Shown piece after piece: positions 1-64,000 of a DNA stretch of 64,000 nt. The position numbers were made by a program, and so were the translations under genes. The first letter of the stretch is position 1. Each line of letters starts with the position of its first letter. Source of the stretch: Bartonella sp. WD12.1 (GTDB taxonomy: Bacteria; Pseudomonadota; Alphaproteobacteria; Rhizobiales; Rhizobiaceae); the NCBI RefSeq assembly GCF_002022415.1, contig NZ_MUBG01000001.1, positions 1,054,001-1,118,000 on the forward strand, written 5' to 3'. The notes under the pieces were generated by a model. The model did no database searches. It was not told the DNA's origin and worked only from the letters and a program-made list of their open reading frames with translations.

Positions 1-1
1 T

Positions 2-2167
2 GGCCGTACTTTTCAAGAATCATTGCAAAAAGCGCTCCGTGGACTTGAAACAGGTCTTACCGGCCTTGATGAAATTGAACTTCCTGAATATGCTGAAGGT
101 GATGAAAATAATTCTATACGTTCAGCCATCGCAATACCAAGCCCTAATCGTCTACGTTATGTGGCTCAAGCAATGCGCATGGGCTTGACCTTAAATGAAA
201 TCCACCAAATAAGTAAAATTGATCCGTGGTTTTTAGAACAGATAGCTTCTATCGTTGAAATGGAACAGCGTATTCGCACTCACGGTCTTCCTCAAGATGC
301 AGACAATCTACGTATGTTAAAAGCCATGGGCTTTTCAGACGCACGTTTAGCTAACCTTACAGGACAAGAGTCAGACAGTATTACTGCTTTACGTAAATCA
401 CTTAATGTTAAACATGTGTTTAAAAGGATTGATACTTGTGCTGCTGAATTTGCTTCACCTACAGCTTATATGTATTCAACCTATGAAACACCTTTTGCAG
501 GGGTAGCATGTTCAGAAGCACACGTTTCTAAACGCAAAAAAATTGTCATTTTGGGTGGTGGTCCAAACCGCATCGGCCAAGGAATTGAATTTGACTATTG
601 TTGTTGTCATGCTGCTTTTGCCTTGCGTGATGCAGGCTTTGAAGCCATCATGATTAACTGCAACCCCGAAACTGTTTCAACCGACTATGATACATCTGAC
701 CGCCTTTATTTTGAACCTTTAACAATAGAAGATGTTTTAGCTGTTTTAGAAACAGAACAGGAAAAAGGTGAGTTGATTGGAATTATCGTTCAATTTGGCG
801 GACAAACACCGTTGAAATTAGCAAGTGCATTAGAAAAAAATAACATTCCTATTTTAGGTACTTCACCTGATGCTATTGATCTAGCAGAAGATAGAGATCG
901 CTTTCAACAATTACTATCTAAGCTTAATCTAAAACAACCCAAAAATGGCATTGCCCATTCAATTGAACAAGCACGTCTTGTCGCTCATGATTTAGGATTT
1001 CCATTAGTTGTACGCCCTTCTTATGTTTTAGGTGGACGTGCCATGCAAATTATTCGCGATGAACGTAGCCTGCAAAATTATCTGCTTGAAATAGTTCCTG
1101 AATTAGTTTCAGAAGATCTCAAAGCCTGTTATCCTAACGACACAACAAAGCAGATCAATACATTACTTAGTAAAAACCCACTTTTATTTGATACCTATCT
1201 AACACAAGCTATTGAAGTTGATGTTGATTGTTTGTGCGATGGTGAGGAAACACTGGTCGTTGGCATTATGGAACATATTGAAGAAGCAGGTATCCATTCT
1301 GGCGATTCAGCTTGTTCTTTGCCTGTAAACACACTTTCACGTGAATTGGTCCTTGAATTAGAACGTCAAACCAAAGCTTTAGCACAAGCACTTCATGTTG
1401 TGGGATTAATGAATGTACAATATGCCATCAAAGATGGAGCGATTTATGTCTTAGAAGCTAATCCCCGTGCCTCGCGTACTGTTCCATTTGTTGCAAAAAC
1501 CATTGGCCGACCAATTGCTAAAATTGCTGCACGTATTATAGCAGGAGAAAAACTTCACAGTGCACTTCAAGCTTACGGTGGATTACCTTCTACGCCACAA
1601 AAACCGCATATCGCAGTCAAAGAAGCAGTTTTTCCTTTCGATCGTTTTCCAGGTGTAGATACGCTACTTGGTCCAGAAATGCGTTCAACCGGAGAAGTTA
1701 TGGGGGTAGATTACGAATTTGCGCTTGCTTTTGCTAAAGCACAACTTGGAGCTGGTGTTGATCTGCCATATGAGGGAACTGTATTTGTTTCTGTGAGAGA
1801 TGAAGATAAAAAACGTATCCTCAAATGCGTCAAACGCTTAACTGAGCTTGGTTTTTCTGTTTTAGCGACAAGTGGAACACAAAAATTTCTGGACTCTCAT
1901 GGCGTTAAAGCCCAAAAAATTAATAAGGTGCTAGAAGGCCACCCTCATATTGAAGATGCCATTCGTAATCGGCAAATCCAATTAATTTTCAATACAACAA
2001 ATACGGCCAGTGCCATTTCAGACTCTAAGTCGTTGCGCCAAGCAACACTCATGCAAAAAGTACCCTATTACACAACAATAGCTGGAGCTGAAGCCGCAGT
2101 ACAAGCTATTGAGGCACTTAAATCCAAATATTTGGAAGTACGTCCGCTACAAAGCTATTTTTCTTAA
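2..2167 (+). CDS. carB: Carbamoyl-phosphate synthase large subunit (3' part)
   Basis: The gene enters from the left edge, so only the last 721 or so residues are present. The family is usually 1,070-1,160 residues long. The enzyme makes carbamoyl phosphate from bicarbonate, glutamine-derived ammonia and two ATP, feeding arginine and pyrimidine synthesis in the cytoplasm. The fragment holds the oligomerisation segment, then the second ATP-grasp synthetase half, which begins at about 540 with the motif [15 protein letters not shown]. The ATP-grasp signature [10 protein letters not shown] lies near 1453. The C-terminal MGS-like allosteric domain covers roughly 1776-2160. The frame is open from base 2 to the TAA at 2165-2167. 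No frameshift or missing motif was seen. Confidence 0.97.
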
Positions 2168-2421
2168 GATTTGGACTGCACCTACAAAACATAATGTTTC
2201 TAACCTCTTACTCACCTTTTCTTTATATAAAATACTGATTAGACTTGTTTCTTATTCAAAAGTCTTTTATCATTATCGCGATCGGATTTTCGGTTACGTG
2301 ACTTTTTTCCTGTGCAATACGCATCTTTGACAAAACTTCTCCTGCCCATAATTTCGATTTAAAGCCATATTGAAAGCTTTTAGCTTCAGTATATGATAAT
2401 TTTATATATAAGGAGTTTCCT

Positions 2422-2634
2422 ATGTCTTCTACAGGAACAGTTAAGTGGTTTAATACAACAAAAGGTTTTGGTTTTATCCAACCCAATGATGGGAGTGCAG
2501 ATATATTCGTACATATTTCTGCTGTTGAACGCTCCGGTTTGAGTAACCTTAATGAAGGGCAGAAAATTTCATATGAAGTTGTTCAAGATCGTCGTTCAGG
2601 AAAACTTGCTGCTGGAAATCTCGCAGTTCTTTAA
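2422..2634 (+). CDS. cspA: Cold-shock protein, CspA family
   Basis: This 70-residue protein is a single cold-shock domain that binds single-stranded RNA and DNA and acts as an RNA chaperone. Both RNA-binding motifs are visible: RNP1 as KGFGFIQP and RNP2 as DIFVHIS. The start follows TTGGxxGTVKWFN-type spacing and has an AAGGAG ribosome site 6 bases upstream. The gene stands alone after carB and is closed by a clear hairpin terminator. The 254-base region between carB and this gene probably carries its promoter and leader. Bacteria usually have several such paralogues, so cold induction of this copy cannot be read from the sequence. Confidence 0.95.
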   Translation: MSSTGTVKWFNTTKGFGFIQPNDGSADIFVHISAVERSGLSNLNEGQKISYEVVQDRRSGKLAAGNLAVL

Positions 2635-4315
<1,681 letters not shown>

Positions 4316-4588
4316 AAAGTTTTGAATCATTTTTTATATTTAAAAGCAAAACTGGGTATACACTCACCTAATTTGCTAAGACCTGTAGAGAAAAACAAAT
4401 CTAACAGATCTTCGCAGAAAAACACAAGAAAACGTAATAGAAGTAGATATAACTAAGAAGTAATAGATTTATAGCATTTTACAAAAATGAAGAATAAAAA
4501 CTTAAAGTGAGCTGCTGTACATTAAACAGCATAACTTATTAAAGCTTTTTTACTTTAATTACCCAATAATTTAAAAAACATCACTCTA

Positions 4589-5494
4589 TTAAAAAGACCA
4601 TTTACGAGCTTTTAAAAAAATATAATCTCGAAAAGCATTGAGCTTTGCCGAATTTTTCAAAGCATCAGGATAACAAAAAAAGGTATCAAAGGAAGGGATA
4701 TCAATCATATCAGGAAAAAGACGTACAAGCTTCTCATTGTTATTCACGATATAATCGGGAAGAACAGCAATACCAAAATCACGCATAAGCGCATTCTTGA
4801 TTGAAATAATATTATTAATTTGTAAGACTGAAACACGCAAAGAGCCATCACTTCTTCCTGCTTTTTCCAACCAATTCAAACCAGACAAATAAGAGGGGAC
4901 AGGTTCACCAAATGAAATAATGCGATGTGAATCTAGCTCAGATAATTTTTCTGGCTTTCCATAAGTTGCAATATAATTTACTGAAGCATAAACATGCATA
5001 TGAACCGTAAATAATTTTCTTTGTATAAGACCAGGTTGTTGGGGTTGACGTAAGCGAACTGCGCAGTCTGCATAACGTATTGTTAAATCAATCTCTTTAT
5101 CATCAAGCAAGAGCTGTACTTGCATATCGGGATAAAGACTAAGAAATTCATGCACACGCTTTGCAAGCCAACCCGCCCCCATTCCAAAAGTTGATGTAAC
5201 GCGTAAACGCCCTGTTGGCTTTTTGCTGCTTTCGTTTAATTGCGAACGCGCATTTTCAAGCTTCATTAAAACATCATAAGCGGTACGGTAAAGAATTTCG
5301 CCCTGCTCTGTTAAAATTAAACCACGCGCATGACGTTGAAACAAGGGAACACCAACATCCTGCTCTAAAGCAGCGACCTGTCGTGAAATTGCTGATTGAG
5401 ACAAATGAAGCTTTTCAGCTGCATGCGTAAAAGAACCTGCTTCTGCTGCAGCGTGAAAAACTCTTAATTTATCCCAATCCAACGGTGAAGTCAC
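4589..5494 (-). CDS. lsrB: LysR-type regulator, LsrB/VtlR-like
   Basis: This 301-residue LysR-type regulator has an N-terminal winged helix-turn-helix (about residues 5-65, with HAAAEAGSFTHAAEKLHLSQ) and a C-terminal effector domain. It sits 50 bases downstream of trxB on the same strand. That is the arrangement of trxB-lsrB in Sinorhizobium, where LsrB links redox state to LPS and symbiosis genes. The Brucella orthologue VtlR controls small RNAs of the AbcR type. Two cysteines in the effector domain (YADCAVR and FFCYPD) could be redox sensors, but this is inference. The orthologue assignment rests on context and overall similarity. Confidence 0.8.
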   Translation of the reverse strand: MTSPLDWDKLRVFHAAAEAGSFTHAAEKLHLSQSAISRQVAALEQDVGVPLFQRHARGLILTEQGEILYRTAYDVLMKLENARSQLNESSKKPTGRLRVTSTFGMGAGWLAKRVHEFLSLYPDMQVQLLLDDKEIDLTIRYADCAVRLRQPQQPGLIQRKLFTVHMHVYASVNYIATYGKPEKLSELDSHRIISFGEPVPSYLSGLNWLEKAGRSDGSLRVSVLQINNIISIKNALMRDFGIAVLPDYIVNNNEKLVRLFPDMIDIPSFDTFFCYPDALKNSAKLNAFRDYIFLKARKWSF

Positions 5495-5544
5495 AATTTT
5501 TCTCTAATCTCTTTTACTAATTAAATAATTGCTGTTTTAAAAAT

Positions 5545-6498
5545 TTATGTCTGTAAATCTAAAAACCGTTCTGCCTCCAACGCAGCCATACATCCCCTTC
5601 CTGCAGCAGTCACAGCTTGACGAAATACATCATCCGCTACATCCCCTGCAGCAAAAACGCCAGAAATGCTTGTAGCTGTTGAATCTGGTGCTGTCCATAA
5701 ATAGCCACCTGGTTTTTGTTTCAATTGTCCTTCAAACAAAGAAACAGCGGGGTCATGCCCAATAGCAATAAATATCCCGTCTGCATCCACTTTAAGTTCT
5801 TGACCTGTTTTAATATTTTTAAGACGCGCTCCTGTCACAACAGCACCCATTGATGAATTAGCTGGTAAACCAACAATTTCTTCTACTATATGGTCCCAAA
5901 TAATACGTACATTATCGCGAGAAAATAATCTATCTTGCAAAATTTTTTCCGCACGAAAATGATCTCTCCGGTGAACTATACTAACACTTTTAGCCAAGTG
6001 TGATAAATAAAGTGCTTCTTCAACAGCTGTATTTCCACCACCGACAACAATAACATCTTTATCACGATAAAAAAAACCGTCACAAGTAGCACAAGCAGAA
6101 ACACCACCGCCCATAAAGGTTTGTTCGCTTTCCAAACCAAGCCAGCGAGCTTGTGCTCCTGTTGCAATAATCAATGCATCACAACAATATTGTGTTCCTG
6201 AATCACCATATAAAGTAAAAGGACGTTTCGATAAATCAGCTTTTATAACACTATCATAAACAATTTCCGTACCCATATGCTCAGCTTGTTTTGCCATTTG
6301 TTCCATCAACCATGGCCCCTGAATTGAATTAGAAAAACCTGGGTAGTTTTCAACATCGGTTGTAATTGTCAACTGTCCACCCTGCTGCACTCCTGTAATT
6401 AAAACAGGCTTAAGCATTGCTCTTGCCGCATAGATTGCCGCTGTATAACCAGCCGGCCCCGAACCAATAATAAGAACGCGAATATGCGGTTTTGTCAT
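5545..6498 (-). CDS. trxB: Thioredoxin-disulfide reductase
   Basis: This 317-residue flavoenzyme uses NADPH to reduce thioredoxin in the cytoplasm. It has an N-terminal FAD-binding GSGPAGYTAAIYAAR motif near residue 12, the redox-active CATC within SACATCDGFFYRD, a second Rossmann motif GGGNTAVEEALYL for NADPH, and the C-terminal FAD motif GVFAAGDVADD. Length and motif order match the low-molecular-weight bacterial class. It is first in a two-gene minus-strand unit with the LsrB-like regulator. That gene order is conserved in rhizobia. Confidence 0.96.
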   Translation of the reverse strand: MTKPHIRVLIIGSGPAGYTAAIYAARAMLKPVLITGVQQGGQLTITTDVENYPGFSNSIQGPWLMEQMAKQAEHMGTEIVYDSVIKADLSKRPFTLYGDSGTQYCCDALIIATGAQARWLGLESEQTFMGGGVSACATCDGFFYRDKDVIVVGGGNTAVEEALYLSHLAKSVSIVHRRDHFRAEKILQDRLFSRDNVRIIWDHIVEEIVGLPANSSMGAVVTGARLKNIKTGQELKVDADGIFIAIGHDPAVSLFEGQLKQKPGGYLWTAPDSTATSISGVFAAGDVADDVFRQAVTAAGRGCMAALEAERFLDLQT

Positions 6499-6787
6499 AA
6501 AATCCCTTTCTCTTTTATCCTCTTATATCTATAAATTATGATGAAAAATGTAGCCTTTTTAAAATATTTCTCTTACAATTCAAGTTACGGTTCACCTGTA
6601 TTTCTTTCAAGATCTACTAAAGGTTGATTGCCAATTTATCATAGCTTGCGTACTATAGAGACTAAACTGCATCTTATATAAATATATACACACTAATGAG
6701 TACAAAACCACAAACAAAATAAAAAAGAGATAGGAAACGGTCATTTTTCAGTTTATTACCAATATCTGTGCACGTTTTGCATTAACC

Positions 6788-8188
6788 ATGGGAATAGCAA
6801 TGCTTTTGCCTGCTCTTGCAGATCTGCGCGATGGAAACCACAATTGGGCAGCCTTTCTTTACTCTTGTGCTATAACTACCATGCTAGCAACGCTGATTCT
6901 TTTAGCAACCAAAGGTGCTAGCTGCCGTTTTTCAGCACGCCTTGGTTTCATGCTGACTATTTGTCTTTGGCTAACAGGTAGTATAGTGGGTGCTCTCCCT
7001 CTTTATCTTTCTCCACTCCCAATTTCCTTAGCAGGAGCAATTTTTGAATCTGTTTCTGGAATTACAACAACAGGTTCTACCGTAATCACAGGCCTTGATA
7101 ATCTCTCACGAAGTATTTTGCTATGGCGTTCCCTCATCTGCTGGATAGGAGGTATTGGTTTTATTGGTTTAGCTTTATTGCTTTTGCCTTCGCTTCGTGT
7201 TGGAGGAGTACAACTTTTTCACATGGAATCATCAGATAAATCCGAAAAAATATTGCCCCGTATTAATCAAATCGCCAATGGAATTATCATTGCCTATATT
7301 GGATTAACACTTGCTTGCATGCTCTCTTATTTTGCTGCTGGTATGACTTTATTTGATGCCATCAACCATGCAATGAGTACGGTAGCAACTGCTGGATTCT
7401 CAACTCATGATGCCTCATTTGGTTATTTTTCTGATAAACCAGCTATCCTAATTGTTTCAACAATCTTCATGTTGCTTTCTGCTTTACCCTTTGTGCTTTA
7501 TGTAAAACTAGTACTTCCTGGCCAATCAAAACGCTCTATTGATCCACAAGTAATCGTTTTTCTAAACATTGTTTTCTTTTTTAGCTTTGCTTTAGCTGTG
7601 TGGTTGCGATCTCAGGATCATCTTACCTTTCATTGGGCTTTTCTTGATGTGATTTTTCACGTTGTATCTATCATTAGCACTACCGGCTACAGTGCTGAAA
7701 ATTATCAACTTTGGGGACCTTTTGCATTTGGTGTTTTTTTCATTGTTTCTTTTACAGGTGGGTGCGCTGGTTCTACCTCTGGTGGTATAAAAATCAACCG
7801 CTTAATTATTCTTTGGCGCATTGCACAAACAAATATGGCAAAACTTCTTTCCCCTAATGCAGTTGTAAAAGTTCGCTATGATCATTCAAATATATCTAGT
7901 GATATTGCTCAATCTGTCTTGCTGTTTGTATGCCTGTATATGTTTTGTCTTCTTATCGGCACTACACTTTTACTCATCACCGGACTTGATTTCACTTCTG
8001 CTTTTACAGGCGTTTTAACTGCACTTTCAAATATAGGTCCAGGTTTTGGAGAAATTATTGGTCCTTCTGGTAATTTCACGACAATTAATGATAATGCTTT
8101 ATGGATTTTAAGCTTTCTCATGCTAGCCGGTCGTCTCGAAATTATAACTATATTCGTATTTTTTATTCCTACTTTTTGGCGTGAGTAG
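6788..8188 (+). CDS. trkH: Trk/Ktr-type potassium uptake membrane subunit
   Basis: This protein of at least 466 residues is predicted to have about ten membrane segments and to be the ion-conducting subunit for K+ (possibly Na+) uptake. Four pore-loop filters with conserved glycines are visible: TTTGSTV, STVATAGFSTHD, STTGYSAEN and LSNIGPGFG. The C-terminus, LAGRLEIITIFVFFIPTFWR, is diagnostic of TrkH. No trkA or ktrA partner lies nearby. The first ATG falls inside the first predicted helix. About 15 further in-frame codons, from an ATT at 6743 preceded by AGGAAACGG, would restore a normal N-terminus. Confidence 0.9.
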   Translation: MGIAMLLPALADLRDGNHNWAAFLYSCAITTMLATLILLATKGASCRFSARLGFMLTICLWLTGSIVGALPLYLSPLPISLAGAIFESVSGITTTGSTVITGLDNLSRSILLWRSLICWIGGIGFIGLALLLLPSLRVGGVQLFHMESSDKSEKILPRINQIANGIIIAYIGLTLACMLSYFAAGMTLFDAINHAMSTVATAGFSTHDASFGYFSDKPAILIVSTIFMLLSALPFVLYVKLVLPGQSKRSIDPQVIVFLNIVFFFSFALAVWLRSQDHLTFHWAFLDVIFHVVSIISTTGYSAENYQLWGPFAFGVFFIVSFTGGCAGSTSGGIKINRLIILWRIAQTNMAKLLSPNAVVKVRYDHSNISSDIAQSVLLFVCLYMFCLLIGTTLLLITGLDFTSAFTGVLTALSNIGPGFGEIIGPSGNFTTINDNALWILSFLMLAGRLEIITIFVFFIPTFWRE

Positions 8189-8984
8189 TGTTTATGCTTA
8201 ATGCTTAATTTTGTAATAAAAGAAACTCACAAGCTAAACAAAAAGGTAAACAACACACACGTTAAGGTCACTCTTCAATCTAATCGATTGGCAAATCCTT
8301 AAAGAACTTCAAATGGATAGTTACATTAGTAATGTTAACTAACATCAACCATAATTCCTGTTTCATCTGGCTAAGATATATTTGTCAATAAGCAAGGTAA
8401 CATTATTAAAAACCACTAAACATTGGTACAACAGACTTTTTATATTGAATGAGATTTGTAATATTTCGCCTTGTAGAGCTTTTTTATCAATCCAAAGCTA
8501 ATCTGCACTACTTCTTTGTTATGACTTACAAATGGCTATCAGCTTATTAATATAGGAAAGTTCTGGTAAATCTGATTTTTCTATACTACGTTATACTTGA
8601 TATCAAAACTTTTCAAAGCTTTGTTGTTTAAACAATCCGCCTCTATTTTTAGTATTGAATCAGTACAAAAAAGCTCTAACAATCTGCATTTCGAAAGAAG
8701 AACTATCCTATACCCCTTAAATGGAACGTTGTAGAAAAAATAACATTTTTTAAAATTCACTGACAGTAATGTAACAAAACAAAAATCTGAAATAATTATT
8801 GTTAACTATACTTCGCCCAAAAAGAATTTAACACTGTACCTTCATGCAACCCCTCTTGATATAAACAATCATTTAGGTTCTAGTGAATATACTCAGAATT
8901 ATTTTGCAAACGGTATACGATATTTCTTTCAAGGTATCTGTTTTCTCTCTTCAAAATAATTATCCTAAAAACCTTGAAGTGTAT
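8189..8984. other. Long spacer trkH-lpcC without a gene
   Basis: These roughly 800 bases between convergent genes contain no open frame with plausible coding character on either strand, no tRNA and no strong hairpin. They look like decayed or neutral sequence. Confidence 0.6.
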
Positions 8985-10043
8985 TTAGAATGTTTTTTCC
9001 TCAAACATCATCTCATAGACACTCCTAATTGCAGCAGCTTCCTTTTCTAAAGGAAAATGAGTGCGAACATGAGTTAAAGCCTTTTTCCCTGTAGCCAATG
9101 TCTTTTCTAAATCAGCAAAATAAGGTTCAATTGCAGCAGTTAAAGCTAATCCATCTCCTGCTTTAACAACTGTTCCTGTTCCTTCTACTACTAATTCTTC
9201 ATAAGCACCTGCATCACTGGTTACTACAGCTGTTTGCGACGCCATTGCCTCTAGTGGTGTTAAACCAAAACCTTCTAAACGAGAAGGTGCCACATAAAGC
9301 GATAGACGACGGTACCATAAAGGTACATCTAATACTTCACCAAGAATAATAATGCGATCATTCAAACCAGCATGAGCAATCTTTTGACGTAATTTCTTTT
9401 CAAAATTATAATGTTGTGTTGTAGTACGACCAGCGATAATTGCTGTCCAATCAGGATAGTGTGGCAATAATTTTAACATTGCATCCACAAATAAATCAGT
9501 ACCTTTTAAATAGCGCACACGCCCAAAACACCCTACTGCATATTTTCCCGGTAGCCCTGTTGCTACAAAGCAATCATTAACAGTTTTCGGTGGTGAAAAA
9601 CGCTCAAGATCCACCCCATGCATAATAACTTGATAAGGAATTTCTAGATAAGTTCCAGTACGCGCACTGGTAGCAATAACTTCATCCATACGACGAATTA
9701 ACCATTTCGTAAAAGGCTTATGTTGACGCTGAGACGCTGACGTAAAAATGAGTTTAAGCTTCATGCGCAAAACATCGCGAAAAAAGATACCACAGAGCAT
9801 CTCAATATTGCGTCGTGCATGCCAGATACGAAATGGTTTGCTTACTGGATTTTTCCAAAGCCCAAAAAGGTCTCTAAAAGAAAGAGCTGGCAAACTTTGC
9901 GGCAATCCCCATCCCAAAGTAGATATATGTATGCCCTGTTTTCGTTGCAATGGAATAAGTTGAATAATTGTAGACGTCACCCCTGACATACGTTTTTTAA
10001 AATGAGGAGCAATAATATCTGTCTCTTTTAAAGATACATACAT
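8985..10043 (-). CDS. lpcC: LPS inner-core glycosyltransferase, LpcC/LpsB type
   Basis: This 352-residue GT-B, family GT4 retaining glycosyltransferase acts on the cytoplasmic face of the inner membrane in LPS core assembly. Features include SGVTSTIIQLIP near the N-terminus, RVWHARRN-like IWHARRNIEML, the GCFGRVRYLKGTDLF motif that opens the C-terminal Rossmann half, and the E-x7-E signature in RLEGFGLTPLEAM. Rhizobial LpcC (LpsB in Sinorhizobium) transfers mannose to the inner Kdo. The donor used here is uncertain, because published Bartonella LPS carries glucose at that position. It starts 6 bases after greA, so the two are probably cotranscribed, as in rhizobia. Confidence 0.88.
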   Translation of the reverse strand: MYVSLKETDIIAPHFKKRMSGVTSTIIQLIPLQRKQGIHISTLGWGLPQSLPALSFRDLFGLWKNPVSKPFRIWHARRNIEMLCGIFFRDVLRMKLKLIFTSASQRQHKPFTKWLIRRMDEVIATSARTGTYLEIPYQVIMHGVDLERFSPPKTVNDCFVATGLPGKYAVGCFGRVRYLKGTDLFVDAMLKLLPHYPDWTAIIAGRTTTQHYNFEKKLRQKIAHAGLNDRIIILGEVLDVPLWYRRLSLYVAPSRLEGFGLTPLEAMASQTAVVTSDAGAYEELVVEGTGTVVKAGDGLALTAAIEPYFADLEKTLATGKKALTHVRTHFPLEKEAAAIRSVYEMMFEEKTF

Positions 10044-10049
10044 AATAAT

Positions 10050-10523
10050 TTAGATATATTGAATCTCAATAATTTCATAATTATGTGCCCCACCTGGAGC
10101 ATTGACTTCAATAACATCACCCTCTTGCTTACCAATAAGTGCACGTGCAATAGGTGAAGAAATAGAAATTTTACCAGTTTTTACATCGGCTTCTTGATCA
10201 CCAACGATTTGGTAAACCTTTTTTTCTTCAGTATCTTCATTCAAAAGTTTTATAGTAGCCCCAAATTTAATTCTATCACCCGAAAGGCGAGAAACATCTA
10301 TAACTTCTGCCCGTGCAATGTAATCTTCAAGTTCGTTTATACGCCCTTCATTATGACTTTGCGCTTCTTTAGCGGCGTGATATTCAGCATTTTCCGACAG
10401 ATCACCATGCGCACGTGCTTCAGAAATTGCTTCAATAATCCGTGGACGTTCCTGCTGTTGGCGCCAACGCAACTCCTCTTTGAGATTTTCAAAACCGGTT
10501 GTAGTCATCGGAACTTTTTCCAT
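10050..10523 (-). CDS. greA: Transcription elongation factor GreA
   Basis: This 157-residue factor enters the RNA polymerase secondary channel and stimulates cleavage of backtracked transcripts. An N-terminal coiled coil occupies about residues 1-78. Its acidic tip lies in the motif [17 protein letters not shown]-terminal FKBP-like domain follows, including [16 protein letters not shown]. Length and motifs are standard. The gene leads a two-gene minus-strand unit with the LPS glycosyltransferase. Confidence 0.97.
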
Positions 10524-10852
10524 GATCCGTCCCTTTCTTTTACACAGAAGGCCTTATAAAAATACAAAAACGGCTTCCAAAATTGCTTTTGGAACCCGAG
10601 CATTACAACTTTCTTATTATATAGGACAAAAACCTCGTTTTCCATATAAAAAAAATAAAAACAATAAACAGCATATTGGGATTCTTTTAGATAAATTTAC
10701 ATTTTCGGCTTAAATACTCACCCACAACACCTATAATGATAGACACATCAAAGAACAATTATATTTTTCTATCTTATCATTAACTTAAACAAAAAAGACA
10801 TTGTATAAAACTAAGAAGAATGAAACTATATAAAAATCCTATGAGGCCAATA

Positions 10853-11164
10853 ATGAAAAAAATGATTGTTTTTTTTATGTTCGGTTTTTTTTTCCTGACC
10901 ACAACAGCAAGCCAAGCCACAAATGCAATTGTAACAAGAAATCTTAATCTTAGAGCAGGACCAAGTATTCATTACACACTTCGAGGTTTCATTCCTGCAG
11001 GACAGTTAATAGCCGTCTATAGCTGTAAAAATAACTGGTGCCAAATTAATTATGACTCACAAACTGGTTGGGTATCATCTCGTTATTTATCATTTAAAAA
11101 TGGAAATGACCTCTATTATACATATACGATACCATCATCTTCAATTATCTACCATCATTATTGA
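10853..11164 (+). CDS. Secreted bacterial SH3-domain protein
   Basis: This small exported protein of 103 residues has a textbook Sec signal (MKKMIVFFMFGFFF to SQA) followed by one SH3b domain. Diagnostic residues are NLNLRAGPSIHYT and the C-terminal GWVSSRYL. SH3b domains usually bind peptidoglycan or peptides in the periplasm. Two cysteines (YSCKNNWCQ) could form a disulfide. An upstream in-frame ATG at 10820 would add 11 residues, but the start at 10853 has GAGG at the right spacing and gives a cleaner signal peptide. The precise function is unknown. Confidence 0.75.
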   Translation: MKKMIVFFMFGFFFLTTTASQATNAIVTRNLNLRAGPSIHYTLRGFIPAGQLIAVYSCKNNWCQINYDSQTGWVSSRYLSFKNGNDLYYTYTIPSSSIIYHHY

Positions 11165-11489
11165 TAACGTTGAGTGAATTTAGAAATCCCAACACTGCAC
11201 ATTTTTATCATTCATCCCACTCTAGCAGCTATACTTATACTGTTCTAATTTTTCTAAGCTAACTGCATTTCTATCAAAGACAATAGCTATTCGTTAAGTA
11301 GCGTAATCATACAAGAACTAAATAACAACCATCACACACAACAAATAAACAATAGGTACAAGCAACTCTAGTGTTATCAGACTAAAAATGCTAAAAACCT
11401 CTCCATAATAGGTAGAATGCAAAGCTGATGATAACATTGAAGCCTTTTTTACTATCTCTTACGATAAAAACTCATAAAATGTCCTTATA
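11165..11489. other. Spacer SH3 protein-uvrB
   Basis: No gene-like frame was seen. It presumably contains the uvrB promoter. No SOS-type direct repeat was confidently recognised. Confidence 0.5.
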
Positions 11490-13964
11490 ATGTCGTACCA
11501 AAAACCTAAAAGACCTGCCCCAAAATCTAATAAAACGTCCTGTAAGATAAAAACAGGCCATACTACAATTGCTAAACAATCTTCTGCTACTAACTCTAAC
11601 CCAGTAATAGAGTCTGATATTTCCTTTAAAACTGCAAGTGATTTTACATCTCACAATGCAACAAAAACTGGTGTTACAGCAACAGTCGAAGCTCTTTCTA
11701 CGCTTATTGCTTCGGATAATCCCCTTTTAAAAAATGGTACAGTATGGACACCTCATCGCCCCATTCGCCCTGAAAAATCTGAAGGTGGAATTCCATTCCA
11801 AATAAACACACCTTTTGAACCTGCAGGAGATCAACCAGCAGCAATTAAAGCTTTGGTTGAAGGCATCGAACGAAACGAGCGTACTCAAGTACTTTTAGGC
11901 ATTACCGGCTCAGGCAAAACCTACACAATGGCTAAAATCATTGAAGAAACACAACGCCCTGCTCTAATCCTAGCACCAAATAAAACTTTAGCTGCTCAAC
12001 TTTACGGAGAATTCAAAAGTTTTTTTCCCCACAATGCTGTTGAATATTTTGTTTCTTATTATGACTATTACCAACCAGAAGCCTATGTTGCACGCTCTGA
12101 TACTTATATAGAAAAAGAATCCTCTATTAACGAACAAATTGACCGTATGCGCCATGCAGCAACACGTGCTGTACTTGAACGTGATGACGTCATTATTGTT
12201 GCATCTGTATCCTGTATTTACGGAATTGGCTCAGTAGAAACTTATACCGCCATGACCTTCCAAATGCAAAAAGGTGATAAGTTAAATCAACGGCAATTAT
12301 TAGCTGATTTAGTTACTCAACAATATCGTCGACAAGATATAAATTTTACGCGCGGTTCTTTTCGTGTGAGAGGTGATACGATCGAAATATTTCCTTCTCA
12401 CCTTGAAGATCGTGCTTGGAGAATTTCACTATTTGGTGACGAAATTGAAACAATTACTGAATTTGATCCTTTAACAGGGCAAAAAACGGGGGATCTTCAA
12501 TCTATTAAAATTTATGCAAATTCACACTACGTCACACCACGACCAACATTAAATCAAGCAATAAAAGCAATCAAAATGGAATTAGCCCAACGTCTTGATG
12601 AATTAAATTCTGTTGGCCGCCTTTTAGAAGCACAACGTTTAGAACAGCGCACAATATTTGATTTAGAAATGTTAGAGACGACTGGTTCTTGTTCCGGAAT
12701 TGAAAATTACTCACGCTATTTAACGGGCCGTAATCCTGGTGAACCGCCTCCAACCATGTTCGAATATATTCCCAACAATGCTCTTATTTTTATTGATGAA
12801 AGTCATGTAACTATTCCCCAAATTGGTGGGATGTATCGGGGTGATTTTCGACGAAAAGCAACTTTAGCTGAATATGGATTTCGCCTACCCTCTTGTATGG
12901 ATAATCGTCCTTTACGCTTTGAGGAATGGGATGCTATGCGCCCACAAACAATTGCCGTTTCTGCAACACCTGGACGTTGGGAAATAGAACAAACATGCGG
13001 CGTTTTTGTCGAACAAATCATTCGCCCAACAGGGCTTATTGACCCACTAACACAAGTGCGCCCCGCACGCACACAAGTTGATGACGTTATGAATGAAATT
13101 CGCAAAACAATCAAAAAAGGTTATCGTACATTAGTAACTGTTTTAACCAAACGTATGGCTGAAGATTTGACAGAATATCTTCATGAACACAACATTCGTG
13201 TACGCTATATGCATTCTGACATCGATACATTAGAGCGTATTGAAATTCTTCGTGACCTACGACTTGGTACTTTTGATGTTTTGATTGGCATTAACTTATT
13301 GCGAGAAGGATTGGATATTCCAGAATGCGGTTTTGTTGCTATTTTAGATGCTGACAAAGAAGGATTTTTACGCTCAGAAACCTCTCTTATCCAAACAATT
13401 GGACGAGCTGCACGTAATGTAGATGGCCACGTTATTCTTTACGCGGACACAATCACCAACTCCATAGAACGAGCCTTGCAAGAAACAACACGACGCCGAC
13501 AAAAGCAAATAGCTTACAATGAAGAACATCATATCACACCTACTAGTATCCAAAAAAATATCGGTGATGTCCTCAATTCAGTTTACGAAAATAACCATCA
13601 TGCAGATATACCTGATTTTGTTAAACAAAATAATAAAGTTGATAATAATTTAGCCAACCATATTCAATATCTCGAAAAATCAATGCGTGAAGCAGCTGCT
13701 AATCTTAACTTTGAAGAAGCAGCTCAGCTTCGTGATGAAATCAAACGCCTACAGAAAATAGAATTAACAATTGCTGATGATCTTTTAACACATAATAATA
13801 GTGAATATTCCACCAATGAGACAACAATACAGTCAAGTCTTTTCTCCAAACCTGATCTTGACCATATGGGACCTACTATGGATGTCGGTCTTCTAGAAAA
13901 TCACCAAATAGAAAAAAAGCTGCGTAAAAAAACTCTTAATAAAAGAAAATATAAAGGAAGCTGA
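11490..13964 (+). CDS. uvrB: Excinuclease ABC subunit B
   Basis: This 824-residue helicase-like damage-verification subunit of nucleotide excision repair is handed damaged DNA by UvrA and recruits UvrC. Walker A GITGSGKT is at residues 137-144. The damage-probing beta-hairpin [11 protein letters not shown] is near 190, the DESH Walker B is near 435, helicase motif [12 protein letters not shown] follows, and a UVR motif that contacts UvrC lies around 725-760. It is about 150 residues longer than E. coli UvrB. This comes mostly from a polar N-terminal extension of roughly 105 residues, as in other Rhizobiales, and a basic C-terminal tail. The gene is monocistronic. Confidence 0.97.
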
Positions 13965-14749
13965 AAGCTTTTCAAATAATAGTTTTAAACAAATAACTCA
14001 TAGTCAAATAAATTCTAGCACTTCTAAAACTCAACTTTCATACAACTAAGAAACGGAAGCGTTTTACAAAAAATGGTCGCCCAAAACATTAGTAAGCTCA
14101 AAATTTATAATCAAAAAATTATATTTTTCTGTTTCTATAATCCAATAGTAAAAAAAAACTTGCTTTTTTAAACTTATTTTTAGCTAAAAAACGATACAAA
14201 AAGACGAATTTGTACAAATAAAACTTTTGTCAAATATTCTCTACTTAAGAAACCTTATTACATTTAAATAATGTTATAAATCTCAAAAAGTTATAAAAGA
14301 GCTACTCCCCAATTTTGAAACAAACAAAAGCTAATAAAAAGAGAGTTTTTCATATATCAGAAGCCACCTTAATATACCAATTTGTATACAATAATAAGGG
14401 TTTTTATTTAATTAACCTCAATAATGATAACATTGATATTTTTATCATATTTCTATTGTCTAAAACTCAGACTTTACTAAATTAAATGGTGTACAAAATA
14501 TATTCGGTATAAAAATTGATCACCGTAGTAAAAACAAAACTTTAAATACTAACGTTTTATGTGTTAACCTAGTATAACATATTTTGTGTAATCAGATTTT
14601 TAGCGTAATTTTATGTTGTTATTTTATAATTTATTCTCAACTAAATGACTTCTTTATTCGTTCTATTAAAAAATTAAAAACCGTTCAGGTTACATTCAGT
14701 TTAATGCATATAAAATATGAATAATATAAATTTATAAAGGGAGTATGTT
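13965..14749. other. Long AT-rich spacer uvrB-BA14K gene
   Basis: About 785 bases with no convincing gene on either strand. The last 100 bases carry the ribosome site (AAAGGGAG at 14737-14744) and presumably the promoter of the next gene. Confidence 0.6.
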
Positions 14750-15322
14750 ATGAACAAATTGACCAAATTTGCAGTATTATCAGCAATATCAACTGCAACC
14801 GTCTCAACACCACTAACCACAGCATTTGCCCGTAATGATTATGTTTACGTTCAGCAAAATGTAAACAGCATTCCTCAACACCATACTCAATACCATCGTG
14901 AGCAACGGCATATCCATCACAAGAACCCAACACGTCACTCTTATCATTACGAACAAACAACGCAGTACAATACTCATCAATATTATGTCAATCGCCCTAA
15001 TAACACAAATGATGCTTTAGCAGCAGGTGTTCTCGGCCTTGCTACAGGTGCAATTCTTGGCAATGTTTTAACAAAACCTGCACAGCCACAAATTATCTAT
15101 CAAGCCCCATACCCTCAAAATCAGGTGATTTATCAAGAAATACCCCAATCTCAAGTAATTTACCAAGTGCATCCAACAGTAACCTATCAACCCATTTACC
15201 AACCATGGACATCACAATGGCTTCAATATTGCACAAAAAAATACCGCTCATTTAATCCTAGAACAGGTACATTTCGGGGTTACGACGGTTTAGATCATTT
15301 CTGTCATGCTCCATTACAATAA
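14750..15322 (+). CDS. Secreted BA14K-family protein
   Basis: This 190-residue exported protein has a Sec signal (about residues 1-27, cleaved near AFA) and a His/Tyr/Gln-rich middle with a glycine-rich hydrophobic segment AAGVLGLATGAILGNVL near residue 90. Its C-terminal motif, WLQYCTKKYRSFNPRTGTF and then GYDGLDHFC, is the BA14K signature known from Brucella, where a member is an immunoreactive, lectin-like protein. Between them lie degenerate VIYQ repeats (QVIYQE, QVIYQV, QPIYQP). The likely location is the periplasm or outer surface. The molecular function is not known. Confidence 0.85.
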   Translation: MNKLTKFAVLSAISTATVSTPLTTAFARNDYVYVQQNVNSIPQHHTQYHREQRHIHHKNPTRHSYHYEQTTQYNTHQYYVNRPNNTNDALAAGVLGLATGAILGNVLTKPAQPQIIYQAPYPQNQVIYQEIPQSQVIYQVHPTVTYQPIYQPWTSQWLQYCTKKYRSFNPRTGTFRGYDGLDHFCHAPLQ

Positions 15323-15337
15323 CCTTAAGCAATATCG

Positions 15338-15366
15338 AAAAAACCCCGTTTAAAAGCGGGGTTTTT
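15338..15366. terminator. Bidirectional terminator between convergent genes
   Basis: A 10-bp stem (15339-15348 AAAAACCCCG with 15357-15366) has an 8-base loop, with A-rich and T-rich flanks. It can end both the BA14K gene and the convergent hydrolase gene. Confidence 0.85.
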
Positions 15367-15379
15367 CATATAGTTACCT

Positions 15380-16024
15380 TTAAATTCCTTGAAGAAAAGA
15401 ATTGAAACGGCGTTCATAACCTATTGTGCTTCCTGGTCCATGGCCAGAAATAAAGCTGACATCATCACCTAAGGGTAAAACTTTTTCTTTAATGGATGTC
15501 ATCAATGCCTCGTGAGAAGATAGTGGAAAATCAGTACGTCCAATAGAACCACGAAAGAGGACATCGCCCACTAAAGCCAAGCGCTCTTTTTTATTGAAAT
15601 AAATAACATGCCCAGGGGTGTGACCAGGGATATGCAAAACATCAAACACATGTCCAGCACAATCAAGGCTGTCACCATCTTCCAACCATTGATCAGGCAC
15701 ACAAATACGCACATCAGCCATGCGATAAACTTTTGCCCTTTCGACTACGTCTTCCATAATTGGTTTATCACCACAATGTGAGCCAATGATTTTAACATTA
15801 AGCTCTTCTTTAGCTTGCATCGCTGCTCCTACATGATCAACATGACCATGTGTTATCCAAATAGCTTCAACACTAACACCTATCTCTTGAATTGCTGCTT
15901 GGATTTTAGACCAATCACCACCTGGATCAACTAAAACCCCCTTTTTACTTTTATTATCAAAAAGCAAAGTACAATTTTGTTGGAAAGATGTAACTGGAAT
16001 AATATGTGCGTTAAGATTACTCAT
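15380..16024 (-). CDS. Metallo-beta-lactamase-fold hydrolase, glyoxalase II-like
   Basis: This 214-residue single-domain MBL-fold enzyme has the two-metal motif THGHVDHVGA (HxHxDH). Further ligands lie in HIPGHTPGHV, VGDVLF and a late SGHGPGS. It belongs to the short YcbL/GloB-like class, which hydrolyses thioesters such as S-lactoylglutathione. The longer GloB substrate-binding domain is absent, so the physiological substrate is uncertain. The gene stands alone and is convergent with the BA14K gene. Confidence 0.88.
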   Translation of the reverse strand: MSNLNAHIIPVTSFQQNCTLLFDNKSKKGVLVDPGGDWSKIQAAIQEIGVSVEAIWITHGHVDHVGAAMQAKEELNVKIIGSHCGDKPIMEDVVERAKVYRMADVRICVPDQWLEDGDSLDCAGHVFDVLHIPGHTPGHVIYFNKKERLALVGDVLFRGSIGRTDFPLSSHEALMTSIKEKVLPLGDDVSFISGHGPGSTIGYERRFNSFLQGI

Positions 16025-16166
16025 AATACCCTTTTAAAGAAATATTTATCAATTAAATAACATTTTCATGCATTTATAAAATCAAAAATTGCGTGCTCGA
16101 CACCTTGACACAACTTATGTAGACTGGATCTTATTGGAAACTGGATTTTCGTCAAGGTTTTAAATA

Positions 16167-16871
16167 ATGACCGACCACGTTCACGTTTTATGCGATGATG
16201 CACCTCATCTCCTTGTTATTGATGATGACACGCGTATTCGTAGTCTTTTATCTCAATTTCTTATTAAAAACGGATTTCGTGTTTCAGTTTCTGCTAATGC
16301 TGATGAAGCCAGGCGTCAACTCTCAAGCCTAGATTTTGATCTTCTCATTGTTGATGTAATGATGCCTGGTGAAAATGGCATTGATCTTACCCTTTCATTA
16401 CGCCAAACAAAAAATGTTCCCATCTTAATGTTAACTGCTTTATCAGAAACAGATAATCGTATCCATGGGTTAGAAGCAGGAGCAGATGATTATCTATCCA
16501 AGCCATTTAATCCTCGTGAACTTTTACTTCGCATTAACGCCATTTTACGGCGTGGTTTCTCACCTAACCAGTCCAAAATCGAACAAATTGTTTTTGGACC
16601 CTATATGTTTTCAATTTCACGACGTGAACTGAAAAAAGGGGGAGAAATCATTAAACTAACAGATAAAGAACAAGAAATGATGGTTATTTTTGCCGAACAT
16701 GCAGGTAATACAATTCCACGCCATAAATTCGCAACAGGTGATAGCGAGATAAGTGAACGTGCCATTGACGTACAAATTAATCGTTTACGTCGCAAAATCG
16801 AAAAAGACCCGGCAACCCCTATATGGCTTCAAACTGTGCGAGGGGTCGGTTATAAACTCTCAATTGAATAG
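16167..16871 (+). CDS. OmpR-family response regulator
   Basis: This 234-residue regulator has a receiver domain (phospho-acceptor Asp63 in LLIVDVMMPGENG, Lys in DDYLSKPFNPREL) and a winged-helix DNA-binding domain ending VRGVGYKLSIE. It resembles the PetR/OmpR group found widely in alphaproteobacteria. It lies 9 bases upstream of a histidine kinase gene, forming a two-component operon. The signal and regulon cannot be read from the sequence. Confidence 0.92.
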   Translation: MTDHVHVLCDDAPHLLVIDDDTRIRSLLSQFLIKNGFRVSVSANADEARRQLSSLDFDLLIVDVMMPGENGIDLTLSLRQTKNVPILMLTALSETDNRIHGLEAGADDYLSKPFNPRELLLRINAILRRGFSPNQSKIEQIVFGPYMFSISRRELKKGGEIIKLTDKEQEMMVIFAEHAGNTIPRHKFATGDSEISERAIDVQINRLRRKIEKDPATPIWLQTVRGVGYKLSIE

Positions 16872-16880
16872 ACGTAAGTA

Positions 16881-18221
16881 ATGATTAAACTCGCAAGACA
16901 ATTTGCTCAGTGGTTAACGAGGCAAATGCCTAAACGTCTTTATGCCCGCTCTTTGATTATTATTATCGCTCCCATGGTACTCCTGCAAACAGTAATTGCC
17001 TATGTTTTTATGGAACGCCACTGGCAAATGGTAACTGAGCGTCTCTCAACTGCTATTGTCCATGATATCTCTGCCATTATTGATATAATTGAAACATATC
17101 CGCAACAACATAATTATGAAGATATCAAACGCATTGCACAACAGCGTATGGGATTAAATATTTCTATTCTACCACCTGCCCCCCTGCCCCCTCCGGGCCC
17201 TAAACCATTTTTTGCAATTCTTGACTATTTTCTTAGTGAAGAAATCACCCATCAAATTAACCGCCCCTTCTGGATTGATACAGTAGGCGATTCTAATCTT
17301 GTCGAAATCCGTATCCGTCTTGATAACAGTATTTTGCGCGTCTTTGCTGTGCGCAGTCAAGCTTATGCTTCCAATACCGGTATCTTCTTAAGCTGGATGG
17401 TAGGAACGGCTCTTGTTTTATTACTGATAGCCATTTACTTCTTACGCAATCAAATCAAACCGATCCAACAACTTGCTGAAGCAGCTGAAAGTTTTGGACG
17501 GGGACGTCCCCTACCAAAAGATTTTCAACCACAAGGAGCTGATGAAGTGCGCCGTGCTGGTATCGCCTTTCTACGCATGCGTGAACGTATTGAGCGCCAA
17601 ATTGAACAACGTACTATGATGCTTTCAGGTGTAAGCCATGATTTAAGAACCATTCTTACACGTTTTAAGCTCCAACTAGCCTTAGCAAGTACAGACTTTG
17701 ATATTAGCCCGCTTGAGCAAGACGTTAGCGACATGCAAAATATGTTAGAAGATTATCTCGCTTTTGCACGCGGAGAAAGCGGTGAAAATGTTAGTTCTCT
17801 TGACTTAAATGCCCTTATGCAAAAATTCTCCACCGAAGCTCATCTTCATACATGTCAATTCTCTTATACAATTGAAGGCCCTACACAGATACAAGTACGC
17901 CCTCATGCTTTTACGCGTTTGATTAGCAACCTTGTGTCAAATGCATTTCATTATGCAAACACCATCAAACTAACAGCTACATCCCAACAAGAATCGTTTA
18001 TTATTATTATTGATGATAATGGACCGGGCATTCATAAAGACATGCGTACAGAAGTATTTAAACCATTTTTTAGACTTGATAAAGCACGTAATCAAGATGC
18101 AAGTGGAACAGGTCTTGGTCTTGCCATTGCCCAAGATATAGCCCGTAGCCACGGAGGGAATATTCAATTAGACGACAGCCCATTAGGAGGCTTGCGCGCT
18201 ATTATTGACATTCCCCTATAA
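16881..18221 (+). CDS. Sensor histidine kinase (EnvZ-like)
   Basis: This 446-residue inner-membrane kinase has two membrane segments (about residues 22-45 and 168-190) that flank a periplasmic region containing a proline-rich stretch PPAPLPPPGPKP. A HAMP domain follows, then the phospho-acceptor His253 in SGVSHDLRTILTRFK and an ATPase domain with N-box SNLVSNAFHYA, DDNGPGI and GTGLGLAIAQDIARSHGG. It is partner to the response regulator just upstream. The family matches EnvZ/PetP-type kinases of Rhizobiales. Confidence 0.93.
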   Translation: MIKLARQFAQWLTRQMPKRLYARSLIIIIAPMVLLQTVIAYVFMERHWQMVTERLSTAIVHDISAIIDIIETYPQQHNYEDIKRIAQQRMGLNISILPPAPLPPPGPKPFFAILDYFLSEEITHQINRPFWIDTVGDSNLVEIRIRLDNSILRVFAVRSQAYASNTGIFLSWMVGTALVLLLIAIYFLRNQIKPIQQLAEAAESFGRGRPLPKDFQPQGADEVRRAGIAFLRMRERIERQIEQRTMMLSGVSHDLRTILTRFKLQLALASTDFDISPLEQDVSDMQNMLEDYLAFARGESGENVSSLDLNALMQKFSTEAHLHTCQFSYTIEGPTQIQVRPHAFTRLISNLVSNAFHYANTIKLTATSQQESFIIIIDDNGPGIHKDMRTEVFKPFFRLDKARNQDASGTGLGLAIAQDIARSHGGNIQLDDSPLGGLRAIIDIPL

Positions 18222-18279
18222 AATATATCAAAAAAACTTTGATCAAGAATTAATCAAAAAATAAATTTATTGAATAATT

Positions 18280-18783
18280 TTAAGCGTTTCCCACAGTTTC
18301 AAATAAAGCATATTGTAACGCCTTATAAGCACTTTCACCCATCCAAGCCACCATTTGAAAAGCAGTATAATGACTTTCACAAACCTTAAGCGCGTGGATC
18401 AACAATGTTTCAACTTGTACATGGGATGGATGCACCCCACCAGCTAAAAGAAGACCTTGCCGATAAATAACTGAATTGTCTCCTTGCCAATAATCAAAAT
18501 GCCCTAGTAACAACTTTTCATTAATTGCTAATAATAAGCGGTGCATTTCCGCTGTTCGAGTACTTTCAATAGAAAGATCAAACGCACAAGCTAAATGAAG
18601 AGCTTCTTGTTCTTCCATCCATGAAAAAGCAAGACGATAATTAGCCCGTTTTCCTTCTACGCAAACATTAATTTCATCTTCTGCATTCCGCTCAAAAGAC
18701 CAGTCGTACCTATAAGCAATCTGTTCGATAAAATCGACTGGATGCTCTTCTCTTTCCGCAGCGCTAAAGGCAAGCCTCATCAT
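18280..18783 (-). CDS. YbjN domain-containing protein
   Basis: This 167-residue cytoplasmic protein resembles the YbjN/type III secretion chaperone-like fold (Pfam YbjN). A central helix-strand core has an acidic N-terminal half and the motif LLLAINEKLLLGHFDYW. In enterobacteria YbjN affects stress tolerance and motility, but the rhizobial version is poorly described. It is convergent with the kinase gene. Confidence 0.75.
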   Translation of the reverse strand: MMRLAFSAAEREEHPVDFIEQIAYRYDWSFERNAEDEINVCVEGKRANYRLAFSWMEEQEALHLACAFDLSIESTRTAEMHRLLLAINEKLLLGHFDYWQGDNSVIYRQGLLLAGGVHPSHVQVETLLIHALKVCESHYTAFQMVAWMGESAYKALQYALFETVGNA

Positions 18784-19178
18784 TAACCCTCAAAATAATC
18801 AAGAATGTTATCAATACAGCGCAAAATGCTTACAATTGTAATAACATTTGTTACAATTAAGCCCTTACACCAAACAAAATACACAGTAAAACGTAGACAA
18901 TATACGATACCTAGAAACACAACAGGTGATATTTCCCATGGTATATAATAGCCTGATAAAGATAAAACGAATCATCAAGCTATTTCAGTGTATTGATACA
19001 ATCTCATAGTGCCAGCCCCCTGATTCAAAAAAATGCTTTTTTATAAAAAACGCATCCAACAATAAATTAACGATTTGTCTTAACAGATTCAGAATTAAGC
19101 ATTTTTTAGTTTCGTTTGTAATATTGAAAAATTGGGGATTATTTTTTTGAGAATACAATTTTTATACTAAAACTAATT
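18784..19178. other. Spacer without a gene
   Basis: No coding frame or RNA gene was recognised. The region is AT-rich with no strong hairpin. Confidence 0.5.
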
Positions 19179-19460
19179 TTAGTTTCCGTCACAGACTCTA
19201 TTTTCTAAATCATCAAGACGTTTTGCCAAATCAGCGTTTTCCGCACGCACTTTAAGCACCATTTCCTTAACCACTTCAAATTCCTCACGTGAAACAAGAT
19301 TAAGCTTATTGACTATCTTCTCAGCCTGCGAACGAAAAATTGTTTCAGCTTCATGCCGTACACCTTGCGCAGCACCAGCTGCATCTGTCATTAATTTTGC
19401 TAATTCGTCAAGAATACGGTTGGGTCCATCATGCATGAATTTTTCCTTAATTTGAGTCAA
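19179..19460 (-). CDS. UbiK-family accessory factor (BMFP domain)
   Basis: This 93-residue protein has an amphipathic N-terminal helix and a C-terminal coiled coil (about residues 55-88, EEFEVVKEMVLKVRAENADLAKRL). This is the layout of the BMFP family, which includes UbiK (YqiC), a ubiquinone-synthesis accessory factor, and a Brucella membrane-fusogenic protein. It is divergent from lgt, as in several Rhizobiales. Whether it works in ubiquinone synthesis here is inference. Confidence 0.8.
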   Translation of the reverse strand: MTQIKEKFMHDGPNRILDELAKLMTDAAGAAQGVRHEAETIFRSQAEKIVNKLNLVSREEFEVVKEMVLKVRAENADLAKRLDDLENRVCDGN

Positions 19461-19655
19461 TTATGTGTGCATTATAGTGCATTTTATAACATGTAGATAT
19501 TGTATTTGTTTCTTTTATAAAATCCATCGTAATTTTTCTATCCTCCCCTTACATCTATAAACAATAACAATCTATTCTCTTCTTGCCTTGACCATCGTGT
19601 GTTCATCTGTCATGTTTTAACAACCTATAATTTCATAAATGTAAAGCGCTTCCTG

Positions 19656-20513
19656 ATGAACGACTTTCCTTTTTGTCCTGCTATTAATTTTCCTACATTT
19701 CTTGATCCTGTTATTATCCATTTAGGCCCCATAGCGTTACACTGGTATGGGCTTGGTTATGTTGTAGGCATTCTTTTTTCTTGGTGGTATGCACAAAAAT
19801 TATTGGCAAAAAAACTCTTGTGGCACGCAAACCAACCTCCCATGGATCAGCATAAAATAGGTGATTTTGTTATTTGGGCCACTATAGGTATTGTTATTGG
19901 TGGTCGTTTAGGACAAGTACTTGTGTGGGATCCTGCTTATTATTTTAATCATCCCAGCGCCATTATTGCAGTGTGGACTGGAGGAATGTCTTTTCATGGT
20001 GGTCTTATTGGTACCACCATTGCAATGGTCTGGTTTGCTCGTAAAAATAACATTAACATTTGGGCAATGTTTGATACAATTGCCGTAGGTGCCCCTGTTG
20101 GTATCGGCATTGTGCGGGTGTGCAACTTCATTAACCAAGAATTATGGGGTAATGTTACCACCGTTCCTTGGGCTATTTGCTTCAACTATGATCCCCAATA
20201 TCTACCACGCCACCCAAGCCAACTTTATGAAGCGTTGACGGAAGGATTTCTTCTTTTCATCATATTGGCTATTGCTATTTTTGCTTTTAAAGCATTAAAA
20301 CGCCCTGGAACAGCGACTGGAATATTTATTCTAGGTTATGGAATAGCGCGTAGCATTTCAGAAATTTTTCGTGTTCCTCAAGAAGACCCAGAGTGGTTTT
20401 CTTCCCTCTTTCATTCCACTGGATTTACCTATGGAATGGCACTATCTCTTCCTATGATTCTCTTTGGCTTTTATGCACTTCTTCAAGCTTTCAGGAATCA
20501 TTCTATAAAATAA
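19656..20513 (+). CDS. lgt: Prolipoprotein diacylglyceryl transferase
   Basis: This inner-membrane enzyme transfers diacylglycerol from phosphatidylglycerol to the lipobox cysteine of prolipoproteins. It has about seven membrane segments, the catalytic motif [11 protein letters not shown], the Lgt signature [17 protein letters not shown] [12 protein letters not shown], and HPSQLYEA. An upstream in-frame ATG at 19599 would add 19 atypical residues, so the start at 19656 ([10 protein letters not shown]) was chosen, giving 285 residues. The stop overlaps the start of the next gene (TAATG), so the two are translationally coupled. Confidence 0.95.
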
Positions 20514-21601
20514 TGACCACTCTAAAAAAGAAAATTAAAGAAATTATTGCTGTCAATGGGCCAATAACTGTTAGTCAATATATGACATTAGCCCTCACAG
20601 ACTCACAATTTGGCTATTACCAAACACAAGAACCTTTTGGATCCACGGGTGATTTTATTACCGCACCTGAAATAAGTCAATTATTTGGGGAAATGATTGG
20701 TATTTGGGTTTTTGCAAGCTGGAAAGCTCAAGGCAGCCCCAATCCTTTCATTCTAGCTGAAATAGGTCCAGGACGTGGAATACTTATGGACGATGTTTTG
20801 CGTACCATTCAAAAATTATGTAAAACAGCCTTCAATGCCGCTGAAATTTTTCTCATTGAAATAAGTCAACGTCTTGCAACAGAACAAAAAAAGCATCTTT
20901 CCTCTTATCAAAAACATATTCATAGCATTGAACATTTTAATCAAATACCTTCAGGGCCTCTTTTTCTCATTGCTAATGAGCTCTTTGATGCGCTTCCTAT
21001 CCACCAATATATCAAAATCAACGGAGAATGGAGAGAGCGTTGCATTACACTTGATCAAGATGGTCATTTCACCTTTATAGCTGGAATGTATCAATTTTCC
21101 TCTGATGACTTACCAATCTATTGTGCTAAAATGCCTAACGGAACAATTTGGGAGCACGCCCCCTTACGTAACCAATTAATGCAACAAATTAGTAATCGCT
21201 TAATACAAGATAAAGGTTCTGCTTTACTCATTGATTATGGTGCTTCTGATTGTGCATTTGGAGACACATTGCAAGCTATTTCAAAACATAAATTCCGCGA
21301 TGTTTTTGCCAACCCAGGTAAACATGATTTAACATCACACGTTGATTTTTTCTCCTTAAAAACAATAGCCCTTCAACAAGGTTGTTTTGCTGAAATTCTA
21401 GAACAAGGAGATTTTCTTTTAAAAATGGGAATTCTTGAACGCGCAAAACAGCTTAGCATTAACAAAGACACCTTGATCCAAAATAAAATCCGTCAAGATA
21501 TCGAACGGCTTGTCAGCCCAGATCAAATGGGTAAACTTTTCAAAGTTCTCCATGTTAGTGATCAATCTACTACTATCTCTAACTTTTTTGACTTTCAATA
21601 A
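20513..21601 (+). CDS. NDUFAF7/MidA-type SAM-dependent methyltransferase
   Basis: This class I methyltransferase of about 362 residues belongs to the DUF185 family (mitochondrial NDUFAF7/MidA), whose eukaryotic members dimethylate an arginine of complex I subunit NDUFS2. Motifs are GDFITAPEISQLFGEMIG, the SAM-binding AEIGPGRGILMDDVLR, and ANELFDALPI. The start codon overlaps the lgt stop. The longer frame beginning at 20393 lies inside lgt and is rejected. The order lgt-methyltransferase-pgeF is conserved in Rhizobiales. Complex I as the bacterial target is inference. Confidence 0.9.
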   Translation: MTTLKKKIKEIIAVNGPITVSQYMTLALTDSQFGYYQTQEPFGSTGDFITAPEISQLFGEMIGIWVFASWKAQGSPNPFILAEIGPGRGILMDDVLRTIQKLCKTAFNAAEIFLIEISQRLATEQKKHLSSYQKHIHSIEHFNQIPSGPLFLIANELFDALPIHQYIKINGEWRERCITLDQDGHFTFIAGMYQFSSDDLPIYCAKMPNGTIWEHAPLRNQLMQQISNRLIQDKGSALLIDYGASDCAFGDTLQAISKHKFRDVFANPGKHDLTSHVDFFSLKTIALQQGCFAEILEQGDFLLKMGILERAKQLSINKDTLIQNKIRQDIERLVSPDQMGKLFKVLHVSDQSTTISNFFDFQ

Positions 21602-21670
21602 TGACAAAGAATTGACAAGTACTGTTGTCTCGGACACCATTGCTTGTTCAAACAATTATGTGGAGCTTTC

Positions 21671-22462
21671 GTGAAGCCTGTCCTTAAACCTATCCTTGCA
21701 AAAGATCTTTTTGCTTTACATAAAGACGGGATAAAACATGGTTTTTTTACGCGTCAAGGTGGAGTTTCACAAAACCTTTATCACAGCCTTAATGTCGGTC
21801 AAGGTTCAAATGATCATCTTAAACATATTATGCAAAATCGCACATTAATCGCGAATTATTTTGATATTGATATAAAAAATTTGATCACTGTCAATCAAGT
21901 ACACTCCTGTGACGTAGTAGTAATTGATCAAGCTTTCACCGGTGAACGTCCTAAAGCTGATGCTATTGTTACAAGTACAAAAGGTTTAGCAATTGGCATC
22001 CTTACAGCCGATTGCGGACCAGTTCTTTTTGCTGATCCGCACGCAGGTGTCATCGGTGCTGCGCACGCTGGTTGGCGAGGAAGCTTGAATGGAATTTTGG
22101 AAAAAACAATTTTAGCTATGGAAGAACAAGGTGCCAAACGACAATCAATAACAGCAGTGTTAGGACCTTGTATTGGTCCCACTCACTATGAGGTAACAAA
22201 CGAATTTTATAACCAATTTATGAATCGCAATAATCAATTTCAAAAATATTTTTTAAAAACGGATAAAACAAACCGTTTTCGTTTTAATCTATGGGCATTT
22301 ATTATCAACCAATTAGAACAAGCAGGCCTTAATGCTTCTTGTCTAAAACTTTGCACTTATCAAGACGAACAACGTTTTTTTTCCTATCGTCGTGCAACAC
22401 ATCGTAATGAATCTGATTACGGGCGACAGATTTCTGCTCTTATGTTAGAAAATGAAAAATAA
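21671..22462 (+). CDS. pgeF: Peptidoglycan editing factor PgeF (YfiH/laccase domain)
   Basis: This 263-residue member of the YfiH/DUF152 family has CNF1/YfiH-fold motifs. These include the metal-site residues NQVHSCDVVV, TADCGPVLFADP and GAAHAGWRGS, then GPCIGP and FFSYRR. In E. coli the protein removes wrongly built L-Ser muropeptide precursors. Relatives act on purine nucleosides. The GTG at 21671 has TGGAG at a good distance. An upstream TTG at 21644 would add 9 residues without an obvious ribosome site. It follows the methyltransferase by about 70 bases, probably in the same operon. Confidence 0.92.
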   Translation: MKPVLKPILAKDLFALHKDGIKHGFFTRQGGVSQNLYHSLNVGQGSNDHLKHIMQNRTLIANYFDIDIKNLITVNQVHSCDVVVIDQAFTGERPKADAIVTSTKGLAIGILTADCGPVLFADPHAGVIGAAHAGWRGSLNGILEKTILAMEEQGAKRQSITAVLGPCIGPTHYEVTNEFYNQFMNRNNQFQKYFLKTDKTNRFRFNLWAFIINQLEQAGLNASCLKLCTYQDEQRFFSYRRATHRNESDYGRQISALMLENEK

Positions 22463-22755
22463 GTTTTTTACCTCAAAAACATATCATAATTGCAAAATAA
22501 AATTTCTTATCTCAGTGAAAAAGATACTCTCGATCATGTTTTGTTCGTTTCATGAAATAACCTATAAGTTCGTAGATTATGATAATTTAAAATCTTATTT
22601 GTGAATACTTGATTTGTCATAACCTAATGGCAAAATAATTCTTTTAACCCATGCTAGATAAAATTATAATTCTTTGGCAATTGTTCCTTTGCAATCTGAT
22701 AATAAAAAGTTAAAAACTATATTAGATTCTATCATGATTATTCAGGGGTTCTATC

Positions 22756-23688
22756 ATGAAACTTTTCTGTGGCAATTCTAACCCACATCTTGCGAAAAAT
22801 ATTGCAAATTATTTAAATATTTCCCTAGGTGAAGCAACAGTCAAGCGTTTTGCTGATCAAGAGATTTTTGTAGAATTGCATGAAAATGTGCGCGGAGAAG
22901 ATGTATTTGTGTTGCAATCAACCTCTTATCCAGCCAATGATCATCTGATGGAATTACTCATCATGATTGATGCCCTACATCGTTCTTCAGCACGTCGTAT
23001 TACTGCTGTTATACCCTATTTTGGCTACGCTCGCCAAGATCGTAAACCTGGACCACGTACTCCTATTTCTGCAAAACTTGTTGCCAACTTGATTACTCAA
23101 GCGGGTGCTCATCGCGTTTTAACATTAGATCTTCACGCAGGACAGATCCAAGGTTTTTTTGATATTCCTACTGACAATCTCTATGCTGTTCCTGTCATTT
23201 CTCGTGATGTCAAAATGCGTTATTCTCTTGAAAATGTTATTGTTGTTTCACCTGATGTTGGTGGTGTGGTACGTGCACGCTCCTTAGCCAAGCGCTTAAA
23301 CAGTCTACTTGCTATTGTTGATAAACGCCGTGAACGGCCAGGTGAATCAGAAGTAATGAACATTATCGGAAATGTAGCTGGAAAAGATTGCCTCCTACTA
23401 GATGATATTGTTGATTCAGGTGGTACTCTATGCAATGCAGCAAGTGCTCTTCTTAAGCATGGAGCGAATAGTGTTACTGCTTATATTACACATGGTGTTC
23501 TTTCTGGAAACGCTATCGAACGCATTACCAACTCAGAAATGAAAGAATTAGTCATTACTGATTCGATTATGCCAACAACAAAAATTGAACAAGCGCATAA
23601 TATACGCGTTTTGGCTATTGCCGACTTAATAGGAGAAGCAATCGCAAGAACAGCAGCAGAACAGTCTGTCTCAAGCTTATTTGACTAA
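22756..23688 (+). CDS. prs: Ribose-phosphate pyrophosphokinase
   Basis: This 310-residue PRPP synthase makes 5-phosphoribosyl-1-pyrophosphate from ribose 5-phosphate and ATP, feeding purine, pyrimidine, histidine and NAD synthesis. Motifs are [11 protein letters not shown], the flexible loop [10 protein letters not shown], the Mg2+ site [13 protein letters not shown], and the PRPP-binding [13 protein letters not shown]. It has standard class I length and a GGGG-type ribosome site before the ATG. It is monocistronic, with 293 bases of AT-rich spacer upstream that show no gene. Confidence 0.97.
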
Positions 23689-24008
23689 TAAAATAGTACC
23701 TAGTTTTAAATTTCCTGACAGTTTTCTAAAATTGAAACTGGGAAATATCTGAGGTGTTTACTACTAAATCAATACGGATACCGTAAAGTTTACGTTTTTT
23801 CAAATAAGTCAAAAATCAGATAAATGGGGCTTCCTACAACTCTTGCATCTCTAAAGGGTTTGAACTATAGAATAAACTTCTGCGTAGACACTCTTGGAGG
23901 CAACGTAGAATGGAGCTAATTGCTGCTTTGCAGTATATATCTTCATATTCATGCAAAAACTGCTAGTTGTTTTTGATGAATCTCCAATCATATAAGAAGG
24001 ATTTAACC

Positions 24009-24623
24009 ATGAGCAAGAGTTATACTCTTAAAGCTGAAATACGCGAGCGGGTTGGTAAGGGGTCCTCCCGTGAACTTCGCCGCAACGGTCTTATTCCAGC
24101 AGTCATCTACGGTGACAAACAACCTCCTTTGGCAATTGCAGTTTCTTATAAGGAAATTTTCTACAAAATTCATGCAGGTGGTTTTCGTACTACTGTTGCT
24201 ACCATTGAAGTTGATAAAAAAAGAATTCAAGTCCTACCAAAGGATTATCAACTTGATCCAGTCCGTGATTTTCCTATGCACGTAGATTTTCTACGTGTTT
24301 CAGAGAAATCAGTTGTGCATGTGAACATTCCTGTACATTTCTTAAATGAAGATACAGCTCCAGGTATTAAACGAGGTGGTGTCTTAAACATTGTTCGCCA
24401 TGAAATTGAATGTACTGCACCAGCCAATGCTATCCCTGAAGCGATTAACATTGATCTTTCTAGTTATTCTATTGGTGACTCTATCCATATTTCGGCCGTG
24501 CAATTACCAGAAGGTGTAACTCCGGTTATTCAAGATCGAGACTTTACCATTGCAACCATCGCAGCTCCTGCTGGTGCAAATGTGAACGATAACTCAGAAC
24601 AAGAGAGTGATAAAAATAATTAA
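24009..24623 (+). CDS. rplY: 50S ribosomal protein L25 (general stress protein Ctc type)
   Basis: This 204-residue long-form L25 binds 5S rRNA. An N-terminal L25 domain (about residues 3-95, with [15 protein letters not shown] [16 protein letters not shown]) is followed by the TL5/Ctc C-terminal beta domain and an acidic tail. The start at 24009 has AGAAGGA 8 bases upstream. An upstream ATG at 23967 is disfavoured. A hairpin terminator or attenuator separates it from pth, the usual rplY-pth pair. Confidence 0.96.
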
Positions 24624-24640
24624 AACCTTATGAATTTCAG

Positions 24641-24667
24641 TAGGTGGGAAAACTTCCCACCTATTTT
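24641..24667 (+). terminator. Hairpin between rplY and pth
   Basis: A perfect 10-bp inverted repeat (24641-24650 TAGGTGGGAA with 24654-24663) is followed by TTTTG. The short T-run suggests partial termination, or an mRNA-processing structure that lowers pth expression relative to rplY. Confidence 0.7.
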
Positions 24668-24708
24668 GAAATATTTTGCTAATCATTTATACTTTATTGA
24701 AAGCGTAT

Positions 24709-25305
24709 ATGTTGCTCATTGCTGGTCTTGGCAACCCCGGTTTATTGTACCAAAATAATCGCCATAATATTGGTTTCATGGCTGTTGATGCTATTCATCA
24801 GTCCTTTTCTTTTTCTCCATGGTCAAAAAAATTTCAGGCTGAAATCTCTAATGGTCTCATAAATGGTGAAAAAATTCTTCTTATCAAACCTCAAACTTTT
24901 ATGAATTTATCTGGTCAAGCTATTAGCCAAACCTTGCGATTTTATAAACTAGAATTGAATAATTTTATTGTTTTTTACGATGAACTAGATTTACCCCCTG
25001 GGAAAGTGCGCGTAAAAATTGGAGGAGGAAGTGGAGGACATAACGGCATAAAATCTATTGATAATCATTGCGGTAGTAACTACTGCCGTGTTCGCTTAGG
25101 AATCGGGCATCCCGGTTCCAAAGAATTGGTTCATCAACATGTTTTAGGCAACTTTACAAAATCTGATCAAGAATGGTTACCCACTTTATTAGAAACAATC
25201 GCGAATAATATTGCTGCTCTAATAAAGGGAGATGTTAATCAATTCATGAACAAAATTTCATTGGTAATGGATAAAAAACTCACAGTAAAACATAATCTCT
25301 TTTAA
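24709..25305 (+). CDS. pth: Peptidyl-tRNA hydrolase
   Basis: This 198-residue cytoplasmic esterase releases peptides from prematurely dropped peptidyl-tRNA. It has the N-terminal [18 protein letters not shown] with catalytic His, [10 protein letters not shown], and [24 protein letters not shown] followed by [15 protein letters not shown]. The [11 protein letters not shown] start was chosen because all Pth proteins begin next to this motif. The upstream ATG at 24676 would add 11 residues. It lies just downstream of rplY. Confidence 0.96.
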
Positions 25306-25469
25306 GTAGATGTAATAACAAATAACTTTTTATGATCTTTATATAATACATCTCTTTCTAAGGAAAATGTGAATATTGAATTCATCATACAAAACTGCCA
25401 AATCCTATATAACCACTTGGAATTACAAAGAAGCCATTTGATGAAAACTTATAGTATATTTTACTATGG

Positions 25470-26129
25470 CTACAAAACCACCACACGTGAACCATTAGGA
25501 ACGCGGTCATAAAGATCAATAATATCTTGATTGAGCAAACGGATACACCCACTTGAAATAGCCTGACCAATTGACCATTCTTCATATGAACCATGAATCC
25601 GGAAAAGCGTATCCTGACCATTTTTAAAGAGATATAATGCCCGTGCGCCTAATGGGTTATCAGGCCCTGGTGGCATCCCTTTCCCTAAATGACCGTATCG
25701 TTCTGGTTCGCGAGCCATCATTGCCGCAGTTGGAGCCCAAGATGGCCACCGACGTTTATATTGTACAACTGCTTCACCTTTAAATTCTAAACCTTCTTTG
25801 CCAACGCCAATGCCATAACGCATAGCTTTTCCATTTTCACCAACAAGATAAAGAAAGCACTCCTGAATATCTATAATCAACGTACCAGCCGGATAAGAAG
25901 TATTGTAATCTACTTGTTTACGTAAAAATTTTGGATCAATTTCCGCAAGATCAATTGCAGGTAATGAATAAGGTTCATTCGTTATAGGCCCATATAAAGC
26001 CTGTAGTTCCTCTGGAATGAAGCGAACTTGTTGAGAAGAAACAAAAGACTCACTTGGTTGATGTGTAGCGCAGCCAACCAATACTAGACAAACAGCCATT
26101 AAAAAAGCACGACGAGACAACAATTCCAT
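25470..26129 (-). CDS. L,D-transpeptidase lipoprotein (YkuD domain)
   Basis: This 219-residue exported protein has a Tat/Sec-like signal (LSRRAFLMAVCLVLVGC) ending in a lipobox-type LVGC at Cys19. A YkuD catalytic domain carries the motif HGSYEEWSIGQAISSGCIRL, with the active-site cysteine in SGCIR. Such enzymes form 3-3 crosslinks in peptidoglycan or attach proteins to it. In Rhizobiales they are numerous and linked to polar growth. An RR pair near the N-terminus may mark a Tat signal. Lgt, which would modify the lipobox, is encoded 5 kb away. Confidence 0.92.
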   Translation of the reverse strand: MELLSRRAFLMAVCLVLVGCATHQPSESFVSSQQVRFIPEELQALYGPITNEPYSLPAIDLAEIDPKFLRKQVDYNTSYPAGTLIIDIQECFLYLVGENGKAMRYGIGVGKEGLEFKGEAVVQYKRRWPSWAPTAAMMAREPERYGHLGKGMPPGPDNPLGARALYLFKNGQDTLFRIHGSYEEWSIGQAISSGCIRLLNQDIIDLYDRVPNGSRVVVL

Positions 26130-26439
26130 ATTCCCGCAATCATTTGATTTAATATAATTATTTGATTCTATAGTTTCCTATACTATAAAAAACTTAGCAC
26201 ACTGTTAACGTTAATCTATAATTTTATAATTATTAAAATAGGGAATGTTTAGGATTTGTCGATTAAAAAATGACAACTACTTGCTAAAATCGTCATAATT
26301 ATTTCAGTTTATCTTTTTTATCACCACAAAAAGCTGAAGACTAGAACTAGAACTCCTCTTCAACATGCTATAAAAACGCCAATAAAGTATATCTTAGTCA
26401 TTATAAATAAATCAAAAGTCTAATTAAGAGAGAGAACCC
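26130..26439. other. Divergent spacer LDT-ychF
   Basis: AT-rich divergent promoter region. No gene or strong hairpin was seen. The ychF ribosome site AAGAGAGAGAA lies just before 26440. Confidence 0.5.
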
Positions 26440-27543
26440 ATGGGTTTTAAATGTGGTATCGTCGGGCTGCCTAATGTCGGTAAATCAACCCTTTTTAACG
26501 CGTTAACAAAAACAGCTACAGCACAAGCAGCTAACTATCCTTTTTGCACAATCGAGCCTAATACCGGTGAAGTTGCTGTGCCAGATCCACGAATGGAAAA
26601 AATCGCCTCTATTGCTGGTTCAAAAGAAATCATTCCTACACGTATTAATTTTGTTGATATTGCAGGACTCGTCCGTGGAGCTTCAAAAGGCGAAGGTTTA
26701 GGCAATAAATTTTTAGCCAATATTCGTGAAGTCGATGCTATTATTCATGTACTACGGTGTTTTAAAAATGAAGACATCACCCATGTAGAAGGAAGGATTG
26801 ATCCCGTTTCTGATGCTATAACTGTTGATACAGAACTCATGCTTTCAGACCTTGAAAGTCTTGAACGGCGAATTATACAAGTCCGTAAACGTGCAATCGG
26901 AAAAGACAAAGAAGCTTTGGCAATCCTCCCTACAATGGAAACAGCGTTAGAATTATTACAGAAAGGAGATCCTGTACGGTTATTACTTAAAAATATTTCC
27001 TCTGATGAACGACGTATTCTTCATGGTTTGAATCTTTTAACTTCAAAGCCTGTGCTTTATGTTTGCAATGTTAGCGAAAATGAAATTGCTCATGGCAATG
27101 ATTTTACTAAAGCGGTGGAGAAAATAGCTGCAGAGCAAAACGCGCAAAGTATTATTATTTCTGTTTCCATTGAAGCTGAAATCGCTCAACTTTCTGATGA
27201 AGAAGCTGTAGAATATCTTCATGTTTTAGGATTATCTGAGCCTAGTTTGAATAGACTCATTCATGCTGGTTATCACCTGCTTGATTTAATTACTTATTTT
27301 ACTTGTGGACCTAAGGAAACACGAGCCTGGACAATCAGCCGTGGTACCAAGGCACCTCAAGCAGCTGGCGTTATTCACTCAGACTTTGAACGCGGTTTTA
27401 TTCGCGCACAAACTATTAGCTACGAGGATTATATTACCTTAGGTGGAGAAACTGCAGCAAAAGAAGCAGGAAAAGCCCGTGATGAAGGTAAAGAGTATAT
27501 TGTACAAGATGGTGATGTTATGTTGTTTAAACACAATACTTAA
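26440..27543 (+). CDS. ychF: Redox-regulated ATPase YchF (Obg family)
   Basis: This 367-residue P-loop ATPase binds ribosomes and influences translation start-site choice and stress responses. Its G1 is [15 protein letters not shown] and the G2/G3 region has [19 protein letters not shown]. An A-domain coiled coil sits in the middle. The non-GTP G4 is seen as YVCNVSENE rather than NKxD, as expected for the ATP-preferring YchF. A C-terminal TGS domain includes [20 protein letters not shown]. Length is standard. The gene is monocistronic with a hairpin after it. Confidence 0.96.
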
Positions 27544-27621
27544 ATATCATTATCTCTTTAATAACTTAAAACACTTTTTACATAAAACTGTTTCCACATT
27601 CTCAAAGAGTACTATTCAACA

Positions 27622-27656
27622 AAAACAGCCGCACTATAAGAGCGACTGTTTTATTC
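27622..27656. terminator. Hairpin between ychF and the PRC-barrel gene
   Basis: An 11-bp near-perfect stem (27622-27632 AAAACAGCCGC with 27642-27652, one mismatch) with a 9-base loop and T-rich tail lies between convergent genes. Confidence 0.7.
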
Positions 27657-27678
27657 ATTAAATACAGAAATACAAAAA

Positions 27679-28116
27679 CTAGCGTATCAAATAGTCTTCA
27701 TATTTAAATTTTGGAGCTTCCTTCAAAGCATTCTTTGTTACATTGACCATAAGCTTCCACTTACCATCATCACTTTTCATCTGGACTTTTTCTGGAGACA
27801 CAACAACATAATGCTCACCCATACCTAAAAAACCACCAACGCTAATAACAATCCCATCAATATTATTCTGACGTAAAATAATATCTTTTACCTCACCAAT
27901 TTCTTCATCTTCTATATCGTGTACATCTACACCAATAAGCTTTGAAGCAACAAAATTAGCTGTTAAAGGCGTAACATAATGTGCAACCATATCCGTCTTA
28001 ACTCGTACAATACCTTCTGCCAAAATCTTTCCATTTTCAGAAGGCAATGAAAATTGGGCATAAGTACTAGAAACCATTAAAATTGACGCAAGAGCAGTGA
28101 TAGCAATTTTTTTCAT
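27679..28116 (-). CDS. Secreted PRC-barrel domain protein
   Basis: This 145-residue protein has a Sec signal (MKKIAITALASILMVSSTYA, cleaved near residue 20) and a PRC-barrel domain at about residues 55-120 (SKLIGVDVHDIEDEEIGEVKD, then VGGFLGMGEHYVVV). PRC-barrels are known in photosynthetic reaction centre H subunits and RimM. The exported rhizobial versions have no assigned function and often respond to envelope or osmotic stress. The gene stands alone and is convergent with ychF. Confidence 0.85.
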   Translation of the reverse strand: MKKIAITALASILMVSSTYAQFSLPSENGKILAEGIVRVKTDMVAHYVTPLTANFVASKLIGVDVHDIEDEEIGEVKDIILRQNNIDGIVISVGGFLGMGEHYVVVSPEKVQMKSDDGKWKLMVNVTKNALKEAPKFKYEDYLIR

Positions 28117-28691
28117 TTTACATTCTCCATTTTTACTTTACATGCTCTCAATGCACGATAATCTGATTTGTTCCCTATGGGCTTTTAAGATTGGCTTGTT
28201 CTATTTTTATGTGTTCCCTCAATTATGCGGTTTCTTTTTGAATTTCTTATTTCAATCACGCTAAATTTAGCTTTTATAAGATAAACAACACCTAAAATAT
28301 TGAAAAGTAAAATAATATGAGAACTGGTTATCTTAAGAAGATCTACATATGGATTATCAGTTCAAATTTTAAAATAGAGATATTATGTATGATAATGTTT
28401 CGTTATTTTTAAAATTCTACTTTTTAAAAAATACCCAAGCATTTATCAAAGAAATGTATTTTCAATCAGTTGGATATACGTAATACCTTTATACTCTTTG
28501 GAATATAAATTTTACTGAATATATTAAGAATATACACTCTCTCTACTTATTGTATATAGCTAAAAGCCCGTGTAAATAATCCTCTCTAAAATTTAGAATA
28601 AACAGTTATTAAATAAAAAAACAACGGCTTTTATAAATATATTTCCATGAAGAATTGTACAGATCTTCCACAAAGAAATATGTAAAATCAT
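28117..28691. other. Spacer PRC-barrel gene-trmL
   Basis: About 575 AT-rich bases hold divergent promoters at most. No open frame or structured RNA was recognised. Confidence 0.55.
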
Positions 28692-29162
28692 ATGGAACAG
28701 CGTATGCCACTTCACATCGCTCTTTTTCAACCGGATATTGCTGGTAATACTGGAACAATTTTACGCCTTAGCGCTTGTCTTGGCGTACATGTGCATATTA
28801 TTGAACCAGCAGGCTTTAATTTATCAGATCGTAACCTTAAACGAGCAGGTATGGATTATCTTGAACATGCCTTGTTGGAACGTCACATTGATTGGCAACA
28901 TTTTATTGAAACTATGAGGCATTTTAACCGTCGTCTTTTGCTTTTGAGCACAAAAGCAAAAACATGTTATACAGATATACGATATCAAGAAAACGATGTT
29001 TTACTTTTCGGCCGTGAATCAGCAGGCGTTCCTAATTATGTTTATGAAGCAGTTGATCATACATTAACAATCCCCATGCAGCCACACGCACGCTCTTTAA
29101 ATCTCGCAATAAGTGTGGCCATAACAACCGGTGAAGCTCTTCGTCAAATTGGTTATAGATGA
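28692..29162 (+). CDS. trmL: tRNA (cytidine/uridine-2'-O)-methyltransferase TrmL
   Basis: This 156-residue SPOUT-class enzyme methylates the 2'-O of the wobble base in tRNA-Leu. The trefoil-knot motifs are PDIAGNTGTILRL, LFGRESAGVPNYV and IPMQPHARSLNLAISVAI. The short single-domain form matches TrmL rather than longer TrmH. The ATG at 28704 (MPLHIALF) is an alternative start with GGAA upstream. It is convergent with the CCA-adding enzyme gene. Confidence 0.93.
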   Translation: MEQRMPLHIALFQPDIAGNTGTILRLSACLGVHVHIIEPAGFNLSDRNLKRAGMDYLEHALLERHIDWQHFIETMRHFNRRLLLLSTKAKTCYTDIRYQENDVLLFGRESAGVPNYVYEAVDHTLTIPMQPHARSLNLAISVAITTGEALRQIGYR

Positions 29163-29218
29163 GATAGAAAATATCTCATAAAAAAAGAAGCAGAGAATTG
29201 TTCATAAAAACTCAGTGA

Positions 29219-30472
29219 TTACTGCTCAATTTTTTCTAATAACTCATTACGCTCCATTAAAAATCCGCTTTTAACCCAGATTTCTTCTAGCTTTTTAAGC
29301 TTTTGACCTAAAGGTGCTCCCTGAGCTAAGCCTTTTTTCATCAAATCTCTGCCACTTATAGGAAAAGTTGGAATCTGCCATTGTTGAGCTAAGTGATAAA
29401 GTTGAAGATAATATTTTGCTTTTTCCAAAATTTCGTCTTCATCTAAAATACCAGTACAGACAGATGCCAAGGACAAGGATAATTGATCTAAAACGGGCTG
29501 TCGTCCATGAAAATAAATCAATTTTTTCACACAAATATCTGAACAGTCTGGATTGATAATCCCCAACTTTGCCCATTCTTTTAATCGCTTTTTCTCCTCA
29601 TTAGATAAACGCAAACGATGAGCCATATCGTGAAGACGTACAGGGTCAGGAGGTAGTAAACTTTCTAACCGCAGCAATGGATCGACTTTCCAACCAAGAA
29701 CACGTTCTACTTTCACAAGTGGGTGGATTGCATCAATACCCCATTTTTCTGTTTCAGGTAAAATGAGTGTTAAAATACCGCTTTGACGCATCCACAAAAG
29801 AGCACGTATTGGATCTGAAGCAGTAAGAAGCTTTTTCATTTCTCCCCAAATACGCTCAGGTGAAAGTTTGTGCAAACCTTGTTTCAAAGCAATGCATGCT
29901 TTTAACCCTTGCGCATCAGGACGCCCTCCCCCATACCAAGCAAAAAAACGAAAAAAACGTAAAATACGTAAATAATCTTCACAAATACGATCCTTCGCAA
30001 CACCTATAAAACGTATTGTTTGGCTTTCAATATCGTTCAAACCTCCCACTTCATCATAAAGCTGACCAGATGCATCACAATAAAGAGCATTTATAGTAAA
30101 ATCCCGTCGCTGAGCATCCTTTTTCCAATCGCGACAAAAAGCAACTTTTGCATAACGACCATCTGTTTCAATGTCAGAGCGAAGAGTTGTAACCTCATAG
30201 CAACATGACTCGATGACAACTGTTACTGTACCAAAATCAACGCCTGTAGGAATAGCTTTAAATCCTTCCTTTTCTACGCGTTTTATAACCTGCTGTGGCA
30301 AACAGGTCGTGGCAATATCAATATCGCTAATGGGCTGGTTTAAAAGCTGATTACGTACTGCACCACCAACAATACGTGCCTCTTCACCATCCAACGATAA
30401 AATACGAAGAAGTGTTTGAATATGGCTGTGTTGCAACCAGTCAACTTTTCTGAAATTTTGTGGTATACTCAT
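29219..30472 (-). CDS. cca: CCA tRNA nucleotidyltransferase
   Basis: This 417-residue class II nucleotidyltransferase adds or repairs the 3' CCA of tRNAs. The catalytic motif is GGAVRNQLLNQPISDIDIATT, with the two metal-binding Asp in DID. RRDFTINALYCD and the RILRFFRFFAWYG region follow, and then a C-terminal RNA-binding domain. In many Rhizobiales this gene sits next to a Nudix hydrolase, a DUF1285 gene and the MoxR operon. Here the first two are missing and the moxR gene is 250 bases away, divergent. Confidence 0.93.
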   Translation of the reverse strand: MSIPQNFRKVDWLQHSHIQTLLRILSLDGEEARIVGGAVRNQLLNQPISDIDIATTCLPQQVIKRVEKEGFKAIPTGVDFGTVTVVIESCCYEVTTLRSDIETDGRYAKVAFCRDWKKDAQRRDFTINALYCDASGQLYDEVGGLNDIESQTIRFIGVAKDRICEDYLRILRFFRFFAWYGGGRPDAQGLKACIALKQGLHKLSPERIWGEMKKLLTASDPIRALLWMRQSGILTLILPETEKWGIDAIHPLVKVERVLGWKVDPLLRLESLLPPDPVRLHDMAHRLRLSNEEKKRLKEWAKLGIINPDCSDICVKKLIYFHGRQPVLDQLSLSLASVCTGILDEDEILEKAKYYLQLYHLAQQWQIPTFPISGRDLMKKGLAQGAPLGQKLKKLEEIWVKSGFLMERNELLEKIEQ

Positions 30473-30721
30473 CCACTTAACCTTTTGAACAAATTCTTAA
30501 CACTTCTCTCCATCCTAAATAAATCTTATCGCACAATAATTTGTAATACATTTCTCATAAGTTATAATTCTTTCCTCATTAATGCACTTTTCCATCTGTG
30601 CACGAATTAAAAAAACAGCTTATCATGCTTCTTTTTTATTCATTTTCTGCTACAAATTATAAATATTCATTATCGTATAAAAGAAATTATTACTTTGCGA
30701 CAACTGTTTTAAGGAAACAAT

Positions 30722-31753
30722 ATGAGTCAAGATGATACGTTATCTAATACCATCAAAAAGACTAGTATCAATAAAGATACCCAATCGATCGTTGATGATA
30801 TTGATGCAGCGTATAAAGAATTAGCTACTCTGCAAAAAGCAATCGACAAAGTTATTTTTGGTCAAAGTCACGTGATTGAATATACCTTAACGGCCATTTT
30901 GGCCGGGGGGCACGCCCTTCTTGTTGGTGTTCCAGGGCTTGCTAAAACGCGTCTTGTTGAGACATTAAGCCTTGTTTTAGGGCTTGATGGAAAGCGCATC
31001 CAATTCACACCAGATTTAATGCCATCTGATATTATCGGTTCTGAAATTATGGACTTGGATAAAAACGGTAAACGCTTTTTTCGTTACATTCAAGGCCCTG
31101 TTTTTGCCCAACTTCTTATGGCAGATGAAATTAACCGTGCTTCACCGCGCACTCAATCAGCTCTTTTGCAAGCCATGCAAGAATATCATGTCACTATTGC
31201 CGGCACTCGTTATGACTTGCCAAAACCTTTTCATGTATTTGCAACACAAAATCCTCTCGAACAAGAAGGAACCTACCCACTTCCTGAAGCACAACTTGAT
31301 CGCTTTTTGATGCAAATTGATATTGATTATCCTGATCTTACTACGGAACGGCGTATTATTTTAGAAACAACAGGTCAAAAAAGCCAAACTGTAAAACCAG
31401 TCCTCTCAACCAAAAAACTACAAAAAATTCAAACAATCGTCCGCAAAATACCTATTTCTGAAAATGTTGTTGAAGCCATTTTGAAACTAGTGCGTTCGGC
31501 TCGTCCAAATGAAGATAATTCTTTTGCAAATACTTATATTGCTTGGGGACCTGGCCCTCGGGCATCACAAGCTCTTTCACTTTGTGCTCGCGCCCGTGCT
31601 CTTTATCATGGGCGTCTATCCCCCTCACTTGATGACGTTAAAGCGTTAGCTTATCCCGTATTACAACACCGCATGGCACTTAATTTTTCTGCACGTGCTG
31701 ATAATATAACCATCAAAGATATTATCGCTAAGCTTGTGAAAGATGCTCTTTAA
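30722..31753 (+). CDS. MoxR-family AAA+ ATPase
   Basis: This 343-residue AAA+ ATPase has Walker A GVPGLAKTRLVETL (about residue 75), Walker B LLMADEINRASPRTQ, sensor I FATQNPLEQEGTYPLPEAQ with LDRF, and a C-terminal lid. MoxR ATPases act as chaperones that insert metals or remodel partner complexes with VWA-domain proteins. The gene starts a four-gene unit in which every junction overlaps, and its stop overlaps the next start (TAATG). The start has AAGGAAAC upstream. The substrate is unknown. Confidence 0.93.
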   Translation: MSQDDTLSNTIKKTSINKDTQSIVDDIDAAYKELATLQKAIDKVIFGQSHVIEYTLTAILAGGHALLVGVPGLAKTRLVETLSLVLGLDGKRIQFTPDLMPSDIIGSEIMDLDKNGKRFFRYIQGPVFAQLLMADEINRASPRTQSALLQAMQEYHVTIAGTRYDLPKPFHVFATQNPLEQEGTYPLPEAQLDRFLMQIDIDYPDLTTERRIILETTGQKSQTVKPVLSTKKLQKIQTIVRKIPISENVVEAILKLVRSARPNEDNSFANTYIAWGPGPRASQALSLCARARALYHGRLSPSLDDVKALAYPVLQHRMALNFSARADNITIKDIIAKLVKDAL

Positions 31754-32664
31754 TGGCTATTGGCAAAAAAGTCTCTAAAAAAAATCCACGGTCGTTTATT
31801 GCAAAACTGCATAAAGACGTAGGAAATATGCCCCACCTTCTTTTACAAGCACGCCTTATTGCTAATACACTAATGGCCGGCTGCCATAATCAACGTAAAT
31901 GTGGTAATGGAGATAATTTTTGGCAATTTCGTCTATATGTCGAAGGGGAATCTACAACACATATTGATTGGCGTCGTTCTGCACGTGATGAACACACTTA
32001 CTTACGTGAGCGCGAATGGGAAACAGCCCAAACAGTTTGGATCTGGCCCGATCAAAGTGCTTCGATGCACTATTGCTCACGCTTTTCCAAAATTTCTAAA
32101 GGTAATCATGCGATTATTCTCTCCCTTGCATTGGCAACACTTCTTGCACGAGATGGCCAATATATCGCTATTCCTAATTTAATGGTTCCCACCATGACAT
32201 CTAATATAGCAGAACGCATGGCAATAGCTTTAACAAATCACCAAACTGAAAATCCATTTCCAGATTTCTCGTCTATTACCCGTTTTTCACAAGTCATAAT
32301 CATTAGCGATTTTCTTGATCAACCTGAACAAATCATTCAAGATTTAAAAATTTTGGTGGCAAAACAGGTCAATGCACATTTAATTGAAGTTGCTGATCCT
32401 GCAGAAGAGCGTTTTCCTTACAAAGGACGTACAGAATTTTTTGATCCTGAAACCAAACAAAAGCTTCTTTTAGGCAAAGCAGAAAACCTCCGTAAACATT
32501 ATTGCAAACTCTACCAAGAAAGACGGGAAGAATTAATAAATTTCTGTTCACGACAAGGATGGAGTTACCATGTGAGTACAACTGACCGACCTTTAAAAAA
32601 AAACATCTTGCAACTTACAAATAGAATGAATGCCTTTGCACCTCATACAGGGAGGGCACTTTGA
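31753..32664 (+). CDS. DUF58 domain protein
   Basis: This 303-residue protein has a DUF58 core: LYVEGESTTHIDWRRSARDE followed by YLREREWETAQTV and the VWA-like metal-site region WIWPDQSASMHY (DxSxS). DUF58 proteins nearly always accompany MoxR ATPases, and the pair is thought to form a chaperone system acting at the membrane. It overlaps the MoxR gene by one base and the next gene by four bases. The physiological role in Rhizobiales is not established. Confidence 0.9.
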   Translation: MAIGKKVSKKNPRSFIAKLHKDVGNMPHLLLQARLIANTLMAGCHNQRKCGNGDNFWQFRLYVEGESTTHIDWRRSARDEHTYLREREWETAQTVWIWPDQSASMHYCSRFSKISKGNHAIILSLALATLLARDGQYIAIPNLMVPTMTSNIAERMAIALTNHQTENPFPDFSSITRFSQVIIISDFLDQPEQIIQDLKILVAKQVNAHLIEVADPAEERFPYKGRTEFFDPETKQKLLLGKAENLRKHYCKLYQERREELINFCSRQGWSYHVSTTDRPLKKNILQLTNRMNAFAPHTGRAL

Positions 32665-35465
32665 GTTTTGAAGCTCCCCTAGTTTTGCTTGGACTTTTGG
32701 CCTTACCAGTTATTTGGTGGTTGTTGCGCACAACACCTTCCACGCCTCATAAAGAGCCTTTTCCTCCTTTACGCTTCTTGCTTAAACGAACTAATCAACA
32801 AGAAACAGCCAATCATACACCTTGGTGGTTGTTATTGCTACGGCTCGCTATGATAGCATTAATTACTATCGCCTTAGCACGCCCTATATGGAACCAAAAT
32901 CCTATTATTTTTTCCGGATCTCAACCATTGGCACTTATCATTGATAATGGATGGGCTTCTGCTGAAGAATGGAAAAAACGTATTACTGTTACAAAATCCT
33001 TACTTGTACAAGCAGAAAAACATAAAAAAGACATTTATTTACTTGCAACAGCTGAGAATAACACCCAAGAAATTGGTCCTTTTTCTGCAGAAGTTGTAAG
33101 ACAACATTTAACGCATTTGCAACCCCAACCCTGGCCTGTCAATCGAGTACAAGCATTTAAAAAACTCATTGAAAAAACCGGCAAAAAGCCTCTTGATATT
33201 GCTTATTTAAGTGATGGCTTACAAACAAACGAAGATAAACAAGTTCTTACTTTCATTGAACAATTAAAACCTAAAACACTCTTATGGTATTCAGCTGATA
33301 TTTCTCGTTTGATTGGCATAACAGGCATAGTCAATAACGATGGAAATATGGCAGCACGTATTATTCGTGCAACCACTCATGATAAGTCTATGATAACATT
33401 AAGCCTTTATGATTTCAAAAGTCAGCTTCTTGGGCATTTTACAGCACACTTTCATGAAGGAGAAACAACAGCTCTTGTCCCCCTTAATTTACCGCTTGAA
33501 TTACGCAATGACATTGCATGGATAAAAATTGATAACCATGCTCAAGCTGCTGCAACTTTTTTAATTGATAGCCGCAATCAAATAAGTCGCGTTGCTCTTC
33601 TATCACCAAGCGTTAATGAAATGGTGCAGCCTTTATTGTCTCCACTTTACTATGTCATCAAAGCATTGCAGGAACATGCACAGATTATAACAGCTGGCGG
33701 AGGAGAGCTTTCAGTTGATATTGATCACTTACTCAAACAAAACCCGTCTGTTTTCATTATGGGTGACATTGCTAATATGTCAAAAGCAGCAGAAAAAAAA
33801 CTATCTAATTTTGTGAATAAAGGGGGAGTACTCATTCGTTTTGCTGGGGAGAATCTGAGTTCTACAGAACAATATGACAGTTTACTACCTGTGCCACTAC
33901 GTTCTGGTGAACGTTATCTTGGAAGTACTATGTCATGGGCTAAACCACAAAAATTAGCACCTTTTGCAAAAAATAGCTTTTTCTTTGACCTTCCTTTTCC
34001 AGAAGAAGTTACTGTTTCACGTCAAATCTTAGCAGAACCAAGCTCAGATCTTTTTGAAAAGACATGGCTTAGTCTTGCTGATGGTACCCCCCTTCTCACA
34101 GCTGCTAACTATGGGAAAGGCATACTCATTTTTGTCCACATTGCGCCTGATCCTACATGGTCAAATCTTCCGCTTTCTGGATTTTTTGCACAAATGTTGC
34201 AAAAGCTTACCACGCTTCGTGTACATGACCAGGAAACCCCTATACAAACACAGACAACAACGGCACAAAGCCCTTGGCGAACATTAAATGCTGATGGTCA
34301 ATTACAGATACCCTCCCCTCATATCGCGCCACTTGTTATTAATGTACAAAAACCACCCCTTCTATCCTATGATACCCCACCTGGATTTTACGGTTCTAAA
34401 AATAATCTTTATGCATTGAATTTATTAAATCATTCATCACGTTTAACAAAACAATCGCCATTTCCTGCCACCTCAGGCAATGACCCATTATCCTACGATA
34501 CACAAGAGAAACATTTTGCTGGACCACTTTTAGGGTTGGCCAGCCTATTCTTAGCTCTAGATAGTTTTTTAGTTTTATGGATGGGAGGAACTTTTCTTTT
34601 CAATCGACGAAGTAATACGTTCCTCTTATTTCCACTAATAGCGAGTTTCATCTTCTTATTGTCTTATCCACCAATCGCTCATGCACAAACTGTGGAAAAG
34701 CATGATGAAACCATGGTGCAAGCAGCTGGTGCCACCCACCTTGCTTATGTTGTAACTCATAATCATGAAATTGATACAACAAGTAAAAGTGGATTAGAAG
34801 CACTCAGTCAATTTATCTCAGAGCGTACAATGCTTTCACCTGGCTCTGTTGTAGCGCTTGATCTTGATAAAGATGAACTTTCTTTCTATCCTCTCATTTA
34901 CTGGCCTATTGACGCTGATAGTCCCATGCCAACGCAAAAAAGTCTTGAAAAAATAAATGCTTTTATGAAACATGGTGGTACAGTTTTATTTGACACCCGT
35001 GATCAAATAAGTACCAATCTTAGCCTTGAAGAAACTGCTACCCCAGCCACGCAAAGATTGCGTGCCATTTTAAGTGAATTAAATATCCCAGCCATTGAAC
35101 CAGCATCAGCTGATCACGTTATTACTCGTTCTTTTTATATTATGCCTGATTTTCCTGGACGCTATCGTGGTTCACCTTTATGGGTTGAATCATCATCAAT
35201 AAATAAAAAAAATAAAAACTCTATTGCCACTGGCGATAATGTTAGTTCTCTTCTTATCACTGCCAATAACCTTGCTGGTGCTTGGGCACTAGACGAGAAC
35301 GGTACATGGAAATACCCACTTGTTCCCAATGATCCTATGCAACGCCTATGGGCATTTCGCGCAGGACTGAATATTGTCATCTACATGCTCACAGGTAATT
35401 ATAAAGCTGATCAGGTTCATGTTCCTGCATTGTTAGAGAGCTTTAACAGAAAAAAAAGTCAATGA
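32661..35465 (+). CDS. BatA-N/DUF4159 membrane protein
   Basis: This 934-residue membrane protein has an N-terminal Aerotolerance-regulator segment (BatA-N) with two membrane helices (LVLLGLLALPVIWWLL and WLLLLRLAMIALITIALARP). A long extracytoplasmic region follows with a glutamine-amidotransferase-like fold. There is a second pair of helices around residues 628-675, and a C-terminal DUF4159 domain includes GGTVLFDTRD. The start codon is TTG at 32661 with GGAGG just upstream, overlapping the DUF58 stop. It ends overlapping the next start (ATGA). A periplasmic or envelope role linked to MoxR is inferred. Confidence 0.88.
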   Translation: MSFEAPLVLLGLLALPVIWWLLRTTPSTPHKEPFPPLRFLLKRTNQQETANHTPWWLLLLRLAMIALITIALARPIWNQNPIIFSGSQPLALIIDNGWASAEEWKKRITVTKSLLVQAEKHKKDIYLLATAENNTQEIGPFSAEVVRQHLTHLQPQPWPVNRVQAFKKLIEKTGKKPLDIAYLSDGLQTNEDKQVLTFIEQLKPKTLLWYSADISRLIGITGIVNNDGNMAARIIRATTHDKSMITLSLYDFKSQLLGHFTAHFHEGETTALVPLNLPLELRNDIAWIKIDNHAQAAATFLIDSRNQISRVALLSPSVNEMVQPLLSPLYYVIKALQEHAQIITAGGGELSVDIDHLLKQNPSVFIMGDIANMSKAAEKKLSNFVNKGGVLIRFAGENLSSTEQYDSLLPVPLRSGERYLGSTMSWAKPQKLAPFAKNSFFFDLPFPEEVTVSRQILAEPSSDLFEKTWLSLADGTPLLTAANYGKGILIFVHIAPDPTWSNLPLSGFFAQMLQKLTTLRVHDQETPIQTQTTTAQSPWRTLNADGQLQIPSPHIAPLVINVQKPPLLSYDTPPGFYGSKNNLYALNLLNHSSRLTKQSPFPATSGNDPLSYDTQEKHFAGPLLGLASLFLALDSFLVLWMGGTFLFNRRSNTFLLFPLIASFIFLLSYPPIAHAQTVEKHDETMVQAAGATHLAYVVTHNHEIDTTSKSGLEALSQFISERTMLSPGSVVALDLDKDELSFYPLIYWPIDADSPMPTQKSLEKINAFMKHGGTVLFDTRDQISTNLSLEETATPATQRLRAILSELNIPAIEPASADHVITRSFYIMPDFPGRYRGSPLWVESSSINKKNKNSIATGDNVSSLLITANNLAGAWALDENGTWKYPLVPNDPMQRLWAFRAGLNIVIYMLTGNYKADQVHVPALLESFNRKKSQ

Positions 35466-37558
35466 TACCATCGATCACTTTCCAGTCTCTCCTACCCATT
35501 TTATGGCTTCTTTTTTTAGGGGGACTTCCCGCCTTTTTTATTATTATCGGCCTCATTACGAAGCGCCCTGGAGCTTTGTTACGTCTTATAGCATTGAGTT
35601 CAATCATTCTTGCTTTGCTTAATCCAATGATAATAAAAGAACAGCGTGAACCTGTTAAAAGCACTGTGGGTATTGTGATTGACCAAAGCAAAAGTCAAAT
35701 ATTTGGTACACGTGGAGACGATAGTCATAAAGCGCGCATACAATTAACAAATGAGTTATCCCGCTATCCACAATTTGAGCTGCGTTTTATTGAAGCTGGA
35801 AAACTTTCTGAAAACCATTATGCACCATCAACAAATTTATTTAATGCTTTAACACAAGCTATAGCTGATATACCTCCATCTCGCTATGCAGGAACAATTT
35901 TGATCACAGACGGACAAGTGCATGATATTCCAAAATTATCAGAACTTCATGATAGTGCACCAATTAACGCTCTTATAACAGGGAGAGCCAATGAATTTGA
36001 TCGTCAAATTAAGTTTATTTCTCCTCCCCGTTTTGCTCTTATCAATAAACCACAAGTACTTTCCATCTTGGTAGAAGACAAAGGTCAACCTCAAGAATCT
36101 ATACCAGCGCAAGCAAATGTTTCTATAAGCGTTAATGGGCAAGAGGTTGGTCGTTATTCTGTAACTCCTGGTACTATTTTTCAAACTGAAATCACTCTTC
36201 CTCATGCTGAAAAAAATATCATTCAAGCTACAACTGATACTTACGAAGGTGAATTAAGCGTTGAAAACAATCGGGCTATTGCTGTCATTGAAGGAATTAG
36301 AGAAAATTTGCGTGTTCTTCTTATCTCGGGTGCACCTTATAATGGTGAACGTACATGGCGTGATCTTTTAAAAAGTGATTCCAATATTGATCTTGTTCAT
36401 TTTACTATTTTGCGTCCACCTGAAAAAGCAGACAATACACCTTTAAGCCAATTGTCACTTGTTGTCTTTCCTACAACCCAATTATTTGTTGAAGAAATCA
36501 ACAATTTTGATCTCATTATTCTCGACGGTTTTCAACATTCCAATGCGTTACCATTGATTTATTATGATTATATTACTCAATATGTACAAAAAGGTGGTGC
36601 ATTACTTATAGTAACAGGACCTGAATTTGCTAATGAACTCTCACTTGCTAGAACACCTTTAATAAGTGTCCTACCAGCATTACCAAATGGTATTATTATT
36701 CAAAAGCCTTTCCGCCCGACATTAACCAAAGAAGGCAAACGCCATCCTGTTACGCGAGATCTTGCTACCCCTACCCACCCAATTTCTCAATGGGGGCGGT
36801 GGCTACGACAAATTGCAATTCAAGGCACAAATAAAAGTGTTCCTATTATGAAAGGAGCTGATGAACAACCACTTTTGTTTCTTTCTCATATTGGTAAAGG
36901 TCGAGTAGGTATGTTGCTTTCTGATGAAAGTTGGCTATGGGCTCGAGGTTTTGAAGGTGGGGGTCCCTATGCCGCTCTTTATCGTCGCATTGCTCATTGG
37001 CTCATGAAAGAACCAGAACTTGAAGAAGAAAGATTAAGTACTATAAATGATCATCATCATTTAACAATTCGTCGACAAACACTTAAAGAGCAGCCAGAGC
37101 CAGCCGAAGTAATCTTCCCCTCTGGCAAAAAACAAAAGATCATTCTTACAAAAGAACAAGAAGGTGTTTTTACAGGAACTGTAAATACTGACGAAACAGG
37201 AATCTTTACCATCCACAATGGCGATCAAACAGTGCTTTCTCCTATAGGCGCACTCGATAGTCTTGAATTTTCTGATTTAATTTCAACAGAAGAAAAACTA
37301 GCCCCTATCAGCCAACACACCGGTGGTCATGTAGTACGTTTGCATCATGAGAAAAAAGATGGCATTCACATTCCTCCCATTAAATTGATTCAAACAAAAA
37401 CAAAATCAATATCTCCCCGTATTCCATCAATTGCTCTGAAAGAAGCAACAGAAACTCGTTTGATTAATGCCTCATACTTTTCAATTTTTTCTGGATTTTT
37501 AGCTCTGATCACCTGCTTTTTATTACTCAGCAGCATGTGGTATCGCGAAAATCATTAA
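35462..37558 (+). CDS. Large VWA/glutaminase-like membrane protein of the MoxR operon
   Basis: This 698-residue membrane protein has two N-terminal helices (LPILWLLFLGGLPAFFIIIG and LLRLIALSSIILALLNP) and one C-terminal helix (YFSIFSGFLALITCFLLL). The large domain between carries a VWA-like start (GIVIDQSKSQ, DxSxS-like) and, around residues 340-500, a class I glutamine amidotransferase-like domain without a visible catalytic cysteine triad. It is the last gene of the MoxR-DUF58-DUF4159 operon, and its ATG overlaps the previous stop. Its function is unknown. BatB/BatE-like partners in other bacteria give aerotolerance. Confidence 0.85.
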   Translation: MIPSITFQSLLPILWLLFLGGLPAFFIIIGLITKRPGALLRLIALSSIILALLNPMIIKEQREPVKSTVGIVIDQSKSQIFGTRGDDSHKARIQLTNELSRYPQFELRFIEAGKLSENHYAPSTNLFNALTQAIADIPPSRYAGTILITDGQVHDIPKLSELHDSAPINALITGRANEFDRQIKFISPPRFALINKPQVLSILVEDKGQPQESIPAQANVSISVNGQEVGRYSVTPGTIFQTEITLPHAEKNIIQATTDTYEGELSVENNRAIAVIEGIRENLRVLLISGAPYNGERTWRDLLKSDSNIDLVHFTILRPPEKADNTPLSQLSLVVFPTTQLFVEEINNFDLIILDGFQHSNALPLIYYDYITQYVQKGGALLIVTGPEFANELSLARTPLISVLPALPNGIIIQKPFRPTLTKEGKRHPVTRDLATPTHPISQWGRWLRQIAIQGTNKSVPIMKGADEQPLLFLSHIGKGRVGMLLSDESWLWARGFEGGGPYAALYRRIAHWLMKEPELEEERLSTINDHHHLTIRRQTLKEQPEPAEVIFPSGKKQKIILTKEQEGVFTGTVNTDETGIFTIHNGDQTVLSPIGALDSLEFSDLISTEEKLAPISQHTGGHVVRLHHEKKDGIHIPPIKLIQTKTKSISPRIPSIALKEATETRLINASYFSIFSGFLALITCFLLLSSMWYRENH

Positions 37559-37623
37559 AAAATCCTAAGCGATTTTTAATTGCTTTAAGATAACTTAAAT
37601 CTCTTTTACGAAAAGAATGTATA

Positions 37624-38175
37624 TTAACTACATGAACGATAACGTACTTTACCATGTGCTGTTTTTAACGCATCTTCTTGCAATTCTAAGACTAATAATC
37701 GTTGGGGGTTTACTGGCGCAGGCATTTGTATTTGCCCATGTTGTACATTTTTAAAATTGAAACGGCCATAATAATCTTTATCCCCAATCAAAATGACCAA
37801 AGGAATATTACAATTTTCCGCCGCTTGTAATGCCATACGTACTAACTTGCTTCCTACACCAACATTTTTATGGTCAGGCCGAACAACGAGAGGACCTAGC
37901 AGACAAGCAGTTTGTATACCAATGTATATAGGAGTCATCCTCACAGAACCAATAACATAGTCTCCCAAACAAGCAACAAAAGAGAGTTGACGATCATGCT
38001 CACCATCTTCTCGCAGTAAATAACTTGCACGTACAAAACGACCAGGACCAAAAACTATTTGATTGATTTGTTTGATTTGAACATCATGATCAATTGTTTC
38101 AAGCCAATAACTTATCGCACTGTCAGTTGCAGAAAAAGGAGCGCAAGATTGAGAAGTAGACGATAAGTTTATCAT
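37624..38175 (-). CDS. GNAT-family N-acetyltransferase
   Basis: This 183-residue acetyltransferase has the acetyl-CoA motif LVVRPDHKNVGVGSKLVRMAL (the R/Q-x-x-G-x-G/A loop reads KNVGVGS) and a C-terminal DKDYYGRFNFKNV segment typical of YhbS-like GNATs. The acceptor substrate cannot be told. It is convergent with the MoxR operon. Upstream lies a 257-base spacer without a gene. Confidence 0.88.
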   Translation of the reverse strand: MINLSSTSQSCAPFSATDSAISYWLETIDHDVQIKQINQIVFGPGRFVRASYLLREDGEHDRQLSFVACLGDYVIGSVRMTPIYIGIQTACLLGPLVVRPDHKNVGVGSKLVRMALQAAENCNIPLVILIGDKDYYGRFNFKNVQHGQIQMPAPVNPQRLLVLELQEDALKTAHGKVRYRSCS

Positions 38176-38432
38176 AGATCGTTCCTAAAAAATTAATATG
38201 CAAATAAAAATCAATTATTTCAGTTTAAAAAGTTTTGATTCATTATCACTATTTTTTCACACATTACCCACCCCATTTGAAAAACCTTGCTTTTAGCACT
38301 CTTTTCTAACACCGTAAATGCTTGCAAAGTTTTCTTAAAACTTTCTAGCAAGCTGCTCTTATCCTATACTCCTCTACCGCTCCTAACAATAAACCGGCTT
38401 ATTTTTCTATTGCCTAAATTGTTTTCAGCATT

Positions 38433-39329
38433 ATGCTAATATTTATGTTTTATCTTGCCCATATATCGGATGTGCACCTTTCACCTCTCCCACAACCTTC
38501 TTTATCTGAGCTTTTTGGGAAGCGTCTTACTGGCTATTTCAATTGGCAAAAAAAACGCAAAAACCAAATGACAGCAAGTGTTTTAGACACTTTAATGCAT
38601 GCACTGAAAAAGGAAAAACCTGATCACCTTGTAATTTCTGGCGATCTCGTCAACCTTTCTCTAGATAAAGAATTTGAACAAGCATTCCATTGGTTGCGTG
38701 CACAAGGCCATCCTGAAAATATTTCTTTAACGCTCGGTAATCATGATGCTTATGTTCGCGGAGCATTTCAAAAAGCTTGTACCGCCTTTCAACCTTGGAT
38801 CACAGGTGATCTTCCTCAAAATAATGCTTTTCCTTATATGCGCGTTCGCGATAATGTGGCTATTATCAGTGCTTCTTCGGCCATCGCTACACCACTTTTC
38901 CAAGCTGCCGGCTATTTTGATAAAATGCAAGCACAGATTTTATCCCAACTTTTAAATGAATCTGCAACGCGCAATCTTTTTCGTACCGTAATGATACATC
39001 ACCCTCCTTTTCATAATGCTACTTCTTGGTATAAAAAATTATGGGGTATAGAAAAATTTCTAGACGTTATAAAACACCACGGGTGTGAACTTATTCTCCA
39101 TGGCCATACCCATTTACCTACATTAAACTTCATTGAAGGAAAAATGAAAAAAGTTCCTATTGTCGGTGTTTCTTCCGCATCACAAGCCTTTGGAAGTAAG
39201 AAGCCACCTGCCAGTTTCAACTTGTTTGCTATTGAGCGCTCTCATCAGCAATGGCATTGTCAATTACAACGTCATAGTATTATTAATCAAAACAATGAAA
39301 TAATGTGTACTGAAAAAATTGATCTTTAG
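38433..39329 (+). CDS. Calcineurin-like metallophosphoesterase
   Basis: This 298-residue cytoplasmic metallophosphoesterase has all five metal motifs in order: HISDVHL, ISGDLVN, GNHDAYV, MIHHPP and LHGHTHLP. It resembles CpdA/Icc-type cyclic-nucleotide phosphodiesterases and the MPE families of Rhizobiales, but the substrate is not defined. A second ATG at 38445 (MFYLAHISD) is an equally possible start. Confidence 0.88.
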   Translation: MLIFMFYLAHISDVHLSPLPQPSLSELFGKRLTGYFNWQKKRKNQMTASVLDTLMHALKKEKPDHLVISGDLVNLSLDKEFEQAFHWLRAQGHPENISLTLGNHDAYVRGAFQKACTAFQPWITGDLPQNNAFPYMRVRDNVAIISASSAIATPLFQAAGYFDKMQAQILSQLLNESATRNLFRTVMIHHPPFHNATSWYKKLWGIEKFLDVIKHHGCELILHGHTHLPTLNFIEGKMKKVPIVGVSSASQAFGSKKPPASFNLFAIERSHQQWHCQLQRHSIINQNNEIMCTEKIDL

Positions 39330-39614
39330 TATTTTAAAAACTACTAACCCAAAAATATCCTGTGTCTCATACTTCTTAAAACAATATTATAATCACTACA
39401 AAACTCAGAGTTACCGATATAATTAACTATGATACCATTATCAATTATAATGCCTCATATTTTACCGATGCATTACTTTCATATAACATCTCACTATCAC
39501 AGAAAATCCCCTGCGAGAATAAATATCTACAATAATCCATGATTGCTATTTCTATAGCTGTACAAAATTCGATTATGCATTGCGCATAGAAAAAACAAAT
39601 AAAAAAGAAATTTC

Positions 39615-40529
39615 TCACAAAAAAGGAATAGTCATCGTACCAGGAGGAAACTTGGCTTCATTTTCAGGTTCTATATGAATAGTAATACGGGCATTTTTAA
39701 ATTCAACTCTAATTGCTTCTTCAACTTTATTACAAATCTGATGCGCTTCTCCCACCTGCATCGCAGTTGGTACAACTAAATGAAACTCTATAAAAGTAAC
39801 CCTACCAGCAATACGCGTGCGTAAATCATGTATTTCAATGGCACCACACGCATTTGCTAAAATAAGATCATTAATCCGCATGGTTTCGTTTAATTTAACT
39901 CCAACATCCATTAATCCTTGAACAGAATTATGGATCACTTTCCAACCCTGCACAAGAATATGAATAGCAACCATTATTGCCAAAATTGGATCTAAAATAG
40001 TCCATCCACTTACGAAAGCAGCAATAAGTCCTACTAAAATGCCAAAGGAAGTTAAAACATCCATCATTACATGTGCTCCATCAGCTTTAAGAGCTGGTGA
40101 ATGATGAATTTTTCCTTGTCGAATAAGAATCAAACCCCAAAAATAATTTATGATACAGACTGCAAGATTAATACCAATCCATATTCCAGGCTGCTGCGGT
40201 AATTCAGCAGTCGAAAGAGCTAACCACGCTTTTCTTAAAATCATAATTGCTGCAATGATGATCAATACACCTTCAAAAATAGCAGAAAAATATTCTGCCT
40301 TATGATGCCCAAAAGGATGATTTTGATCAGCTGGCTTTAGACTTATTTTAACAGCCCACCATGTCGCTAATGCAGCAATTATATTAACAATTGATTCCAA
40401 AGCATCAGAATAAAGTGCAACCGAACCGGTAATCTGATAAGCCCAATATTTCAAAGCAAAAACGATACAAGCCACTAAAACAGACCATAGTGTCAATCTT
40501 TGTATCTTTATCTTTGTACTCATAACCAC
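39615..40529 (-). CDS. Cation diffusion facilitator transporter
   Basis: This 304-residue inner-membrane antiporter expels divalent metals (Zn2+, Fe2+, Co2+ or Mn2+) in exchange for protons. It has six predicted helices. Metal-site residues are YSDALESIVN (helix II) and HVMMDVLTS (helix V), and the loop DQNHPFGHHKAEYF is characteristic. A C-terminal cytosolic dimerisation domain (about residues 205-300) is present. The DxxxE/HxxxD pattern leaves the metal ambiguous. Confidence 0.92.
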   Translation of the reverse strand: MVMSTKIKIQRLTLWSVLVACIVFALKYWAYQITGSVALYSDALESIVNIIAALATWWAVKISLKPADQNHPFGHHKAEYFSAIFEGVLIIIAAIMILRKAWLALSTAELPQQPGIWIGINLAVCIINYFWGLILIRQGKIHHSPALKADGAHVMMDVLTSFGILVGLIAAFVSGWTILDPILAIMVAIHILVQGWKVIHNSVQGLMDVGVKLNETMRINDLILANACGAIEIHDLRTRIAGRVTFIEFHLVVPTAMQVGEAHQICNKVEEAIRVEFKNARITIHIEPENEAKFPPGTMTIPFL

Positions 40530-41110
40530 ACACCATTCTCTATTAAATGAGGCACAATATTTTGAGCAGCATACCTATAAACATTATTGATATGCCTTTA
40601 CACCATTCCTCAATATCAGATAGCTTTAAAATAAAACAATTATCGTGGGCCTACTGTTCGTGCAAAAATTGCCACACCACAAATCATACTATTATAATCA
40701 ACTGTAACGACTCGAATTTCTCCCATAAAAAGGAGAGATAGTTCTTAAGACGATACCAGATGTATCAACCCAGCTGTTATAATTGCTTATTGAACAGACT
40801 GAACATTCTTGTTGCCTTATAATTGAGAAAAAATTTTTTTAAACATATTTTATACTTACATATTTCTTATGACCATTTTCATTCAGCATAGCTGTTACTG
40901 TATAAAATACAAAAAAGCCAGTTAATATTATTGTTGTGATTTTATTCCCAAATGCATCAAAACTTATAGTTGTTATAAATAATTCTACTTAAAGAAAAAC
41001 CATAAAATGGACAGAATATTCATCACAAAATTTTTATTTTGTGGTCTATAGCGTGCAATTCAAAAAATTATTTTTAGCCATCGAAAAAAGCATTCTTATA
41101 AATACCATTC
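40530..41110. other. Spacer CDF transporter-small RNA
   Basis: Several short open frames here (for example 40547-40741) lack ribosome sites and family features. No gene is supported. A strong structured element begins at about 41111. Confidence 0.55.
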
Positions 41111-41151
41111 CCATAAAAAAGAATCTGGGCATTGGGGACCCAGATTCTTTT
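41111..41151 (-). terminator. Intrinsic terminator of the candidate small RNA
   Basis: A 13-bp perfect stem with a 9-base loop is followed on the minus strand by TTTTTT. On the plus strand the tail is only TTTTCCCC, so the minus strand is the better-supported direction. Confidence 0.8.
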
Positions 41152-41241
41152 CCCCTAGAAAGGGATTACAGTCTTAGGAAATAGCGGGGACCTAAGACAC
41201 TGTACCCGAATAAAACACTGTTATGTATTGCACTCGGTAAT
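41111..41241 (-). ncRNA. Candidate small RNA with two C-rich hairpin loops
   Basis: Read on the minus strand this unit has a sigma-70-like promoter, about 40 bases of leader, a hairpin with 8-bp perfect arms (GTCTTAGG/CCTAAGAC, 41191-41198 with 41171-41178), a short linker, and a second hairpin with 13-bp perfect arms (41139-41151 with 41117-41129). A run of six T follows. Both loops begin with UCCCC directly after a GG. Exposed C-rich loops able to pair with Shine-Dalgarno sequences are typical of trans-acting alphaproteobacterial small RNAs. No open frame with a ribosome site lies inside. The exact 5' end is estimated. No Rfam family was recognised by eye. Confidence 0.65.
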
Positions 41242-41246
41242 TGTGT

Positions 41247-41273
41247 TTTATACCTATGGTTGTATAATGTCAA
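41247..41273 (-). promoter_or_regulatory. Sigma-70-like promoter of the candidate small RNA
   Basis: On the minus strand there is a perfect -35 TTGACA (41268-41273). It is followed after 15 bases by TATAAA (41247-41252), or after 17 bases by TAAAAC as an alternative -10. This predicts a start near 41240. Confidence 0.6.
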
Positions 41274-41389
41274 CATATATTCTACTTTAAATTTAAAAAT
41301 AATACATCTTTTTTGTCTCCCCATTCAATCACGAAGACACAGCATTCACTACGCTGGTGATTTAGAAAAAATAATGTTAGAAGCTCTAT

Positions 41390-42205
41390 ATGACTTTGAA
41401 TATCACCACAATCCACGAAACTGATGACCCACGCTTGAAAGCTTATCGTAATATTCATGAAAAAGATCTCGTTGGACGACAACATCAATTTATTGCTGAA
41501 GGCAAAGTAGTATTGTCAGCATTACTGCATTCAAAAGATTTTTCTGCCTCGTCATTGCTTATTGTAGCAGCACGCCTTCTTGGAATTATGCCTATTTTAA
41601 AAGCAACAAAACCAACCTGTCCTATTTATTGTGTTCCGCAAAAAGTCATGGACAATATTGCTGGTTTTCATGTTCATCGTGGTATGCTTGGTATCGGTGA
41701 ACGTAAAACTTTACCCTCATTACAAGATTTTTTAAAAAATCTTCCAGAAAAAACCTTGGTGCCAGTTTTATGCGGTATTTCTAATCATGATAATATGGGT
41801 GCCATTTTTCGCAATGCAGCTGCTTTTGCCTGCCATGGTATTATTGTTGATAAAACTTCATGCGATCCGCTATATCGAAAAGCAATTAGAGTTTCTGTTG
41901 GTGCTGCTCTAAAAATACCTTATACACAAGGCACTGATATTGATAGCATTATTGAAGCTTTAAATGATGCGGACTTTCATCTTTATGCCCTTTCCCCTTC
42001 TGCTCCACGCTATCTCAAAGAAGCAAAATCAACAAAACGCACTGCAATTATTTTGGGAGCGGAAGGTGATGGTTTGCCAGCTCATATTCTACAAAAATCA
42101 GAGACTTTACGCATTCCTATGGCTTATGGTTTTGATAGCCTCAATGTTGCTACCGCATCAGGTATTGCATTAGCACATTTTGCTGACTTTGATAAACTCA
42201 ACTAA
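41390..42205 (+). CDS. TrmH/SpoU-family RNA 2'-O-methyltransferase
   Basis: This 271-residue SPOUT methyltransferase has an N-terminal substrate-binding segment (RQHQFIAEGKVVLSALL) and a C-terminal knot domain with CGISNHDNMGAIFRNAAAF, ILGAEGDGLP and IPMAYGFDSLNVATASGIAL. It modifies a 2'-hydroxyl of rRNA or tRNA using SAM. The target cannot be fixed (RlmB-, TrmH- and TsnR-like members look alike). It is transcribed away from the candidate small RNA, sharing its upstream region. Confidence 0.9.
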   Translation: MTLNITTIHETDDPRLKAYRNIHEKDLVGRQHQFIAEGKVVLSALLHSKDFSASSLLIVAARLLGIMPILKATKPTCPIYCVPQKVMDNIAGFHVHRGMLGIGERKTLPSLQDFLKNLPEKTLVPVLCGISNHDNMGAIFRNAAAFACHGIIVDKTSCDPLYRKAIRVSVGAALKIPYTQGTDIDSIIEALNDADFHLYALSPSAPRYLKEAKSTKRTAIILGAEGDGLPAHILQKSETLRIPMAYGFDSLNVATASGIALAHFADFDKLN

Positions 42206-42255
42206 AAGTGAAAAATATTTTAAACTGTAAATACGCATTTTATTAGCTTACTATT

Positions 42256-43485
42256 TTATTTGCACGCAATAGCTTCTTTAATCTGAGGAAAAGTAATAGT
42301 TTTTGTTTCTAAATTATGCAAAACTTGTTTTAACATTGCCTCAGCACCTGCAGAACGTTCTGAATGTGTAATAAACCCGCCCCCCAGAACACGCGCCTCA
42401 TTACTATTCTCACTATAAAAAACACAGGCCTGCCCAGGAGCAACCCCACTCTCGCTTTCTAATAAATCAACAGAAAAGACACTATTTTGATAATGTAAAC
42501 GAGCTGGGCGTGGAGGACGCGTTGAACGAATTTTGACGACTACATCAATACCATTAGAAGGAAAATTGTCCAATTGCTCATCACCAAGCCAATTTACATC
42601 ACGCAAAAAAAGTTTATGCGTTTCTAACATCTCACGCGGACCAACAATAACGCGCGCATTTTCCGCGTCGAGATAAACTACATAAAGCGCTTCACCAGTT
42701 GCAATCCCAATACCGCGACGTTGCCCAACAGTATAATTAATAATTCCTGAATGTTCGCCCAGAATTTGCCCATTGATATGCATAATAATTCCAGGATTTG
42801 TAGATTCTGGGCGCAATTTTGTGATAACATCAGAATATTTTCCTTGTGGAACAAAGCAAATGTCTTGGCTATCATGCTTATCGGCAACAACAAAACCCAT
42901 TTCTGCTGCTATTTCACGAACACGTGCTTTTGGAAGATCTCCAAGTGGAAAACGCAAATAATCAATTTGCTCTTGCGTTGTGGCAAAAAGGAAATAACTC
43001 TGATCACGCTCAGCATCAAGAGGACGAAACAATGCTCGGTGCACACCACAAGAACGACTACGAATATAATGACCTGTTGCCAAAGCATCTGCACCTAATT
43101 CACGTGCAGTTGCCAATAAATCAGAAAATTTAACAGTTTGATTGCAAGCCACACATGGAACAGGTGTTTCTCCATGTGTATAGCTTTCTGTAAAAGGATC
43201 AATTACAGCTTCGCGAAATCGCTCTTCATAATCAAGAACATAATGAGGTATCTTCAATGTTTCTGCTACACGACGTGCATCTTCAATATCTTGTCCCGCA
43301 CAACACGACCCCACACGATGCGTTGCAATACCATGATCATAAAGTTGCAAGGTAATTCCAACCACATCATAACCTTCTTTTTTTAAGAGGCCCGCCACAA
43401 CAGACGAATCAACGCCTCCAGACATTGCAACAACAATACGAGAGTTTTCGGGCTGTCCTGGCAAATCAAGGCTATTTAAAGACAT
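42256..43485 (-). CDS. mnmA: tRNA-specific 2-thiouridylase MnmA
   Basis: This 409-residue enzyme adds the sulfur of 2-thiouridine at the wobble position of Lys, Glu and Gln tRNAs. The PP-loop is [15 protein letters not shown]. The two catalytic cysteines are in [11 protein letters not shown] (nucleophile) and the later [27 protein letters not shown] region. A C-terminal beta-barrel with [14 protein letters not shown] is present. The length is slightly above E. coli MnmA (368), as in other Rhizobiales. It is convergent with the RNA methyltransferase gene. Confidence 0.95.
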
Positions 43486-43843
43486 ATGCTCATTCTCTAC
43501 TTAAAATATGCGCTAGTAAATGGATTGTTTTCATATATATACACACTATCCATTATCTCTTTATATTGTTTTTTTATCCTTCCTACAACTAATAGTATCA
43601 GATTTTTAAAGAAGTGATGCAAAATGCAAAGAGACAGATAAAAAACAAAGAAAACAGCTTTTTTTCATTTTTTTTTAATAAAAAACTTTATCGAGAATGT
43701 CATAATGTACTGTTTTATTTATCTTTTATCTGTCCCTTTGTATTTGAACCGATTTTATTAATTTTTTTTCAACGTGTTTAGTTCTTTTTTAAAGCTCACG
43801 CTTTACAAGCATCTTAGGTCCTTGAACAAAAGTAGAGAATACA
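43486..43843. other. Divergent spacer mnmA-sciP
   Basis: About 360 AT-rich bases are likely to contain both promoters. A full CtrA box (TTAA-N7-TTAAC) was not found by eye. Confidence 0.5.
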
Positions 43844-44119
43844 ATGACCGATTTGATAAAAACACAAATAAAATATGTGATTGGCCCGGATGGTAGTCCA
43901 CTTACAATTACCGACCTGCCACCACCAACAACAAAGCGTTGGGTTATCCGCCGTAAAGCTGAAGTTGTTGCTGCTGTCAGAGGTGGATTGTTAAGTCTTG
44001 ATGAGGCGTGTCAACGCTATACTTTGACTGTAGAAGAATTTCTCTCATGGCAAAGTTCGATTGATGAACACGGCTTAGCTGGATTACGGACAACAAGAAT
44101 CCAACAATACAGGCATTAA
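43844..44119 (+). CDS. sciP: SciP, CtrA inhibitory protein (DUF1153)
   Basis: This 91-residue DUF1153 protein has a helix-turn-helix (about residues 30-75, with RWVIRRKAEVVAAVRGGLLS and EACQRYTLTVEEFLSWQ). In Caulobacter SciP binds CtrA and DNA and blocks activation of CtrA-dependent genes in new swarmer cells. The family is almost confined to alphaproteobacteria that have CtrA. Its location about 1.1 kb before ctrA, with chpT just beyond, supports a role in the same circuit. Confidence 0.93.
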   Translation: MTDLIKTQIKYVIGPDGSPLTITDLPPPTTKRWVIRRKAEVVAAVRGGLLSLDEACQRYTLTVEEFLSWQSSIDEHGLAGLRTTRIQQYRH

Positions 44120-44158
44120 TTGCCATTGATAGTGATGGATTTTCAGGCCTTATACTTA

Positions 44159-44192
44159 AAAATAGCCAGATTTTAAAAATCTGGCTATTTTC
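44159..44192. terminator. Terminator between sciP and the fliJ-like gene
   Basis: An inverted repeat of at least 11 bp (44161-44171 AATAGCCAGAT with 44179-44189) is extended by A/T pairs and flanked by A and T runs. It lies between convergent genes and may act in both directions. Confidence 0.85.
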
Positions 44193-44281
44193 TATTATGA
44201 TCCACAAACTAAAAATTTATATCTAATCTACAGTTTGTATCATTCAATCATAGAGTGCGAAACCTTACAAAAACATGGTCA

Positions 44282-44638
44282 CTACTCACCTACTGCTCTT
44301 TTATTTTCTCGCACTTCAAGAACTTGTATACGTTGCAATTCTGTTTCAACTTCATGTAAAGTAATTTCAGCATTTGCTTTTTGAAGCTGTAAATCACGAA
44401 TTGAATCTGTTAAATTATTGTGCCGTTTGCGTGCTGCACGAGCAACAGTCGAATAAGCAAAATGATGAATGTCATTATTTCCAGATTTACGTTCTTCACT
44501 GGCAATTTGTGCCTCTAACTCTAGCACCATTTGTTCAAATTCTTTGATCATTATTTCAAGCTGTGCAATTTCACGACGCTTCTCACGTACTTGAAACATT
44601 TTTAATCTTATCATATTCTGCTGCGACTTCATACTCAT
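44282..44638 (-). CDS. fliJ: FliJ-like flagellar export coiled-coil protein
   Basis: This 118-residue protein is nearly all coiled coil: MIRLKMFQVREKRREIAQLE, IMIKEFEQMVLELEAQIASE and LQLQKANAEITLHEVETEL. FliJ forms the stalk of the flagellar export ATPase FliI. A FliJ gene beside sciP and ctrA is usual in alphaproteobacteria. Many Bartonella lack flagella, so this may be a motility gene in a flagellated lineage or a retained remnant. No other flagellar gene is in the window, and similarity in such coiled coils is weak evidence. Confidence 0.68.
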   Translation of the reverse strand: MSMKSQQNMIRLKMFQVREKRREIAQLEIMIKEFEQMVLELEAQIASEERKSGNNDIHHFAYSTVARAARKRHNNLTDSIRDLQLQKANAEITLHEVETELQRIQVLEVRENKRAVGE

Positions 44639-44977
44639 TACTCCTTGATTGCGCTAACAAAGAACGCACATTTCCCCTCTGACACAGATTTCTAGCACCA
44701 CCCTTTCAACAAAAAAAGTAAACCATTCTTTTTTAGTCGAAAAATAACTCTTTTCTGTCTTCTTTAAAACACTTAATAAACACAATGTATTTACAAAGCA
44801 TCAACTACTTATTCATTTTTCATTCCTATTATAGAATCAAAGAAACTTAAAACACAATAAATAAACTTCATAATTTTGAACAAAAAAATAATTATAAATA
44901 ATCTATTATAAGATTTATTTTAAGTAAAAAATTAACAAAATAAGTAACTAATTTTTCTATTTAATTAAGAAAAGTAA

Positions 44978-45187
44978 GATTCTTTCTAAAATATTTTATT
45001 AACCTCTTCCAAAAATGAAAATATTTTGTTAACCACTATCTCAGATAGTGGGGAGAAAATAGTGGTGATTGTTACGCGTACCACTGCATTGTTTACAAAC
45101 ACTTTTAACAGTTAAGTGTTTGATTTTGTTGTTTTTTATCAATGGTGGGTTCTACCAATTGTATAAATGAAGAGCTCCTCTTGATTC
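44978..45187 (+). promoter_or_regulatory. ctrA promoter/leader with repeats, hairpins and GANTC sites
   Basis: Two 17-bp direct repeats AAAATATTTT(A/G)TTAACC lie at 44988-45004 and 45018-45034, exactly 30 bp apart, each holding a CtrA half-site TTAAC. Three inverted repeats follow at 45033-45051, 45061-45085 and 45097-45121. GANTC sites for CcrM methylation are at 44834-44838, 44978-44982 and 45183-45187. This fits cell-cycle control and autoregulation of ctrA, but the exact promoters were not identified. Confidence 0.55.
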
Positions 45188-45215
45188 GGAAGGAGCAAAG
45201 TGAGGAATTTTTAAA

Positions 45216-45917
45216 ATGCGCGTATTATTAATTGAAGACGATAAAACAACCTCTCAAAGCATTGAATTAATGCTAAAATCAGGAAATTTTAATGTATACA
45301 TTACTGATTTAGGTGAAGAAGGCGTCGATTTAGGTAAGCTTTATGATTATGATATTATTTTGCTTGATTTAAATTTACCTGATATGTCAGGTTATGATGT
45401 TTTGCGGACTTTACGATTAGCAAAAATAAAAACCCCCGTTCTTATTCTTTCGGGTATGAGCAGCATTGAAGATAAAGTGCGTGGTTTTGGTTTTGGTGCT
45501 GACGATTATATGACTAAGCCTTTTCATAAAGAAGAGCTAATTGCGCGTATTCACGCTGTCGTGCGTCGTTCTAAAGGGCATGCACAATCAGTTATTGTCA
45601 CAGGTGATCTTACTGTCAATCTTGACAATAAAACAGTTGAGATTGCGGGTCGTCCCGTTCATTTGACTGGCAAAGAATATCAGATGCTAGAGCTTCTTTC
45701 CCTACGCAAAGGAACCACACTCACCAAAGAAATGTTTCTCAATCATCTTTATGGTGGGATGGATGAACCAGAGCTTAAAATTATTGATGTCTTCATCTGC
45801 AAGTTGCGTAAAAAATTGGATGCTGTATCATCGGGAGTTAATTATATTGATACAGTTTGGGGACGCGGCTATGTATTACGTGATCCATCTGAAGAAAATA
45901 TACGCAAAACCGCTTAA
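45216..45917 (+). CDS. ctrA: Cell-cycle master response regulator CtrA
   Basis: This 233-residue OmpR-class regulator is nearly colinear with Caulobacter and Brucella CtrA. The N-terminus is MRVLLIEDD, the phospho-acceptor Asp51 is in [16 protein letters not shown], and the receiver ends KGHAQSVI. The DNA-binding helix region [20 protein letters not shown] and [14 protein letters not shown] is almost invariant. CtrA controls division, DNA methylation, motility and, in Rhizobiales, envelope genes. AGGAG and GAGGAA lie upstream of the ATG. The C-terminus ends RKTA rather than the AA degron of Caulobacter. The neighbouring sciP and chpT belong to the same pathway. Confidence 0.97.
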
Positions 45918-46096
45918 ATAATAAAATGCATAAGTGCGGTTTTGGAATGTTAAGTGTGAAGTTTTATTTCTTAAATAAAGGTTTTACACAATGATTTCTT
46001 TTATACAAAAATGCTTGTGGGTTAGTTAAGAAAGGCTAAAGTCATTCTATTAACCCACAGGATTAGGGTATTTTTAGTATAGTATAAACAATCTAT

Positions 46097-46735
46097 TTAA
46101 AGCTTCTTTGTGCTTTCCAAAATAATATGACTATCAGTTTCATGTATATTTAGTGTCATAGCTGTTAGCTCAGCCAGTAATACTGTATAGTAAAATTGAA
46201 TTGCGTGAGCATCAATTGTTTCTTCCAATACTTTTTTATTGTATAATTCAATAAAACGAGGGGGAATACGTAAAATTTGGCCGCAAATTTCAAATCGGAA
46301 AGAGCGTGTATTTATATCTTGTACAATCGTCACAACTATCTCGCCACCACGGGAAATGGTTGTATTTGCAATTAATAATAAATTCAGCAAAAGCTTAACT
46401 TCATTTTTTGGTAAAAGTAAATCAGAAGCTTGCCATTTCAAAGTTGCCTTTTCTTCTGCCATATACTGTTGAGCAACTTGCTCAGCAAAACGAGTATCTA
46501 CCTGACTATCTACTGATCCTGAAGCACCAAAAGCTAATCGGAAAAATTGTAAGCATGCAGAAGCTTTTGAAACAGATGAACGTACCAATTGCAAAGCATC
46601 TTCTTCAACGCCTCCTTCATCATAAAGCTCCATCGCATTTTGAATGGCACCAATAGGTGAAATTAAATCATGGCAAATACGGCTACAAAGCAGCGCAGTA
46701 AGATCGGCAAACTTCAAAGAAACAGTTGATGTCAT
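46097..46735 (-). CDS. chpT: ChpT histidine phosphotransferase
   Basis: This 212-residue protein (DUF2328/ChpT family) relays phosphate from the CckA kinase to CtrA and CpdR. The phosphorylated His22 lies in the motif SRICHDLISPIGAIQNAMEL of the dimerisation helices. A degenerate ATPase-like domain without an ATP-binding G-box follows. It is divergent from eipA and lies close to ctrA, as in Brucella and Sinorhizobium. Confidence 0.92.
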   Translation of the reverse strand: MTSTVSLKFADLTALLCSRICHDLISPIGAIQNAMELYDEGGVEEDALQLVRSSVSKASACLQFFRLAFGASGSVDSQVDTRFAEQVAQQYMAEEKATLKWQASDLLLPKNEVKLLLNLLLIANTTISRGGEIVVTIVQDINTRSFRFEICGQILRIPPRFIELYNKKVLEETIDAHAIQFYYTVLLAELTAMTLNIHETDSHIILESTKKL

Positions 46736-46944
46736 AATTTATTGATAACTCCCGAACTTAAAAATTTAAAACTCATTTTATGCTAGAACTTTTAACATTC
46801 AGTGCATATATGAAAATTAATAACTACATTAAAAAAATTTTGTGAGACAACTTTAAGGATTTAAACAGTTTTATGCCTTATTTTCTATTTAAATTGAATA
46901 AAAACTTTAACATCCTTTTATATGACAACTAAAAAGAAAATCCC

Positions 46945-47538
46945 ATGACTCTCTCTTTTTTATCACGCTGGACTACAAATATTGTACTTTTGATAGCTCT
47001 TTTATTTGTAACGGTAGGTTCTGCAAACGCTGAACTTCAACCAATGGAAAAAAACAAATATTATTCAATGCAAGAAATTATCGGTTCTGGCCATAATTTT
47101 TTTGGACAAACTACAAATAATCTAGCAACTGCAATTGAAAATATTTTTTCGCGATACGGTCTTCCAAATGCTTATATTTTAGGAGAAGAAGCTTCTGGTG
47201 CTTTTTTTGCTGGGTTAACTTATGGTGAAGGGCAAATCTTTACCAAAAATTATGGTCAGCATAAAGTCTTTTGGCAAGGGCCATCTGTAGGGTGGGACTT
47301 TGGCGGTCAAGGCTCTCGTTTAATGATTCTAATTTATGATCTCAATGATATAAACAATTTATGGGGACGTTATGGCGGTATTTCAGGTTCAGCCTATTTA
47401 GTTGCGGGAGTCGGTTTTCATGCTCTTAAACGTAATAATACTTTATTGATTCCAATACGTACGGGGGTTGGTGCACGTCTTGGCATTAATATGGGATATT
47501 TAAAGTTAACACCCATGCCAACATGGAACCCATTTTAA
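46945..47538 (+). CDS. eipA: EipA, periplasmic envelope-integrity protein (DUF1134)
   Basis: This 197-residue exported protein has a Sec signal (about residues 1-29, ending SANA) and a DUF1134 beta-barrel domain (FFGQTTNNLATAIENIF, AGLTYGEGQIF, GPSVGWDFGGQGSRLMILIY). In Brucella abortus EipA is a periplasmic protein needed for envelope stress resistance and long-term infection, and its gene is directly controlled by CtrA. A TTAAC half-site lies at 46917-46921, 24 bases before the start, but a full CtrA box is not evident. The position next to ctrA and chpT agrees with such control. Confidence 0.9.
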   Translation: MTLSFLSRWTTNIVLLIALLFVTVGSANAELQPMEKNKYYSMQEIIGSGHNFFGQTTNNLATAIENIFSRYGLPNAYILGEEASGAFFAGLTYGEGQIFTKNYGQHKVFWQGPSVGWDFGGQGSRLMILIYDLNDINNLWGRYGGISGSAYLVAGVGFHALKRNNTLLIPIRTGVGARLGINMGYLKLTPMPTWNPF

Positions 47539-47938
47539 ACAATGTCTTATTGAAAGTAAGAAATGATGCGAATTAACCAATTCTTCTTTTATTTTTAGCG
47601 TTTCTATTTTCTGGGTTTAAGAGGATGTGTTGTTCTTTTTATTTGGCAAAATACTCTTTGCCTCATACATCAATTTGTTTCTATAACAGTTCCGTTATCA
47701 CTTAATGCAATACAAGAAAGCTCTGATTTTTTATGCTCAAGTATGCTATAAAACTGATATACAATGACAAAAATACAATTTTTCAAAGATAAAATTCGAT
47801 TCAATCAAGCAAAAAGCAATTTTTCCGATTGTTTCTACCTATATAATAGGCTCTATATCCCCTTAAACAAGAGCTAAATCATATAAAAACAAGCAACATA
47901 TTCTTTGTGATAAATCTCTTATAACGGAAACTAACGCT
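47539..47938. other. Spacer after eipA
   Basis: No gene or hairpin of note in about 400 AT-rich bases. Confidence 0.5.
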
Positions 47939-48187
47939 ATGCGTAAAAAAATAGAAGATTTTCAACAACGCTTATTAAAAATTCAAATCGATGACCTTAA
48001 CAGTGATTCTAGCAATCAACTGCTCAATGAGCTGCGTAAAGAAACAAAAGAATTAGCTGCTACATTAGCTGCCCAAATAGCCTTAAAAGAAGGTGAAGAT
48101 TCACCCATCAATACATTGATCAAAAACTCCAACAGTAAAAGTGATCTTGCATCTTGTATTCGCCAAAAAATAATCCGTACTACATAA
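47939..48187 (+). CDS. Small hypothetical coiled-coil protein
   Basis: This 82-residue soluble, helical, charged protein (IEDFQQRLLKIQIDDLNSDS, LLNELRKETKELAATLAAQI) has no signal peptide or recognised domain. Its amino-acid composition is more protein-like than the surrounding spacer, which is the main reason for calling it. The ribosome site (CGGAAAC) is weak. It stands alone between two long spacers. Function unknown. Confidence 0.5.
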   Translation: MRKKIEDFQQRLLKIQIDDLNSDSSNQLLNELRKETKELAATLAAQIALKEGEDSPINTLIKNSNSKSDLASCIRQKIIRTT

Positions 48188-49110
48188 ATATTTTCTACAT
48201 AACTGTCTTAATATTAGCTAACGTTTATACATTAAGAAGTTACTGAAGCGGTTAAATGGTGGTTGCAATTTTCTTCTTATGTTTAAAATTATACACCTTT
48301 TAACGATAAAACCCCCAGCATAAAAAACTGCCTAAATTATAATCTTTAAAAGCTTTTATAAGCGATCTAAATTACTATAAATCTTTAGACATCTTTTGTC
48401 GCAATTACTAATAACACATAAAATGTCGAAAAATTTCTTATATATCTCTTAACCATAACCGGTTCATGTTATATTTTATTTGTTTCGCGATCGTTTTTGG
48501 AAAATGCAATCATTATCTTATTTAAGCATTTACAGTAATCTTATAATATCAACTACTTATAATCACTAAATAATTTAAACTCTAATTTCTATATTAGGAT
48601 AAAAACCCTTATTATGATTATAGTGACAATTGAATTATAAACCACAACATTCATTTGGAATAATTTTGAAATTTTGTCTCTTCTTGCTTTTTATATTGAT
48701 CTATAAAGCACTGCTTACTCAATTGGCAATTATCTTATCTTTTTTTAAAGCCATTATTGATATTTTTCATGATGAAAAAACATTATAACGCTTATAATAT
48801 TTTTAGCTTACATATTATCAGCTTGTTATTTAAATTTTGTTTTTCAATCTACCCGTTTATTAAAAGCCGTTTATATGGTTGCTAACAAAGATAAAGATTA
48901 TATCAATCAATGACCTCACTATTATAAGTATTCTCATCGTATTTTGAGAATAAAAATATACTTCTCTCTATGAGAACCTTGTTGATGAGACATGTATAAT
49001 TTAAAATTCATTTGATAAAATCACAGCGTAAAAAATTCTCTTCAAAAATGATGCATTCAAAAAATGAAAAGAATATAACAGGTTAGTCTTTTAAAAGTGC
49101 AAATATTCTC
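48188..49110. other. Longest gene-free spacer
   Basis: About 920 very AT-rich bases have frequent stops in all frames. Around 48660-48790 one frame would encode a hydrophobic stretch before stops, perhaps the remains of a membrane protein, but there is too little to name it. No tRNA or strong terminator was seen. Confidence 0.5.
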
Positions 49111-50229
49111 TTAAGAATGATAAAAATTTCTTATGTGTTGAATAATTACATCCTGATCACTTTGCGATAAATAAGGATGCATAGGCAAGCTTAAAACACA
49201 ATCTGCTAAAGATTCAGAAACAGAAAGAGAATTCTTCACGTAGGGAAAGTGTTTATAAGCTGGTTGTAAATGCAATGGAGTATTATAATAAACCATTGTA
49301 GGAATGCTGTTTTTTTGTAAATACATCTTTAATTGATCGCGATTTTTCACCTTAATAGTATATTGCGCATAAGCACAACGAATATCTCTTCCTACTTCTG
49401 GAACTGTTACAATATCTTTTAAACCATTAGAATAACGCTGAGCAATTGCCACACGCTTTTCCATCTCGTCTTCAATGATTACAAGTTTTTCTAATAAAAT
49501 TGCAGCTTGAATTGTATCCAACCGTGAATTTAAACCAATACGAACATTATCATATTGTGTTTTACCTTTACCATGAAACAAAATCGAACGTAAAAGCGCT
49601 GCGAGACCATCATCATTGGTCATCATAGCACCTCCGTCACCATAACACCCTAGTGGTTTTGCTGGATAAAAGCTTGTTGCTGCAACATCACCAAAAGCCC
49701 CGCACATAACATTCCCTACTTTACCACCTATCGCTTGAGCAGTATCTTCAATAACAAAAAGATTTTCTCTCTCAGCTATTGCAGAAATTTTTGTATAATC
49801 AGCAGGCAGTCCAAACAAATCGACCGAAATAATTGCTTTTGGCTTGAACTGTCCCTCCTTCTTTATCATTTTGATTGCTTCACCAAGTTTATTAACGTCA
49901 ATATTAAACGTATCTGGCAAAACATCCACAAAAACAGGTTTTGCTCCTACTAAAGCAACTACCTCAGCTGTTGCAGAAAACGTAAAGCTTGGGCAAAAAA
50001 CAGCATCACCTGGACCAATATTCTTAGCCATGAGGGGCATCATTAATGCATCAGTTCCATTAGCACATGCAACCACATGTTTAACGCCAAGATAATCCGC
50101 CAATCGTTCTTCAAACTCTGTTACTTGCGGCCCTAAAACATACTGACCACTGGCTACCACACGCGCAATTGCGGCATTAATTTTTTCTTCAATGCGTGCG
50201 CGCTGCGCCCCAAGGTCGATAAATTGCAT
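49111..50229 (-). CDS. gnnB: DegT/DnrJ-type sugar aminotransferase, GnnB-like
   Basis: This 372-residue PLP-dependent sugar-nucleotide aminotransferase has the motifs VACANGTDALMMPLMA and GDAVFCPSFTFSATAE, VIEDTAQAIG with the PLP-binding Asp, and the PLP lysine in ATSFYPAKPLGCYGDGG. It lies 48 bases downstream of a Gfo/Idh/MocA dehydrogenase. Such a pair makes a 3-amino sugar from UDP-GlcNAc: GnnA oxidises C3 and GnnB transaminates it, giving the GlcN3N of lipid A. Bartonella lipid A is reported to have a GlcN3N backbone, which supports the call. WbpE/WlbC-type enzymes are the alternative. Confidence 0.82.
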   Translation of the reverse strand: MQFIDLGAQRARIEEKINAAIARVVASGQYVLGPQVTEFEERLADYLGVKHVVACANGTDALMMPLMAKNIGPGDAVFCPSFTFSATAEVVALVGAKPVFVDVLPDTFNIDVNKLGEAIKMIKKEGQFKPKAIISVDLFGLPADYTKISAIAERENLFVIEDTAQAIGGKVGNVMCGAFGDVAATSFYPAKPLGCYGDGGAMMTNDDGLAALLRSILFHGKGKTQYDNVRIGLNSRLDTIQAAILLEKLVIIEDEMEKRVAIAQRYSNGLKDIVTVPEVGRDIRCAYAQYTIKVKNRDQLKMYLQKNSIPTMVYYNTPLHLQPAYKHFPYVKNSLSVSESLADCVLSLPMHPYLSQSDQDVIIQHIRNFYHS

Positions 50230-50277
50230 ATTAACTCCATTGATAATTATAAGAATATGAAAGTACTATTTATTTTT

Positions 50278-51234
50278 TCATCTCCGATGATCGATATTAG
50301 CGGCGATTAAAGTTCGTAAAACAGCAAGAGCATCGTCGCCATTTGTACGAGGTACTTGACGCGTTTCAATACAATGAAGAAAATGCTGCAACTCATAAGT
50401 AAGTGGTAAACCCTCACAAATATCAATATAATTTAATTCATCAGAATGAAAAGCCCACTCTTTATTTTCCTGCCAAACAGAAAAGCGGCAAAATGCTAAT
50501 TTACGGTTCCATGGTTCCATATCATCAAATACAAGCATAGCTTTTGTACCAACGACTGTTAAACGTCTTTCACGATAAGGACTAAGACGTGAAGTAAAAA
50601 GATAGCTGCGTATACCATTTGGAAACGCCATATGAATATGTGCAAAATCAGAAAGTTGGTCAATCACTGCAGCACCTTCTCCGCGAACTTCAGAAGGTTC
50701 ACATCCCGTCAAAGCTAAAATCATTGAAAGATCATGAGGAGCAAGATCCCATAAAGCATCACTTTGCATATGAAATTTTCCAAAACCTAATCGGTGAGAA
50801 TAAATATAACGCACATCTCCCAATTCTTTATTCACCACTAATTCACATATTTTTTCAAAAGCAGGATGAAAACGTAAAACATGGCCTACCATAAAAATCC
50901 GCCCATATTCATTAGCCATATGAACTTGGCGCTCAGCATCAGCCATATTTAAAGCAATTGGTTTTTCAACCAAAACATCTTTACCATTTTTTAGAGCACG
51001 TAGTGCATTGTCTGTATGAAATTGCGGAGGGAGTGCTAACACAATCGCATCGATATCCCCATGAGTAAAAAGATCATCAGGCGCTATAGCTTTAACGTTA
51101 TGCGCGTTTGCAAAACTCATAGCCCGATTAGAATTAATATCAGAAACTGCTGCTAAAGCTCCAAGACTTTGGAGTGTTCGTATATGATTTCCACCCCAAT
51201 AACCGCATCCTAAAACCGCTACACGTGGTGTCAT
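50278..51234 (-). CDS. gnnA: Gfo/Idh/MocA dehydrogenase, GnnA-like
   Basis: This 318-residue NAD(P)-dependent oxidoreductase has a Rossmann motif VAVLGCGYWGGNHIRTL, the family lysine in VLVEKPIALN, and a C-terminal alpha/beta domain with GHVLRFHPAFEKI. It is first in an operon with the DegT-type aminotransferase. The predicted reaction is oxidation of the 3-OH of UDP-GlcNAc. The related WlbA acts on UDP-GlcNAcA, but no partner genes of that pathway are present here. Confidence 0.82.
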   Translation of the reverse strand: MTPRVAVLGCGYWGGNHIRTLQSLGALAAVSDINSNRAMSFANAHNVKAIAPDDLFTHGDIDAIVLALPPQFHTDNALRALKNGKDVLVEKPIALNMADAERQVHMANEYGRIFMVGHVLRFHPAFEKICELVVNKELGDVRYIYSHRLGFGKFHMQSDALWDLAPHDLSMILALTGCEPSEVRGEGAAVIDQLSDFAHIHMAFPNGIRSYLFTSRLSPYRERRLTVVGTKAMLVFDDMEPWNRKLAFCRFSVWQENKEWAFHSDELNYIDICEGLPLTYELQHFLHCIETRQVPRTNGDDALAVLRTLIAANIDHRR

Positions 51235-51402
51235 TTTTACACCTTATTTGCCTAACTCTATGAAAATTATATTTCCATTCATTCCATATCGGGGATGAAA
51301 TAGAATGACAAGAGAAAAGCTTAAAAACGATGCTTGACATCTTACTATTCTACCTCTTATATCCGCCAAAGGTAAAATTGTTTTGTAATATCTTTCTGTT
51401 TT

Positions 51403-51479
51403 GGCGGAGTAGCTCAGTAGGTTAGAGCAGAGGAATCATAATCCTTGTGTCGGGGGTTCGAATCCCTCCTCCGCTACCA
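51403..51479 (+). tRNA. tRNA-Met (CAT), elongator
   Basis: A 77-base cloverleaf with encoded CCA has acceptor GGCGGAG pairing with CTCCGCT, D-arm AGCTCAGTAGGTTAGAGC, and anticodon stem GAGGA/TCCTT around loop ATCATAA with anticodon CAT. The T-arm is CGGGGGTTCGAATCCCTC. The acceptor and GAGGA stem fit elongator Met rather than initiator Met. tRNA-Ile2 (lysidine) also has CAT but its usual sequence differs. A T-rich stretch follows. Confidence 0.95.
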
Positions 51480-51765
51480 GCGCTTTTTTATAGCACTTTT
51501 AAAAGGAATTCTGCACCATTGGTTTTTGAAGAATTCTATTAGATAATTATAAACAACTTTTTAGAGAAGAATAATAGTAAAACCTCTAAATCAACAAGCA
51601 ATCATATTACTAAAATTTTAGGCATCAAGCTCATATTTATGATAATATTTTTAATAAAGGCAAAAAAATCGAAAGATAAAGAAAATTTCTCATTTTAGCC
51701 CAAGAAATCCAAAATAAAGAAAACCTCTTCCATTTTTGTAAAACTAATTATGTTTTTCTTCTTTA

Positions 51766-52530
51766 TTAAGAAATTGGCTTAGTACTCGCTTTAAGAAACA
51801 TTTTTGTATAATCATGTTGTGCACGCAAATGACGCAAATTACTATTACTTAACTCTTCCAAAATAACTCCTTGATGCATAATTCCAATACGCTCACATAT
51901 ATGCGCAACAACAGGAAGATCATGGGATACCATCAAGTAGGTTAATTGTTTTTCTCCTCGTAATGATTTCAATAAATTCAAAATTTCAGCCTGTACAGAT
52001 ACATCCAGTGCAGATGTTGGTTCATCTAGCAACAAAACTTCTGGCTCAATAATCAAAGCACGTGCAAGAGCAATACGCTGACGCTGCCCTCCTGATAACT
52101 CGTGCGGATAACGATAAAGAAATGAAGAATCTAAACCGACAGAATGCAAAACATCGTGCACTCTTTCTTTTTGATTATCCATGCCATGGATCGTAAGAGA
52201 CTCCGAAAGAACCGTATGCACCATTTTCCTTGGATGAAGCGAAGCATAAGGATCCTGAAAGACCATTTGAATACGGCGTAAAAAAGTTTTGCTTTTTTTC
52301 TTTAATACTTCCTGTCCATCAAAGGTAAAATGCCCCCTATAATCGGGAATAAGCCCAACTAATGCATTCAAAATGGTTGATTTTCCGCATCCTGATTCAC
52401 CAATCAAACCATAAGATTCACCACGCTTAATATGAAAATTGACTTCCTTAACAACCTTTACCGCCTTGTGCCCACGTCCAAAGGTTACAGACAAATCAAA
52501 AACCTCAATAATATTTTTACAATTGGTCAT
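51766..52530 (-). CDS. dppF: Peptide ABC transporter ATPase (DppF-like)
   Basis: This 254-residue ABC ATPase is last in a six-gene solute-uptake operon. Walker A is GESGCGKSTILNAL, the signature is LSGGQRQRIALARAL and Walker B is EVLLLDEPTSALD. The start at 52530 (MTNCKNIIEVF) has AAGGAA upstream on the minus strand and overlaps the end of dppD by 14 bases. A longer frame to 52716 lies inside dppD and is rejected. It lacks the usual C-terminal oligopeptide extension with cysteines, so it may be a short DppF form. Confidence 0.9.
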   Translation of the reverse strand: MTNCKNIIEVFDLSVTFGRGHKAVKVVKEVNFHIKRGESYGLIGESGCGKSTILNALVGLIPDYRGHFTFDGQEVLKKKSKTFLRRIQMVFQDPYASLHPRKMVHTVLSESLTIHGMDNQKERVHDVLHSVGLDSSFLYRYPHELSGGQRQRIALARALIIEPEVLLLDEPTSALDVSVQAEILNLLKSLRGEKQLTYLMVSHDLPVVAHICERIGIMHQGVILEELSNSNLRHLRAQHDYTKMFLKASTKPIS

Positions 52531-53401
52531 GGTAAGTTCCTTCAACGCCATTAACAATTGTTGGACCATGTAACCAATCAGGATTCCGCTCAGGGACAAA
52601 TAAAACGCCAACCGGTTTATCAAGCCGTGGTAAACTTTGTAAAAGAGCCTTAGTATAGGGATGACATGCACGAGATAAATCACGTGCAGGCAACTCTTCC
52701 AATATACGACCGGCATACATCACTAAAACACGATCACAAAAATCAGCAATCAGATTTAAATCATGACTAATGAAAATAAGTCCCGCCCCAGACTTTGTTA
52801 CAAGTTCATCCAATATTGCTAAAACCTGACATCTCACAGTGACATCAAGTGCAGATGTTGGCTCATCTGCAATAATCAAATCAGGTTTAGGGATAAGCAT
52901 CATAGCGATCATAACACGCTGTCCCATTCCACCTGATATTTCATGAGGAAACAACCGCATAATACGTTCAGGATCGCGAATATGAACAGATTCCAACACA
53001 GAAATTGTTCTTTCCCATGCCTCTGTTTTTGAAACACGATAATGAATACGGTAAGCCTCCATGATCTGCTTCCCAATTCGCATCAATGGATTAAGTGAAT
53101 ATTTGGGATCTTGTAAAATCATCGAAATACGCTTTCCCCGAATAGAGCGCATCTGATGCTCACTGGCAGCCAATAAATCTATATCATTGAAGCACATTTT
53201 TTGAGCTTTGATAATTGCTGATCTTGAATTTAATTTTAAAATCGCACGCCCAGTTGTCGATTTTCCCGATCCAGATTCTCCAACAATTCCAATTTTCTCT
53301 TCTCCTACAGCAAAACTAACGCCACGTACAACTTCTAAAATTCCACGCGTTGTAGGAAATGAAATGTGTAAATCTTTTATCTCTAATAATTTTTTATCCA
53401 T
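52517..53401 (-). CDS. dppD: Peptide ABC transporter ATPase (DppD-like)
   Basis: This 294-residue ABC ATPase has Walker A GIVGESGSGKSTTGRAIL, signature ISGGMGQRVMIAMML, Walker B DLIIADEPTSALD, and a C-terminal oligopeptide/dipeptide domain ending near the VGVLFVPERNPDW segment. The ATG at 53401 overlaps the end of the permease gene by eight bases (ATGGATAA). It pairs with DppF to energise uptake. Confidence 0.92.
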   Translation of the reverse strand: MDKKLLEIKDLHISFPTTRGILEVVRGVSFAVGEEKIGIVGESGSGKSTTGRAILKLNSRSAIIKAQKMCFNDIDLLAASEHQMRSIRGKRISMILQDPKYSLNPLMRIGKQIMEAYRIHYRVSKTEAWERTISVLESVHIRDPERIMRLFPHEISGGMGQRVMIAMMLIPKPDLIIADEPTSALDVTVRCQVLAILDELVTKSGAGLIFISHDLNLIADFCDRVLVMYAGRILEELPARDLSRACHPYTKALLQSLPRLDKPVGVLFVPERNPDWLHGPTIVNGVEGTYHDQL

Positions 53402-54323
53402 TGCGCGGATCCAATATATCACGAAGTCCATCACCTAAAAGATTGAAGGCAAGACTTGTAAGCAATATCGCACAACCTGGTACTGCTGCCAACCACCAAC
53501 TTGTCATCATAAATTCACGACCAGTCGAAAGCATAACGCCCCATTCAGGAGTTGGTGGTTGAGCACCCAACCCCAAAAAACCAAGACCAGCAGCTGTTAA
53601 AATAATTGCAGACATATTTAACGTTAACCGTACAATCACTGAAGGAATACACATTGGTGCTATATGGAATAAAATAATTCGCCACACTGATGCACCTTGT
53701 AGAAAAACTGCTGCAACATAATCAGATGAACGTATGGTTAAAGTTTCTGCGCGCGCTAAACGTGCTATTGGTGGCCACGCTGCCATTGAAATTGCAATTG
53801 CTGCATTTTCAATACCTGGCCCTAAAGCCGCCGAAAAAGCAAGTGCTAAAATCAAACTTGGGAAAGCAAGAAAAATATCTACAATACGCATTAAAACCGT
53901 ATCAACCCACCCCCCCATATAGCCAGATATAGTGCCTACAATCAGCCCTATTGGACCTACAATAATTGTCGTTAAAAAAACAATATAAAGGGTAATACGT
54001 GCACCAAAAATTAATCGACTAAAAATATCACGGCCCAACTCATCAGTCCCAAAATAATGTAGCATAGATGGTGGTTGCAATCGATGAGTAAGATCATTGC
54101 TAACAATATCATAGGTAGCAATCCAAGGCGCAAAAATCGCGCACAAAAGAATAACAAGGATAATAGCTAATCCCAATACAGCTGAAAAATTACGAAAAAA
54201 AATAGTCAATGAATAATAAAATCTTTGTATATTTGCCTGGATTGTTGACTGCGGAACAGATTCATTCAACCAACGACTCAAAGAAAATGACGACCGCGGA
54301 TTATTATGATTACTTATTGTCAT
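53394..54323 (-). CDS. dppC: Peptide ABC transporter permease (DppC-like)
   Basis: This 309-residue inner-membrane permease has an N-terminal soluble segment, a DppC-N helix (FSAVLGLAIILVILLCAIFAP), and a further five helices with the EAA loop AARLAR-like ARAETLTIRSSDYV. The start at 54323 (MTISNHNNP) follows the dppB stop by one base, with AAGGA upstream. The ATG seven codons earlier lies inside dppB. It forms the channel with DppB. Confidence 0.92.
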   Translation of the reverse strand: MTISNHNNPRSSFSLSRWLNESVPQSTIQANIQRFYYSLTIFFRNFSAVLGLAIILVILLCAIFAPWIATYDIVSNDLTHRLQPPSMLHYFGTDELGRDIFSRLIFGARITLYIVFLTTIIVGPIGLIVGTISGYMGGWVDTVLMRIVDIFLAFPSLILALAFSAALGPGIENAAIAISMAAWPPIARLARAETLTIRSSDYVAAVFLQGASVWRIILFHIAPMCIPSVIVRLTLNMSAIILTAAGLGFLGLGAQPPTPEWGVMLSTGREFMMTSWWLAAVPGCAILLTSLAFNLLGDGLRDILDPRNG

Positions 54324-54324
54324 A

Positions 54325-55398
54325 TCAACGTGTCCTTGGATCAAAAAGCTGATAAAGAAAATCAGAAAGTAAATTAATAGCGACAGAAAAACATCCTATA
54401 AGTAGCGTACAACCTACAACTGCGTTCATATCTCCTGCAAAAAGCGCATTAGTTAAATAACGTCCGAAACCAGGCCAAGCAAAAACTGTTTCTGTCAACA
54501 CAGCGCCTTCCAACAAAAACGCATAAGAAAGGCCAACAACAGTAATAATCTGAACAGCAGAATTACGAAAAGCATGGCCCCAAACTGTTCGAGCCCATGA
54601 CAATCCTTTAACACGTGCTGTAAGAATATATTCCTGATTAAGCTGTTCAATCATAAACCCACGAGTCATACGGCTAATATAAGCCATAGCACCAAAAGCT
54701 AGAATTAAAGCAGGCATAATAATGTGACTAAAAACGTTGCCAAAAACTTCCCACTGACCCTGCATAGCAGAATCCCAAAGAAATAAACCTGTTTTGGGTT
54801 CAAAAGAATATTCATAAAGAAAATCAATACGCCCTGGCCCACCAATCCAACCAAGTTTAGCGTAAAATACTAATAACGCCATCAATCCAAGCCAAAAAGC
54901 TGGTGTCGAATAACTTATCAATGTAAAAACACGAACGAAATAATCAATAAATGAATTACGATACATTGCTGCAAAGACCCCTAAAGGAATACCCAAACTT
55001 GTGCCAATAATAACAGCAACCGTTGCAAGCTCTAACGTTGCAGGAAATACACGTAAAATATCTTCCAAAACAGGACGCCCAGAAGTCAAAGCGTCCCCCA
55101 AATCGAACAGAAAAATATTTTGAAGATAACTCCAATATTGTACAATCAATGGCTGATCGAGACCTAATTTATAAAACATTGTATCATAAGCTTCCTGACT
55201 AACATTATCACCCAGGATAGCAATGACAGGGTCTAAAGGTAAAAGACGACCAATAAAAAAAGTGATTGTCACTAAACCAAATAATGTAATTAATATCGAA
55301 ATTAACAGCTTAAATGACCTAAAGAAAAAAGGCCATACATGCAGATTTCTCTGCTTTTGTGTTAATGCCACATCAGCTTTTGAATCCGATAAAACCAT
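54325..55398 (-). CDS. dppB: Peptide ABC transporter permease (DppB-like)
   Basis: This 357-residue permease has the DppB N-terminal helix (LLISILITLFGLVTITFFIG), the LPLDPV segment, and an EAA-type loop (MIEQLNQEYILTARVKGLS). About six membrane spans are predicted. The ATG at 55398 has GGGGAA upstream on the minus strand. An in-frame GTG at 55416 is possible but less likely. The gene is 114 bases after the nearer binding-protein gene. Confidence 0.92.
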   Translation of the reverse strand: MVLSDSKADVALTQKQRNLHVWPFFFRSFKLLISILITLFGLVTITFFIGRLLPLDPVIAILGDNVSQEAYDTMFYKLGLDQPLIVQYWSYLQNIFLFDLGDALTSGRPVLEDILRVFPATLELATVAVIIGTSLGIPLGVFAAMYRNSFIDYFVRVFTLISYSTPAFWLGLMALLVFYAKLGWIGGPGRIDFLYEYSFEPKTGLFLWDSAMQGQWEVFGNVFSHIIMPALILAFGAMAYISRMTRGFMIEQLNQEYILTARVKGLSWARTVWGHAFRNSAVQIITVVGLSYAFLLEGAVLTETVFAWPGFGRYLTNALFAGDMNAVVGCTLLIGCFSVAINLLSDFLYQLFDPRTR

Positions 55399-55512
55399 TA
55401 TGGTAATTCCCCACACATTTATAAAACCTATGCTTTGCGATCTTTTCTAGCCATATAAAAATACATCGCACTCGCACACTCATATGACTCTTATTCGTAA
55501 CAGAATTGCAAC

Positions 55513-57114
55513 TTACTTTTCTGCTTCACTATAGCGAATTTCAAAACTATTCCAAAACCATTTTTTGACCTTAGGCCCCATACCAATGATATAATAGGTC
55601 TGAAATAAATAAGCCATAGGACCATGATAAAGAATATAATGCTGCAAATTGCGATATTGTTCAAAGCGTTTATTTTGATCTTTCTCAGATAAAGCATCCA
55701 TCATCATTTTATTAACCTTTACATCATAATAGCCAGCCCGCCAAGCCAAATACATGTTGTGCTTTTGAGTAAATGTTGGATCAGGATTAAAAACATGACG
55801 TATCGAAGATAAATGCCCATCGGGAATTGTTGTATGCCACCCCATTATAGCAATGTCATAATTTCCTCCACGAACGCGGCTTAACAATTGAGTTTGTGTC
55901 ATTTTTTCAATTGTAAGGTCAATCCCGATTTTGCGCGCATTTTCCTGGATAGACTGTGCAACAGATGACATATAGGAAAGACTACCAATTAAAAGATTGG
56001 CTTTAAATCCATCTGGATAACCTGCTTCACTTATTAATTGTTTTGCCTTTTTTAAATCCAATTCAAATGGCATTCCTTCTTTTTCATCCAAAGCGCCTGG
56101 CATACCTAACGGCATATAACTTGCACGAGGAATTGCAATACCTTTCAAAACTGTTTTACCAAGATTGTCATAATCAACAAGATAACGCAGCGCCAATCTT
56201 ACTTTTTCATGAGCCAAAATTTCTCTTTTATTATTCAACGATAGATAAACAGATTGTGGCCGCAAAATACGATTAATCTTGATAGGCCCTCCTTGTTTTT
56301 CAATGTCTAAAACATCTTCTGAAGAAAGGTCACGTGCTATATCCACATCACCCTTTTCTAAAAGTAATCTCTGGCTTGTTGATTCAGCCACATGAAGTAC
56401 CAAAATTTGTTTAATTTTTGGCTCTTCTCCCCAATAATGTTGGGTAGCTTGTAAAACAACCCGCTCCCCGGGGAGCCAACTAACCAATTTATAAGGACCA
56501 ACACAAGCCGAATGAGTAGCTAAATACTTATTCCCCATATCACCATTAACACTATTTATTTCAAGTGTTTTCCGATCAAGCAAAGCAGCAGTATAAGTTT
56601 GCCCAATTGTAGCCAATATAAGATGAACAGGATAAGGCTTATCAAAGTTTAACTGTAAAGTTGTATCATCAAGAGCTTGAATATTGGTTTCAACATTTTC
56701 TTTAGTAAATCCAAAATCTCCCAAAGATTGAGAAAAACCCAGATTTAATTTAATGATTCGCTGCATTGACCAAGAAAGATCTTTCGCAGTTGCCACCCTT
56801 CCATCATCAAATTTTAAATCATCACGAAGATGGAAAACAATTCTTTTTCCATTATCTAAAACATCCCAAGACCGAGCCATAGCAGGACGAATTTTTGTAG
56901 AATCATGTTTATCAAACTGGACCAAAGAACTACAAATATTACTCAATAATTCACTTGTTACAATTTCAACAGATTGAGCAGGATCAAAATTACTGATTGA
57001 ATCAATGTTCCATGCCATTACTAATGTATTTTTAGGCGGCATACTCAGCGCTACTGGCATTAAACTACTAAAAAAAACGATTAATCCTAATAAAGCACCA
57101 AAACTCTTTAGCAT
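55513..57114 (-). CDS. dppA: Peptide ABC transporter substrate-binding protein 1 (DppA-like)
   Basis: This 533-residue periplasmic SBP_bac_5 protein has a Sec signal (about residues 1-24) and then NTLVMAWNIDSISNFDPAQS. Family motifs include LRDDLKFDDGRVATAKDLSW and KVRLALRYLVDYDNLGKTVL. It is a close paralogue of the next protein upstream and shares its C-terminal layout ending in Glu-Lys. Family members bind di- or oligopeptides, and E. coli DppA also binds haem and 5-aminolevulinate. The ligand cannot be told. It is second in the six-gene operon. Confidence 0.92.
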   Translation of the reverse strand: MLKSFGALLGLIVFFSSLMPVALSMPPKNTLVMAWNIDSISNFDPAQSVEIVTSELLSNICSSLVQFDKHDSTKIRPAMARSWDVLDNGKRIVFHLRDDLKFDDGRVATAKDLSWSMQRIIKLNLGFSQSLGDFGFTKENVETNIQALDDTTLQLNFDKPYPVHLILATIGQTYTAALLDRKTLEINSVNGDMGNKYLATHSACVGPYKLVSWLPGERVVLQATQHYWGEEPKIKQILVLHVAESTSQRLLLEKGDVDIARDLSSEDVLDIEKQGGPIKINRILRPQSVYLSLNNKREILAHEKVRLALRYLVDYDNLGKTVLKGIAIPRASYMPLGMPGALDEKEGMPFELDLKKAKQLISEAGYPDGFKANLLIGSLSYMSSVAQSIQENARKIGIDLTIEKMTQTQLLSRVRGGNYDIAIMGWHTTIPDGHLSSIRHVFNPDPTFTQKHNMYLAWRAGYYDVKVNKMMMDALSEKDQNKRFEQYRNLQHYILYHGPMAYLFQTYYIIGMGPKVKKWFWNSFEIRYSEAEK

Positions 57115-57517
57115 TACTTTTAATTCCCTTTCATCCCCCTTTTTTACAGTGTTTTACTGTTTCCAAATAAAGTTATTACGATTTCTTTATTAGCTTTTTT
57201 TCTTACAAAACATTTATGTGTACGTACTCTCACTCTACTCTATTTATCCAACTTAAACTCAAAAATGCTCTTAGTCTCTTTTCACATATTTAAAGCTATA
57301 AATTACCCATAATATATGAGCAAGTGTACCAAGCAATATTACTTACTACGTGTTGTTAATATTGATCAAATACACATAATTTGAACTTTTATGAATGAGC
57401 TACCCCTTACAGTTTTGTAGTATAAATCACTAAAAGTCATTTTTATGCAAGGGGCTATTGCTCATTACTAATCTTATAACTATTCACCCTTTATATTTCT
57501 ATTTGTCTAAAATACGC
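57115..57517 (-). repeat. Spacer with long-range stem-loop between two binding-protein genes
   Basis: An interrupted inverted repeat has outer arms AATGAGC (57394-57400) and GCTCATT (57460-57466), and inner arms CCCCTT (57403-57408) and AAGGGG (57449-57454), with a loop of 40 bases. It sits in the minus-strand transcript between the two SBP genes and could be a 3' mRNA-stabilising structure. No gene is present in the spacer. Confidence 0.55.
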
Positions 57518-59143
57518 TTATTTTTCAATTGAACTATAGAAAACACGTGGCGCACTATTCCAAACCCATTTTTTAATAACAGGTGAAACAGCTATAGTAT
57601 TATACTTTTGAAACAGAAAAGCATAAGGCCCTTTTTGCATAAGTTCACGCTGCAAATCAGCATATCGTTGTGCTCGTTTTTCTAAATCCTTTTCAAATAG
57701 AGCGTCTTCAACTTGCTGATTCATATTTGCATCAAAATATCCTTGTTGCCAACTAGGATAAGCCGTATTTTTAGCCTCAAAACGATTGTCGGGATTATAA
57801 ACAATGCGCAAAGCCATCGTATGAGGATCTGCAGACTCATTAACCCATCCTAAAAAGGCTGTATCAAAAGCACGTGCAGAAACTTTTGAAAACAATTGTG
57901 CACCCGCTACACGTTCAATTTTAAGGTGCACACCCACCTTTTCTGCATTATCTTGAATAGACTGAATAATCGGTAAAGTATAAGGAGCCCCTCCCACAAT
58001 GACATGTGCCTCAAACCCATTTGGATAACCTGCATCGACTAAAAGCTGTTTAGCTTTTTGAAGATCAAGCTTGAAAGGCAATCCTTCTTTTTCATCCAAA
58101 GCACCAAAAACACCTATAGGTATAAAACTAGAACGTGGAATACCAATACCTTTCAAAACTGTTTTACCAAGATTGTCATAATCAATAAGATAGCGCATGG
58201 CCAAACGCACTTTTTCATTAGCAAAAATAGGGTTTGTCATATTAAAACCCCAATACATCATAGCTGGCTGTAATATTCTTTCAATCCTGATATCTGTTGT
58301 TTTTTCAAGATCTTCCAAAGCCTCAGGCGTTAAGTCACGTGCTACATCAACATCGTTTTTTTGCAATAATAAGCGTTGCGTACCAGATTCAGAAACATGG
58401 CGAATTAAAACTTGTTTAAGCTTAGGTGCTTTCCCCCAATAATTGGAATGAGAACGTAGTAAAATAGCTTCTCCAGGGCGCCAACTGACCAACTGATAGG
58501 GCCCAACACAAGCCGCATGAGTTGCTAAATAGCGGTTTCCCATATCATTATTTTTTTCGTGTTTCATAATCGTTTCACGATCGAGCAACATAGCAACACG
58601 ATTAGCAGCAATATTATTAAGAATAAGCTCCGCTGGATAAGGCTTATCAAATTTCATTACCACAGTTTGCTCATCCGGCGCGTAAATAGCAGAATCAACC
58701 GTTTGCGCTGTAATACCATATTCATTAAGTGTTGCCGCATTAGCCATATTCAACTGAATAACACGCTTCATGCTCCAAACAAGATCACCAGCACTGGCAG
58801 GTCGACCATCAGCAAACTTTAAATTATCACGCAAATGAAAAGTAATCACCGTGTTATGATCATCACTTGTAACATTCCAACTCTTTGCTAAATGTGGAAC
58901 CATTTTGGTTGCATCACTTGGATCAGTATCAACCAAACTATCACAAATATTATGAATAATTTCACTGCTATAAGAATCGTTGACTTGAGCAGGATCAAAT
59001 GCATTAATCGCATCAAGATTCCAAGCCATCACGACTGTATCAGCAGGTGTTTTTGCTGACACTTGTTGCAACAACATACCTACAGCCATAAGAGCAGAAA
59101 CAAAAGAACAGCTCCCTTTTAACATCTTCTTTTTTATATTCAT
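57518..59143 (-). CDS. Peptide ABC transporter substrate-binding protein 2 (DppA-like)
   Basis: This 541-residue periplasmic SBP_bac_5 protein has a Sec signal (about residues 1-30, cleaved near VSA) and then DTVVMAWNLDAINAFDPAQV. It shares long identical blocks with its neighbour, for example LVSWRPGE versus LVSWLPGE and RYLIDYDNLGKTVLKGIGIP. Tandem duplication is therefore likely. It is the first gene of the transporter operon, so its ligand specificity may differ from that of the second copy. Confidence 0.92.
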   Translation of the reverse strand: MNIKKKMLKGSCSFVSALMAVGMLLQQVSAKTPADTVVMAWNLDAINAFDPAQVNDSYSSEIIHNICDSLVDTDPSDATKMVPHLAKSWNVTSDDHNTVITFHLRDNLKFADGRPASAGDLVWSMKRVIQLNMANAATLNEYGITAQTVDSAIYAPDEQTVVMKFDKPYPAELILNNIAANRVAMLLDRETIMKHEKNNDMGNRYLATHAACVGPYQLVSWRPGEAILLRSHSNYWGKAPKLKQVLIRHVSESGTQRLLLQKNDVDVARDLTPEALEDLEKTTDIRIERILQPAMMYWGFNMTNPIFANEKVRLAMRYLIDYDNLGKTVLKGIGIPRSSFIPIGVFGALDEKEGLPFKLDLQKAKQLLVDAGYPNGFEAHVIVGGAPYTLPIIQSIQDNAEKVGVHLKIERVAGAQLFSKVSARAFDTAFLGWVNESADPHTMALRIVYNPDNRFEAKNTAYPSWQQGYFDANMNQQVEDALFEKDLEKRAQRYADLQRELMQKGPYAFLFQKYNTIAVSPVIKKWVWNSAPRVFYSSIEK

Positions 59144-59976
59144 AGATCTTTCCCTTAAACTCTTATTTTATAAGTTAACTATTTTAGTTGAATTAGTAAA
59201 AGTTTATATCAAATAAATATAATGCGAACATTCTTTTAGACGATCATTTCCTTCTTTATGCACTGAATTTATTTTTCAATTACATTTAAAAACATACAGC
59301 CGTACTACTTTAACTCATTCTTTAATAATACAACGATTTTGATATTGTGATTTTAAAACGGACTATAAAAGTATGCTCTATGAATTCACACTTAAAAAAT
59401 AAATATCTTGTTTTTTCTATTCTTGTAAATTCTTCTCAAACAATACTTTAATTTCAACTTAAACTGGTTATCATGGTTATCGACAATACGTGAAATTATT
59501 ATATAAAATTTGCAAAGCAATTTCTCTCACATCACGGACCTTTATCAAAAGCACATGCGTAAGCTTCTAAAAATAATCATATTATTAAATACATTTAATT
59601 TTAAAAGCGCATGTCTACTTCTGTTGTGTTAGCTTGAAATAAAATTGGGTAATCAGTAAAATACAAAAAAATATTCTTGCATACTATTTTACCTTTAAGT
59701 ATACCCAAACAACTTGCTCCAATGTTTCAATTTGCTTTATATTTTTAGCAGTTAAACGCTGGATTTTGATTTAAAATAGAGAAGATGAAATCTGTTAAGC
59801 TTAAAGTATTTTCCACTTAATAAGCGCACAATAAAATTGCCATTTAAAGCGTCAATATATCAATAATCAATCTCTATATAATGCATGTACCTTTTTTCTA
59901 GATACGTATTTTAGTTTGTCATGATCGTTTATAATTAAGAAACAAATAAGGTTAGCTAAAATAAATCTTCGCAGAT
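59144..59976. other. Spacer upstream of the transporter operon
   Basis: About 830 AT-rich bases without a convincing gene. The right-hand part lies beyond the tag stop. The left-hand part should hold the promoter of the transporter operon. No clear operator palindrome was seen. Confidence 0.55.
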
Positions 59977-60603
59977 TCACCGACAAAAACACCCTTCAAG
60001 ATGATCATTAACTATGCCTACTGCCTGCATAAAAGCATAACAAGTAGTGGGACCAACAAATGTCCAACCACGTTTTTTCAAATCTGTAGAAAGACGAATA
60101 GAAGCGGCTGTTACAGGATTGTCCTGCCACATTTGAAAATCTACCTTTTTAGGACGCTCAGACAGCGGTGGTTGAAAAGACCAAAAATAGTGGGATAAAC
60201 TGCTCTGTTCTGCTATAATTTCTTGTGCCCTAAAAGCATTATTAACCACCGATCGGATTTTCCCATGATGGCGAACAATACCCTTATCTTGCATTAACAT
60301 TTTAATTTTGGCTTCATCATAATGAACGATCTTTTCAAAATCAAAGTTATCAAAAGCACTGCGAAAATTGGAAATTTTTTTTAAAATTGTTAACCAAGAA
60401 AGCCCCGCCTGAAAACCTTCAAGACAGATTTTTTCAAATAAACGCAGATCATCAAAAACTGGTTTTCCCCATTCATGATCATGATAAGCGCAATAAAGCG
60501 GATCAGTTCCTGCCCAAAAACAACGAACTTTTCCATCCACCCCCATCAAAAGTCCTTCATTGAGTACAGAATCTACCGCATCAGAAGAGTGTTCCTTGAT
60601 CAT
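59977..60603 (-). CDS. tag: DNA-3-methyladenine glycosylase I
   Basis: This 208-residue repair glycosylase removes 3-methyladenine from alkylated DNA. It has [20 protein letters not shown] at its core, with zinc ligands Cys and His of this segment and the distal VNDHLEGCF (His-x3-Cys). [18 protein letters not shown] and [17 protein letters not shown] are diagnostic of Tag. The first ATG overlaps the end of xseA by 23 bases. A second ATG at 60546 ([11 protein letters not shown]) would give the usual Tag length of about 189 residues and may be the true start. Confidence 0.94.
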
Positions 60604-61996
60604 TTTTTTGCTGTTTTATCCGTTTGTTTTTTGAAGCACGATTAAGTGTTGAAACGCTAACTTCACCATCAAAAAAACGTAAATTCATCTGACCTGTTTT
60701 AGGCAATTGCACTAATCGTTTAACCGGCTTATTATCTTGACCTAATGCCAAAACAAAACCCCGTTCTAAAATATTCTGGTAAGAAGTGCTTTTTAAAAGC
60801 CTAAATGCCATCTCTGCCTGAGCACGTTGTTTTTCAACATTGCGTGAGAAAGCACGACGAAGATGTATCGTATATCCTTTTACATTATATCGTGCTTTCT
60901 CACTATTTAGCAAACGCGGAGAAAACCGAACATTAAGAGCACTAAAATAAAAAAGTTTTTTCTCGTAGCTTATACAAAGAGCCCGTTGCAACCGGCTTGA
61001 AATTTCATCAAAACCACGACGTGGCAAAGCGAGTAATTGATCAGCAGTAAGTAAACCTCGTGAAACAGCACGCAATTTTTGTTGATGAAAACTAAAATAA
61101 CGTGTCAATCCCGCACGAAGACGTGCACCAAATGACGCTAATTGTACTTCAAGATCAACTTTAACAGGAACAGCTCTTTCTGCTGCTCCCGTAGGGGTTG
61201 GTGCCCGCCAATCAGCAGCATAATCAATTAAAGTCCAGTCTGTTTCATGCCCAACTGCAGAAATAACAGGAATAGTCGATGCATGAACAGCACGAACCAC
61301 CGCTTCATCATTAAAACCCCATAAATCTTCTAAACTCCCTCCCCCGCGTGCTACAATAATAAGATCAGGCTTAAATAAAACACCACCTAAAGGTAGGGCG
61401 TTAAACCCCTCAATAGCACAAGCTACTTCTCGACCACTCGTTTCTCCCTGAACTCTTACAGGCCAAACTAAAATATGCAAAGGAAAACGATCTGATATAC
61501 GATGAATAATATCGTGAATAACAGCTCCCGTCGGTGATGTCACAACCCCTATAATTTGAGGCATATAAGGCAGTGGCTTCTTTTTTGCTTCATCAAACAA
61601 GCCTTCACCTGCAAGCTTTTTCTTACGATTTTCTAAAAGTGTCATTAAAGCACCAACCCCTGTTGGCTCAAGAGCATCAATGACTATTTGATATTTTGAT
61701 GAACCTGGATAAGTAGTAAGTTTGCCGACAGCGATCACTTCCATCCCTTCTTCAGGAGGAAATTTAAGCTTTTCCATTACGCTTCGCCAAATAACAGCCT
61801 CTAACCGAGCTTTATCATCTTTTAAGGCAAAATACGCATGACCTGAAGCATGAACACCACGATAACCAGATATCTCCCCCCGTACCCGTATATAAGCAAA
61901 TTTGTCCTCAATAATGCGCTTTAAAGCACCTGATATTTCAGAAACACTAAATTCTGCTACATTTGTTGCCACCGGTTTTGGACTAAATAAATCCAT
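60581..61996 (-). CDS. xseA: Exodeoxyribonuclease VII large subunit
   Basis: This 471-residue catalytic subunit degrades single-stranded DNA with the small subunit XseB. An N-terminal OB-fold (residues about 10-110, [19 protein letters not shown] and [10 protein letters not shown]) is followed by the catalytic domain with [34 protein letters not shown] and [19 protein letters not shown], and then a coiled coil. The ATG at 61996 was chosen over an in-frame GTG at 62029. It is followed by tag, which overlaps it. xseB is not in the window. Confidence 0.94.
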
Positions 61997-62029
61997 CGTA
62001 TTTTTCAACTCTCTTAACCTTAAAAACAC

Positions 62030-62470
62030 TCAACTCAAACTGTAACATAAATACATCTTTATGAAGATGAATAGTATCTCTATAAAGCGGAATCTCTTGA
62101 AACATATTCTATGCACAACATATTAACGCTTCCACAACAACATTGTATTGAGAAATGCTCACCATCATCCAAGAGGTGAAAATTATTGGTAATAATTACC
62201 AATAATGCCTGATGAAATCTAAAAATTAAATAACATCAAGCAAACAATGAGAAATTCCTATGAAAATATTACAACAATTGCCAATTAAACATGAAAGCAG
62301 TTCAAAAAAACAGCTCAAATGTTACACAAGTATTTAAGGATGTAAAATTTGAGAGCAAAACCTAAAAAACAAAGAGCAAAATAACGATAAAATCTGTCTT
62401 CCTCCCCCATTATGTGTATATCATTTACACTACATACATAGTTTAGTATTATATTTGAAGTCACGTCAAA
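62030..62470. other. Divergent spacer xseA-DUF6460
   Basis: Contains one strong palindrome at 62182-62206. Otherwise it is AT-rich sequence without a gene. Confidence 0.55.
62182..62206. promoter_or_regulatory. 25-bp perfect palindrome, probable operator
   Basis: The arms ATTATTGGTAAT (62182-62193) and ATTACCAATAAT (62195-62206) are perfectly complementary around a single central A. The core TTGGTAATnATTACCAA looks like a dimeric regulator site. It lies about 190 bases upstream of xseA and 265 upstream of the DUF6460 gene. Confidence 0.6.
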
Positions 62471-62752
62471 ATGAAAAATAGAAAAAAATCACACAATTCT
62501 CTTCATTCATTTCTTGGTGGTACACCAGGACGTATTGCTGTAAAACTGCTTATCCTTTCATTTTTCACTGGAATTGCGATAAACATCCTAGGGTGGACAC
62601 CTATTGATCTTATTTGGGAAATAATAGACTTCCTTCAATCTCTATGGGAAACAGGGTTTATGACTTTTGTAAACCTCTTCCATGTGACCTTAGCTGGTGC
62701 AGCAATTGTTATGCCTGTTTTTCTTTTTTTACGCATCTTTCGTAGAAAATAA
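62471..62752 (+). CDS. Small membrane protein, DUF6460-like
   Basis: This 93-residue inner-membrane protein has two predicted helices (about residues 22-42 LLILSFFTGIAINILGW and 68-88 VTLAGAAIVMPVFLFLRIF) and an N-terminal GGTPGRIAVKLL. Rhizobial DUF6460 proteins share this GGSPG start, two helices and a positively charged end. No function is known. It is monocistronic and transcribed away from xseA. Confidence 0.75.
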   Translation: MKNRKKSHNSLHSFLGGTPGRIAVKLLILSFFTGIAINILGWTPIDLIWEIIDFLQSLWETGFMTFVNLFHVTLAGAAIVMPVFLFLRIFRRK

Positions 62753-63037
62753 AACACTTTAAGGAAGCTTTCTTTTTAAAAAACAAATTTCCATAAAAGC
62801 TTTGTTACGAAAAGAAGATCTTAAAGACCTTTTTTAAAAAAGTACATATCAAGAGGTTTTAACTAAACAACTAGATAATTGAATATCAAAAAGACTTCCC
62901 CTTTTGAAAAAACTTACAGAATTTTATTAAGAAATGTTCTATAGCTTTTATTGGTAAAGAACTAAAACTGACTTTGTTAAGGTAGATTCAATTGACTATT
63001 TCCCGGAAAATTGAGTCTCTCTTGATGCCCGAAATGT

Positions 63038-63532
63038 TTAGTTTTCTTCACATGTCATATGAGCAAGATGACGCACAACAGAATTAATTGATTGTGCATG
63101 AGGAACATGTTGCTTCATGACAGTTTCTTGTAAACTTTTCTTTTCATGAAGCAGTTTTTGAACAAGTCTTTCTATCTGTTCCAAACGTTCAAACAGCTTT
63201 TTTTGCGCTTGATTACGTGCAGAATGCTCAGCTAAAATTGCCCGGCTAATTGTATCTAAATAAGATTTAATACTATTATCTACAAAGCTCTGCATAATTA
63301 ATTGATTGGGCACTTTTTTTATCTGCATTTGTGTGTAAACGTAGCGCAACTTAGTAGCAATATCGGACATAGTTATCTCGGCATGCTTTTTCGTTTTCTG
63401 CTTTTGTTCAACAACAAAAGTAGAAAGTTGATTATGTACAACCGGGTTTATAACATGACGTTTCATATTCACAGATGTATCCCTTTTCATCTTTTTCAAG
63501 AAATCATACTTATAATAGAGAGTGTGGCTCAT
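63038..63532 (-). CDS. Hypothetical coiled-coil protein
   Basis: This protein of up to 164 residues has a basic N-terminus (internal start options at Met15 and Met23), a middle segment (VPNQLIMQSFVDNSIKSYLD), and a C-terminal coiled coil (AQKKLFERLEQIERLVQKLL). There is no signal peptide, membrane segment or recognised domain. It stands alone between two spacers just before etfB. Codon usage matches the neighbours, so it is probably real. Function unknown. Confidence 0.6.
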   Translation of the reverse strand: MSHTLYYKYDFLKKMKRDTSVNMKRHVINPVVHNQLSTFVVEQKQKTKKHAEITMSDIATKLRYVYTQMQIKKVPNQLIMQSFVDNSIKSYLDTISRAILAEHSARNQAQKKLFERLEQIERLVQKLLHEKKSLQETVMKQHVPHAQSINSVVRHLAHMTCEEN

Positions 63533-63803
63533 TTTAGTAAATAGAGCTTTAAAACGACTAAGAGAAATTGAAATAATAATATAAGAACAAAGTTAACTAA
63601 TAAAATTAATAGAAATGTTACTAATTTTCACCCCATTCAATTCTAACACAACACCTAACTGACCTGTTCTTACCATTGACCAAAGGCTTATATCTTTATA
63701 GCAATGTTTTTTTAAACCAACTTGTTGGCATCAATCTTAAATGATTTGGTTTCTTGTGGTTATTATTATAAAATAGTGACTATATAAATTAAAGAGGATC
63801 ATT

Positions 63804-64000
63804 ATGAAAATAATTGTCGCTGTCAAACGTGTTGTTGATTATAATATCAAAATACGTGTTAAACCCGATGGCACAGGTGTTGATCTATCCCATGTAAAAA
63901 TGTCTATGAACCCTTTTGATGAAATCGCTGTAGAAGAGGCTATTCGGCAAAAAGAAGCCGGTAAAATCTCAGAAGTTGTTCTTGTTTCAATTGGGCCAGA
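63804..64000 (+). CDS. etfB: Electron transfer flavoprotein beta subunit (5' part)
   Basis: The first 65 codons are present before the window ends. The N-terminus [20 protein letters not shown] and the segment [19 protein letters not shown] are diagnostic of EtfB. It forms a dimer with EtfA that passes electrons from acyl-CoA dehydrogenases to the membrane ETF-quinone oxidoreductase. A strong ribosome site AAGAGGA precedes the ATG. etfA is expected just beyond the edge. Confidence 0.95.

What the first reader, a model, noticed from the sequence alone, without database searches (positions are those of the whole stretch)
41111..41273. Compact promoter/two-hairpin/terminator unit: probable unannotated small RNA
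On the minus strand a perfect TTGACA and a TATAAA element are followed, with no open frame, by two perfect hairpins (8-bp and 13-bp arms) and six T. The loop of each hairpin starts with UCCCC right after GG, so the molecule shows the same C-rich loop twice. Repeated exposed C-rich loops are a known design for small RNAs that pair with ribosome-binding sites. The unit lies alone in a spacer upstream of a divergent RNA methyltransferase gene. A regulator of several mRNAs is the favoured reading.
Basis: partly seen in the sequence, partly recalled or inferred. Interest (0 to 1): 0.78.

Follow-up and report, generated by a model that had tools for sequence, protein, structure and literature searches.

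The report
Conserved Bartonella small RNA, probably BbsR9
This stretch encodes a small regulatory RNA found in every Bartonella genome examined here, very probably the one already studied in one species as BbsR9, and its almost unchanging C-rich loop looks like the part that pairs with the start of messages such as nuoF.

Summary
The minus-strand unit 41273-41115 has one match in each of 71 genomes of the genus searched. Its hairpins covary: 19 of 31 pairs change on both sides, 0 of 500 shuffles reach this. The loop UCCCCGCUAUUU is exact in 54 of 71 and has one extra C in 14. No Rfam family reaches its threshold.

It is very probably the ortholog of BbsR9 of B. bacilliformis (PMC7717549), with RNA-seq, northern, 5' RACE and in vitro binding to nuoF, gcvT and ftsH. 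Against 302 gene starts of the genome taken to be that strain, the loop ranks nuoF 1st and gcvT 2nd (ftsH 182nd); 0 of 3000 permuted loops put both in the top two.

Not found in print by my searches: in 14 genomes (B. apis, B. tamiae and kin) the RNA lies between rsm22 and trpE, beside the trp attenuator, with probable homologs there in Phyllobacterium, Paenochrobactrum and Brucella; in the other 57, trpE is absent from the spot but the RNA stays. Best reading: a stand-alone trans-acting RNA that pairs with ribosome-binding sites.

The parts
41268..41273 (-). -35 element TTGACA
   Evidence: TTGAC kept in 71 of 71 aligned rows
41249..41266 (-). semi-palindromic promoter-spacer element TATACAACCATAGGTATA, candidate operator
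   Evidence: RCAAY present in the spacer of 44 of 57 rows; related motif near homologs in other genera; the strict motif occurs once in the own genome
41247..41252 (-). -10 element TATAAA, 15 nt from the -35 hexamer
41115..41240 (-). small RNA, about 125 nt; 5' end inferred from the promoter, not measured
41203..41239 (-). 5' hairpin (sequence variable; 3 base pairs tested across the genus)
   Evidence: helix 1: 86.6% of cells paired, 2 of 3 pairs with changes on both sides; weakest helix
41167..41204 (-). seed hairpin: outer stem TACAG/CTGTA and inner stem TCTTAGG/CCTAAGA
   Evidence: helices 2 and 3: 97.2% and 95.1% of cells paired, 7 of 10 pairs with changes on both sides
41179..41190 (-). 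nearly invariant loop UCCCCGCUAUUU, proposed mRNA-pairing seed
   Evidence: GGTCCCCGCTATTTCC exact in 54 of 71, one more C in 14, other changes in 3; target ranks
41153..41164 (-). small hairpin CCCTTTCTAGGG
   Evidence: helix 4: 97.7% of cells paired, 3 of 5 pairs with changes on both sides
41115..41151 (-). intrinsic terminator hairpin with loop UCCCCAAUG and T run
   Evidence: helix 5: 13 pairs, 99.6% of cells paired, 7 with changes on both sides

Best explanation
A stand-alone, trans-acting small RNA of about 125 nt, the ortholog of BbsR9 of Bartonella bacilliformis. It starts from a sigma-70-type promoter and ends at its own intrinsic terminator. The seed hairpin exposes UCCCCGCUAUUU, which pairs with G-rich stretches at or near the ribosome-binding site of target mRNAs (nuoF the clearest; gcvT in B. 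bacilliformis); a second region (5' part and stem) pairs with ftsH. Most likely effect: less translation of those mRNAs. Shown here: structure, conservation, promoter and terminator letters, complementarity. Published for BbsR9 in B. bacilliformis: transcript and in vitro binding. Inferred: identity with BbsR9, expression in this species, direction of the effect in cells.
For: 71 of 71 genomes, one match each. Covariation in 19 of 31 pairs, 0 of 500 shuffles. Mean pairwise identity 0.84 in the core against 0.26 just downstream. B. bacilliformis-like ortholog (G007, one contig of 1,445,021 bases, the size I recall for strain KC583): 135-137 nt fold at -46.9, the figure printed for BbsR9 in the Fig 6 legend of PMC7717549. 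Accessibility-corrected ranks among 302 gene starts: gcvT 2, ftsH 4, nuoF 29; none of 11 shuffled RNAs has all three within 29. Rank product 42 among 100 starts, 0 of 38 shuffles as low. Loop alone: nuoF 1, gcvT 2 of 302; 0 of 3000 permutations put both in the top two. The ftsH duplex is long, as the paper says of its ftsH region. nuoF site within the best 3.3% of background in 23 of 30 loci examined (of 70 genomes with nuoF), the window's own included.
Against: BbsR9 coordinates sit in supplements I could not open. The closest shuffle had rank product 72 against 42. nuoF is 29th when opening costs are counted; ftsH is 182nd for the loop alone; a first, cruder scoring had gcvT 251st of 302. 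For the start region -30..+10 gcvT is 17th, and 3 of 200 permuted loops put nuoF first. The gcvT site is not generally conserved, and 7 of 30 nuoF sites are weak. Published binding is in vitro only. Promoter spacing is 15 nt.
Confidence: 0.85

Rival explanations
1. A cis-acting leader or attenuator of the next gene on the same strand, the cation-efflux gene 40529-39615, about 590 nt downstream.
For: Same strand; efflux gene found beside it in 56 of 57 loci of this arrangement. In the 14 other loci trpE is the neighbour (same strand and 305 nt away in L062).
Against: The next gene differs between lineages while the RNA stays; trpE has its own attenuator between the RNA and the gene; a strong conserved terminator. 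BbsR9 gave a single northern band of the expected size (PMC7717549, discussion).
Confidence: 0.06
2. An RNA whose conserved loop is a protein-binding site (sponge) and not an mRNA seed.
For: The loop is nearly invariant in 71 genomes while at least one target site, gcvT, drifts.
Against: The loop is C-rich, not the GGA type of CsrA/RsmA (recalled); matches to published BbsR9 targets are far better than for permuted loops.
Confidence: 0.06
3. Not BbsR9 but another of the conserved B. bacilliformis small RNAs; a trans-acting RNA all the same.
For: The paper counts five RNAs widespread in Bartonella, BbsR9 among them, and I could not see their coordinates.
Against: Three published targets and the folding energy point to BbsR9.
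Confidence: 0.1

Closest known systems
BbsR9 (BB092) of Bartonella bacilliformis KC583 (PMC7717549)
   Same: Conserved in Bartonella, sigma-70 promoter and intrinsic terminator reported, folding energy -46.9, and targets nuoF, gcvT and ftsH, which rank high for the ortholog here
   Different: Studied in one species and described as found in Bartonella; coordinates not seen by me; expression in the window's species unknown
RcsR1, Rfam RF02552 (that it is rnTrpL, the trp attenuator RNA of Sinorhizobium meliloti, is recalled)
   Same: Sits upstream of trpE; lies next to this RNA in trpE-bearing relatives
   Different: A separate element downstream of this RNA, with a Trp-codon leader peptide in L062; this RNA does not match RF02552
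GsrN of Caulobacter (PMC5869019, passages read)
   Same: Exposed C-rich loop pairing with G-rich mRNA sites, the loop its most conserved part
   Different: Tied to the general stress response, activates katG; BLAST hits limited to Caulobacteraceae, with further putative homologs proposed in Rhizobiaceae; not compared by sequence here
PmaR of Agrobacterium (PMC6234868, passages read) and AbcR RNAs (recalled)
   Same: Rhizobiales small RNAs acting through C-rich or anti-Shine-Dalgarno stretches
   Different: PmaR is restricted to Agrobacterium and one Rhizobium and acts mostly positively, mostly away from the ribosome-binding site; no ar15 match here at E up to 10
Brt1-9 of B. henselae (PMC5387305, abstract and section 3.1 read)
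   Same: Bartonella small RNA
   Different: 194-203 nt, nine copies, each followed by a Trp (HTH) regulator gene; this one is about 125 nt, single copy, other neighbours

Membership tests
BbsR9 orthologs | Same locus as BbsR9 in KC583 | not testable with these tools
   coordinates are in supplementary files, no look-ups allowed; predicted place G007:C1:1051916-1052089
BbsR9 orthologs | pairs with nuoF, gcvT and ftsH of B. bacilliformis (computed complementarity) | tested here: met
   ranks 29, 2, 4 of 302; loop-only ranks 1, 2, 182; cruder ranks 25, 251, 1
BbsR9 orthologs | folding energy -46.9 (Fig 6 legend) | tested here: met
   -46.9 for starts giving 135-137 nt, -48.1 to -50.3 for longer starts, weaker for shorter ones; different program from the paper, and the published 5' end was not seen
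BbsR9 orthologs | sigma-70 promoter, intrinsic terminator, conserved in other Bartonella | tested here: met
   hexamer spacing 15 nt in the window
Rfam RcsR1 (RF02552) | covariance-model match | tested here: not met
   no match on the RNA; the sub-threshold RcsR1 matches lie downstream of it
Rfam ar7, ar9, ar14, ar15 (AbcR), ar35, ar45 | covariance-model match | tested here: not met
   none among the 9 matches at E up to 10 in 40550-41400; ar35 has no match in the own genome
Brt family | 194-203 nt, multicopy, followed by a Trp HTH gene | tested here: not met
   one match per genome, about 125 nt, neighbours cation-efflux and SpoU-type methylase genes; no direct sequence comparison with Brt
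trans-acting C-rich-loop small RNAs (works like) | regulation of targets in cells through the loop | not testable with these tools
   complementarity only; EMSA published for BbsR9

The most novel reading that the evidence does not exclude
The RNA belongs to an undescribed family that stood beside the tryptophan attenuator (between an Rsm22-family gene and trpL-trpE) in the ancestor of Bartonella, Brucella, Phyllobacterium and kin; when the lineage of the 57 genomes lost trpE from the spot, the RNA alone was kept as a trans regulator with a frozen seed loop, so it outlived the operon it once neighboured. It may originally have linked tryptophan supply to respiration.
Probability: 0.5. Interest if true: 0.65.

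Novelty: new member of a known kind. Interest (0 to 1): 0.5.

Why it matters
It ties a raw-sequence guess to an RNA that has probably been seen at the bench, points to its likely seed (a loop hardly changed in 71 genomes), and suggests a history: a neighbour of the trp attenuator in related genera that stayed when trpE was lost from the spot. It offers a family definition (structure, loop, promoter element) that Rfam lacks, and makes target and regulator questions testable in the bee symbiont Bartonella apis.

Tried and rejected
Rfam matches near the unit (ncr1015 26 bits of 60, RsaD, rliE, GadY and others) are far below their gathering scores and were taken as chance. Five family-search loci (L080, L081, L083, L084, L086, from 4 genomes) match little beyond a terminator and lie in unrelated places; not counted as homologs. 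The idea that the RNA is itself the trp attenuator was dropped: in L062 the Trp-codon leader peptide lies downstream of it, as do the RcsR1 matches. The idea that the promoter element marks a regulon: in the own genome the strict motif occurs once, at this promoter; with up to one mismatch there are 6 places against 3 for the control pattern. In the genus 31 of 71 genomes have 36 exact places, 16 of them at this promoter; I looked at 16 of the 20 others and by eye most read as coding sequence, not tested further. Conservation of the gcvT site: not found in general, with start codons placed by a fixed offset. Plasmid and phage collections: no match to the unit. Searches for papers on an RNA upstream of trpE in Brucella or Rhizobiales showed none by listing; one Brucella melitensis RNA-seq paper, main text searched for trp, trpE and anthranilate, has none. 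BbsR9 occurs in one paper of the library only.

Full report
WHAT IS THERE. The 8-bp hairpin sits within a longer one (TACAG...CTGTA), a weaker hairpin lies before it and a 4-bp one after it; the second named hairpin is the terminator. The strand folds better than each of 200 shuffles. The two promoter hexamers are 15 nt apart, shorter than usual. A conserved reading frame is unlikely: aligned RNA lengths vary from 124 to 137 nt in 71 genomes; no further coding test was made.

CONSERVATION. A search of 71 genomes of the genus found one match in each. GGTCCCCGCTATTTCC is exact in 54 of 71, has one more C in 14, and differs in 3 (one U missing, one extra A, one changed C), while its stems vary in a compensating way. 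The terminator loop is less fixed: GGTCCCCAATG exact in 53 of 71, often GGTTCCC elsewhere. On a 31-pair structure 96.9% of cells pair, 19 pairs show changes on both sides, none of 500 shuffles reaches any of the five measures, and sliding the partners lowers all of them; related sequences make the shuffle count only a guide. Mean pairwise identity: core 0.84, promoter 0.66, 5' hairpin 0.63, a stretch before the promoter 0.58, just downstream 0.26.

NEIGHBOURS AND ORIGIN. Pfam names the window neighbours SpoU methylase and Cation_efflux, and those of L062 Rsm22 and anthranilate synthase component I / chorismate-binding. Within 3-kb loci, 57 genomes have the efflux gene (56) and trmH traces (54) and no trpE or rsm22 (0 and 0); the other 14 have trpE and rsm22 (14 and 14) and neither of the first two. 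trmH has under 85% single-frame coverage in 20 of the 57, so the RNA outlasts it. trpE was absent from both genomes of the 57-type group included in the draw (G000, G015); the others were not searched whole. In the 14, RNA and trpE share a strand in the loci read (one search printed six); in L062 a Trp-codon leader peptide lies between them, and sub-threshold RcsR1 matches mark that attenuator in 9 of 14. That the 57 are the mammal-infecting lineage is recalled.

HOMOLOGS BEYOND THE GENUS. A model of the RNA searched in 297 family genomes matched 13 at E up to 0.01: 5 of the genus and 8 others, of which I accept 4 (G142 with two tandem copies between rsm22 and trpE; G075 beside the efflux gene; G257 and G313 upstream of RcsR1 and trpE) and reject 4 as terminator-only. 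trpE was found in 104 of 111 family genomes. Of 70 of those upstream regions given to the model, 2 gave clear matches (G142, G120, 30 loci) and one a poor one (E 0.55, 40 loci). Of 80 named trpE loci I gave 73: all 3 Bartonella given and 7 of 70 others matched at E up to 1 on the trpE strand: Paramesorhizobium deserti (2.7e-7), Paenochrobactrum (5.5e-6), Phyllobacterium leguminum (1.5e-5), Falsochrobactrum ovis (0.0012), Rhizobiales AFS055504 (0.0023), Brucella tritici (0.043), Brucella pecoris (0.3). The last two rest on position, promoter motif and terminator as much as on score. Among 23 loci looked at by motif, three more (two Pseudochrobactrum, Phyllobacterium salinisoli) carry motif and terminator at that place without a model match. 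The family is patchy outside Bartonella.

IDENTITY WITH BbsR9. Of PMC7717549 I read the abstract, part 1 of the results and section 22, part 1 of the methods, the discussion and passages; supplements and figures were closed. BbsR9: sigma-70 promoter, intrinsic terminator, conserved in several Bartonella, single northern band, 5' RACE, expressed in liquid medium below 37 C, folding energy -46.9, in vitro binding to ftsH, nuoF and gcvT but not to trmD, hflK or RS02100 (the last three were not tested here). The ortholog in G007 (contig length 1,445,021; that this is KC583 is recalled) folds at -46.9 for 135-137 nt. Against 302 gene starts (299 called by my own ORF rule in 400 kb, two overlapping the ftsH locus removed, plus the three targets) gcvT ranks 2, ftsH 4 and nuoF 29 with accessibility counted; an earlier cruder scoring gave ftsH 1, nuoF 25, gcvT 251. 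In one search none of 11 shuffled RNAs had all three within 29; the rank product among 100 starts was 42, none of 38 shuffles as low, the nearest 72. The loop alone over -75..+75 puts nuoF 1st, gcvT 2nd, ftsH 182nd of 302; of 3000 permuted loops 16 put nuoF first, 74 put gcvT in the top two, none both. Over -30..+10 it gives nuoF 1, gcvT 17, ftsH 203, and 3 of 200 permuted loops put nuoF first. I take identity as very probable, not proven.

TARGET CONSERVATION. nuoF was found in 70 of 71 genomes; of the 30 loci held, 23, the window's species among them, have a start-region site within the best 3.3% of the G007 background, mostly GGUGGGG right before AUG; 7 do not, including both trpE-type loci in the sample (G059, G060). 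A G-rich ribosome-binding site could be kept for its own sake: 23 of 302 starts, nuoF included, have GGGG in -15..-1. The gcvT site is not general in the 30 loci seen. ftsH was not examined beyond G007.

PROMOTER ELEMENT. ATACAACCATAGGTAT-like letters lie in the spacer in the window (RCAAY in 44 of 57 spacers), AACC(T/A)(T/A)AGGTTGT(A/G) just before -35 in 14 of 14 trpE-type genomes, and ATRCAACC-type motifs before homologs in other genera. This suggests a regulator's site; the regulator is unknown.

LITERATURE LIMITS. Only open-licence PMC papers were searchable; absence statements rest, mostly read as listings.

Noticed in passing
window 41390-42205 and loci L001-L057: trmH beside the RNA has under 85% single-frame coverage (broken or not found) in 20 of 57 Bartonella loci, a decaying neighbour.
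   Followed up: partly
L077/L098 (G142) and L078 (G075): Two tandem copies of the RNA in one small genome and a likely second copy in another (17.5 bits, E 0.0022).
   Followed up: partly
window 41249-41266: Semi-palindromic promoter-spacer element with relatives before homologs in other genera; in the 14 trpE-type genomes it sits inverted just upstream of -35. Possible operator of an unknown regulator.
   Followed up: partly
L059, L061, L064-L070: RcsR1 matches below the Rfam gathering score lie upstream of trpE in Bartonella and relatives; the Rfam model or its cut-off may be too narrow for them.
   Followed up: no
L158 (own genome, contig C1): DNA about 66% identical to a plasmid PemK/MazF-type toxin-antitoxin pair.
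   Followed up: no
L258 (Brucella grignonensis), upstream of trpE: Motif-like sequence and other hairpins at the same place, no model match; may be a diverged copy of the RNA.
   Followed up: no
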